From the NCBI GenBank assembly GCA_017543645.1, contig JAFYFR010000137.1, positions 1 to 39,480 on the forward strand: a stretch of 39,480 nt of DNA, given 5' to 3'. Positions 1-39,480 of this stretch are shown here, in pieces. Under the pieces are notes generated by a model that made no database searches, had not been told where the DNA came from, and saw only the letters and a list, made by a program, of their open reading frames with translations. The translations under genes and the position numbers were made by a program. Each line of letters starts with the position of its first letter. Within the stretch, counting starts at the first letter, position 1. The stretch comes from Bacteroidales bacterium. Lineage in GTDB: Bacteria; Bacteroidota; Bacteroidia; Bacteroidales; UBA3824.

Positions 1-1
1 C

Positions 2-361
2 GAGGACGGATACCTCTGGTTTGTCGGTCGTACCGACGACGTTATCAAGAGTTCGGGCTACCGTATCGGACCGTTCGAGGTAGAAAGCGCGCTAATGACA
101 CACCCCGCCGTAGTGGAATGTGCAGTAACAGGCGTACCCGACCCCGTACGTGGCAAAGTGGTAAAAGCCACCATAGTGCTTGGACGCGGCTACGAACCTT
201 CCGACGACCTTGTTAAGGAGATTCAAAACCACGTAAAGAAAACCACCGCTCCCTACAAATATCCTCGCATCATTGAGTTTGTAAAAGAACTTCCCAAAAC
301 CATCAGCGGCAAAATCCGCCGCGTTGAAATCCGCAAAAATGATGAGGAAAAAGCTAAGTAA
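2..361 (+). CDS. Acyl-CoA synthetase (AMP-forming, acetyl-CoA synthetase-like), C-terminal fragment
   Basis: The reading frame is open from the left edge, so only the last 119 residues are present. Seen: [24 protein letters not shown], the hinge/A8 region of adenylate-forming enzymes split here as WFVGRTDD and [13 protein letters not shown], and [10 protein letters not shown] near the end, which carries the A10 lysine that contacts the adenylate. These define the mobile C-terminal domain of the ANL superfamily, which activates a carboxylic acid to an acyl-AMP and then an acyl-CoA in the cytoplasm. The substrate pocket lies in the missing N-terminal domain, so acetate versus a medium-chain acid cannot be decided. 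The gene ends about 30 bp before a hairpin terminator, so it is the last gene of its transcript. Confidence 0.9.
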
Positions 362-393
362 TCTTTCACTCTAACTTGATAAATACAAAAAGA

Positions 394-426
394 GGCTCGG
401 TAATGTTTACTGAGCCGCTTTTTTTT
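394..426 (+). terminator. Intrinsic terminator after the acyl-CoA synthetase gene
   Basis: Arms GGCTCGGTAA (394-403) and TTACTGAGCC (407-416) pair with one G-T wobble around a 3-base loop. A run of eight T follows at 419-426. It lies 33 bp after the stop codon. Confidence 0.85.
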
Positions 427-448
427 AGGTGGGCTGTAGTTTAATAAT

Positions 449-479
449 TTTGCAATATCAAACATATTGCCTATCTTTG
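449..479 (+). promoter_or_regulatory. Bacteroidota-type promoter for the Rpn-like nuclease gene
   Basis: TTTG at 449-452, a 19-bp spacer, then TATCTTTG at 472-479 match the known -33/-7 consensus TTTG-N19-TAnnTTTG. The start codon is 25 bp further on, so the leader would be about 15-20 nt. Confidence 0.75.
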
Positions 480-504
480 CCCCATAACTAAATGCGTTTA
501 CACT

Positions 505-1524
505 ATGGCACAACTTATAGCAAATCCTATCTACGATTCGGCATTCAAATATATGATGCAAAACGAGCGGGCTGCAACCGTCTTGCTTGAAAACCTTCTC
601 GACAAGGAGATTCTCAAACTCGACATCCTCACCAACGACACACCCATTATTGAGGAAAAAAGCGGCGTAAGGATTCTGCGTCTTGATTTTTCTGCCAAAG
701 TAAAAGATAAAACCACCGGTGAAACCGAACTTGTTACCATCGAACTCCAAAAATCGTATCTCGACACCGAGATAATGCGTTTTCGTACATACCTTGGACA
801 GCAATATTCTGACGTTAACGTAGCCATATACATACTTGGGCACACGTTCCAAGAAATCGACATACCCAAGCCTGTAATCTACAACTATCCTGACCCACGC
901 GGCATTGAGAAAGAGCCTGTGCCCGAAATCCTGAAAACCCGCTTTTTTAGAGGCGTTACACACGACACCATCATTGTTCAGATACCATACCTAAAACGCA
1001 ACGCCAAAACCAAACTTGAACAGATGTTGGAAATCTTCTGTCAGGATTATGTTTCTGCCAATACAGAGCAACTTCTTGAAATAGATGATTTTGACAACCG
1101 TTCGCAAGAGTTCAGAGAATTGGCACGTCCGCTTGTTTACGCCGTGTCCGACCCCCACGTGCGAAAAGTTATGACCATAGAATACGAGATGTCAATCCAT
1201 TTTCAAAACGTCAAATACGTTACCGACGAAAACGAGGCATTGCACATCATGATAGAAGAAGGTCGTCAGAGGTTACAGGAGCAACAGAGCCAGTTACAAG
1301 AGCAGCAGAGCCAGTTACAAGAGCAAAAAAGCCAGTTACAAGAGCAACAGAGCCAGATACAAGAACAAAAAAGCCAGTTACAAGAGCAACAGAGCCAGTT
1401 ACAGGAGCAACAAAGCCAATTGGCATCCTCTATTCAGATGCTTTCAGAATTAGGTGCATCGCCTGAACAAATCGCCGACAAACTTAAAATATCTGTCGAT
1501 ATAGTGAAACGGATGCTACATTAG
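505..1524 (+). CDS. Rpn/PD-(D/E)XK nuclease-family protein (putative transposase-like) with heptad-repeat tail
   Basis: This 339-residue protein resembles the Rpn family of recombination-promoting nucleases, often annotated as PD-(D/E)XK nuclease family transposases. The N-terminal YDSAFKYMM and the pair RLDFSAKV (Asp61) and TIELQKS (Glu80, Gln82) fit the D...ExQ active-site variant of that fold. Residues about 257-305 are seven near-identical heptads of the form LQEQQSQ, predicted to form a coiled coil or a flexible Gln-rich helix. The last 28 residues (LGASPEQIADKLKISVDIVKR) look like a small helix-turn-helix, as is common at the end of this family. The gene has its own promoter and ends 22 bp before the convergent hisF. 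Known members cut DNA and raise recombination in E. coli; the role here is inferred. No terminal inverted repeats are visible, so I see no mobile-element boundary. Confidence 0.8.
   Translation: MAQLIANPIYDSAFKYMMQNERAATVLLENLLDKEILKLDILTNDTPIIEEKSGVRILRLDFSAKVKDKTTGETELVTIELQKSYLDTEIMRFRTYLGQQYSDVNVAIYILGHTFQEIDIPKPVIYNYPDPRGIEKEPVPEILKTRFFRGVTHDTIIVQIPYLKRNAKTKLEQMLEIFCQDYVSANTEQLLEIDDFDNRSQEFRELARPLVYAVSDPHVRKVMTIEYEMSIHFQNVKYVTDENEALHIMIEEGRQRLQEQQSQLQEQQSQLQEQKSQLQEQQSQIQEQKSQLQEQQSQLQEQQSQLASSIQMLSELGASPEQIADKLKISVDIVKRMLH
1273..1419 (+). repeat. Seven tandem 21-bp units encoding (L/I)QEQ(Q/K)SQ heptads
   Basis: Units begin at 1273, 1294, 1315, 1336, 1357, 1378 and 1399, each close to TTACAAGAGCAACAGAGCCAG with AAA/CAG swaps. 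All are exactly in frame, so a gain or loss of units changes coiled-coil length without breaking the gene. Confidence 0.95.
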
Positions 1525-1546
1525 TAGGGAATCTGCAACGGATAAG

Positions 1547-2302
1547 TTATATCCTCACATTTATCCCCTCTTTGTTCAAATACTCCTTCAAATCCGGGAT
1601 CTTAATTTTTCCGAAGTGGAATATGCTGGCGGCAAGGGCGGCGTCGGCTTTGCCTTTGTTGAATACGTCGCGGAAATGCTCCATCTCGCCGGCTCCGCCC
1701 GAGGCTATTACGGGGATTGATAGCATCTCCGACATACGGCAGAGGGCTTCGTTGGCAAAACCTGTCTGGTGTCCGTCGTGATCCATCGAGGTGAAAAGTA
1801 TCTCGCCTGCGCCGCGGTCTTCGATTTCCTTCGCCCACGAAAACAACTCCCTTTCGGTTGGACGTTTGCCGCCGTGGGTGTGCACTATCCATTGGTTGCC
1901 GATGGTTTTGGCATCAATCGCCACCACCACAAACTGACGTCCGAACTTGTTGGCAAGGTCGCTCACCAACTGAGGGTTGCGCACAGCCGCGCTGTTGACC
2001 GAAATTTTGTCGGCGCCGTGGATCAGGAGGTTTTCGGCATCCTCCACCGAGGTGATTCCTCCGCCTATGGTGAAGGGAATGTTGAGGTTCCTTGCCACAC
2101 TCTCAACAAGCGAGTATATCTGTTTTCGGCCTTCGTTGGTGGCGGTGATGTCTAAGTATACAAGCTCGTCGATACCCTGGTCGGAATATGCGCGGCCAAG
2201 CTCCACAGGGTCGCCGGCATACCGGAGGTTCTCAAAGCTCACGCCCTTTACAGTCTGACCGTCCTTTACGTCGAGGCAGGCTATTATTCTTTTTGCTAAC
2301 AT
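1547..2302 (-). CDS. hisF: Imidazole glycerol phosphate synthase, cyclase subunit
   Basis: The 251-residue TIM-barrel protein opens with [15 protein letters not shown], carrying the catalytic Asp of the first strand, and has AIDAK with the second catalytic Asp on strand 5. FTIGGGI and VIASGGAG are phosphate-binding loops. HisF takes ammonia from HisH and closes PRFAR to imidazole glycerol phosphate plus AICAR in histidine synthesis. It is the last gene of a hisH-hisA-hisF unit, and its start overlaps the end of hisA by 7 bp, indicating translational coupling. No hisI/hisIE follows; the next gene is convergent. AICAR links this step to purine synthesis, and purC lies at the other end of the window. 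Confidence 0.97.
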
Positions 2303-3021
2303 AGTTTTGAGAAATTGGCTAACTGTTGTAATGTAACACGTTTTTCGTAAATAGCTTTACCCACTATAACCGAGTGGCAGCCGGTCTGGGCAAGGCGTTC
2401 GATGTCGCCCATGTCTGACACGCCTCCGCTGGCAGTGATTTTGAGGTCAGGGTATTTTTCCTGAAGGCGTTTGTAGAGTACGATGTCGGGCCCGTTGAGC
2501 ATACCGTCGCACTTGATAGCGGTAACGCACACGCGCTGGAGACCCGCCGGAAGGAACTTTTCGATAAGTTCGCCGATGGTGGTTCCTGCGTCGCTCTGCC
2601 ATCCGTTGATTCTGACGGTTTCGCCGTTGACATCGGCGCTTAGGATTATTTTGTCGGGGCCGTATTTCTCGAGGCACTTGGTCATTACGGCAGGATTCTT
2701 AACAGCCACGCTGCCGAGGTTTACCGCGTACGCGCCCAGTGAGAACAGCATCTCCACGTCGCCTATGGTCTTGATTCCTCCGCCGCAGTCGATTTTCAGG
2801 TCGGTCTTGTTGGCAATGTTGTTGAGCACGTTGGTGTTCTGCAGCATACCCTTGCGTGCGCCGTCGAGGTCTACGAGGTGCAGGTGCGTAAGACCCGCCT
2901 CGCAGTACTGCTCAGCCACTTTCACGGGGTCGCTGTCGTATTTCTTAAGGTTGTCGAACAATCCTTGCTGAAGCCTTACGCATTGTCCGCCAATAATGTC
3001 GATTGCTGGTATTATAATCAT
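2296..3021 (-). CDS. hisA: ProFAR isomerase (phosphoribosylformimino-5-aminoimidazole carboxamide ribotide isomerase)
   Basis: This 241-residue TIM barrel has [16 protein letters not shown] at the N-terminus with the catalytic Asp, DCGGGI and ASGGVSD as phosphate-binding loops, and LSADVNG carrying the second catalytic region on strand 5. HisA performs the Amadori isomerisation of ProFAR to PRFAR, the substrate of HisF-HisH. The start overlaps the end of hisH by 4 bp (ATGA type) and its end overlaps hisF, so the three genes read as one translationally coupled operon. Length is normal for the family. Confidence 0.97.
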
Positions 3022-3605
3022 AGCTTAATAAAGTTTTCAAGAATTCTGAGGCCTGTGCTGCCGCTCTTTTCGGGGTGGAACTGGCAACCGTAGAAATTGT
3101 CCTTGGCTATAGCTGCCGAAAAGTCCTGCGCGTAGGAGCAGGCCGCCGCCGTATGCTCAAACACCGGCACCATGTAGCTGTGCACAAAGTACATGAAGCT
3201 CTCTTCGGGGATACCCTCGAAGAGTGGCGATTTGAGATTGTGTATCTGGTTCCATCCCATGTGCGGGATTTTTTCGTTGTTGACTGCGCGGAATTTCACT
3301 ACCTCGGTGTCGAATATTCCGAGGCACCGTGTGTCGCCCTCCTCGCTGTGGCGGCACATCATCTGCATTCCGAGGCAGATGCCTAATACCGGCTGCCGGA
3401 GGTTTGGAATGAGGGTGTCGAGCCCTGCGGCTTTGAGGGCGTCTAACGCTGCGTTGGCGTGTCCCACACCGGGAAATATCACCTTGTCGGCGGCTTCGAT
3501 AGTGCTAATATCCTTGGTAAGCACGGTCTGGCAGCCCAGACGCTGCAGTGCCGCCTCCACCGATTTGATATTGCCAGCCTTGTAGTCGATAATTGCTATC
3601 TTCAT
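3018..3605 (-). CDS. hisH: Imidazole glycerol phosphate synthase, glutamine amidotransferase subunit
   Basis: A 195-residue class I glutaminase. Seen: IIDYKAGNIKSVEAAL at the N-terminus, GVGHANAAL near the oxyanion region, nucleophile Cys in LGICLGMQMM, and the His/Glu pair in GCQFHPEKSG. HisH hydrolyses glutamine and channels ammonia through the HisF barrel. It is the first gene of the hisH-hisA-hisF operon, with a TATCTTTG -7 element about 27 bp upstream of its start. The operon is separated from hisB, which lies some 16 kb away on the other strand. Confidence 0.97.
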   Translation of the reverse strand: MKIAIIDYKAGNIKSVEAALQRLGCQTVLTKDISTIEAADKVIFPGVGHANAALDALKAAGLDTLIPNLRQPVLGICLGMQMMCRHSEEGDTRCLGIFDTEVVKFRAVNNEKIPHMGWNQIHNLKSPLFEGIPEESFMYFVHSYMVPVFEHTAAACSYAQDFSAAIAKDNFYGCQFHPEKSGSTGLRILENFIKL

Positions 3606-3631
3606 CTAAATTGAGTTTTTTTTATACGCGG

Positions 3632-3639
3632 CAAAGATA
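3632..3639 (-). promoter_or_regulatory. Candidate -7 element of the hisHAF operon promoter
   Basis: On the reverse strand these bases read TATCTTTG, a match to TAnnTTTG, 27 bp before hisH. The -33 element is not a clean TTTG, so this is a partial match. Confidence 0.55.
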
Positions 3640-3665
3640 GTAAATAATTTATATTGCATTACGCA

Positions 3666-6600
3666 TTAAAACAACACCAATTTGTACGTGTTCCCGTTAA
3701 TCCTTACCACAAACAAACCAGATTTTGAAATATTGATTTCCTCGTGTGAGGATTGTGTGGCGGATGATTTGATGGTGTGGCCGTTGGTATCAATTACGGT
3801 ATAATTGCTGCCGGGGACTGTTTCGATAAATATGGTGCGGCTATTAGACCATACTTTGGCGGCGGTGGTTTGGGATACTGACGATACAGGGGTTGACTGC
3901 TTGTCTGCAACTGTAACGGTCAATGTGGTTTCCATGCCTTGGTATTCTATCTTTAAAGTCTGCTCACCTACCTTGGTATTGTCGTAGCCTGTGATGGTGG
4001 CTTCTGATAGGTCTATGGTTTCTGTTTCGTCGGTGTTGTAGGTTAGGGTGAGAATGCCGTTTTCAGCTGAGAAGTCGTCGCCTTCGGTGTATTCGGTTTT
4101 GGGCGATGTGGTAACAGATATTGAGGCAAGAGCCTTCTTAATCTTTACGGTAACGGTCAGTGTGGTTTCCATGCCTTGGTATTCTATCTTTAAAGTCTGC
4201 TCACCTACCTTGGTATTGTCGTAGCCTGTGATGGTGGCTTCTGATAGGTCTATGGTTTCTGTTTCGTCGGTGTTGTAGGTCAAGGTGAGAATGCCGTTTT
4301 CAGCTGAGAAGTCGTCGCCTTCGGTGTATTCGGTTTTGGGCGATGTGGTTACCTCTATGGCAACAATTTTTTTGAATGGAGCATTGCCCAATTTGGTAAA
4401 GTATCCGGGATTATCCTTGCCGCCGTCGATACGGGCGTAGGTGGCGTCGATATAGTGTTGATTGTACTCTGTGCCTTTGCCGCCTATAAGGTTGTCGCAG
4501 CCGTAGAACATTTGTGGGTCGTTGTTTACAGTACTATTGTCCCAGCTGTCGCCTATATAAATGGTGGTGAGTTGGTAGCAATCTTGAAACATGTGTCCTG
4601 TCCTCGGATTGTTTTGTGTGCCGAATCCGGGGAGGTTGAGCTCTGTAAGCTGGCTACATTCTATAAACATGCACCAGAAATCTTTGGCGTTCTTGGTGTT
4701 AAAGGTGTGGAGGTCGATTTCTTCCAAGTTGGAGCATCGCTCAAACATGCAGGCAAACTCTGTTACATTTTCGGTGTTGAAACTGCTCAGGTCAATTTTT
4801 TTGCATCCGGCTCTGCGGAACATGCAGCTGATGTCGGTAGCGTTGGCGGTATTAAAGCCGCTGAGGTCAACGCTTTGGAGCTGCGGGCAGTCTTGAAACA
4901 TTCCTTTAAACGAGGTAACTTGGTCGGTAATAAGGTTCTCGATGCCAACAATAGAGGTGAGGTTTTTAAAACCGTTGAACCAGCAGTAGCAAGATGTGGG
5001 CTTATATTCTGCAAACGACTTGTCGAATACCACCTTGGTAATATTCTCAGCCGACGAACCCCAATCGGGTTTGTTCTCGGTGTCGTTTAGCTCATAAGCA
5101 TCTGAAGTTTTTTTGTTGTTGTAATAGAATGTGAGTGTGCCGTCGTTTACCACAACGTATGGTACAGGAGGAGTATATGCAGGTTCGCCCGATTTGGTGA
5201 AGTAGCCGGGATTCTCCGCGCCGCCGTCGATATGGGCGTAGGTGAGATCTATAAAGTCTTGGTTGTATGCTGTGCCTTGTCCGCCGTATAGTTTTATGCA
5301 ACAATAAAACATCCAGTCATATTCTGTAACCGAGGTATTCCAGTCCTCGCCGACAAAAATCGCATGGAGATTATAACAATCCCTGAACATTTGACACATA
5401 TCCGTTACATTCGCTGTGTTAAAATTGGATAAGTCGAGGGTGGTAAGACTTTCACAGCCTGCGAACATACTATTCATACTCGTAACATTCTCCGTATTGA
5501 GGAATTCACCTATTCCAGATATTTCTGTAAGGTTTTTAAAATTACTAAACAAATATATGCAATTTGTGGGCTTGTAGTTTTTGAATGATTCGTCGAACAC
5601 TACCTTAGTGACAGTGTTTTTGGCATCATCTGGCCACAAATCACACAACTGATCAGAGAACAATGGAACCGTAAAAGCACCTTCGGGCTTGGCATTGTTG
5701 TAATAGAATGTGGCAGTGCCGTCTTTGATTGTAACATACGGTTCGTCAGGAATAAACGCAGGTTCGCCCGATTTGGTAAGGTAGCCGGGGTTCTCAGAGC
5801 CGCCGTCGATATGGGCGTAGGAGGCATCGAGATATTCTTTATTGTACGCTGTGCCTTTGCCTCCATAAAGTTTGTCGCAAGCCTGAAACATATCATAAGA
5901 AACCGTTACCGAAGAGGTAACCCAACCTTCACCGACGAAAATTGTTTGAAGATACATGCATCCCGTGAACATAAGCCGTATATTCGTAACTTTTGCCATA
6001 TTGAAATTGCTGAGGTCGAGGTTGGTAAGCTGTTTGCAAAAATAGAACATCGCAGTCATATCCGTAACATCCTCCGTATTGAGGTATTCTTTCATTCCTG
6101 ATATTTCTGTAAGGTTTATTAACATTCTAAACCAATTTTCGCAACTTGTGGGCTTGTAGTCTTTGAACGATTTGTCGAAAACTACCTTTGTGACAGAGTT
6201 TCTGACATCTTCTGACCAGTAGTTAGAACTTGATTGTAACTTCAAAGCATCTTCGGACTTGGTATTGTTGTAATAGAATGTGGCAGTGCCGTCTTTGATT
6301 ACCACATACGGTTCGGAGTCGGCAGGGACATATTCAGGTTCGCCCGATTTGGTGAAGTAGCCGGGATTCTCAGGGCCGCCGTCGATGCGGGCGTAGGTTT
6401 TACTATCGCCTAATGATGCAAAAGCAGAGCCTTTTCCTCCCACCAGATTTGAACAATCATAAAACATCTGTCCTGTTTCGGTAATTGTAGCGTTAGACCA
6501 GCTGTCGCCGACATAGATAGTTTTCAAGCTGCTACAATACTGAAACATCTGAACTGTAACAGGGCTGCTCTGAGTATCAAAGCCTGACAAATCAAGCGTT

Positions 6601-7205
6601 GTAAGAGCGGAACATCTAATAAACATACAACGGAAAGAAGTTGCGCTCTTGGTATTAAAGGAGGACAAGTCAACAGATTGCAAAGTAGAACAACCTTCAA
6701 ACATGGAACTGAATTCTTTCACATTTTCGGTATTGAACATACTTAAATCCAGAGATTTAAACACAGTTCTGCGGAACATACAGCTGATGTCGATAGCTTT
6801 GGCTGTATTGAAACCGCTGAGGTCAACGCTTTGGAGAGCGGTGCAGTCTGAGAACATCGCCTTAAAATATTGGACATCCTTGGTTTTAAGATTCTCGATA
6901 CCAACTATCTGAGTAAGATTTTTGCATTTAAAGAACCAGTATGCGCAAGATTTTGGCAAATAGTCTGCAAACGAAGCATCAAACTTGACTGTGGTAATAG
7001 TTGCGGCCGTGGCTTCATCCACCGTCCAACCGGGATTGTTAATATCAGTATTCATACCATAAGCGTCTGACGGTATGCTGCTGTTGTAGTAGAATGTGAG
7101 TGTGCCGGAGTTAAGCACGGCGTATGCCTCGTTGGTCCCTTGGGCAAATGCGGCAAGGGACAATAATGTTAATAATGAAGTAGTAATTAGATTTTTGATT
7201 TTCAT
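3666..7205 (-). CDS. BspA-like surface protein with four repeat modules, two Ig-like domains and a T9SS-type C-terminal domain
   Basis: The 1179-residue protein starts with a signal peptide (MKIKNLITTSLLTLLSLAAFAQ). Four related modules follow at about residues 27-285, 297-475, 488-670 and 682-925. Each opens with a DGTxTFYYNN strand, contains DUF285/BspA units of the type FNTxNVTDMxxMFxxCxxL, and closes with YAHIDGGxENPGYFTKSG. Residues about 952-1018 and 1031-1097 are two nearly identical bacterial Ig-like domains (SPKTEYTEGDDFSAENG). The end (VWSNSRTIFIE ... DTNGHTI ... ISKSGLFVVRINGNTYKL) resembles a type A T9SS sorting domain. BspA relatives are surface adhesins that bind matrix proteins in oral species; the ligand here is unknown. 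A promoter fits at 7287-7318. A paralogue with the same C-terminal pattern lies at 29855. Confidence 0.88.
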   Translation of the reverse strand: MKIKNLITTSLLTLLSLAAFAQGTNEAYAVLNSGTLTFYYNSSIPSDAYGMNTDINNPGWTVDEATAATITTVKFDASFADYLPKSCAYWFFKCKNLTQIVGIENLKTKDVQYFKAMFSDCTALQSVDLSGFNTAKAIDISCMFRRTVFKSLDLSMFNTENVKEFSSMFEGCSTLQSVDLSSFNTKSATSFRCMFIRCSALTTLDLSGFDTQSSPVTVQMFQYCSSLKTIYVGDSWSNATITETGQMFYDCSNLVGGKGSAFASLGDSKTYARIDGGPENPGYFTKSGEPEYVPADSEPYVVIKDGTATFYYNNTKSEDALKLQSSSNYWSEDVRNSVTKVVFDKSFKDYKPTSCENWFRMLINLTEISGMKEYLNTEDVTDMTAMFYFCKQLTNLDLSNFNMAKVTNIRLMFTGCMYLQTIFVGEGWVTSSVTVSYDMFQACDKLYGGKGTAYNKEYLDASYAHIDGGSENPGYLTKSGEPAFIPDEPYVTIKDGTATFYYNNAKPEGAFTVPLFSDQLCDLWPDDAKNTVTKVVFDESFKNYKPTNCIYLFSNFKNLTEISGIGEFLNTENVTSMNSMFAGCESLTTLDLSNFNTANVTDMCQMFRDCYNLHAIFVGEDWNTSVTEYDWMFYCCIKLYGGQGTAYNQDFIDLTYAHIDGGAENPGYFTKSGEPAYTPPVPYVVVNDGTLTFYYNNKKTSDAYELNDTENKPDWGSSAENITKVVFDKSFAEYKPTSCYCWFNGFKNLTSIVGIENLITDQVTSFKGMFQDCPQLQSVDLSGFNTANATDISCMFRRAGCKKIDLSSFNTENVTEFACMFERCSNLEEIDLHTFNTKNAKDFWCMFIECSQLTELNLPGFGTQNNPRTGHMFQDCYQLTTIYIGDSWDNSTVNNDPQMFYGCDNLIGGKGTEYNQHYIDATYARIDGGKDNPGYFTKLGNAPFKKIVAIEVTTSPKTEYTEGDDFSAENGILTLTYNTDETETIDLSEATITGYDNTKVGEQTLKIEYQGMETTLTVTVKIKKALASISVTTSPKTEYTEGDDFSAENGILTLTYNTDETETIDLSEATITGYDNTKVGEQTLKIEYQGMETTLTVTVADKQSTPVSSVSQTTAAKVWSNSRTIFIETVPGSNYTVIDTNGHTIKSSATQSSHEEINISKSGLFVVRINGNTYKLVLF
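3913..4349 (-). repeat. Near-identical direct repeat, 237-bp period, encoding duplicated Ig-like domains
   Basis: Copies at 3913-4112 and 4150-4349 align over 200 bp with only about three mismatches, including silent third-position changes. The near-identity points to a recent in-frame duplication or to ongoing homogenisation. Confidence 0.93.
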
Positions 7206-7286
7206 GCTGTTAGTTTTTATTGTTAAACAAATAGTATTATTAATAATCAGTTTTAGATTTCAGAAGTTTTTTCAGTCTTTTGATTG

Positions 7287-7318
7287 CAAACGTAAATATT
7301 ATTTTCCTAATAACCAAA
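7287..7318 (-). promoter_or_regulatory. Bacteroidota-type promoter of the first BspA-like gene
   Basis: On the reverse strand, TTTG (7318-7315), a 20-bp spacer, then TACGTTTG (7294-7287). It lies 82 bp upstream of the start codon, giving a leader of roughly 70-75 nt. Confidence 0.7.
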
Positions 7319-7504
7319 AAAACTCGCGGCATAAATATATAATGGTGCTAAAAGCTGTAACTCTCCTGACTTGGTTGTTTATTTTATTGTTTGTAATGAT
7401 GATATTTGCTATAAACATATATTTCTAATTATATTTTTATAGTTACACAAAATGTGTAACATCTATCAAATTATACAAATTGTGCTAATATTATATTTCT
7501 AAGG

Positions 7505-7980
7505 CTTTCGGTATTATAAGAAAGTATGAGTACAAGTTGTACATTTGCCTTCCGTAGCTACCGAAAGCCGTAGTGCAAAAAAAATTTTGCCTTCCGTAGC
7601 TACCGAAAGCCTTAGTACAAAAAAAGTTTTGCCTTCGGTAATTACCGAAAGCCTTAGTACAAAAAAAGTTTTGCCTTCGGTAATTGCCGAAAGCCTTAGT
7701 ACAAAAAAAGTTTTGCCTTCGGTAGTTGCCGAAAATGGTTACTTTTTTTGCGCAAGAGCTTTCGGTTATTACCGAAAACCACTTTTACTTTTGCATTACG
7801 GCTTTCCTTAGTTGCGGATTGGTGTTGTGATTTTTGAACTACCCTTTTCCGTAGCTACCGAAAGGTGTTGCACATTTGAACTATACCTTTCGGTAGCTGC
7901 CGAAAGGTGTTGTTACATTTGCACGAGGGCTTCCGGCTATAGCGGAAGACTGATGTTACAACCGAATTACTGTTTTCTGT
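7505..7980. repeat. Array of about eleven palindromes at 42-43 bp spacing between divergent genes
   Basis: The core is an inverted repeat such as TTCGGTAATTACCGAA. Cores begin at 7507, 7550, 7592, 7634, 7676, 7718, 7761, 7804 (degenerate), 7847, 7889 and 7931, with a possible eroded copy near 7975. Intervals are 42 or 43 bp throughout. Units 7547-7756 share a spacer like TTAGTACAAAAAAAGTTTTG; the later units share GGTGTTG followed by ATTTG. Core bases vary but symmetry is largely retained, for example TTCCG paired with CGGAA at 7931. A reading frame crosses the first units, but the 43-bp steps shift it and a stop occurs at 7809, so I do not regard it as protein-coding. The array fills most of the 885-bp gap between the BspA-like gene and the transporter gene. 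It could be a tandem operator, an RNA hairpin string or a minisatellite. Confidence 0.9.
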
Positions 7981-8016
7981 ACAAAAAAACTGTAATACAT
8001 TTTTTTGCGTAGGATA

Positions 8017-8046
8017 TTGCCATATTGTAATTATTCATTATATTTG
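8017..8046 (+). promoter_or_regulatory. Candidate promoter of the GPH transporter gene
   Basis: TTG at 8017-8019 (within TATTG), a 19-bp spacer and TATATTTG at 8039-8046 fit the Bacteroidota consensus with a weak -33. It starts about 40 bp after the palindrome array, so the array could act on it. Confidence 0.55.
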
Positions 8047-8090
8047 GCACTTGAAAATATATTTACTTTTCTACTATTTGTTACTTAATT

Positions 8091-9434
8091 ATGGCAAGTT
8101 TAAAAGAGAAAATAGGCTACGCGCTCGGCGATGCGGCTTCTGGCGGCATCACGTGGAAAATCATGTCGATTGCTTTTCCGTTTTATTTTACTAATGTTTT
8201 CGGACTGTCGCTGGCGGATGCTGCAGTGCTGATGCTTGTGGCGAGGATGTTCGACGTGGTTACCGACCCGCTGATGGGCAGCCTTGCCGACCGTACGCAG
8301 TCGCGCTGGGGCACTTACCGTCCGTGGCTGATTATCGGAGCCATACCGTTCGGACTTATATTCGCCCTGCTGCTCTACACTCCCGACTTTGGCGAGGTGG
8401 GCAAGCGAGTGTATGCCTATACGCTGTATTTGCTGATGATGGCTTGCTATACGGCTGTTAACGTGCCATACGGTTCGCTGCTCGGCGTTATGACCAGCGA
8501 CGACAACGAGAAAAACCAGTTTTCCTCGTTCCGCATGGTGGGCGCGTATGCCATGGGCTTTATAACGCTGCTGTCGTTCCCCTATATTCAGAAATTTATC
8601 GGCGGCACCGACCAGCACCAGTATGCGGTTATCGGAGTGGTGTTTGGAATAATAGCTGCCGCAATGACCCTTGCCTGCGGTCTGATGACAAAAGAGAGGC
8701 TCAAGCCGGTGCGCGCCGAGAAATTCTCGTTCAAGCAGTTTGCCGACTTGGTTAAGAACAAGCCGTGGATCTACCTCACAAGCATCGGCATCTGCACCAA
8801 CTTTTTCAACGGATTCCGCTACGCCGTGGCAAGCTATATGTTCACCTACTGCCTCAACGGCGAGGTTACGTTAGGTTCGTTTATCATCAACTACACAGTG
8901 TTTATGGCATTCGGCGAGGTTGCCTGCATGATTTTCGGAGGAGTGTCGCCGGCATTTACTAAAAAAATCGGTTCTAAGCACATGGCGTTCACCTATTCGG
9001 CTATTATATGTCTGGTTTGCTCGGTGCTGTTCTTCCTTATACCTATGGAAGCGGGGTATATGTGGCTGATGGTGGCCGTTGTGGTGCTTACCTCGGTGGG
9101 AGTGGGTCTCTATTCGCCGCTGCTTTGGTCGATGTATGCCGACGTGGCCGATTACGCTACCCAGACTAACGGAACTTCGTCTACAGGATTGATTTTCTCG
9201 TCGGGAACAATGGCTCAGAAACTCGGCGGCGCGGTGTCGGGCTCGTTGATAGCGGCGCTTCTCGGACTTGCCGGCGCGTCGATGATTACCGACGAAATGG
9301 GCAACAGCTCCATCGATCCCAAATCGGTTACCGACAGCGTTAAGACGATGATTTGGAGCTTGTTCTCGCTATTTCCTGCCGTTATTGCCGCCATTATGGG
9401 ATTCCTGGCTTACAAGTTCCCCATAAAGAAGTAA
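8091..9434 (+). CDS. GPH-family (MelB-like) sugar:cation symporter
   Basis: This 447-residue inner-membrane protein has about twelve hydrophobic segments. The N-terminus (KEKIGYALGDAASGGITW ... FYFTNVFGL) and the loop RMFDVVTDPLMGSLADRT followed by SRWGTYRPWLIIGAIP are the signature of the glycoside-pentoside-hexuronide symporter family of the major facilitator superfamily. Known members import sugars such as melibiose, xylosides or glucuronides with Na+ or H+. The substrate cannot be read from the sequence, and there is no glycosidase or sugar kinase nearby to suggest one. It begins just after the palindrome array and is followed 41 bp later by an outer-membrane protein gene, with no obvious terminator between, so co-transcription is possible. 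Confidence 0.9.
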   Translation: MASLKEKIGYALGDAASGGITWKIMSIAFPFYFTNVFGLSLADAAVLMLVARMFDVVTDPLMGSLADRTQSRWGTYRPWLIIGAIPFGLIFALLLYTPDFGEVGKRVYAYTLYLLMMACYTAVNVPYGSLLGVMTSDDNEKNQFSSFRMVGAYAMGFITLLSFPYIQKFIGGTDQHQYAVIGVVFGIIAAAMTLACGLMTKERLKPVRAEKFSFKQFADLVKNKPWIYLTSIGICTNFFNGFRYAVASYMFTYCLNGEVTLGSFIINYTVFMAFGEVACMIFGGVSPAFTKKIGSKHMAFTYSAIICLVCSVLFFLIPMEAGYMWLMVAVVVLTSVGVGLYSPLLWSMYADVADYATQTNGTSSTGLIFSSGTMAQKLGGAVSGSLIAALLGLAGASMITDEMGNSSIDPKSVTDSVKTMIWSLFSLFPAVIAAIMGFLAYKFPIKK

Positions 9435-9475
9435 AGGAGGTACTCAGCTTATCGGATAATTTAATACTAAATAAC

Positions 9476-10249
9476 ATGAAAAAACTATTAGCACTAATAT
9501 GCGCGGCAGCCGTTACCACCGGCGCATACGCGCAAGACGACGACGATGAGTTCGACTTTGTCAACGAATCTTCGGTATCGTTCAGCGTTGGCACCGACAT
9601 TGCCAGCGGCTACTTATGGCGTGGCATCTCTCTCACCGACTGCGCCAACTTCCAGCCTTGGGTCGAGTTTAGCGCAGGGCCTTTTGCGGTAGGTGTGTGG
9701 AATATTTCCTCGTTTAACGGAGATTATCAGGAGTTCGACATGTACACCTCGCTCACAGCCGGACAGGTTACATTCACTTTTACCGATTACTACACGATAC
9801 GCGAAGACGGCATTCCGTCGGCTGCAAAGTTTAGCGAGTACCATGCCCACGATACCGGGCACTCCATTGAGTTTTCCACCGACTGGGAGAGCGAGTTCGG
9901 CTTGGACGCCTCGTTTAACATAGTGTTCTACGGCGACGACAAGCGCGAATGGGAGGAGGACGACGACGATGCTCTTAAAAACGCCTACTCCACATATTTT
10001 GAGCTTGGATACACAGCCACGGTAAAGGGGGTTGACTTCCGTCCGTTTGCAGGAGCCACATTCGGCAAGACGGTATGGTACGGCGACTGCTCCGGCACAC
10101 ACGGCGCCAACGTGGTTAACTTCGGCGTGCAGGCATCGCGCGAGCTGAAGATTACAGAGCATTTTGCGCTGCCAGTGTACGCCACATTCGCATACAACCC
10201 GCAGGCCGAGACTGTGGGAGCCTTCGCAGGATTCAAGATTGGGTTTTAA
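9476..10249 (+). CDS. Outer-membrane beta-barrel protein (TorF/Gcw_chp-like putative porin)
   Basis: The start chosen is the ATG at 9476, because it opens a clear signal peptide (MKKLLALICAAAVTTGAYAQ); the frame is open further upstream into the transporter gene. The mature protein, about 237 residues, begins with an acidic DDDDEFD stretch and then alternating strands. Seen: VGTDIASGYLWRGISLTDCANFQPWVEF, split here as SGYLWRGIS and FQPWVEF, which resembles the TorF/Gcw_chp family. It ends in FAGFKIGF with a terminal Phe, as in a barrel sorting signal. The family is assumed to form outer-membrane channels. Following the GPH symporter, it could be the outer-membrane partner, but this is inference. 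The gene is convergent with mtgA. Confidence 0.72.
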   Translation: MKKLLALICAAAVTTGAYAQDDDDEFDFVNESSVSFSVGTDIASGYLWRGISLTDCANFQPWVEFSAGPFAVGVWNISSFNGDYQEFDMYTSLTAGQVTFTFTDYYTIREDGIPSAAKFSEYHAHDTGHSIEFSTDWESEFGLDASFNIVFYGDDKREWEEDDDDALKNAYSTYFELGYTATVKGVDFRPFAGATFGKTVWYGDCSGTHGANVVNFGVQASRELKITEHFALPVYATFAYNPQAETVGAFAGFKIGF

Positions 10250-10308
10250 GAGGGTCTGTAAGAGTTTGCTGTGGCAGGCGGAATACCTGTTTGGAATATT
10301 TTTGGGGC

Positions 10309-11037
10309 TCACAGTTCGATCTTCCCCATTTTTGGCATCAGGGAGAGTATCTTTGACTGACGGCCGCGGATGTATTTCGACGGCTTGTTTACCTTGTACA
10401 CCAACGGGTTGGGCAGACATGCGGCTATAAGTGCGCACTGTTCGGAACTGAGGCTCTTGGCGTGGCACTTGAAAAACTCCAGCGACGCGGCCTCTGCGCC
10501 GTATATGCCGTCGCCCATCTCTATCACGTTGAGATATACCTCCATTATGCGGCGTTTGCCCCAGATCTGTTCTATCAAGACCGTAAGATACGCCTCGTAT
10601 GCCTTGCGCACGTATGATTTTACAGGAAAGAGGAATACGTTTTTGGCGGTCTGCTGGCTGATGGTGCTTCCCCCACGGAAACGCTTGCCGTTCTGAATGT
10701 CGTCCCACGCCTTTTGGATGTTGTCGAAACTGAAACCGCAGTGCTTTTGGAAAAGGTTGTCCTCGGATGATATAACAGCCCTTGCGAGCGCGGGCGATAT
10801 GTCGTCGAAAGCCACCCACGTCTTTTTGGCAGGAACAGCGTTTTCCACGCCTATATTCTCGACGTAACGCTGCAGCATCAGCGGAGTGTAGTATACCGGG
10901 ACGTATTTATATAAGACCACGAGATATATAGGCCACAGCAATAGCACCACCGCCAAGCATAACGCGGCTCGCAGTGCCACAAACCAGAAGCCCCGCCTCC
11001 TGCGGGCGGTATTATTTCTTGTTCTTCCGCGCACCAT
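10309..11037 (-). CDS. mtgA: Monofunctional biosynthetic peptidoglycan transglycosylase
   Basis: A 242-residue GT51 enzyme without a transpeptidase domain. A basic N-terminus (RGRTRNNTARRRRG) precedes one membrane anchor at about residues 17-43. GT51 motifs are in order: SSEDNLFQKHCGF with catalytic Glu92, RGGSTISQQTAKN at about 121-133, and EVYLNVIEMGDGIYG at about 166-180. It polymerises lipid II into glycan strands at the periplasmic face. Its start lies inside the last 26 bp of the upstream lytic transglycosylase gene, so a glycan-strand maker and a glycan-strand cutter are translated from overlapping frames. Length is typical for MtgA. Confidence 0.95.
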   Translation of the reverse strand: MVRGRTRNNTARRRRGFWFVALRAALCLAVVLLLWPIYLVVLYKYVPVYYTPLMLQRYVENIGVENAVPAKKTWVAFDDISPALARAVISSEDNLFQKHCGFSFDNIQKAWDDIQNGKRFRGGSTISQQTAKNVFLFPVKSYVRKAYEAYLTVLIEQIWGKRRIMEVYLNVIEMGDGIYGAEAASLEFFKCHAKSLSSEQCALIAACLPNPLVYKVNKPSKYIRGRQSKILSLMPKMGKIEL

Positions 11038-11968
11038 CGGCCAACACCTTTATATTATATGTCTTTTTGTCCTTGTTGGTCAGCTTGGTGTCCCTCAGCC
11101 ACGGATTCAGCAGCTTGAATATCTTGTAGTTGACGGTGTAGGCCTTGGCAAAGGTGTACATGTCGGTAATTGCGCTGTCCACCTCGATGGTGGTGGTGTG
11201 GATCTCTTGGTAGAGGTCTTTCTGCCGGTAGCAGAATCCGAAGTCGGCCGGCTTTGACAGCAGCATCTTGTAGGCGAGTATGCGGTATACGTAGCGTCCG
11301 GTTTCGGAGTTGTGCTTAAGGTCGTAGTAGTTGTTTTCGCCCTGACGGTTGACGAGCCTCTGGAGGCCGTACTGACCGCAGTTGTACGACGCGGCGGCCA
11401 TTGTCCACGAACCGAACTTGGCGTAAGCCTGCTTTAGGAAGTAGCACGCGGCGTAGGTCGATTTTTCAAAGTCGTAACGCTCGTCTACCTCGTCGTTTAT
11501 TTCCAGACCGCACTCCTTGCCTGTGGATTCGAGTATCTGCCAGAAACCCACCGCCTTCATGGGCGACACCACATTGTCCATACCGCTCTCCACCACGCAG
11601 AGGTAGAGGAAATCCTCGGGAACGCCCTGCTCCTTGAGAATCCTGCGCATGGCGGGGAAGTAACGGTTGGCGCGTTTGATGTAGAGGAATGTCTCGGAAT
11701 GCCAATACATGGTCTTAAGAATTTCCTTTTCGAGCGACTCGCGCACATCGAAATTGTCGAGCGGCACGGGTTCGCCGCAGAAGTCGAGCGTGTCGGGAAT
11801 CATGGGACAGTATACGTTGTATTTGGTCTGCATTTCGGCACGGTAGAGGCCGTCGCCGTCGTCGTCTACCGAGCAGACAAACATCTTGAACGCCAACACG
11901 CTTATTACTAATATAGTTATTACATATAAGGCTGACAATACATATTGGGGAACTGACGTAGCTTTCAT
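11012..11968 (-). CDS. Membrane-anchored lytic transglycosylase (SLT domain, MltD-like)
   Basis: The frame is open from 12040, but the ATG at 11968 directly precedes a membrane anchor (VLSALYVITILVISVLAF, residues about 10-27), so I use it; the product is 318 residues. The SLT goose-lysozyme-like domain covers about residues 95-260. Seen: VPEDFLYLCVVESGMDN with catalytic Glu127, AVGFWQILESTGKECGL, and MAAASYNCGQYGLQRL. Such enzymes cleave the MurNAc-GlcNAc bond to leave 1,6-anhydroMurNAc ends. No complete LysM repeat is visible after the domain, although the tail (LLNPWLRDTKL ... YNIKVLADG) resembles the linker that precedes one in MltD. It is the first gene of a two-gene overlapping unit with mtgA. 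Confidence 0.88.
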   Translation of the reverse strand: MKATSVPQYVLSALYVITILVISVLAFKMFVCSVDDDGDGLYRAEMQTKYNVYCPMIPDTLDFCGEPVPLDNFDVRESLEKEILKTMYWHSETFLYIKRANRYFPAMRRILKEQGVPEDFLYLCVVESGMDNVVSPMKAVGFWQILESTGKECGLEINDEVDERYDFEKSTYAACYFLKQAYAKFGSWTMAAASYNCGQYGLQRLVNRQGENNYYDLKHNSETGRYVYRILAYKMLLSKPADFGFCYRQKDLYQEIHTTTIEVDSAITDMYTFAKAYTVNYKIFKLLNPWLRDTKLTNKDKKTYNIKVLADGARKNKK

Positions 11969-12075
11969 TTCTATTAAGTATTTTGCACAAAAAATAACGT
12001 ATGCTTTGCTATTGTAGTTTTGATTGCAAAAATAAAACAAATATGCGTAACATGTTACAAAAACTGGAACATTTT

Positions 12076-13638
12076 TTACTTTCCCTCAATCACCTCCATC
12101 TCCACTTCATGCTTTGAAGTAGCCTTGTTGTAGTTAATTCCGCAGAGCACTATCTGTTTAGAAAAACCTTTTAGGCTCTTTGGGTAATCTTTGCGCTTGA
12201 TTTGGGAGATGGCAGAATCGGCTGATTTGTCGTATTTTAATTCTACCACAATTGCAGGGAACGGTGTTGTTGGCAGGGGGATGAAAACCATATCGGCGAA
12301 ACCCTTGCCGGTGGGTAGTTCGTGAAAAATCTTATAAAAAGGTTTTGCAGCGTAATATGCCAACGTTATGGCGCAACGCATAGAGTTCTCATCGTTGAAT
12401 TCCAGTAGCGACGATGCTTCAAAATGGTAGTCGTCGAATGCTCGGGCTACTCTCTCTTTTTTGAGTTCAATGGTGTCGTCTAATAACTGACGTGATTGAC
12501 CTACCGCCTTGGATAACTCGTTCCAACCTGCCATTCTGACTGCGTTTTTAAACTCTACCGAAACCTCAGTGTTTGGTATCATTACCTTTTGAGTTTCAGG
12601 ATTGTATGACAAATAACCAAGATGAGCCAAAAGAGTCAGCACATCGTCGCAAGTTTGAATGTTTTTCATATCGTTGCGAAAACTTGCAGGTTCTATGGTT
12701 ACCTTTTCGCCATCCATCATATTGATTATTTTGGTGCGGACTTGGTCGGCATCAATGGCAAGGTAACTCTCTATTGCCATAAACGAAGCCGTCTTTGACC
12801 AAAAACTATTATAATTGTGTTTTAAAATCGACTGCATTACCGAAAAAGGATTAAACATCGACTTTTGGTCGCCTATTATGTAACCATCGTAGGCGTGTTT
12901 CATTAGATCGAAGTTCATATTGTGCTTCTTGCAGAGATTTTTAACCTCATCATCAGTAAAACCGTAGTACTTGTCAGTATCACCGGGGTCTATAATGCTA
13001 TATTCCACAAAATTATTCAATGCCGACTGTGTTTTTATTTTGATAATCGGCAGAATACCTGTCATATACACCAAGTGGAATATGTTGCTGGCATTGTACG
13101 ATTTAAACATTGAACGCAGAAAATCCACGTACTCATCTTGTACATTTATTTCCACGTCCCGTACAAGCATATCCCATTCGTCGATTATCAAGACAAAGCG
13201 GTCGCCGGTTTTTTGGTTGATTTCGGCAAGGGCTTTGCCAAGCGATGTTTTTTCTTCCAAAAAGTTGTACGATAGTTTCAAGTCGGCAATTATACTCAGT
13301 TGTGCCTCTTTAAGTTTGTCCTTGTCTGGAATATTAGCAAACGTGTTCCAATCAATAAAAATAGTTGGATATTTATTAAGATGTTTCTCATAATCAGGCG
13401 ACTTGGTAATTTCCAAACCGTTGAAAAGTACTTTAGAATCGGATTTGCGGTCGTAGTAGGCATACGCCATTTTTGCCGCCACCGATTTGCCAAAACGCCT
13501 TGGACGCGATATGCACATAAAACTACTTTCGGTGTCCATATTCTTGTTGAGAATATTCAATAGCCCCGATTTGTCTACAAAATCGCTGTTTTTAATACGT
13601 TGAAATGCAAAATTTCCGTTGTCAATAAACTGTCCCAT
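12076..13638 (-). CDS. AAA-ATPase-like protein with C-terminal PD-(D/E)XK (DUF1703) nuclease domain
   Basis: The ATG at 13638 (MGQFIDNGNFAFQRI) is preferred over a TTG six codons upstream; the product is 520 residues. The N-terminal domain has a P-loop of the form SRPRRFGKS (GKS at 50-52) and Walker B in FVLIIDEWDML. The C-terminal domain has GFADMVF (Asp about 449) and VVELKYDKS (Glu about 466, Lys about 468), the D...ExK pattern of PD-(D/E)XK nucleases of the DUF1703 group. Proteins of this type occur in many copies in gut Bacteroidales; a defence or mobile role is often suspected, but the function is unproven. It stands alone, upstream of the transglycosylase pair on the same strand. Confidence 0.88.
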   Translation of the reverse strand: MGQFIDNGNFAFQRIKNSDFVDKSGLLNILNKNMDTESSFMCISRPRRFGKSVAAKMAYAYYDRKSDSKVLFNGLEITKSPDYEKHLNKYPTIFIDWNTFANIPDKDKLKEAQLSIIADLKLSYNFLEEKTSLGKALAEINQKTGDRFVLIIDEWDMLVRDVEINVQDEYVDFLRSMFKSYNASNIFHLVYMTGILPIIKIKTQSALNNFVEYSIIDPGDTDKYYGFTDDEVKNLCKKHNMNFDLMKHAYDGYIIGDQKSMFNPFSVMQSILKHNYNSFWSKTASFMAIESYLAIDADQVRTKIINMMDGEKVTIEPASFRNDMKNIQTCDDVLTLLAHLGYLSYNPETQKVMIPNTEVSVEFKNAVRMAGWNELSKAVGQSRQLLDDTIELKKERVARAFDDYHFEASSLLEFNDENSMRCAITLAYYAAKPFYKIFHELPTGKGFADMVFIPLPTTPFPAIVVELKYDKSADSAISQIKRKDYPKSLKGFSKQIVLCGINYNKATSKHEVEMEVIEGK

Positions 13639-13653
13639 GATGATTATTTTCTG

Positions 13654-13661
13654 CAAATATA
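13654..13661 (-). promoter_or_regulatory. Candidate -7 element for the AAA-ATPase/nuclease gene
   Basis: The reverse strand reads TATATTTG, matching TAnnTTTG, only 16 bp before the chosen ATG. This implies a very short leader. No clean -33 TTTG was found, although the region upstream is T-rich. Confidence 0.5.
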
Positions 13662-13768
13662 TAGTACTTTTATGTAAAAGAAAAATTTATTTACCAGCCC
13701 AAAATGCAACAATATCAAAAAATTTCCGCTTAAAGAAATGAATTATTATAACTATTAACCAAACCTTT

Positions 13769-13977
13769 ATGACCCGATATTATGCTACACAAAAAGTAGC
13801 GTTTACTTTACGGGGGGTGAACCATTGGCACTGTCTTCGCCATACCTTTATTCATTTAACAACAGCGACAATACAATAGCGTTTTTGATTGATTTAAATG
13901 ACAATACCACTCATAAAGCGCAAGCATACTTGATTAATACCCAAGACAGTTACCAAAGTTGGCGGAATAGGTCGTGA
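13769..13977 (+). pseudogene. Small gene broken by a frameshift at a G6 run
   Basis: From the ATG at 13769 the frame reads MTRYYATQKVAFTLRG and then enters GGGGGG at 13812-13817. In the assembled sequence this frame closes at a stop about 22 codons later. The alternative frame after the run is open to the TGA at 13975-13977 (EPLALSSPYLYSFNN ... DLNDNTTHKAQAYLIN ... SYQSWRNRS). Adding one G, or removing two, joins the two into one protein of about 69 residues. The downstream frame is itself open for 72 codons from 13759. I do not recognise the family. A GC-rich hairpin starts 18 bp after the stop, as expected for a terminator after a real gene. Alternatives are a sequencing error at the homopolymer, a decayed gene, a phase-variable gene, or chance. 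Confidence 0.4.
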
Positions 13978-13985
13978 AGACGGCA

Positions 13986-14047
13986 TTGATACAGCCACGG
14001 ACATCTCGCCGCATTAGCGGAGTGATGTCCGTGGTTATTTGTATCAA
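13986..14047 (+). terminator. Large nested hairpin, probable terminator or regulatory RNA structure
   Basis: Nested pairs: TTGATAC (13986-13992) with GTATCAA (14041-14047); CCACGGACATC (13995-14005) with GATGTCCGTGG (14024-14034); CCGC (14009-14012) with GCGG (14017-14020) around an ATTA loop. The 11-bp middle stem is perfect. TTATTT follows the middle stem, as in many Bacteroidota terminators, but the extra outer stem is unusual. It lies between the frame-broken small gene and the promoter at 14065. Confidence 0.65.
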
Positions 14048-14064
14048 CACGCTACCCTACTTTT

Positions 14065-14094
14065 TTTGCATTATTCCAAAAATTATTATTTTTG
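14065..14094 (+). promoter_or_regulatory. Bacteroidota-type promoter of the DUF4369-DUF3298-DUF1460 operon
   Basis: TTTG at 14065-14068, an 18-bp spacer, then TATTTTTG at 14087-14094. The chosen start codon lies 19 bp downstream. Confidence 0.7.
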
Positions 14095-14112
14095 GGGCAT
14101 AAAAATAGAAGC

Positions 14113-14817
14113 ATGAAACCCAAACTACTACTGCCACTGATAGCTCTTTGCGCCGCCTGCCACAATGCCGGCGACAGTTACGAAATCGACATCCGCTGTT
14201 CCGACTGCGGCGGCGTGAGGGTGTCGCTGTGGCAGTACACGGGCAGCGGGCTTTACCCTGCGGGCCTTACCAAGATGGAGCACGGACGCGCGGAGTTCAA
14301 GGGCGACGTGGAGACACCTTCGCTGATGTATGTTTATGTGGAGGGAGCGTCCGACTATCTGCCCCTGTTTGTGGAGAACGGCGACATCGACATCGACTTT
14401 GTGTATTCGCGCCCGTCGCGCAGTGTGGTGGCAGGGTCGCAGAGCCACAAGAAATTCAACGATTTTCTTCAATCCTATTCGGCATACAGCGACAAAGGCA
14501 CGGGAATTGAAAAGATGATAGAAAACGCCGAGCAGAATCAGGACACCATGATGCTGCAGCGTCTGAGGGAGAACCTTGAGGTGCTAAAACACGAGGAAAT
14601 CGAATTTCAAACCCAGTACGTTGTACAGAATATCAATTCGCCAGTGGCTGCTTACATATTGTGCGCCAGCCTGATGTACGACATCGGGCCAGAGAAGCTT
14701 GACTCTATTGTGGGATTGTTCGGCGGCGAAACAGCTAACAGCGACTATGTGAAACTTGCGGCGGACTATCTTGCCAAAACGAGGCGGGATACCGTTATTA
14801 ATAAGACAGAACTATGA
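14113..14817 (+). CDS. DUF4369-like lipoprotein
   Basis: The start is taken at the ATG at 14113, which gives a lipoprotein signal MKPKLLLPLIALCAAC with the modified Cys at 16; an in-frame ATG-less extension upstream would overlap the promoter. The 234-residue protein has a beta-rich N-terminal half (VSLWQYTGSGLYPAGLTKMEHGRAEF, here cited as VSLWQYTG and KMEHGRAEFKGD; then PSLMYVYVEG ... LFVENGDIDI) typical of DUF4369, often found at the front of lipid-anchored thioredoxin-like proteins in Bacteroidota. The second half is helical, and no thioredoxin CxxC is present, so any redox domain has been lost or was never there. The function is unknown. Its stop overlaps the next start in ATGA, so it is coupled to the DUF3298 gene. 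Confidence 0.72.
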   Translation: MKPKLLLPLIALCAACHNAGDSYEIDIRCSDCGGVRVSLWQYTGSGLYPAGLTKMEHGRAEFKGDVETPSLMYVYVEGASDYLPLFVENGDIDIDFVYSRPSRSVVAGSQSHKKFNDFLQSYSAYSDKGTGIEKMIENAEQNQDTMMLQRLRENLEVLKHEEIEFQTQYVVQNINSPVAAYILCASLMYDIGPEKLDSIVGLFGGETANSDYVKLAADYLAKTRRDTVINKTEL

Positions 14818-15938
14818 AAAAACTTTGGGCAGTGATAGCTGCTTTGATAATTTCGTCGGGCGCGTGGGCACAGACATCCGAGTACCTTACCCTGTACAAG
14901 CATTACGAGGGCAAACTCGGCAACAAGGAGGCTGTTTTGGATATTGTTTACTACGATACCGATGTGATGGGCGTGTTTTATCACAAACGCACCGACACGA
15001 GCCTGCGCCTGCATGGAACGGTGATTGACGGCGAAATGGAGCTTGTAGACGAGGCGTCTGACAAAACTTTTATCAAAGCCGACACTGCGGGCGGAATCAA
15101 CGGCAAATGCCTTTTTAAAAGCTTGGGCGGCACAGCCAATTTTGTAGAAGATTATTCTAAAAGCATGAGGTTCAACGGCATTTCAGCCACATTGGAACAT
15201 GAGATTCCGTTTCGTTCAGACGAGGATTCCAATGCCTCAGCCAAGATAGCAGTATATTACCACTACCTACAGCCCGCCGAATACAAGGGCGAGGCTGCTG
15301 CGGCGCAGACCAGAGAGCTGTTTGGCGAAAAGTTCAACACCGTTCCGCGCCAAAGCGTCGAGGGCGATTTCTTCAACCCCGAGCCATATCCGCTGATGAA
15401 TTTCAAAAACCTTCTGCAGGCATCCAAGAACAGCTTTGTAGAGAACGTTACACGCCAGCTCAACGACGAACCGAATATCTCCTCGTTTGAACTCCTGCGC
15501 GAAGAGGTCAACAACCAGTACGTCACCTACAACAGCAACGGACTTGTGTCTGTTATCAACAGCTGCTATTCGTACTTGGGCGGAGCTCACGGAATGTACG
15601 CCAAAGTGCCAGTGATATTTGATTTGGAAAGCGGCAGGACGCTTGACAAAGGGGATATTTTCAAGCCCGGCACCGATGCAAAGATTATTAGCCTCATAGT
15701 CAAATATTTTGTCGACAACGGCAAGGCTTCCGCCAACGACGATGACGAAGAAGGAATATTCACCGACCAGGTGTTCGTGGACAACAATATCGGTATCGAA
15801 AACGGTTTCCTTGTCTTCTACTACCAGCCTTACGACATCGACAGCTACATTGCCGGTATCTACACAGCCAAGGTCAGAATTTCGGACCTGCTTCCTTATA
15901 TAATTGATAATTCACCTATTAAACGAATGTTGAAATGA
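14814..15938 (+). CDS. Secreted/periplasmic protein with DUF3298 (RsiV-like) domain
   Basis: A 374-residue protein with signal peptide MKKLWAVIAALIISSGAWAQ. The N-terminal region (residues about 20-125) is beta-rich. The region from about 150 onward resembles the PdaC/DUF3298 pair found in RsiV and in peptidoglycan deacetylase accessory regions. Seen: FNPEPYPLMNF, then YNSNGLVSVINSCYSYLGGAHGMY with the GGAHG motif of DUF3298, then IFDLESGRTLDKGDIFK, and FVDNNIGIENGFLVFYYQPYDI near the end. The known function of the domain is not catalytic as far as is established; in RsiV it binds lysozyme. Overlaps its upstream and downstream neighbours by 4 bp each (ATGA), so it is the middle of a tight three-gene envelope operon. 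Confidence 0.78.
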   Translation: MKKLWAVIAALIISSGAWAQTSEYLTLYKHYEGKLGNKEAVLDIVYYDTDVMGVFYHKRTDTSLRLHGTVIDGEMELVDEASDKTFIKADTAGGINGKCLFKSLGGTANFVEDYSKSMRFNGISATLEHEIPFRSDEDSNASAKIAVYYHYLQPAEYKGEAAAAQTRELFGEKFNTVPRQSVEGDFFNPEPYPLMNFKNLLQASKNSFVENVTRQLNDEPNISSFELLREEVNNQYVTYNSNGLVSVINSCYSYLGGAHGMYAKVPVIFDLESGRTLDKGDIFKPGTDAKIISLIVKYFVDNGKASANDDDEEGIFTDQVFVDNNIGIENGFLVFYYQPYDIDSYIAGIYTAKVRISDLLPYIIDNSPIKRMLK

Positions 15939-16768
15939 AAAGACTACTCTTATCTATTATTCTTGCCTTTGCGCTAACATCCGCCTTTGCGCAGAACAGC
16001 CACGACAAAGGCATCTACACCGACCTCCGTGCCGAGCTCATGGGCACAGCAAAGGACGACATCAACAATGTGGTCTCTATTACCGCCAAATACTTTTTAG
16101 AGACGCCATACGTGGCGCACACTTTGGACTCCGGCAGCGTGGAGCAGCTTGTGGTGCATTTAGACCGTTTCGACTGCATGACTTTTGTAGAAACTGTTCT
16201 CGCCCTGAGCATCGACTACATGTCGCCCGACCCCGGCTACGCCAACTTTGAAAACATTCTGCAGCGCATCCGCTACCGTGGAGGAGTTATCGGCGGCTAT
16301 ACGTCGCGCCTGCACTACACTTCCGACTGGATTTACGACAACATTCAGAAACAGACCGTGGAAGACAGGACAAAACTTCTCGGCGGGATTCCCTTCCGCC
16401 CTACGCTCAACTACATGAGCACGCATCCGCAGAGCTACGCGCAATTGAAAGGCAACAGCGCCGCCACCGACTCGATGCGCACCATCGAAAAACAAATCAA
16501 CCTCCGCAAGAGTATGAACTACATTCCCAAATACAAGGTGGCAGCTGTAGAAAAGAAAATCAACCCCGGCGACATTATCCTCATTACCACCTCCACACCG
16601 GGTTTAGACTATGCGCACGTGGGTTTTGCCATCCGCGAGGGCAACGAGCTGAGGTTTATCCACGCATCGTCGGACCAGAAAAAGGTGGTGGTCTCCTCGT
16701 CGTGGCTGCACACCTATCTCAACGGTGTGAAAAGCTTCACCGGCATAACGGTGCTGAAAGCAAAATAG
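15935..16768 (+). CDS. DUF1460 family protein, NlpC/P60-like N-acetylmuramoyl-L-alanine amidase-type hydrolase
   Basis: A 277-residue secreted protein with signal peptide MKRLLLSIILAFALTSAFAQ. Seen: DRFDCMTFVET with the probable nucleophile Cys81, and GLDYAHVGFAIREG with His228; these fit the Cys/His pair of the NlpC/P60-type fold in DUF1460. Structurally studied Bacteroides members were assigned amidase-like activity on peptidoglycan fragments, so cell-wall turnover is the likely role; the exact bond cut is not visible in the sequence. It is the third gene of the operon starting at 14113. Its stop codon directly abuts the stop codon of the convergent porQ, with no base between. Confidence 0.88.
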   Translation: MKRLLLSIILAFALTSAFAQNSHDKGIYTDLRAELMGTAKDDINNVVSITAKYFLETPYVAHTLDSGSVEQLVVHLDRFDCMTFVETVLALSIDYMSPDPGYANFENILQRIRYRGGVIGGYTSRLHYTSDWIYDNIQKQTVEDRTKLLGGIPFRPTLNYMSTHPQSYAQLKGNSAATDSMRTIEKQINLRKSMNYIPKYKVAAVEKKINPGDIILITTSTPGLDYAHVGFAIREGNELRFIHASSDQKKVVVSSSWLHTYLNGVKSFTGITVLKAK

Positions 16769-17731
16769 TTAGAACTGCCTCAGAAACAGCTCGGCGGTAA
16801 ACATATTGATACTTGCCGCCGCTCCGTAGCTTGTGCGCGAATACTGCACGGCGAACCTTCTCAGCCTCACGTCGGCACCGATGGAGAATCCGGCGAAGGG
16901 AGTGGTGTTGCGCACGCTCAAATCGTTGTGCCTTCGCACGTTCATACCCGTTTTTACCGATACGGTGGATTTAGGAAAAAGCTCTAATCCGATAACAAGA
17001 TGTTCGGCTAAGTTTCTGCCAAAGTCGCTGTGGAGACGGCTTTGCAAGTCGGTGAAGGTTGCCGAAAACCTCAGGGGCGCGTGCTGGAGCAGCAGGCTCG
17101 CGCCCACTTGCACGCACAGGGGCAGCGGCTCGCGCTCGCCGCCAGTGTAAGGGCTGCACTGGAAACCAACGTTGCTGGCAGTGGCGGCGAGGGTAAGTCC
17201 GATATTGTAGAAACTGTAGACAGCCCCGAAGTCAAATGCCATTCCCCACGACTTGTAAGTTTCGAGATGCGAGAATATGGTCTTTAGCGTAACGCTTGTG
17301 CGCAGATGGCTTACCACCTGCCTGATGCCCGAAACATATATGGCGTAGTCCTTGGCAGAGAACGTTCCGCCAAGAATACCGGCTTCGTCGGCATAGTTGA
17401 ACGAGCCGTAGTTGACAAACTGTACGCCGCCAGCCACGCTCCACACGTTGTTTACCGAGGCACAGTATGCAGCAGAGCCGAAGCTGATGTCGGCTATGTA
17501 GTCGGCATAGTTGAGCGCGGCGTAGCGGTCGGCGGCGGAGTCGATCATGGCGGCGTTGAAAAACACGCTGTTTGCACCGAGGTTACCACTTGCTATAGCC
17601 GCTCCGCCCAATGCTGCCGAATTGCTGCCTACGGGCAGCTTGAGAAAGGTGTAGACGCTCTCGCCGCCGGTCTGCGCTGTGGCGGTAACGGCGGCTGTGG
17701 CAAACGCTAATATGGTGGGCAATATTTTCAT
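16769..17731 (-). CDS. porQ: Type IX secretion system protein PorQ
   Basis: The frame is open from 17998, but the ATG at 17731 opens a signal peptide (MKILPTILAFATAAVTATAQ), giving 320 residues, which is the usual size. Seen: TFLKLPVGSNSAALGGAAIAS at the start, cited here as FLKLPVGSNSAALGG; then NPA-like VFFNAAMID, LNYADYIADISFG, and a run of barrel strands ending LFLRQF. This matches PorQ, a PorV/PorP-related 14-strand-type outer-membrane protein of the T9SS. In Porphyromonas PorQ works with PorV, PorU and PorZ in the complex that removes sorting domains and anchors cargo to A-LPS. It makes the two BspA-like proteins with sorting-like tails plausible T9SS cargo. It faces a SPOR-like lipoprotein gene across a 133-bp divergent gap. 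Confidence 0.88.
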   Translation of the reverse strand: MKILPTILAFATAAVTATAQTGGESVYTFLKLPVGSNSAALGGAAIASGNLGANSVFFNAAMIDSAADRYAALNYADYIADISFGSAAYCASVNNVWSVAGGVQFVNYGSFNYADEAGILGGTFSAKDYAIYVSGIRQVVSHLRTSVTLKTIFSHLETYKSWGMAFDFGAVYSFYNIGLTLAATASNVGFQCSPYTGGEREPLPLCVQVGASLLLQHAPLRFSATFTDLQSRLHSDFGRNLAEHLVIGLELFPKSTVSVKTGMNVRRHNDLSVRNTTPFAGFSIGADVRLRRFAVQYSRTSYGAAASINMFTAELFLRQF

Positions 17732-17864
17732 GCTGCAAAATTGTAATTTTTGTGTGGAAAAAGCATCATTCTTAAAAAAAATCTTTAATTTCGTTCCCTT
17801 ATATCTTTTACAACAATTAATATAACTTTTACGTTTACAAACGTGTTTTTTTATAACAATTATT

Positions 17865-19325
17865 ATGAAAGTATCTTTTAAGATTTGTAGTTTTTTAGCA
17901 ATCGCGCTATTGCTCTGCGTCAACGCCTGTGGCAGAATAGGCGGAAGCGGCGAAACAGCGCAAGAAAGCAGCTCACCCTCGCAGGCGTCGAACACCACTA
18001 TTTATCTCAACCAAGACGAGTTGCCTCCTGTCAACGACCTTGCACGTTTTCTCGCAGGAAAGCCTGTTGACAAGTTCGCCGACATACAAAGTTCAGAATA
18101 CTACAAAGATTTTGCAAAAAAGGCAAGCCAGCAGTGGAGCGACCTCAGGACACGCACACTCAATCCCATAAAGCAGTGGTGCGGCAGCAATATTCCAGAG
18201 TTTCACAACGATACCACCTGCCTGTTCTATCCCTTCGGCGGTCCCGACCTTGTGTTCGCCTTTACATTTTTTCCTAACGAGACCGACTATGTGCTTCTTG
18301 GACTTGAGAATCCCGGCTCAGTAACAATGCCCGACCGTCTCAGCGAGAACGAGACACGCGAATATCTCGATTCGCTGCTCTATTCGTACAGATATATCAA
18401 CAAATACGGTTTCTTTGTGGCGAGCCACATGCACGACGATTTCAAGAACCAGACCCTCAACGGCACCATACACCTGCTGCTCTACACCCTCGCCATGGAA
18501 AACTGCATTATCACATCCTACAAGGATGTCTATATTAACGATTTGGGCAAGATAGTGGAGACAGACGCCAACAAGAAGAAGCATCCCTACGGCTACAAGA
18601 TAACATTTACCAAGGAGGGCGATTTCAAGCCCCGGTCGGTTACGTACCTGCGCATGGAGGCGAGTGATCCCGCCATGGCGGGGACGTTTGAGTTCGCATA
18701 TTTTATCAACTCATATCCCGACAAGATATGCTATCTAAAATCGGCGTCGTACCTGTTGCAGAACAATGAGTTCACCATTATGCGCAAGATTCTCCTCGAC
18801 CAGTGCGACCGCATTCTTCAGGACGAGTCGGGACTTGCCTACGCCCGCGTTGTCAAGGATTACGACGTGGACGTGTTCGGCACATACACCCGTCCTATGA
18901 ACGTGTTTTCGTACTACAAGCAGGAAGACCTCAAGAACGCCCTCAAAGCCAAGAACTCCAAGCCGCTGCCGTTTAAAATCGGTTACGCGTCGCAAATCAA
19001 CGAGTCGGTGCTGATGGCTTGCACCCGCAAAGGCAAATATCCAGCGCGGGAGGAAACCCCTCAGCAGGAGGTTGCAGCTTCAAACTCAAAAGACACTATA
19101 TATAAGGTGCAGTTCAAGGTGAGCTGGAACATGATTCCGCCCGACGACCCGATGCTCAGCGGTATTCCCGAAGTGGATTTCTACACCGACGACAGCGTTT
19201 ACAAATACACCGCCGGAAGCCGCAAGTCGGAGGCGGAGTGCAGGGAGATTCTCCAGATTGTGAGAAACAAAGGTTTCTCCGACGCCTTTATTGTTAAGTT
19301 CTGTAATGGAAAACGAATAAAATAA
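17865..19325 (+). CDS. Lipoprotein with C-terminal SPOR-like domain
   Basis: A 486-residue protein with a lipoprotein signal ending LLLCVNAC (Cys22), followed by a Ser/Gln-rich linker to about residue 45. The central part (about 50-400) is not recognised; it has long aromatic-rich segments such as FHNDTTCLFYPFGGPDLVFA and SHMHDDFKNQTLNGTIHLL. The last 75 residues (YKVQFKVSWNMIPPDDP ... SVYKYTAGSRKSEAECREIL ... GFSDAFIVKFCNGKRI) resemble the SPOR-like peptidoglycan-binding ending found on Bacteroidota cell-wall amidases and gliding/T9SS proteins. I infer a lipoprotein tethering the outer membrane to peptidoglycan. It sits divergent to porQ and 10 bp before hisB, so it may share an operon with hisB and the glycosyltransferase. 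Confidence 0.7.
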   Translation: MKVSFKICSFLAIALLLCVNACGRIGGSGETAQESSSPSQASNTTIYLNQDELPPVNDLARFLAGKPVDKFADIQSSEYYKDFAKKASQQWSDLRTRTLNPIKQWCGSNIPEFHNDTTCLFYPFGGPDLVFAFTFFPNETDYVLLGLENPGSVTMPDRLSENETREYLDSLLYSYRYINKYGFFVASHMHDDFKNQTLNGTIHLLLYTLAMENCIITSYKDVYINDLGKIVETDANKKKHPYGYKITFTKEGDFKPRSVTYLRMEASDPAMAGTFEFAYFINSYPDKICYLKSASYLLQNNEFTIMRKILLDQCDRILQDESGLAYARVVKDYDVDVFGTYTRPMNVFSYYKQEDLKNALKAKNSKPLPFKIGYASQINESVLMACTRKGKYPAREETPQQEVAASNSKDTIYKVQFKVSWNMIPPDDPMLSGIPEVDFYTDDSVYKYTAGSRKSEAECREILQIVRNKGFSDAFIVKFCNGKRIK

Positions 19326-19335
19326 TTATAGAGAG

Positions 19336-20448
19336 ATGGCAAAAAGATTACTGTTTATAGACCGCGACGGTACAATTATTCAAGAGCCGCCGGTAGACTA
19401 TCAAGTAGACAGGCTTGAAAAGTTTAAATTTGTTGACGGCGCGATAGTTTCGCTTTACAACATTCGCAGGTATACTGATTTTGAATTTGTAATGGCCACC
19501 AATCAGGACGGTCTTGGCACAAGCTCGTTTCCCGAGGAAGATTTCTGGCCGTATCAGAACCTCATGCTCGACACGCTGAAATCGGCAGGGGTGGAGTTTT
19601 CCGACATATTAATCGACCGCAGTTTCGAGAGCGACCCCACGCCCTCGCGCAAGCCCGGCACAGGCATGATGACCAAGTATATCTCCAATCCCGAATACGA
19701 CCTTTCGCAGAGCCTCGTAGTAGGCGACCGCGCCACCGACGTTGAGCTGGCAAAGAACCTCGGATGCAGGGCTGTGTTTCTGGGCAAAGAGCTTCCCGAG
19801 GCACTCGAGCCATACTGCGCCCTCAAAGCCGTCAGCTGGACAGAGGCTGAGCGTTTTATCATCAGCAGCAACAATATCGTAGAGGTGGTACGCAATACCG
19901 CCGAAACCAAAATCACCCTGAAACTCTATCCCGCCAATCCCGAAATCAAGCATATCGACACCGGTGTAAAGTTTTTCGACCACATGCTGTCGCAGCTTCC
20001 TGTGCATGGCTGCTTTGGACTCGACTTGGTATGCAAAGGCGACATAGAGGTGGACGAGCATCACACCATCGAGGATGTGGCTATCGCGCTCGGCACTGCC
20101 GTTAATTTCCTTTGGCAGAAACGAAAGCTGATAAACCGTTACGCATTTGTGCTGCCAATGGACGACTGTCTTGCTCAGGTGGCGATGGATTTGGGCGGAC
20201 GTCCGTGGATGCTCTACAAGGCGGAGTTCGCCCGCGAGAAAATCGGCGACTTCCCAACCGAGATGATTACACACTTCTTTAAATCGTTCTGCGACAATGC
20301 CAAGTGCAACCTCAACATCAAAGCCGAGGGCGAAAACGAGCATCACAAGCTCGAAGGCATATTCAAGGCATTTGCCAAATGTCTCAAGCAGGCTATAAGT
20401 TACGATTTTTCACTTCAGACCATACCAAGTTCTAAAGGAACACTTTAA
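19336..20448 (+). CDS. hisB: Bifunctional histidinol-phosphatase / imidazoleglycerol-phosphate dehydratase
   Basis: A 370-residue fusion. Residues 1 to about 170 are a HAD phosphatase: LLFIDRDGTIIQEPPVD with Asp9 and Asp11, MATNQDGLG, RKPGTGMM, and VVGDRATDVELA. Residues about 185-370 are the Mn-dependent IGP dehydratase: FFDHMLSQLPVHG, EVDEHHTIEDVAIALG, DLGGRPW, MITHFFKSFC and EHHKLEGIFKAFAK supply the metal-binding His/Glu sets. It performs steps 6 and 8 of histidine synthesis. The Cys/His cluster that binds zinc next to the phosphatase RKP motif in E. coli HisB is absent here (DRSFESDPTPSRKPG), as I recall for Bacteroidales HisB. It is apart from hisHAF and clustered with envelope genes. 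Confidence 0.96.
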   Translation: MAKRLLFIDRDGTIIQEPPVDYQVDRLEKFKFVDGAIVSLYNIRRYTDFEFVMATNQDGLGTSSFPEEDFWPYQNLMLDTLKSAGVEFSDILIDRSFESDPTPSRKPGTGMMTKYISNPEYDLSQSLVVGDRATDVELAKNLGCRAVFLGKELPEALEPYCALKAVSWTEAERFIISSNNIVEVVRNTAETKITLKLYPANPEIKHIDTGVKFFDHMLSQLPVHGCFGLDLVCKGDIEVDEHHTIEDVAIALGTAVNFLWQKRKLINRYAFVLPMDDCLAQVAMDLGGRPWMLYKAEFAREKIGDFPTEMITHFFKSFCDNAKCNLNIKAEGENEHHKLEGIFKAFAKCLKQAISYDFSLQTIPSSKGTL

Positions 20449-20451
20449 AAA

Positions 20452-21195
20452 ATGATAGGCGACAAGAAAATAGGAGTGGTGCTGCCGGCATACAACGCCG
20501 AAAAGACATTGAAACGCACCTACGAAGAGATTCCTCATGATATTGTGGACGAGGTGATACTCACCGACGACTGCAGTCAGGACGCTACAAGCCAAGTGGC
20601 GGCGCAGCTCGGCATCAAGCACATTATCCGTCACGAAACCAACAAGGGCTACGGCGGCAACCAGAAAACCTGCTACCGCAAGGCTCTCGAACTCGGTTGC
20701 GACATCATTGTTATGCTCCACCCCGACTATCAGTACACACCAAAACTTATCCACAGTATGTGCTACACTATTGCCGACGGCGTTTATCCCGTGGTGATAG
20801 CGTCGCGAATATTGGGCAAGGGAGCGCGCAAGGGCGGAATGCCGCTTTATAAATACATTGCTAACAGGTGCCTGACATTGTTTCAGAATCTGATGATGAA
20901 CCAGAAACTCAGCGAGTACCACACCGGCTACCGCGCTTTTTCGCGTGAGGTAATAGAAAAACTCAACTTGGAAGCCGACAGCGACGACTTTGTGTTCGAC
21001 AACCAGATGCTGGCGCAGATATTCTACGCCGGTTACGAGATTGCCGAAATCACTTGTCCCACAAAATATTTTGAAGAGGCCTCGTCGATAAACTTCAGAC
21101 GGAGTGTTAAATATGGACTCGGTGTTATTTTTACCTCAATAAACTACCTGTTTGCCAAAACCGGAATTAAAATTCATCGTATATTTAAGACGTAA
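20452..21195 (+). CDS. Family 2 glycosyltransferase (polyprenyl-phosphate sugar synthase-like)
   Basis: A 247-residue protein with a complete GT-A core. Seen: KKIGVVLPAYNAEKTL at the N-terminus, DEVILTDDCSQDAT, NKGYGGNQKTCYRKAL, and MLHPDYQY in the position of the DXD metal-binding region, then SRILGKGARKGGMPLYKYIANR. This pattern is like GT2 enzymes that move a sugar from a nucleotide donor to undecaprenyl or dolichyl phosphate, or build glycan precursors. No C-terminal membrane segments are evident, so it is probably soluble or peripheral. The start is 3 bp after hisB stops, indicating co-transcription. Acceptor and sugar cannot be determined from the sequence. Confidence 0.88.
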   Translation: MIGDKKIGVVLPAYNAEKTLKRTYEEIPHDIVDEVILTDDCSQDATSQVAAQLGIKHIIRHETNKGYGGNQKTCYRKALELGCDIIVMLHPDYQYTPKLIHSMCYTIADGVYPVVIASRILGKGARKGGMPLYKYIANRCLTLFQNLMMNQKLSEYHTGYRAFSREVIEKLNLEADSDDFVFDNQMLAQIFYAGYEIAEITCPTKYFEEASSINFRRSVKYGLGVIFTSINYLFAKTGIKIHRIFKT

Positions 21196-21250
21196 TTAAT
21201 CACAAAACGTAGTACTATAAATTAACCGGCAATATGTTGCCGACAAACTA

Positions 21251-22711
21251 ATGACTATTAACTACTTTATAAACCGATTGCTAATCGTAGCGGCATTTCT
21301 TGCTTTGGCGCTGCCCGATGACGCAGCAGCTCGCACCAGCGACATCCTCCCTGTTCAGGACGATTCCACTGGCGCCGATGCCGTGTGTGTCAACGGTTTT
21401 ACGATAATCTCATCGATTACCGTAACCGGCAACAAAAAGACCAAGGAGAAAATAATACTCCGGGAGGTGTGTTTCCAAGCCGGCGACACTATCGATGCCG
21501 TGCTGCTTCCCGATTATTTTGTAAAAAGCCAGAACAACCTTCTTAAGACATCGCTATTCAATTACGTAACCATCACGCCCGACTATTCAGTAGACGGATA
21601 TACCGCCGTGAATATCAATGTGGAAGAACGCTGGTATTTCTGGCCTATGGTAAATATCACGCCTCACAACGGAAACCTTAACCAGTGGCTCCGCAACCCC
21701 GACCTCGACAAAGTGGACTACTGTTTCGGCGCAAGTAAATACAACTTCCGTGGACGCAGGGAGAGCCTCGTGTTCAATTTCCGCCGCGGGTTCAACAACG
21801 TTTCGCAGATTGGGTTCGCTGATATTGCTGTCGACCGTCAATACCGACATCTGTTGGCATTATACGCCACATTTCAGGCTCAGAAAGACGTTATCCTCCG
21901 CACAAAAGACGACAAGCCAGAATATCACTCATTCGACGAGACCGCTTTCTACGAGAAAAAATTAGAACTTCTCTACACCTTCCGTCAGGACATCAACAAG
22001 TCGCACATTCTGCATTTCGACTACCGCAAAATATCAATTTGCGATTCGTTGGCGATGATCAATCCCGCCTATCTCGGCAACGGACTCACCACCGCCAAAA
22101 ATTTCACCATCTCCTACATTTACAAAGTCGACAACCGCAGCTCGTCGTACTATCCGCTCACAGGGGCGTTTTATGAGTTCAAGGTACAGGAAACCGGACT
22201 CTTCTGCCATTCGCAGGCGGTGTTCGGATTCACAGCCGACGTAAGGCAGTATTACAATCCTTGCGGACGCTTTTATTGCGCGGGACAGGCTGTGGTGTCG
22301 GAGTTTACCAACAATGTGCCTTTTTATATGCGTCCCAGCATCGGCGCAAAACCTAATATCATCGAAGGCTACGAGCACAACCTCGTATACGGCAACGGAA
22401 TAGCATACATGAAGACATCTTACAAGTTTGAGCTTATCCCCACCAGAGTGATACATGTGCGCCGTATCAACGTGCCGAAGTTTAACAAGATACACTTTGC
22501 CGCATATCTCAATGTGTTTGCCAACTGCGCCTTTGTGGAGGAGAACTCTTATACCGACTCGCTGCAAAACTCGCTCGACAACACATTCTTAGGGGCAATC
22601 GGTGTCGGTCTCGACCTTGTTACATATTACGACAAAGCGTTCTCGGTATACGCCACGCGTAACATTCAAAACGAATATTACATAGGAGTGGGATTCCGTT
22701 CGTTTTTTTAA
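21251..22711 (+). CDS. BamA/TamA-family outer-membrane protein with one POTRA domain
   Basis: A 486-residue protein with a signal peptide (LLIVAAFLALALPDDAAA region) and an early linker. Residues about 50-125 form a POTRA-like unit (ISSITVTGNKKTKEKIILREV ... VNINVEERW, cited as ITVTGNKKTKEKI and VNINVEERW). The remaining 350 residues are alternating strands with a surface-antigen type barrel (FNFRRGFNNVSQIGF, YYPLTGAFYEFKV, NIQNEYYIGVGFRSFF) ending in Phe. It belongs to the Omp85 superfamily, but with one POTRA domain it is far shorter than BamA, so it is a relative rather than the essential BamA. Such proteins insert or secrete other outer-membrane components. It lies 55 bp after the glycosyltransferase on the same strand. 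Confidence 0.8.
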   Translation: MTINYFINRLLIVAAFLALALPDDAAARTSDILPVQDDSTGADAVCVNGFTIISSITVTGNKKTKEKIILREVCFQAGDTIDAVLLPDYFVKSQNNLLKTSLFNYVTITPDYSVDGYTAVNINVEERWYFWPMVNITPHNGNLNQWLRNPDLDKVDYCFGASKYNFRGRRESLVFNFRRGFNNVSQIGFADIAVDRQYRHLLALYATFQAQKDVILRTKDDKPEYHSFDETAFYEKKLELLYTFRQDINKSHILHFDYRKISICDSLAMINPAYLGNGLTTAKNFTISYIYKVDNRSSSYYPLTGAFYEFKVQETGLFCHSQAVFGFTADVRQYYNPCGRFYCAGQAVVSEFTNNVPFYMRPSIGAKPNIIEGYEHNLVYGNGIAYMKTSYKFELIPTRVIHVRRINVPKFNKIHFAAYLNVFANCAFVEENSYTDSLQNSLDNTFLGAIGVGLDLVTYYDKAFSVYATRNIQNEYYIGVGFRSFF

Positions 22712-22721
22712 AAGAGTTTTG

Positions 22722-22753
22722 TTTGCGATTGTTGAGGATGTTTTTTATTTTTG
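22722..22753 (+). promoter_or_regulatory. Bacteroidota-type promoter of the NAD kinase gene
   Basis: TTTG at 22722-22725, a 20-bp spacer and TATTTTTG at 22746-22753, 50 bp before the start codon. Both boxes match the consensus well. Confidence 0.72.
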
Positions 22754-22803
22754 CGCAAAAAATAGAAAACCAGTGTCTTGCCATACATCTAATCTCATAG
22801 ACA

Positions 22804-23697
22804 ATGACAACAACAAAAATAGCAATCATCGCCCGCGAAACCCACGACGACAGCGACGAAACCATACTTAAGGTGTTTGAAACTCTCAACCGATACCGTG
22901 TGGAGATATTTGTGCATGATGATTATCTCAAGCATATTGCCGAAACAGGCGGGTTGATGCCAAAATACACAGCCTCGTTCAACAGTTGCAACCAGATGCC
23001 CGACGGGCTTCAGCTCCTTATAAGCGTAGGTGGCGACGGCACAATGCTCAAGAGCGTTCCATACGCCGTGCGGGCCGACATTCCCGTGCTCGGCATCAAC
23101 AGCGGACGGCTCGGATTTCTTGCCTCTGTGTCGCAAAAACAGCTCGATGCCTCGTTCGACGACGTGTTCAACGGCAACTTTTCCATAGAGCAACGCTCGC
23201 TAATCGAAGTGTCGAGCGAGGTCAACCGCTTTGGCGACATCAACTTCGCGCTCAACGAGTTTGCCATAATGCGCGTAAATTCCAGTTCGATGATAAGCAT
23301 CAACGCATACGTCAACGACGAATTTCTCAACACATACTGGGCGGATGGCTTGATTGTTGCAACGCCTACAGGCAGCACCGCCTACTCGCTCAGCGCGGGA
23401 GGCCCGATTATCACACCCGGCAGCGGCAACTTTGTAATCACGCCAGTCTCGCCGCACAACCTATCTGTACGCCCGATAGTAATATCCGACACCAGCGTGC
23501 TCAGGCTCAAAGCCGAAGGCCGGGAGCAGAACCTGCTTGCCTCGCTCGACTACCGTCAGGTGATTTTCCCGCTCAAAGACGAGTTCACAGTGCGGAAATC
23601 CGACAAGCAGATAAAGCTTATCAAATTAAGTAACAGCAGCTTTTTCACCACCCTTCGCAACAAGCTCCTCTGGGGAATGGATAAAAGAAACAGATAA
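22804..23697 (+). CDS. nadK: NAD kinase
   Basis: A 297-residue cytoplasmic enzyme that phosphorylates NAD to NADP. Seen: LLISVGGDGTMLKSV with the GGDGT motif at residues 76-80, INSGRLGFLA, NEFAIMR, and WADGLIVATPTGSTAYSLSAGGP, cited as ADGLIVATPTGSTAYS and LSAGGP; these are the conserved NAD- and ATP-binding regions of the family. The length is normal. It has its own promoter and is followed 110 bp later by a DUF6089 barrel protein. In many Bacteroidota I recall NAD kinase lying upstream of DUF6089, UppS and BamA genes; here the last two are missing and the rimP operon follows instead. Confidence 0.96.
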   Translation: MTTTKIAIIARETHDDSDETILKVFETLNRYRVEIFVHDDYLKHIAETGGLMPKYTASFNSCNQMPDGLQLLISVGGDGTMLKSVPYAVRADIPVLGINSGRLGFLASVSQKQLDASFDDVFNGNFSIEQRSLIEVSSEVNRFGDINFALNEFAIMRVNSSSMISINAYVNDEFLNTYWADGLIVATPTGSTAYSLSAGGPIITPGSGNFVITPVSPHNLSVRPIVISDTSVLRLKAEGREQNLLASLDYRQVIFPLKDEFTVRKSDKQIKLIKLSNSSFFTTLRNKLLWGMDKRNR

Positions 23698-23724
23698 TTA
23701 TATACCATTGTGAAAAAATATTTT

Positions 23725-23732
23725 TAACTTTG
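23725..23732 (+). promoter_or_regulatory. Candidate -7 element for the DUF6089 gene
   Basis: TAACTTTG matches TAnnTTTG 75 bp upstream of the start codon. No properly spaced -33 TTTG is present, so this is a half match. Confidence 0.5.
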
Positions 23733-23807
23733 CGGCGATATTTATATCAATTTTAGACAAAAATACGTTTTAACACTGAGTTATCGGAAAGCATAATATA
23801 TTAAACC

Positions 23808-24803
23808 ATGAAAAAAGTAGCAACCGTTTTACTATTGTTAATATTTGGATTAACAGACGCATTTTCACAATCCACCGCTTGGAAACGCGACCGCAACAGC
23901 GTGTTCGGTGGCATAGGCTATAATTTCTTCATGGGAGAGTTAGGCGGCGGCAAAAAAGATGCAGCCCACTTCTTCGGCATCCGCGACGTTGACCTCAAAT
24001 GCACACGTCCGTCGTTTCAGCTCGGATATCGTTACCGTGTGCTCGAGCCTCTTTCGGTGAGGGCGAGTTTTTCGTTTTCGAGAATCTACGGCGACGACGC
24101 CGAATCCGCCAACATCTACCGTAAGGCCCGTAACCTCAATTTCCGCAGCAACCTTTGGGAGTTTGGCGTTACTGCCGACTACTATTTTATAAAAGAGAAA
24201 GCCGTATCGCGTTTTGGCGCATTCCAGAGCGTTTCACAATGGAAACAGAGAATCTCCGCATACTTTTTCGTAGGTCTCGGAGCAATACATTTCAAACCGC
24301 AAGGCAAGCTCAATGGACAATGGCACGACCTCCAGCCTCTCTGCACCGAAGGCCAAGGCTCGGGAACACCAATCAAAGTAGTTGACGAAAACGACAACAC
24401 CATAATCATCAAAACCGAAGCCAAGCCGTACAAGCTCTGGGCAGTGTCTATTCCGATCGGAATCGGTGTTAAATACCGCCTCAACCCCAAGATGGCTCTC
24501 AGCCTTGAAATCGCTAACCATTACACCACCACCGACTACATCGACGACGTTTCGTCCGACTATTATTTCAACTACGACCAGGAAGGCGTTACGCCTCCGA
24601 ACGCGTTGACTACCCAGTTCGCCGACCGCCATTTCGACGTTGACAACAACGGAAATCTCATCAACCCCTCCGAACCTTACAAGTCGGGACAGATGAGGCG
24701 CGGAAACTCAGGCTACAACGACGCATACCTCGTTACGATGGTATGTTTCCACTACAAAATCACCGAAAACTTTTTGCCTCAGCGCAAACCTAAATATTAT
24801 TAG
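23808..24803 (+). CDS. DUF6089-family outer-membrane beta-barrel protein
   Basis: A 331-residue protein with signal peptide MKKVATVLLLLIFGLTDAFSQ. The mature part starts FGGIGYNFFMGELGGGKKDA and continues RPSFQLGYRYRVLEPLSVRASFSFSRIYGDD, cited as RPSFQLGYRYR and SFSRIYGDDAES, followed by many alternating-hydrophobic strands (WEFGVTADYYF, ISAYFFVGLGAIHF, VSIPIGIGVKYRL). This matches the DUF6089 family, found next to NAD kinase in Bacteroidota. The family has no proven function; structural inference is a small outer-membrane barrel. The C-terminus is basic (FLPQRKPKYY) rather than a classical barrel ending. Confidence 0.8.
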   Translation: MKKVATVLLLLIFGLTDAFSQSTAWKRDRNSVFGGIGYNFFMGELGGGKKDAAHFFGIRDVDLKCTRPSFQLGYRYRVLEPLSVRASFSFSRIYGDDAESANIYRKARNLNFRSNLWEFGVTADYYFIKEKAVSRFGAFQSVSQWKQRISAYFFVGLGAIHFKPQGKLNGQWHDLQPLCTEGQGSGTPIKVVDENDNTIIIKTEAKPYKLWAVSIPIGIGVKYRLNPKMALSLEIANHYTTTDYIDDVSSDYYFNYDQEGVTPPNALTTQFADRHFDVDNNGNLINPSEPYKSGQMRRGNSGYNDAYLVTMVCFHYKITENFLPQRKPKYY

Positions 24804-24896
24804 TATTTAAATAATTAAAAACCAAATACTTATTTTTAGAAATCTATACGCAAAGTATTTTTTTAAGAAAAAAAATACAAAAACACATAATTATAT

Positions 24897-24928
24897 TTTG
24901 TAAAATAAAAACAAAATATTTAACTTTG
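24897..24928 (+). promoter_or_regulatory. Bacteroidota-type promoter of the rimP-nusA-infB operon
   Basis: TTTG at 24897-24900, a 20-bp spacer and TAACTTTG at 24921-24928. Transcription would start around 24935, just before the hairpin at 24945. Confidence 0.8.
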
Positions 24929-24944
24929 CGCAAAATTATTAATG

Positions 24945-24969
24945 GAGGGGACTCAGTGTCCCCTCTTTT
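24945..24969 (+). promoter_or_regulatory. Leader hairpin upstream of rimP, attenuator-like
   Basis: Arms GAGGGGAC (24945-24952) and GTCCCCTC (24958-24965) form a perfect 8-bp stem around a 5-base loop, followed by TTTTA. It ends 15 bp before the rimP start and lies inside the expected leader. The shape is that of an intrinsic terminator, so conditional termination of the operon is plausible; comparable premature terminators have been predicted upstream of rimP/nusA in other bacteria. Confidence 0.7.
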
Positions 24970-24983
24970 ATTCGCACAGCCAA

Positions 24984-25442
24984 ATGATATCAGAACAAAG
25001 TATACGAGCCATATTAGAGCAAGAAAAGGAGTTTGAAAAGTTTTTCTTTGTCAGTGTAAAAGTATCAGGCGACAATCAGATAACCATCACCGCCGATACC
25101 GACCAAGGCATAACCATCGACGAGTGCGGAGCCATAAGCACCAAGCTCGAAGAGCTGCTCGACCGTGACAAAGAAGATTTTGAACTCGAAGTATCAAGCC
25201 CGGGACTCACCGAGCCATTCAAAGTTCCGTGGCAGTACGCTAAAAATATCGGCAAAACCGTAGACATAGTTCTCATCGACGGCGAAAAAATAAGCGGCGA
25301 AATCATTAGTGCCGACAACGCAGGCGTTACCGTAAAGCAGACAATAGCTGCCAAAGTCAACGGCAAACGCACCAAAAACGAAGTGGTAAACACACTGAAC
25401 TTTGCCAGCATAAAGTCAACTAAATTGAAATTAAAATTTTAA
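24984..25442 (+). CDS. rimP: Ribosome maturation factor RimP
   Basis: The frame is open from an ATG at 24942, but that ATG lies in the leader hairpin; the ATG at 24984 (MISEQSIRAILEQEKEF) gives 152 residues, the usual size. Seen: GDNQITITADTDQGITIDECGAIS, cited as ADTDQGITIDECGAIS, then the strongly conserved LEVSSPGLTEPFKVPWQYAKN, cited as LEVSSPGLTEPF. RimP helps mature the 30S subunit. It is the first gene of the classic rimP-nusA-infB operon, with 20 bp before nusA. RimP production could be set by the hairpin just upstream. Confidence 0.95.
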   Translation: MISEQSIRAILEQEKEFEKFFFVSVKVSGDNQITITADTDQGITIDECGAISTKLEELLDRDKEDFELEVSSPGLTEPFKVPWQYAKNIGKTVDIVLIDGEKISGEIISADNAGVTVKQTIAAKVNGKRTKNEVVNTLNFASIKSTKLKLKF

Positions 25443-25462
25443 AAACATAGGCGGTTAAAACA

Positions 25463-26698
25463 ATGGAAATCAATAATCTCATAGAAACCTTTGCCGAATT
25501 TAAAGAGCAGAAAAGCATTGACCGCGCCACAATGATGCGCGTTATCGAAGAAGTATTCAGGAACATCCTTGCCAAAATGTACGGCACCGACGAAAACTTC
25601 GACATCATTATCAACATCGACAAAGGAGACCTTGAAATATGGAGAAACAGGGTAGTAGTGGAAGACGCTGACCTGCAGGATCCCAACCTCGAAATCTCGC
25701 TCTCCGATGCCAAGAAAATCGACAGCGACTACGAAATCGACGAGGAAGTAACCGACGAAGTGCCGTTTAGAGACTTCGGCAGAAGAAACATCCTTACTCT
25801 CAGACAGAACCTCACATCTAAAATATTAGAATTAGAAAAAGAAAAACTCTACGAAAAGTATAAAAACAGAATCGGTGAAATCGTAGCTGGTGAAGTATAC
25901 CAAGTGTGGAAACGCGAGATACTTATCCTCGACGACGAAGGAAACGAGCTGATGCTCCCCAAAGCGGAACAGATCCCGACAGACTTTTTCCGCAAGGGCG
26001 ACAACCTCAGAGCCGTTATCAGCCACGTGGAAATGCGCAACGGTTCGCCATTCATCCTCCTATCAAGAACAGATCCGGCATTTCTCGAGAGATTGTTTGA
26101 ATTGGAAGTTCCCGAAATTAACGACGGACTTATCACAATTAAGAAAATTGTTAGAATCCCGGGCGAACGCGCAAAAGTGGCTGTGGAAAGTTACGACGAC
26201 CGTATCGACCCAGTGGGCGCATGCGTGGGCATGAAAGGCTCAAGAATCCACGGTATTGTCCGTGAGCTACGAAACGAAAACATCGACGTAGTCAACTTCT
26301 CCGCCAACACCCAACTTTACATCACAAGAGCTCTCAATCCAGCTAAGATTAACAATATTAAGGTAAACGAAGCTGAAAAGAAAGCCGAAGTATACCTCGA
26401 CCCGGAAGAAGTTTCAAAAGCCATCGGCAAAATGGGTGCGAATATCAAGCTCGCTACTCAGCTCACCGGCTACGACATCGAAGTGTACCGCGACATCGAC
26501 GAAGGCGAAGAGGACGTTGACCTCGAAGAGTTCAACGACGAAATCGAAATGTGGATTATCGACACTCTGAAATCTATCGGATGCGATACCGCCAAAAACG
26601 TACTCAAAATCCCCAAGGACGAACTCGTTAAACGTACCGACCTTGAAGAGGAGACTATCGAAGAAGTTCTGAACATACTTAAAGCCGAATTTGAATAG
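25463..26698 (+). CDS. nusA: Transcription termination/antitermination factor NusA
   Basis: A 411-residue protein. The N-terminal RNA polymerase-binding domain covers about residues 1-130. An S1 domain follows (GEIVAGEVYQVWKREILIL to HVEMRNGSPFILLSRT, about 135-205). Then come the paired KH domains: DPVGACVGMKGSRIHGIVREL and SKAIGKMGANIKLATQLTG. An acidic region and a short helical C-terminal segment (VLKIPKDELVKRTDLEEETIEEVL, cited as IPKDELVKRTDLEEET) complete it. NusA modulates pausing, termination and antitermination. The order rimP-nusA-infB is the standard one. The leader hairpin upstream is interesting because NusA could in principle act on it to regulate its own operon. Confidence 0.97.
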   Translation: MEINNLIETFAEFKEQKSIDRATMMRVIEEVFRNILAKMYGTDENFDIIINIDKGDLEIWRNRVVVEDADLQDPNLEISLSDAKKIDSDYEIDEEVTDEVPFRDFGRRNILTLRQNLTSKILELEKEKLYEKYKNRIGEIVAGEVYQVWKREILILDDEGNELMLPKAEQIPTDFFRKGDNLRAVISHVEMRNGSPFILLSRTDPAFLERLFELEVPEINDGLITIKKIVRIPGERAKVAVESYDDRIDPVGACVGMKGSRIHGIVRELRNENIDVVNFSANTQLYITRALNPAKINNIKVNEAEKKAEVYLDPEEVSKAIGKMGANIKLATQLTGYDIEVYRDIDEGEEDVDLEEFNDEIEMWIIDTLKSIGCDTAKNVLKIPKDELVKRTDLEEETIEEVLNILKAEFE

Positions 26699-26764
26699 TC
26701 ATGAATTCGCCCGTAATATGTCGCAGACGCAAATTTAACAGCAGTTAATACTTTTATCCAAACA

Positions 26765-29668
26765 ATGGGACAAGACATTAGACTAAAAACAATAGCAAAA
26801 GAACTCAACGTTGGCGTCAACACCATCGTAGAATTCCTTCACAAAAAAGGGTATGTAATCGACGCCAATCCTAACACTAAGATTGACAGCGGTCAGTATG
26901 CCATGCTTATAAAAGAATACAGCTCCGACATGATGGCCAAAAAACAGATGGAAAAACAAGTTGAGATCGACAAGAAAAGAAAAGAGAACATAACAGCCGA
27001 CAGAGAACAGACTAACAAACCTCAGAACAACGCCGCAGAAACAACCAACCAGTCGAACCCTAAGCCCGAAATTAAACTCGTAGGAAAAATAGACCTCGGT
27101 CAAAATAAAACTAAAACAACAAACACACAACAGCAACAAAAAACTGCTGACGACAACAAACAGAAACAGCCAGTGCAACAAGACAACACCAAAACAGAAA
27201 ATTCCGGCAATCAGGGCGGTCAACAAAAAAACGACAACAAGAAAAACCAGCAAGGCAATAAGCCTCAGAGGGAAGACAGGACTGTAAAGGTTGTAGGCAA
27301 GGTTGACTTAGACTCGCTCAATCCCAAAAACCGCAACAACGACCGCAAGCAAGGCGACAAACGCGACGACAACCGTCAGCAGCAAGACCGCGACCGTAAC
27401 CGCAAGCCCGAACGTCAGGCAGCAGAAACTCCCGCTCGTAGCGAAGAAATTTTTGCTCCAAAGGTTCAAAAAATCACAGGCCCTACCATTTTAGGCAAAA
27501 TAGAATTGCCCGTTGAGCCCAAAGGCAACTCTACGCGCAAGCTCAGCAAGAAAAAACGCCGCAGAATAGGCAAAGAGCCTGTCGACATCCAGCAGAAAGA
27601 CGAAATGCGCGAAAACTCACGCGGCGACTCCAAAAACCGTCCTGCCAAAAAGGACAAGAAGGGTGAGCAAAAGGGCGAGCGCAACGAGTCGAGAGTCGGA
27701 AACAACAACGATTCACGCAAAAACCGCGACAAAAAACGTCGCAACGAAGATATAAAGAAAGAAATCACCGTAGAGGACACAAAGAAACAGGTGAAGGAGA
27801 CTCTCGCACGCCTTACCAACGCGGGCGGCAAGAGCCAGACTTCTAAGCACAACCGCGAAAAACGCGAGAAGGTGCGCGAGCGTATCAACGAGGAGAACAA
27901 AATAGCCGAGAGCGAGAAGAAATTGCTCGAGGTTACAGAGTACATCTCTGCCAACGACCTGTCTACGCTTATGAACGTGCCCGTCCGCGACCTGCTTTCG
28001 ATATGTTTCGACCTCGGTTTCCCTGTTTCTATCAACTCAAGCCTCGACGCCGAAATGATAAAGGTGCTGGCAGAAGAGTTCGGTTTCGAGGTAAAATTCC
28101 TCGGCTTAGGCGAAGAACCCGACCCTGTAAACAAGTTGGATCCCGCCGAAATGAAGCCGCGTCCGCCGATTGTTACCATCATGGGACACGTAGACCACGG
28201 CAAGACCGCGCTCCTCGACTACATCCGCAAGACCAATGTGATAGCTGGCGAGGCCGGCGGCATCACTCAACATATCGGAGCTTACAACGTAACGCTCCCC
28301 GACGGAAAACGTATCACATTCCTCGACACACCGGGTCACGAGGCGTTCACCGCAATGCGTGCCAGAGGAACCAAGATTACCGACATTGTGGTAATCGTAA
28401 TAGCTGCCGACTCGCAGGTGATGCCCACCACCGAAGAGGCTATCAGCCACGCCAAGGCAGCCAATGTGCCTATCATTTTCGCAATCAACAAAATCGACCG
28501 TCCTAACGCCGACCCTGAAAAAATCAGACGCGAGCTTGCCGACCGTGGAATGTTGGTAGAGGACTGGGGCGGCGACTACGGCTGCGTTAACATCTCGGCC
28601 AAACAAGGAACCAACGTAGACCAGCTTTTGGAACGCATACTGCTCGAGGCAGAAATGCTCGACCTCAAAGCTCACTACACCTGTCCGGCATTCGGTTCGG
28701 TGGTTGACGCCGCTCTTGATCACGGTCAGGGCTACGTTACCAATGTGGTTATCAGTCACGGCACACTCAAAGTGGGCGACGTGGTTTGGGCAGGATGTTA
28801 CTCGGGCAAAATCAAGGCTATGTTTAACGAGCGTAACAAACGTGTTAAATCAGCCGGACCCGCAATGGCAGCCTCTATCTTAGGTCTCAACGGCGCACCA
28901 AACGCTGGCGACAAGTTTGAAGTAATGGAAGACGAACGTTCGGCACGCGAAAGAGCGGTACGCCGCCAGCAGCTCGAGCGCGAAATCACCAACCGCATCA
29001 ATGTAATCGACCTCAACAAGTTTGCCCACGACGTGATAGCAGGCAACACCGAAGAGCTTGTGCTCAACCTCGTTATCAAGGGCGACGTTCAAGGCTCTAT
29101 CGAGGCATTGAAGAGCTCGTTTGAAAAACTCTCTACCGACAACATCAAGGTCAAAGTTATACATGCCGGCGTAGGTCAGATTTCGGAATCCGACGTAATG
29201 CTTGCCAAAGCATCCAAGGCTATTATCATCGGTTTCCAAGTTCGTCCGGCGCAAGGCACTAAGAAACTCGCCGAGAAAGACAACGTGGAAATCCGTCTCT
29301 ACTCTATCATCTACGACGCTATCGACGATGTTAAGGACGCTCTCGAAGGTATGCTTTCGCCCGACATCAAGGAGGAAATCACCGGTACTGCCGAAATCAA
29401 AGAGATATTCAAGATTTCAAAAGTGGGCAATATCGCAGGCTGTATGGTTCAGGACGGAAAGATTATCCGCAAAAACAAGTGCCGCGTAATTCGCGACGGC
29501 ATTGTGGTATACTCTGGCGAACTCGGCTCGTTGAAACGTTACAAAGACGACGTGGCAGAAGTTACCACCGGCATGGAGTGCGGCTTGAATATCGACAAGT
29601 TCAACGACATCCAAGTTGGCGACATCATCGAATCGTTTGAAGAAAAGAAAGTTAAGAAAACTCTTTAG
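26765..29668 (+). CDS. infB: Translation initiation factor IF-2
   Basis: A 967-residue GTPase. An IF2N helix-rich start ([25 protein letters not shown], cited as [16 protein letters not shown]) is followed by a very long charged, Asn/Gln/Lys-rich low-complexity linker over about residues 58-385, then a second IF2N region ([18 protein letters not shown]). The G domain shows GHVDHGKT at 474-481, [22 protein letters not shown] and the SAK motif; domains II-IV follow to the C-terminus. It places initiator tRNA on the 30S subunit. The linker length is on the long side but typical of Bacteroidales. It is the last gene of the operon; a strong terminator follows. Confidence 0.97.
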
Positions 29669-29721
29669 CATCCATATATCATCATCCTTAATACATCCAT
29701 CAATCATTCATCCATCCATCG

Positions 29722-29752
29722 GCGGAGTCCTGTTCAGGACTCCGCTTTTTTT
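29722..29752 (+). terminator. Intrinsic terminator of the rimP-nusA-infB operon
   Basis: GCGGAGTCCTG and its complement AGGACTCCGC surround a short TTC loop (29722-29745), followed by seven T at 29746-29752. It comes after a 50-bp CATC-rich low-complexity stretch downstream of the infB stop. Confidence 0.92.
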
Positions 29753-29783
29753 ATTTGCTCCGGTAATTTATTGCCCAGTTTTT

Positions 29784-29813
29784 TTTGAAAACCGTTTTTT
29801 TGTGTTTTCTTTG
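29784..29813 (+). promoter_or_regulatory. Candidate promoter of the second BspA-like gene
   Basis: TTTG at 29784-29787, an 18-bp spacer, then TTTCTTTG at 29806-29813, one base off TAnnTTTG. The start codon is 41 bp downstream. Confidence 0.55.
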
Positions 29814-29854
29814 CATTGGCAACCATAATTATCAACTTCAAAATTACAATTGAC

Positions 29855-32800
29855 ATGAAAAAATTACAACTATTATTAATTTCTATCCTCATTCCATTTA
29901 CTGTTTTTGGGGAAATAATGCGTGCAGAGTCCTACTCATTTGACGAATCTACACAAACTCTTACTATCAGTGACGGTTTTTCCAGATATAGTTTCTACGG
30001 CGACAAAAACTTGGTTCTAAAAATTGTTGCCGAAGAAGGTGCTCTGTTGCCCCAAAACTGTTCATCTTTATTGGATGAGTACTTCAATGTTACTGAGATT
30101 GACCTTTCAAAGGCTGACGCTTCTGAGGTAACATCGATGCGTAGTATGTTTTACAACTGTATTAATCTTGAAAGCATTACCTTCGGTGATGAATTCAGCA
30201 CTCCTCAATTAACCGATATGGAGAATATGTTTTGGAATTGTTACAAATTAAAATCAGTTACATTTGGCAAAAAATTCAATACATCGAAAGTACAGGATAT
30301 GACATTTATGTTTATGAATTGCAAAAGTCTTGAAAGCGTAATTTTCGGCGAACAGTTCACAGCTGATGATGTCCAATACATTAATTGTATGTTCAGCAAT
30401 TGTTACAGTCTCAAAACTGTTGACTTGAGCAGTTTTAACACTAAGGAGTTAGTCTCTATGGGACAGATGTTTGATAATTGCCGCAGCCTTACCACTGTTA
30501 ACTTCGGAAACATGAATACATCGTCGGTTAAGTATATGAACTATATGTTCAATGGATGTATGAGTCTTACAAATGTTACATTAGATTTTGATTCTCAGAA
30601 TGTAGAAACCATGGATAAGATGTTTGCAGATTGTATCAGTCTTAAAGACATCTCATTCGGCAAAAACTTCAGCACTGCCAAAGTCAAGAATATGGACGAT
30701 ATGTTCTTAAACTGCAAGAGTCTTACAGAGCTTACTTTGAATTTTGATAACAGCAATGTATCAACCTTGGTTCGTATGTTCAAAGGTTGCGAAAAACTCG
30801 TTACTATTTATGTCGGCAGTGAATGGTATCCTTCAAAGGTGAACCAATCTTCTGCATACTCACTGTTTCAAGATTGTTTTAATCTTATTGGTGGAGAAGG
30901 CACATGTTATGCCAGCCATAGCTACGAAGCCAACCTTTCAACGTATGCCCAAATAGACGGCGGCACTGGAAATCCCGGCTTTTTTACAGAAATTGGCAAA
31001 GAAAAAAACATCGGAGTAACAATTCTATCGGTTGATCCTAAATATACAGAATTTGCCATAGGTGAGAAAATTAACACAGCCGAAGGCACCGTAACATATC
31101 TCTGCACTAAGGAAGGTAGCAATACAGGAACTGAAGTTACTGTAGCATTGGCACATGGATATCTGTTGGATTACGATCCTTATAAAGAAGGCACTCAGAC
31201 TATTCAAGTTGCATGTTGTGGTTCTACAAACACAGTGTCCTTTGATGTTTCATTCAACGAAAAACCTATGCTATACATGTTATACGACCTCGAACAGAAG
31301 CAATTGAACTACTATTTCGGCAGTTATCAACCAAATGCTACGCTCTACCGTTTGTCATATTTAGATTCAGATATTAAAAAAGTGCATATTGACCAGTCGT
31401 TAAACACCGCCAAACTTTCATCTCTGAAATTTAACAATTTATCCAACGTTACAGAGATAGAAGGCCTGAACTATATTCATACAGACAATATGTCTAACAT
31501 GCAGGAAATGTTTAAAAATTGCAGCTCGCTTTTGAGCCTTGATTTGCGTAGTTTTAATACCGAAAAAGTAGAAAACATGGATGATATGTTTAGTGGTTGC
31601 TTTAAGCTTCGCAGAATATTTGTTTCTTCCGGATGGCAAATCAATAGTATTCTTACTGGATCCTATCTTAATGGATTCTATGATTATATTTTTAACAGCT
31701 GTAACAAATTGATAGGAGGACAAGGTACACAGTACAAGGATGACGCCGCAACGATAGGCTTACCTTACGCAAAAATAGACGAAGGTGCAACATCGCCTGG
31801 ATATTTGACCGATAGGGTTTCTCTCTCCACTTTGGAGAATATGATTTCGCCCGACCCATTTGTGTATACTGGCGAGCCTATCTGCCCCATAGTTTACGAT
31901 GGTGCAATTCAGCTTGTAGAAAATATTGATTACACTGCCACATATTCCAACAATATCAATGTAGGTACAGCCACGATGATCATTACGGGCAAGGACAAAT
32001 ATTCTGGAACAGTAACTTTGAATTATTCTATTTATAAAGCCAAAGCCTCATTAATCAAAGCTCCTGCCGTTATCGAAAATCTTGTTTACGATGGCAAGCC
32101 TATAGCACTTGTTACAGAAGGAAAAACGAATTTGGGCAAAATGGTTTATCGTCTTGGCTATGATGGAGAACCTTCCGAAGAAATACCTACTGCCACCGAT
32201 GCCGGAACCTATTTAGTTTTTTATAATGTGCCAGGCACCGACAACTACGATGGTGTTTCGGATAATTATTTGACAGTTTCTATCGCCGAAGCCAATTCTG
32301 AGCTTGTTACCGCGCCAGAGCCTGTTAGCAACCTTGTGTATACCGGCAAGCCTCAGAGCATTGTTGTGCCAGGAGTTGCCAAAAACGGAACGGTTATATA
32401 CCGTATCGGCTCTTACGGCATATTTTCGGAAGATATTCCCTCTCCCACGCTTGCCCAAGATTATCTTGTATATTACAAGGTGGAGGGCGACAATAATTAC
32501 AACGATGTTGACGAACAATTTTTCACAGTGTCGATTTCCCCAGCCGAAGCTAAAATAACAACCGAACCCATGGCGGTGCAAAATCTTGTGTACAATGGTA
32601 AAAGTCAAGAACTTATTTCTGCGGGAGAGTCTAATTTCGGTAATGTAGTCTATAAACTTGGTTCCAACGGCGTGTATTCGTCCGCTATTCCAACAGCCAC
32701 CGATGCCGCTGAGTACACTGTATATTACAAAGTGGAAGGCAACGATAATTTCAAAGGCATTGCCGAAGCCTCTGTAAAGGTTGCTATTAACAAGGGTGTG

Positions 32801-33760
32801 CCAACATACACCAAACCATCGATTCCGACATTAGCATGCAATGCCAAGTTAGACGATATTACATTTGACAATGGTTTCGCTTTCGCACCCAACAGCAACC
32901 CACTTAAAATCGGCGCAAACAAACTTATGCTTGTGTACACTCCCGACGACACCGACAATTATGAGGTTGTGGAGGATATTGAGATAACTATTACCGTAGC
33001 CGACCATGTGGGAGCTGACCCCGTTGTTGAAAATAATCAACCTGCTACCTGCAACAATACTGGTTCGTGTCACAAAGTTGTGTACTGCTCTGTTTGCAAC
33101 AAGGAGTTAAGCCGCACGCCAACTACAATTCCCGCATTAAGCCACCAATTCGGTACGCCTGAATACACATGGAGCGACGACGGCTCATCTTGCACCGCAA
33201 AAGCAGTTTGCGCCAACGACAAATCGCACATTCTTACCGAAACCGCAACAATTTCCAGCGAAGTAACTACCCAACCCACCACCGAGAGCAAGGGTACTAC
33301 CACATACACGGCTACTTTCAAAAACGAATTGTTTTCCACTCAGACCAAGGCTGTAGAGGATATTGACAAACTCCAACCCGAGAACCCAGAAAATCCCGAG
33401 AATCCAGAAAACCCAGAAAATCCAGAAAATCCCGAGAATCCTGAAAACCCCGAGAATCCCGAGAACCCCGAGAATCCTGAAAATCCAGAGAATCCTGAAA
33501 ACCCTGAAAACCCCGAGAATCCCGAGAATCCGGGAACCCCTGTTTCAGATGTTCCTGTGTCGAGCGTAAAAGTTTGGAGTTTCAGCAACATCATCGTTAT
33601 AGAATCTGCTTCCGACTGTCATTACAAAATAGTTGACCTCAACGGACATACGATTTCGGAATCAACCACAACATCTACCCGCGAACAGATATCAATCAAC
33701 CAATCGGGCATTTATATTGTACTTATTAATCAAAAATCGTATAAAGTTTTGATTAATTGA
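29855..33760 (+). CDS. BspA-like surface protein with MBG-type repeats, Pro-Glu-Asn stalk and T9SS-type C-terminal domain
   Basis: The ATG at 29855 starts a signal peptide (MKKLQLLLISILIPFTVFG); the frame is open from 29816, but that start would bury it. The product is 1301 residues. About residues 60-375 and 500-600 hold DUF285/BspA units (AKVKNMDDMFLNCKSLTEL type). About 653-1040 contain Ig-like repeats of about 88 residues with the pattern VYDGKPI ... TDAGTYLVFYNV ... NYDGVSDNYLTVSI, resembling MBG domains. About 1049-1170 have a Cys pattern (TCNNTGSCHKVVYCSVC) like repeats common in gut surface proteins. Residues 1175-1225 are 17 Pro-Glu-Asn triplets, probably a rigid stalk. The C-terminus (VWSFSNIIVIE ... 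DLNGHTISE ... NQSGIYIVLINQKSYKV) matches that of the protein at 3666-7205 and resembles a T9SS sorting domain. Its ligand is unknown. Confidence 0.88.
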   Translation: MKKLQLLLISILIPFTVFGEIMRAESYSFDESTQTLTISDGFSRYSFYGDKNLVLKIVAEEGALLPQNCSSLLDEYFNVTEIDLSKADASEVTSMRSMFYNCINLESITFGDEFSTPQLTDMENMFWNCYKLKSVTFGKKFNTSKVQDMTFMFMNCKSLESVIFGEQFTADDVQYINCMFSNCYSLKTVDLSSFNTKELVSMGQMFDNCRSLTTVNFGNMNTSSVKYMNYMFNGCMSLTNVTLDFDSQNVETMDKMFADCISLKDISFGKNFSTAKVKNMDDMFLNCKSLTELTLNFDNSNVSTLVRMFKGCEKLVTIYVGSEWYPSKVNQSSAYSLFQDCFNLIGGEGTCYASHSYEANLSTYAQIDGGTGNPGFFTEIGKEKNIGVTILSVDPKYTEFAIGEKINTAEGTVTYLCTKEGSNTGTEVTVALAHGYLLDYDPYKEGTQTIQVACCGSTNTVSFDVSFNEKPMLYMLYDLEQKQLNYYFGSYQPNATLYRLSYLDSDIKKVHIDQSLNTAKLSSLKFNNLSNVTEIEGLNYIHTDNMSNMQEMFKNCSSLLSLDLRSFNTEKVENMDDMFSGCFKLRRIFVSSGWQINSILTGSYLNGFYDYIFNSCNKLIGGQGTQYKDDAATIGLPYAKIDEGATSPGYLTDRVSLSTLENMISPDPFVYTGEPICPIVYDGAIQLVENIDYTATYSNNINVGTATMIITGKDKYSGTVTLNYSIYKAKASLIKAPAVIENLVYDGKPIALVTEGKTNLGKMVYRLGYDGEPSEEIPTATDAGTYLVFYNVPGTDNYDGVSDNYLTVSIAEANSELVTAPEPVSNLVYTGKPQSIVVPGVAKNGTVIYRIGSYGIFSEDIPSPTLAQDYLVYYKVEGDNNYNDVDEQFFTVSISPAEAKITTEPMAVQNLVYNGKSQELISAGESNFGNVVYKLGSNGVYSSAIPTATDAAEYTVYYKVEGNDNFKGIAEASVKVAINKGVPTYTKPSIPTLACNAKLDDITFDNGFAFAPNSNPLKIGANKLMLVYTPDDTDNYEVVEDIEITITVADHVGADPVVENNQPATCNNTGSCHKVVYCSVCNKELSRTPTTIPALSHQFGTPEYTWSDDGSSCTAKAVCANDKSHILTETATISSEVTTQPTTESKGTTTYTATFKNELFSTQTKAVEDIDKLQPENPENPENPENPENPENPENPENPENPENPENPENPENPENPENPENPENPGTPVSDVPVSSVKVWSFSNIIVIESASDCHYKIVDLNGHTISESTTTSTREQISINQSGIYIVLINQKSYKVLIN
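33377..33529 (+). repeat. Seventeen tandem 9-bp units encoding Pro-Glu-Asn
   Basis: All 17 units encode PEN, yet the codons vary (CCC, CCA, CCT; GAG, GAA; AAT, AAC). This suggests that the peptide is maintained by selection rather than by recent slippage, although 9-bp steps still allow in-frame length change. Confidence 0.97.
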
Positions 33761-33791
33761 TGATTCTATTTAATATTTTGAATTAATTATC

Positions 33792-35915
33792 ATGCGTAAA
33801 ATTATTTTATTGCTTTTTGCATTGTTCTCATTTGCCAACGTTCAGGCTGGCGAGGGAATGTGGATACTGTCGCTTATCGGCAAAAACTACGAGCAGATGA
33901 AGGCGATGGGTTTCAAACTCACACCCGAGGAAATTTACAGCATTAATCAAGCGTGCCTCAAGGATGCTGTGATTTCGCTTAACCACGGCGAATGTACTGG
34001 TGAGTTCGTTTCGGCTCAGGGACTGTTTTTTACCAACTACCATTGCGGTTTTGAAGACATACAGTCGCAGAGTTCCGTTCTGCACGATTATCTCACCGAC
34101 GGTTTTTGGGCAAAAAATCTCAGCGAGGAGCTTCCACTTCCCGGTAAAACTATCTCGATGCTAATCAGTATCGAGGATGTTACATCCAAAGTGATTCCGC
34201 CCAACGCTAAAGATCTATCTCCGAAAGCGTTATCGGCTGTAATCGAAGGCAATATCGCCATTTTAGAAGATGACTATTCCGATGCAGGCCAATACGAGGT
34301 GGAGGTTGCAAATTTTTTTGACGGAAACAATTATTATCTGTTCAAGTATTTGGTTTATAGTGATGTGCGTTTGGTTGGCGCACCGCCTCAGTCGATAGGA
34401 CAGTTTGGTGGTGAAACCGACAACTGGATGTGGCCGCGTCAAACCGTTGATTTTTCGGTATTTAGGGTTTATACCGCGCCCGACGGCTCTCCGGCTGAAT
34501 ATTCCGACAAGAACATTCCCTTAAAGCCCAAAAAATACTTGAAAATCAATGCAAAAGGCATCAGCGAAGGTGATTTTGCCATGGTAATAGGCTATCCAGG
34601 CGAAACCATGCGGCAGTATTCATCGTGGCAGGTGGCGCAGGATCGCGATAATCTCAACACTATCTGCGTGGAGGCTTTCGGCAAAAAGCTGCAGATTGTC
34701 AAGCCTTTTATGGAGGAGAACGACGAAATCCGCATCCAGTACTCCTCCAAGTACGATGAGGACTGCAACGCGTACAAGTGCTACAAAGGCATGAACGTGG
34801 GAATCGCCAATTTGAACGTTATCGAGCGCAAGCAGAACCTCGAAAAACGCCTTTCGCAATGGATTGCAGCCAACAGCAAAAAAGAGTATTCCTCGGTTTT
34901 GAAGTCGCTCAAAAAACTTATCGTATCGTCCGACGCCAAAGACAAATACAACTATTACTGGGAGTTGGCTATTTACAGCGGATGCGAGTTTGTTAAGTTT
35001 GGCTTGTCGCATTTCGCCCTCTACCGCTATCTTTCTATCGGCGACCAACGGAGAGCCGAATCCCAAGTACAGCATCTCAAAGAGACTTATCAAAAACATT
35101 TCCGCGATTACAATCCCGAGGTAGACCATGCCGTGTCGGAGCAGATGTTGAAGTACTATGCGCAGCACGTTCCCCAAAAATACTGTCCAAAAGGCATTGA
35201 CAATGAGGCTTTTTATGAACTGTTGTCGCTTAGTTTTTCAAACTCTTTCCTGACAAGTAAGGCAGAATACGAAAAATTTCTCGACGACCCGACACTCGAC
35301 AAGTTTTCCAACGACTTGTTGTTCCAGTTTTCGATGGAATGTTTAAAAGTCATGGACAAGATGGCAGAAACCGACTCGTATTTCTACAAAATGGAGTATT
35401 ACCAGCGTCTGTACACCAAGGCGATGATGGAAATGATTGCCGAGAGCTCTCCCGACACGCTTTTTTCGCCCGATGCCAACAGCACCATGCGTCTCACTTA
35501 CGGGCAGGTGCGCGGTTATGCCTACAACGGCAAGGACATGGGCTGGTACACCGATTTCGACTCCTACATCGCCAAGAAAAACAATGCAGACCGTGAGTTT
35601 ATGGTTTGTCAGCGGCTGCAGGATTTGTACGACAGCCGCGATTTCGGTCCTTACGCGCAGGACGGTTCTATCCGCACATGTTTTCTCACCGACAACGACA
35701 TAACAGGTGGCAACAGCGGCAGCCCCGTACTCAACGGTAGCGGCGAACTTATAGGTCTTGCATTCGACGGCAATTGGGAATCAATGAGTTGCGACATTAT
35801 ATTTGAACCGGCTTTTACTCGCACCATCTGCGTTGACATACGTATGGTGCTGTTCATAATAGATAAATTTGCCGGAGCTAAAAATATTATCGACGAGTTG
35901 GACATCGAAATATAA
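33792..35915 (+). CDS. S46-family dipeptidyl-peptidase, DPP7 type
   Basis: A 707-residue secreted or periplasmic serine exopeptidase with signal peptide MRKIILLLFALFSFANVQAG. Seen: GLFFTNYHCGFEDIQ with catalytic His84 and TGGNSGSPVLNG with Ser642 near the C-terminus, with the family's helical insert between them. Ser642 is followed 18 residues later by Gly660 in GLAFDGNWE. In Porphyromonas the equivalent position is Gly673 in DPP7 (broad, hydrophobic P1) and Arg673 in DPP11 (acidic P1), so this one should be DPP7-like. DPPs supply dipeptides to amino-acid fermenters. The gene follows the second BspA-like gene by 31 bp without a visible terminator, so the two may be co-expressed. Confidence 0.93.
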   Translation: MRKIILLLFALFSFANVQAGEGMWILSLIGKNYEQMKAMGFKLTPEEIYSINQACLKDAVISLNHGECTGEFVSAQGLFFTNYHCGFEDIQSQSSVLHDYLTDGFWAKNLSEELPLPGKTISMLISIEDVTSKVIPPNAKDLSPKALSAVIEGNIAILEDDYSDAGQYEVEVANFFDGNNYYLFKYLVYSDVRLVGAPPQSIGQFGGETDNWMWPRQTVDFSVFRVYTAPDGSPAEYSDKNIPLKPKKYLKINAKGISEGDFAMVIGYPGETMRQYSSWQVAQDRDNLNTICVEAFGKKLQIVKPFMEENDEIRIQYSSKYDEDCNAYKCYKGMNVGIANLNVIERKQNLEKRLSQWIAANSKKEYSSVLKSLKKLIVSSDAKDKYNYYWELAIYSGCEFVKFGLSHFALYRYLSIGDQRRAESQVQHLKETYQKHFRDYNPEVDHAVSEQMLKYYAQHVPQKYCPKGIDNEAFYELLSLSFSNSFLTSKAEYEKFLDDPTLDKFSNDLLFQFSMECLKVMDKMAETDSYFYKMEYYQRLYTKAMMEMIAESSPDTLFSPDANSTMRLTYGQVRGYAYNGKDMGWYTDFDSYIAKKNNADREFMVCQRLQDLYDSRDFGPYAQDGSIRTCFLTDNDITGGNSGSPVLNGSGELIGLAFDGNWESMSCDIIFEPAFTRTICVDIRMVLFIIDKFAGAKNIIDELDIEI

Positions 35916-35925
35916 TTCTATGTAT

Positions 35926-35933
35926 TATATTTG
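35926..35933 (+). promoter_or_regulatory. Candidate -7 element for phoH
   Basis: TATATTTG matches TAnnTTTG, 40 bp before the phoH start. The -33 position has no clear TTTG. Confidence 0.45.
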
Positions 35934-35973
35934 CGGTGTCTTTATTTGTTAACTGCACATTTGTCAACCGCCA

Positions 35974-36918
35974 ATGGAAGTAAAATTAGATTTGGATAAC
36001 ATCGACCCGATAGTTTTTTATGGTGTCAACGAACAGCGTTTGGATACTATACGGAAGTTTTTCCCTAAAATCAAACTTATCGCCCGGGGACACGAAATCA
36101 AGATTCTGGGCGAGAGCGACGAGGTGCAACGCTTTTCGGAGGCTATCGAACTTATCAAGGCTCATTTTGCCAAATACAATTCGCTTTCGGATAATGAGTT
36201 GGAGAGCATACTTCATCGCGACATCGACAAGGCGCGTCTTTATGCCGGCGGCGGCGATGCCATTGTGTATTCCGTAACGGGGATTCCTGTGCGTCCGAGG
36301 TCGAAAAACCAAGTGCAGATGGTGAAGGAGTTCGACCGCAACGACCTTCTCTTTGCAACAGGTCCGGCAGGAACTGGTAAAACATATCTTGCTGTGGCAT
36401 TGGCTGTCAGAGCGTTAAAAACCGGAATGGTGCGCCGCATCATACTCTGTCGCCCGGCGGTGGAGGCTGGCGAAAAAATCGGTTTCCTGCCCGGCGACAT
36501 GAAAGAAAAGCTCGACCCCTATATGCAGGCTCTCTACGACGCGCTCAACGACATGATTCCGCAACGCCGTCTTGAAGATATGATTGAGGAACGCATTGTG
36601 CAGATAGCTCCACTGGCGTTTATGCGCGGCAGAACACTTTCCGACGCCGTGGTGATATTAGACGAGGCTCAAAACGCAACCGTGGCGCAGCTCAAAATGT
36701 TCCTTACGCGTATGGGCGAAAACTCCAAATTTATTGTTACAGGCGACCAAACCCAAATCGACATTCCTAACAAAAACGACAGCGGTCTTGCTCACGCCCT
36801 CCGCATCTTGAAGAATATCAGCGAAATATCTTTCGTCTCGTTTAGTGGCGACGACGTTGTGCGGCACCGCGTGGTTAAAAAGATTCTCGACGCTTACGAC
36901 AGAACAGATAGTAAATAA
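35974..36918 (+). CDS. PhoH-family ATPase
   Basis: A 314-residue cytoplasmic P-loop ATPase. A KH-like N-terminal segment ([22 protein letters not shown], cited as [16 protein letters not shown]) precedes the ATPase core: [19 protein letters not shown] with Walker A at 130-137, [30 protein letters not shown] as Walker B, and [11 protein letters not shown]. The layout is that of the PhoH/YbeZ family, which in many bacteria works with the endonuclease YbeY in rRNA processing. No ybeY lies in the window. It is followed 17 bp later by purC. Confidence 0.95.
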
Positions 36919-36935
36919 CTTTAAATATCATTAGC

Positions 36936-37880
36936 ATGTCAAACGCATTAGTTAAAACCGACTTTAATTTCAAAGGTCAGAAAGGCGTATACCACGGCAA
37001 AGTCCGCGACGTATACAATATCAACGATGAAAAACTTGTTATGGTGGCTACCGACCGTATTTCGGCTTTCGACGTGGTGCTTCCTAAGGGCATTCCGTTC
37101 AAGGGTCAGATTCTCAACCAGATTGCTGCCAAGTTTTTAGACGAAACCAAGGACATTGTTCCTAACTGGAAACTCGCTACTCCCGACCCCATGGTAACAG
37201 TGGGACGCAAGGCTGAGACATTCCCTGTGGAGATGATTATCCGTGGTTACCTTACAGGAAGCTCGTGGCGCACATACAAATCGGGCGCACGTGAGATTTG
37301 CGGCGTAAAGATTCCCGACGGCATGAAAGAGCATCAGAAATTCCCTTCGCCCATTATCACTCCCACCACCAAGGCAGAAGAGGGACACGATGAGGATATT
37401 TCTAAGGAGGAGATTCTCAAACGCGGACTTATTTCGCCTGAGGATTACGCTCAGATTGAGGAGATTACATATAAACTTTTCCAACGCGGAACCGAGATTG
37501 CCGCCAAACGCGGTCTTATCCTCGTTGACACCAAATACGAATTCGGCAAAATCGATGGCAAGATTGTGCTTATCGACGAAATACACACTCCAGACTCGTC
37601 GAGATATTTCTACAAAGAGGGTTACGAAGAGCGTTTTGCCAAAGGCGAAGCACAGAAACAGCTTTCAAAGGAGTTTGTACGCGAATGGCTTATGGCAAAC
37701 GGTTTCCAAGGCAAAGAAGGTCAGAAGGTTCCCGAAATGACCGACGAGATAGTTGAAGGAATTTCAAACCGTTACATCGAGCTTTACGAAAACATCACCG
37801 GCGAAAAATTCCAAAAGGCCGACACCACCACCGACCTCGCCGCCCGCATCGAACAAAACGTCACCAAATATCTTGGATAA
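36936..37880 (+). CDS. purC: Phosphoribosylaminoimidazole-succinocarboxamide synthase
   Basis: A 314-residue SAICAR synthetase. Seen: [32 protein letters not shown], cited as GKVRDVYNI and [44 protein letters not shown], cited as [24 protein letters not shown]; and [13 protein letters not shown]. It ligates aspartate to CAIR with ATP in purine synthesis. The length, about 60 residues above the short bacterial type, fits the longer form found in Bacteroidota and yeast. It probably shares a transcript with phoH and ends just before a terminator that also lies at the end of the convergent lipoprotein gene. Confidence 0.96.
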
Positions 37881-37902
37881 GATTGTGATATAAAAAAATA
37901 TA

Positions 37903-37934
37903 AGGCGGAGAGTTTCGGATTCTCCGCCTTATTT
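37903..37934. terminator. Bidirectional terminator between purC and the small lipoprotein gene
   Basis: Perfect 10-bp arms AAGGCGGAGA (37903-37912) and TCTCCGCCTT (37921-37930) around an 8-base loop. An A-rich stretch precedes and T-rich bases follow, so it can serve the forward purC and the reverse-strand lipoprotein genes. Confidence 0.88.
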
Positions 37935-37964
37935 ATAGATAACATAAAAGCTAATTAACGTCTG

Positions 37965-38420
37965 CTATTCCACTTCTTTTAAAATCTTCTCATACGGAGG
38001 ATACATTTTCATGTCTTTCATTGCTTGTGAAGGTGGAAAGGGAATTATGGAATTGAGTTTTTTAATGTCGATATTGGATAATTCATAACGAATCAATATG
38101 TTATAGTTTGTTGCAATACTGTGCCAATCATTATTAAGTACCGTAGCCGCAGATAGAATGAAAACACTTAGGGTATCATTTCTATTTTCGGGGCGTAAGT
38201 TTAAAACGCTATTGTATTGAAGAATAATTTCTCTTGCACCAAGTCCAATTTCTGCATGATATAAATAACGCTCAAATGTTGTATCAGGATAGAAATAACC
38301 GCAACATGCTACTATCTCGCACGATGACTGATTATTCACATAAATATTATAATCAGGTTCGGAATAATCGTAACAAGACGCAAATCCAATAACAAGCAAT
38401 AATAACAGATACTTTGTCAT
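37965..38420 (-). CDS. Small lipoprotein, paralogue of its upstream neighbour
   Basis: A 151-residue protein with lipoprotein signal MTKYLLLLLVIGFASC (Cys16). The mature part has YNIYVNNQSSCEIVACCGYFYPDTTF, cited as YVNNQSSCEIVACC and YPDTTF, then a DTLSVFILSAATV strand, NYNILIRYELSNIDIKKLN, and the ending FPPSQAMKDMKMYPPYEKIL. The same elements occur in the same order in the adjacent 38422-38871 product, so the two are diverged tandem copies. Similar small lipoproteins are common in Bacteroides genomes and have no known function. Only 1 bp separates the two genes, so they are co-translated from one transcript. An immunity or surface role is speculative. Confidence 0.7.
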   Translation of the reverse strand: MTKYLLLLLVIGFASCYDYSEPDYNIYVNNQSSCEIVACCGYFYPDTTFERYLYHAEIGLGAREIILQYNSVLNLRPENRNDTLSVFILSAATVLNNDWHSIATNYNILIRYELSNIDIKKLNSIIPFPPSQAMKDMKMYPPYEKILKEVE

Positions 38421-38421
38421 A

Positions 38422-38871
38422 TCATTGATTATAAGGTGGGTACATATTTATCTGTTTCATATCTTCATTAGGTGGATACGTTATTTTGTACTTAGCAAAA
38501 TCCTTACCTCGCAAATCATAACGGCAAAGAACTTTGTATCCAATCTTGATTGTATTGAAATCATATTTTTTTATAGTGTCCTTATCAATTACGAACAAAC
38601 AAAACACTTCATTCTTGGCTGCTTTTTTGGGGTCTTGGTCGGTAGATGTATATACGTATTTTGCATCATTTCCAGGTGGTAAACAACAAATTCGATAGTA
38701 ATCTGTATTTGGTATCGTATCAGGATAACAATGAGTTATACAAGTATAAACGGTGTCTTGAGAATAATTGTAAAAGGGCAACTTATATTCAGAATCAACA
38801 AAAGCACAATCTTCGCACGCTGTCAGCAACAACAGCATAATCAAAGAACCGATGTGTGGTTGTTTAATCAT
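38422..38871 (-). CDS. Small lipoprotein, paralogue of its downstream neighbour
   Basis: A 149-residue protein with lipoprotein signal ending LIMLLLLTAC (Cys19). Mature features are YNYSQDTVYTCITHCYPDTIPN, cited as YSQDTVYTC and CYPDTIPN, FCLFVIDKDTIKKYDF, KVLCRYDLRGKDFAKY, and the ending YPPNEDMKQINMYPPY. These mirror the 37965-38420 protein: a YPDT segment, an I/V-rich strand, an RY-L segment and an MK...MYPPY tail. Cysteine content is high (DC, TC, HC, CC, LC), hinting at disulfides outside the cytoplasm. Base composition is more AT-rich than in the housekeeping genes nearby. Function unknown. Confidence 0.7.
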   Translation of the reverse strand: MIKQPHIGSLIMLLLLTACEDCAFVDSEYKLPFYNYSQDTVYTCITHCYPDTIPNTDYYRICCLPPGNDAKYVYTSTDQDPKKAAKNEVFCLFVIDKDTIKKYDFNTIKIGYKVLCRYDLRGKDFAKYKITYPPNEDMKQINMYPPYNQ

Positions 38872-38879
38872 AGAAGCAT

Positions 38880-39182
38880 CTATAAATTGCTGATTGTCAT
38901 TAATGTTCTCCCTGATAAATCAGATATTTCTATTTGTAGAATGTCAGTGTCCTTCAATTCTATTTGTAAATAATTCTTGGTGGGATTGGGATATAATTTT
39001 ACTAAATTATCTTGAAAAGTTTGGTTGTTGACCTCTGCGACAGAAGTTGGATGATTAGGTTTGGGCAAATGAACATAGCGTTCTGTTCGTGCTCCGTTTT
39101 TGTTATAATCAAAGGTAACTTTTTGCGGAAAAACACAATTGCAAGATCGCAAAAAGTAAAGTGTTATAAGAAGGTATTTCAT
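38880..39182 (-). CDS. Short secreted protein with incomplete T9SS-type sorting domain
   Basis: A 100-residue protein. The N-terminus (MKYLLITLYFLRSCNCVFPQ) is a signal peptide. VTFDYNKNGARTERYVHL resembles a single YD/RHS-like element as seen in short Bacteroidota proteins. The C-terminal part (LVKLYPNPTKNYLQIEL ... IEISDLSGRTLMTISNL) is the first half of a type A T9SS sorting domain, including the YPNPTK motif. The usual last 30-40 residues with the LPSGxYxV strand are missing: a stop comes straight after SNL, and the other frames downstream do not restore it. It is therefore either truncated or a natural short variant. It heads the small reverse-strand group with the two lipoproteins, 8 bp before the next. 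Confidence 0.6.
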   Translation of the reverse strand: MKYLLITLYFLRSCNCVFPQKVTFDYNKNGARTERYVHLPKPNHPTSVAEVNNQTFQDNLVKLYPNPTKNYLQIELKDTDILQIEISDLSGRTLMTISNL

Positions 39183-39253
39183 TGATTAGTAGTTAGTAGT
39201 TTTTTACAAAAAAAAAGGATTCAAATCCATTATTGCAACCAATAAATGTTAAA

Positions 39254-39295
39254 AAAAACTAAAAGGCACGAATTATTCCGTGCCTTTTAGTTTTT
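39254..39295 (-). terminator. Strong intrinsic terminator of the gene at the right edge
   Basis: Perfect 17-bp arms (39254-39270 and 39279-39295) with core GGCACG/CGTGCC and flanking A and T runs, around an 8-base loop. On the reverse strand it lies 5 bp after the stop at 39301. It isolates that gene from the small lipoprotein group. Confidence 0.9.
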
Positions 39296-39300
39296 GTATT

Positions 39301-39480
39301 TTAATTCTCTTCTACCTTGCCTTTTATATAATCCATAATCACATCGCAGTTTTCCATAGCGTCGGTAGAGCCAACGTTTTCGATAAATACTGCAATTTGT
39401 TCGAGGGCTGAATTGATGTCTTTGGTTTTAAATTCTTCTTCGTTCCAATGGCTGAGGCTCTGGCGAGGTATCCACAAAAG
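39301..39480 (-). CDS. C-terminal fragment of an unidentified protein
   Basis: The reverse strand is open from the right edge to a TAA at 39303-39301, giving 59 residues. They read LLWIPRQSLSHWNEEEF, then DINSALEQIAVFIENVGSTDA, cited as NSALEQIAVFIENVG, and end MDYIKGKVEEN. The segment is amphipathic-helical and acidic. Codon use looks normal and a strong terminator follows, so it is a real gene end. I do not recognise the family from this part. Confidence 0.65.
   Translation of the reverse strand, partial: LLWIPRQSLSHWNEEEFKTKDINSALEQIAVFIENVGSTDAMENCDVIMDYIKGKVEEN

Follow-up and report, generated by a model that had tools for sequence, protein, structure and literature searches.

The palindromic array of the window (the whole stretch of 39,480 bp that was analysed) is a diverged syntenic sister of an array that, in a related genome, directly precedes a gene for a DUF6261 protein, and it stands without such a gene beside it. 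We propose tentatively, and at somewhat under an even chance, that DUF6261 proteins and their arrays form an undescribed, self-contained recognition system of Bacteroidales, in which each paralog would read its own dyad-bearing unit at a pitch of 41–43 bp, about four helical turns, in cis next to the gene itself and, in trans, at sites that mostly lie at the ends of genes; from one paralog to another, the unit sequence would be exchanged entirely, with the pitch preserved. The window array may then be an orphan array of this gene-array system, a DNA lattice for the cognate protein, which is a proposal that we hold slightly more loosely still. That DUF6261 proteins read their arrays is what we infer from the link between gene and array, the pitch, the average symmetry of the units and the copies in trans.

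All eleven core positions of the original prediction were verified (table 1), with core-to-core steps of 43, 42, 42, 42, 42, 43, 43, 43, 42, and 42 bp. Eight of the eleven cores differ from TTCGGTANNTACCGAA at no more than one of 14 positions, and the other three, with 4, 5, and 5 mismatches, are recognizable, and were counted, by position only. When the window was scanned for TTCGGTANNTACCGAA with up to 2 mismatches, 8 matches were found, every one of them inside the array; the expectation from 100 dinucleotide shuffles of the window was 0.15 (largest count 2), which rules out chance palindromes as the origin of the array. TRF splits it into two blocks, 7544–7734 (period 42, 94% match) and 7821–7921 (period 42, 81% match). 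Spacer orientation reverses mid-array, the spacers 7734–7760 and 7777–7803 matching the reverse complement of the earlier ones, and the 42–43 bp core pitch continues across the flip; hence it is the cores and their pitch, rather than the spacer, that seem to be held constant, and the claim that the interval is kept even after core and spacer have diverged was borne out. The surface-protein and sugar-transporter genes between which the array had been placed are indeed divergent and encode a DUF285/LRR protein and an MFS sugar transporter, respectively. Three other origins were rejected: a CRISPR array, because its units adjoin one another directly and what separates the cores is itself repeated (no cas domain was found among the 19 window ORFs scanned with Pfam); coding repeats, because 41 and 43 bp are not divisible by three; and a phage, as the array had no match in the phage collection and its pattern was absent from viral contigs. 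Elsewhere in the window, a 21-bp tandem repeat of 7 copies (1272–1418) lies within the ORF at 505–1524, and a second DUF285/LRR_5 gene (29816–33760) has a 9/18-bp repeat near its end (33377–33542).

Table 1. Coordinates of the window array, its parts and its neighbours
Feature	Position	Strand	Remark
DUF285/LRR protein with Big_3 domains	3666..7205	-	Left-hand neighbour
Whole array	7507..7946	.	11 core positions (7507, 7550, 7592, 7634, 7676, 7718, 7761, 7804, 7847, 7889, 7931); 42–43 bp pitch
Degenerate edge core	7507..7522	.	4 mismatches
Left block	7550..7733	.	Five good cores (7550, 7592, 7634, 7676, 7718); similar 26-bp spacers
Turning point	7734..7803	.	Reversed spacers 7734–7760 and 7777–7803 around core 7761–7776
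Degenerate core within array	7804..7819	.	5 mismatches
Right block	7847..7904	.	Good cores 7847, 7889; second spacer type (AGGTGTTG...)
Degenerate edge core	7931..7946	.	5 mismatches
Promoter-like site of MFS gene, TTG-N19-TATATTTG	8017..8046	+	Outside array; read from sequence
MFS sugar transporter (PF13347)	8091..9434	+	Right-hand neighbour

The position of the array between divergent starts, 302 bp from one gene and 145 bp from the other, is what a multi-site operator of the two flanking genes would lead one to expect, and the original prediction had linked the array to these genes and their promoters. By using the transporter protein as a query, we fetched the best 80 of 460 related loci, all from other genomes, and none of these 80 contained two cores (with up to 2 mismatches) or a single perfect core. 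Among relatives that share the right-hand genes of the window, the array is absent from L008, where about 126 bp separate the HisH gene from the transporter, and no array precedes the transporter in L010, L012, and L028, even though in L010 and L028 the transporter adjoins a related LRR gene. The site TTG-N19-TATATTTG, which we take to be promoter-like from the Bacteroidetes promoter consensus, is located beyond the array, and a similar stretch also precedes the transporter gene in L010, L012, and L028. Transporter relatives devoid of an array, together with this promoter-like site, indicate that the array is not a fixed part of the transporter promoter, and the array-less loci, including these four relatives, lead us to reject an operator specific to the window. 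Given in addition that seven of the eight distinct internal trans arrays described below are not between divergent genes, we consider regulation of the two local genes very improbable, and the proposed link to them was not upheld.

The relationship of the window array to DUF6261 emerged from L015, a goat abomasum MAG in which an array occupies the corresponding place; its unit, of 43 bp, has another sequence, and the two arrays align with 63% identity over 323 bp and, in another alignment, 69% over 163 bp. Directly after the L015 array lies a DUF6261 gene, whose product has PF19775 as its sole Pfam match. An 87-residue C-terminal DUF6261 fragment, 83% identical to its L015 counterpart, remains in L010, and no DUF6261 match was obtained in six-frame open stretches of at least 60 residues of the window (home-made HMM, E-value 1e-4). 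The presence of an array at this site is thus variable among relatives, being observed in the window and L015 and in none of L008, L010, L012, and L028.

Searches for PF19775 in 18 genomes of the taxonomic family were positive in 13 and gave 54 matches (13 of them below the Pfam cut-off), and searches in 295 genomes of the class were positive in 5, one of which had already been seen, and gave 19 matches, including five repeats. These amount to 68 distinct DUF6261 matches, of which 67 loci were fetched, one truncated copy being excluded. Arrays were called by TRF, with periods of 38–46 bp, within 1,100 bp upstream of the DUF6261 gene, and were present at 47 of the 67 loci. When only loci with at least 500 bp upstream are considered, 45 of 62 genes have an array and 17 have no upstream 38–46 bp array by TRF; five of the 20 array-less loci among the 67 carry a 21–22 bp tandem pair instead. 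Eighteen further loci, of Prevotella type, comprise 11 with an upstream array, three with a downstream array only, and four with none. As a control, we examined 400 kb (337 ORFs) drawn from seven of these genomes, which contained three intergenic arrays of that size, two of which are orthologous to each other, as well as one 42-bp array within an ORF and one DUF6261-like ORF with no array nearby. The association is therefore far stronger at DUF6261 loci (45/62) than in the control (3 intergenic arrays per 337 ORFs; Fisher 1.6e-41), and it is one-sided: in the 58 loci with both flanks, the array is upstream in 42 and downstream in 1. L140 has two more 43-bp arrays, of another unit, downstream of its DUF6261 gene (gene-strand positions 2149–2342 and 2962–3243).

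The association also holds between genomes. Among Prevotella-type genomes, DUF6261 was found in 4/7 of those with a 41–44 bp array at the transporter locus versus 5/47 of those without (Fisher 0.011), and the addition of the previously searched genomes gives 9/12 versus 12/54 (Fisher 0.0009), a comparison that covers 66 of the 80 transporter-locus genomes. The transporter-side array failed to match the cis arrays found in the case of four Prevotella-type genomes. Arrays of 44, 44, and 42 bp with differing units also lie upstream of what is seemingly one and the same gene in three Prevotella-type loci (L055:3944–4043, L070:3667–3771, and L071:5063–5144, respectively). The arrays are not a MAG artefact, because a 41-bp array (3.6 copies, 93%) accompanies the annotated DUF6261 gene of a cultured strain whose genome is closed, Prevotella nigrescens FDAARGOS_1486. 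This gene and its array (L260, NZ_CP082843.1 416420–417373) are located in a conjugative-transposon-like region with Mob, Tra, and integrase genes; a similar region at 349–363 kb of the same record has no annotated DUF6261 in the gene table, which is incomplete.

Whereas the unit sequence differs for most DUF6261 paralogs, the period does not: although 38–46 bp was allowed, it is 41, 42, or 43 bp in 58 of 58 upstream arrays, that is, the 47 above and the 11 of Prevotella type. The 45 arrays of the loci with at least 500 bp upstream divide into 8 at 41, 20 at 42, and 17 at 43 bp, the remaining two of the 47 are at 43 bp each, and those of Prevotella type are three at 41, seven at 42, and one at 43 bp. 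Consecutive steps are exactly 43 bp in 86 of 86 cases (16 arrays from four families). The four-turn pitch of the original prediction is thus real and general, and the drift in spacing that would have pointed to an inert minisatellite is absent. With respect to symmetry, eight of the 47 units were set aside because shared 8-mers marked them as near-copies of others, and the remaining 39 non-redundant units have a self-complementarity of 57.7%, as compared with 48.0 ± 0.8% in base shuffles (largest of 100 sets, 49.8%). Taken singly, only 24 of 49 units reach a z above 2; the units are dyad-symmetric on average, as expected of protein sites. Because dyad symmetry in a repeating sequence recurs at half-period intervals, giving each unit two dyads, such a lattice has a dyad about every two turns, and paired dyads can be read, for example, in the G043 units. 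Shorter repeats were also observed: 22–23 bp tandem arrays, about two helical turns, are common in the 350 of 568 kb of NZ_CP082843.1 considered, several of them in gaps between annotated genes, and in the 80 transporter loci (best of 460) the commonest non-coding period of at least 18 bp is 21 bp, followed by 22 bp. Single cores similar to TTCGGTANNTACCGAA (one mismatch) number 28 in 14 related genomes, including 8 in G008, and form no array; the reversed pattern occurs 5 times.

Arrays away from DUF6261 genes were found by using a joined query of 41 array segments against 17 genomes, which recovered the cis arrays along with further arrays of their units. Among the matches listed, we fetched 24 trans places, none with a DUF6261 match. 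Thirteen of them end at or near a contig edge (e.g., L218, L219, L224, and L228), nine of these adjoining the 3' end of a gene and four a 5' end, and given these positions trans arrays are probably undercounted in draft genomes. The other 11, again among the matches listed, are internal (L220, L223, L229, L230, and L232–L238), come from nine genomes and represent eight distinct loci, five of which lie between convergent genes, two between co-directional genes, and one between divergent genes; the original association with promoters therefore fails here as well, and this placement is the type of result that had been named as favouring a minisatellite. In seven genomes (G001, G002, G006, G007, G043, G403, and G406), the unit of the trans array is also found beside a DUF6261 gene, while in G010 and G013 it has no cis counterpart in the assemblies examined. 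For instance, the trans array on C111 of G001 shares 95% identity with the one that accompanies the DUF6261 gene on C101, and G002 retains it at the corresponding site. At one edge of the trans arrays of L220 and L223, the end copy is inverted relative to the rest, which creates a long hairpin.

Several of these observations are those anticipated for a selfish or inert REP- or minisatellite-like repeat, spreading by a copying process of fixed, about four-turn length, with DUF6261 as a passenger or a factor and with dyads and pitch reflecting the manufacture of the repeat. Trans arrays occupy positions where insertion should harm little, since convergent gaps account for 5/8 internal loci versus 25/164 control gaps (p 0.003) and 3' ends predominate at contig edges. 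In family A, unlinked arrays of two genomes carry common variants at the same positions, as if drawn from one pool, and copy number differs between G001 and G002 arrays of one unit (e.g., 6.1 and 7.5, 7.1 and 8.4). The variable occupancy of the window's site and the conjugative-transposon-like surroundings of the P. nigrescens gene and array agree with mobility of this kind. Yet a selfish repeat would explain where the trans arrays lie and how they turn over, but not the one-sided link to a gene: an upstream preference of 42 to 1 for one gene family and a pitch of 41–43 bp in 58/58 arrays are hard to obtain without selection or a dedicated machine, and in families C and D the trans units seem, by eye on consensus units, more perfectly symmetric than the cis units. 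We therefore regard a purely selfish origin as unlikely, though worth keeping in mind.

Another possibility is that transcription of the array yields a chain of hairpins that acts on, or is bound by, the DUF6261 protein, like the repeat RNA of type III toxin–antitoxin systems, an arrangement suggested by the position of the array, with its own unit, directly upstream of a fast-evolving gene. Of the 47 cis arrays, 33 are separated from the ATG by a promoter-like TTG-N17-21-TAnnTTTG, which suggests that there the array is upstream DNA, ahead of transcription. For 39 arrays, such a site was found 5' of the array in 3 and between array and gene in 27. In the main lineage group (30 units), dyad mismatches show no strand bias (35 G-U and 50 A-C, vs. 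44 and 56 in shuffles) and the two strands fold alike, the sense strand being more stable in 14/30 cases (23/48 in a wider set). Neither Pfam, PADLOC, nor PDB sequences gave a ToxN-type match for DUF6261, whose predicted structure is all-helical (see below), and Rfam recognized no family at its cut-off in the window, where the nine weak matches were to eight microRNA models and one Aggregatibacter sRNA model. The second lineage group, made of 20 units from G043, G118, G430, and the Prevotella type (cis arrays of L125–L140 and L242–L259), behaves differently from the main one: the array ends 41–63 bp before the ATG in 9/20 cases, no promoter-like site separates them (0/20; 3/20 have one 5' of the array), and dyad mismatches in gene sense are 61 A-C versus 7 G-U (50.5 and 21.8 in shuffles, p 9e-5). 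This excess of A-C would be wobble pairs in antisense RNA and, to judge from the base pairs, would suit an antisense transcript. The sense strand of these units folds more stably in 7/20 cases (p 0.044), but the overall difference between strands is no larger than in shuffled units. An RNA role is possible in this one lineage group; the hairpin alternative offered in the original prediction found no support in the main group, only an odd strand bias in the second, and as an explanation of the arrays at large we judge it distinctly unlikely.

The DNA lattice remains our preferred reading because it accounts jointly for the pitch, the symmetry, the paralog-specific units, and the trans copies. 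A DUF6261 protein, or a partner, would recognize its own unit in dimeric or higher-order form and, unit after unit, occupy the same face of the helix, which would produce a regular nucleoprotein lattice over the array. The cis array would set the expression of its DUF6261 gene and the trans arrays would serve as additional platforms, so that the window array may be one of these platforms, recognized by a DUF6261 protein whose gene lies at another place in the genome, or else a relic of such a platform. From the original notion of an operator or nucleoprotein scaffold this reading retains the four-turn pitch and dyads in excess of shuffles and gives up the tie to flanking genes and promoters. 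Several findings count against it. An AlphaFold model of DUF6261 built from 18 sequences is an all-helical bundle with one 56-residue helix (pLDDT 87, pTM 0.62) that displays no recognized DNA-binding fold and for which no fold match stands out. Isoelectric points are mixed, with 19 of 31 DUF6261 proteins at 9 or above and 9 below 7; they track the array class, being 8.8–9.8 in 14/14 proteins with 43-bp arrays and 5.0–8.2 in 8/8 with 41–42 bp. Also unfavourable are the 17/62 genes with no array, the Prevotella-type loci with none (4/18) or with a downstream one only (3/18), the array-less DUF6261-like ORF of the control, the four Prevotella-type genomes whose transporter-side array is unlike their cis arrays, the modest symmetry of single units (24/49), the lack of a promoter-like site between array and ATG in the second group (0/20), and the G010 and G013 units with no cis array. 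In the DUF6261 proteins scanned (one with Pfam and five with further libraries), family libraries named no function and matched no transposase, Rep, or Par family; PADLOC, run on five proteins, returned one weak match, to a ZorF3 model (E-value 0.0045).

Comparison with known systems shows likenesses in layout. In type III toxin–antitoxin (ToxIN) loci, a repeat array lies directly upstream of the gene, and the known toxins are endoribonucleases. DUF6261 loci share the array directly upstream with its own unit (47/67 and 11/18 loci) but differ in the all-helical model of the protein, in the promoter-like site that follows the array (27/39), and in having arrays also away from the gene. REP/BIME elements are palindromic extragenic repeats with REP-associated tyrosine transposases (Y1, HUH). 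Palindromic extragenic copies in trans, dispersed in the genome and tied to one protein family, are likewise found here (11 internal loci, nine genomes), whereas DUF6261 matches no transposase family, the arrays are long and of fixed pitch, and most paralogs share no unit. Plasmid iteron and centromere-type arrays consist of direct repeats in helix register beside the gene of their binding protein; ours are also direct repeats in register beside a gene, whose product may bind them, but they occur mostly on chromosomal MAG contigs, with up to 13 DUF6261 matches in one genome, differing units, and no Rep or Par match. As in minisatellites (VNTRs), copy number varies by whole units between related genomes, whereas unit length is fixed (58/58 at 41–43 bp) and tied to one gene family. 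In Porphyromonas gingivalis, MITE464/PgRS and BrickBuilt are described as tandem repeats in intergenic regions, 41 bp long in PgRS and 23 bp in BrickBuilt, with about 10–20 copies per genome and no matches of the repeats outside the species; they lie within elements that have IS5-type terminal inverted repeats, and each element family has a single unit (PMC4596501). The order Bacteroidales, the intergenic tandem arrangement, and the 41 bp of PgRS are points in common; as far as that description goes, DUF6261 arrays are set apart from PgRS in that most paralogs have a unit of their own, which accompanies the DUF6261 gene. The resemblance to type III toxin–antitoxin, REP-RAYT, and PgRS is thus real in layout, and the defining feature fails in the first two. 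In the open-licence literature searched, no description of a DUF6261-array system was found, and a mention of DUF6261 was found only in a Streptococcus oralis study.

These data indicate a kind of repeat array that is apparently undescribed so far, beside one protein family of unknown function. For DUF6261 this means a physical partner present at many of its loci, and for a class of minisatellites of gut bacteria it means a gene. That the pitch is conserved and the sequence is not makes the arrays an unusual case in which length is the conserved feature. Moreover, the paralog-specific units, which provide about fifty natural protein/unit pairs, the one of P. nigrescens FDAARGOS_1486 among them, make protein–DNA or protein–RNA specificity directly testable.
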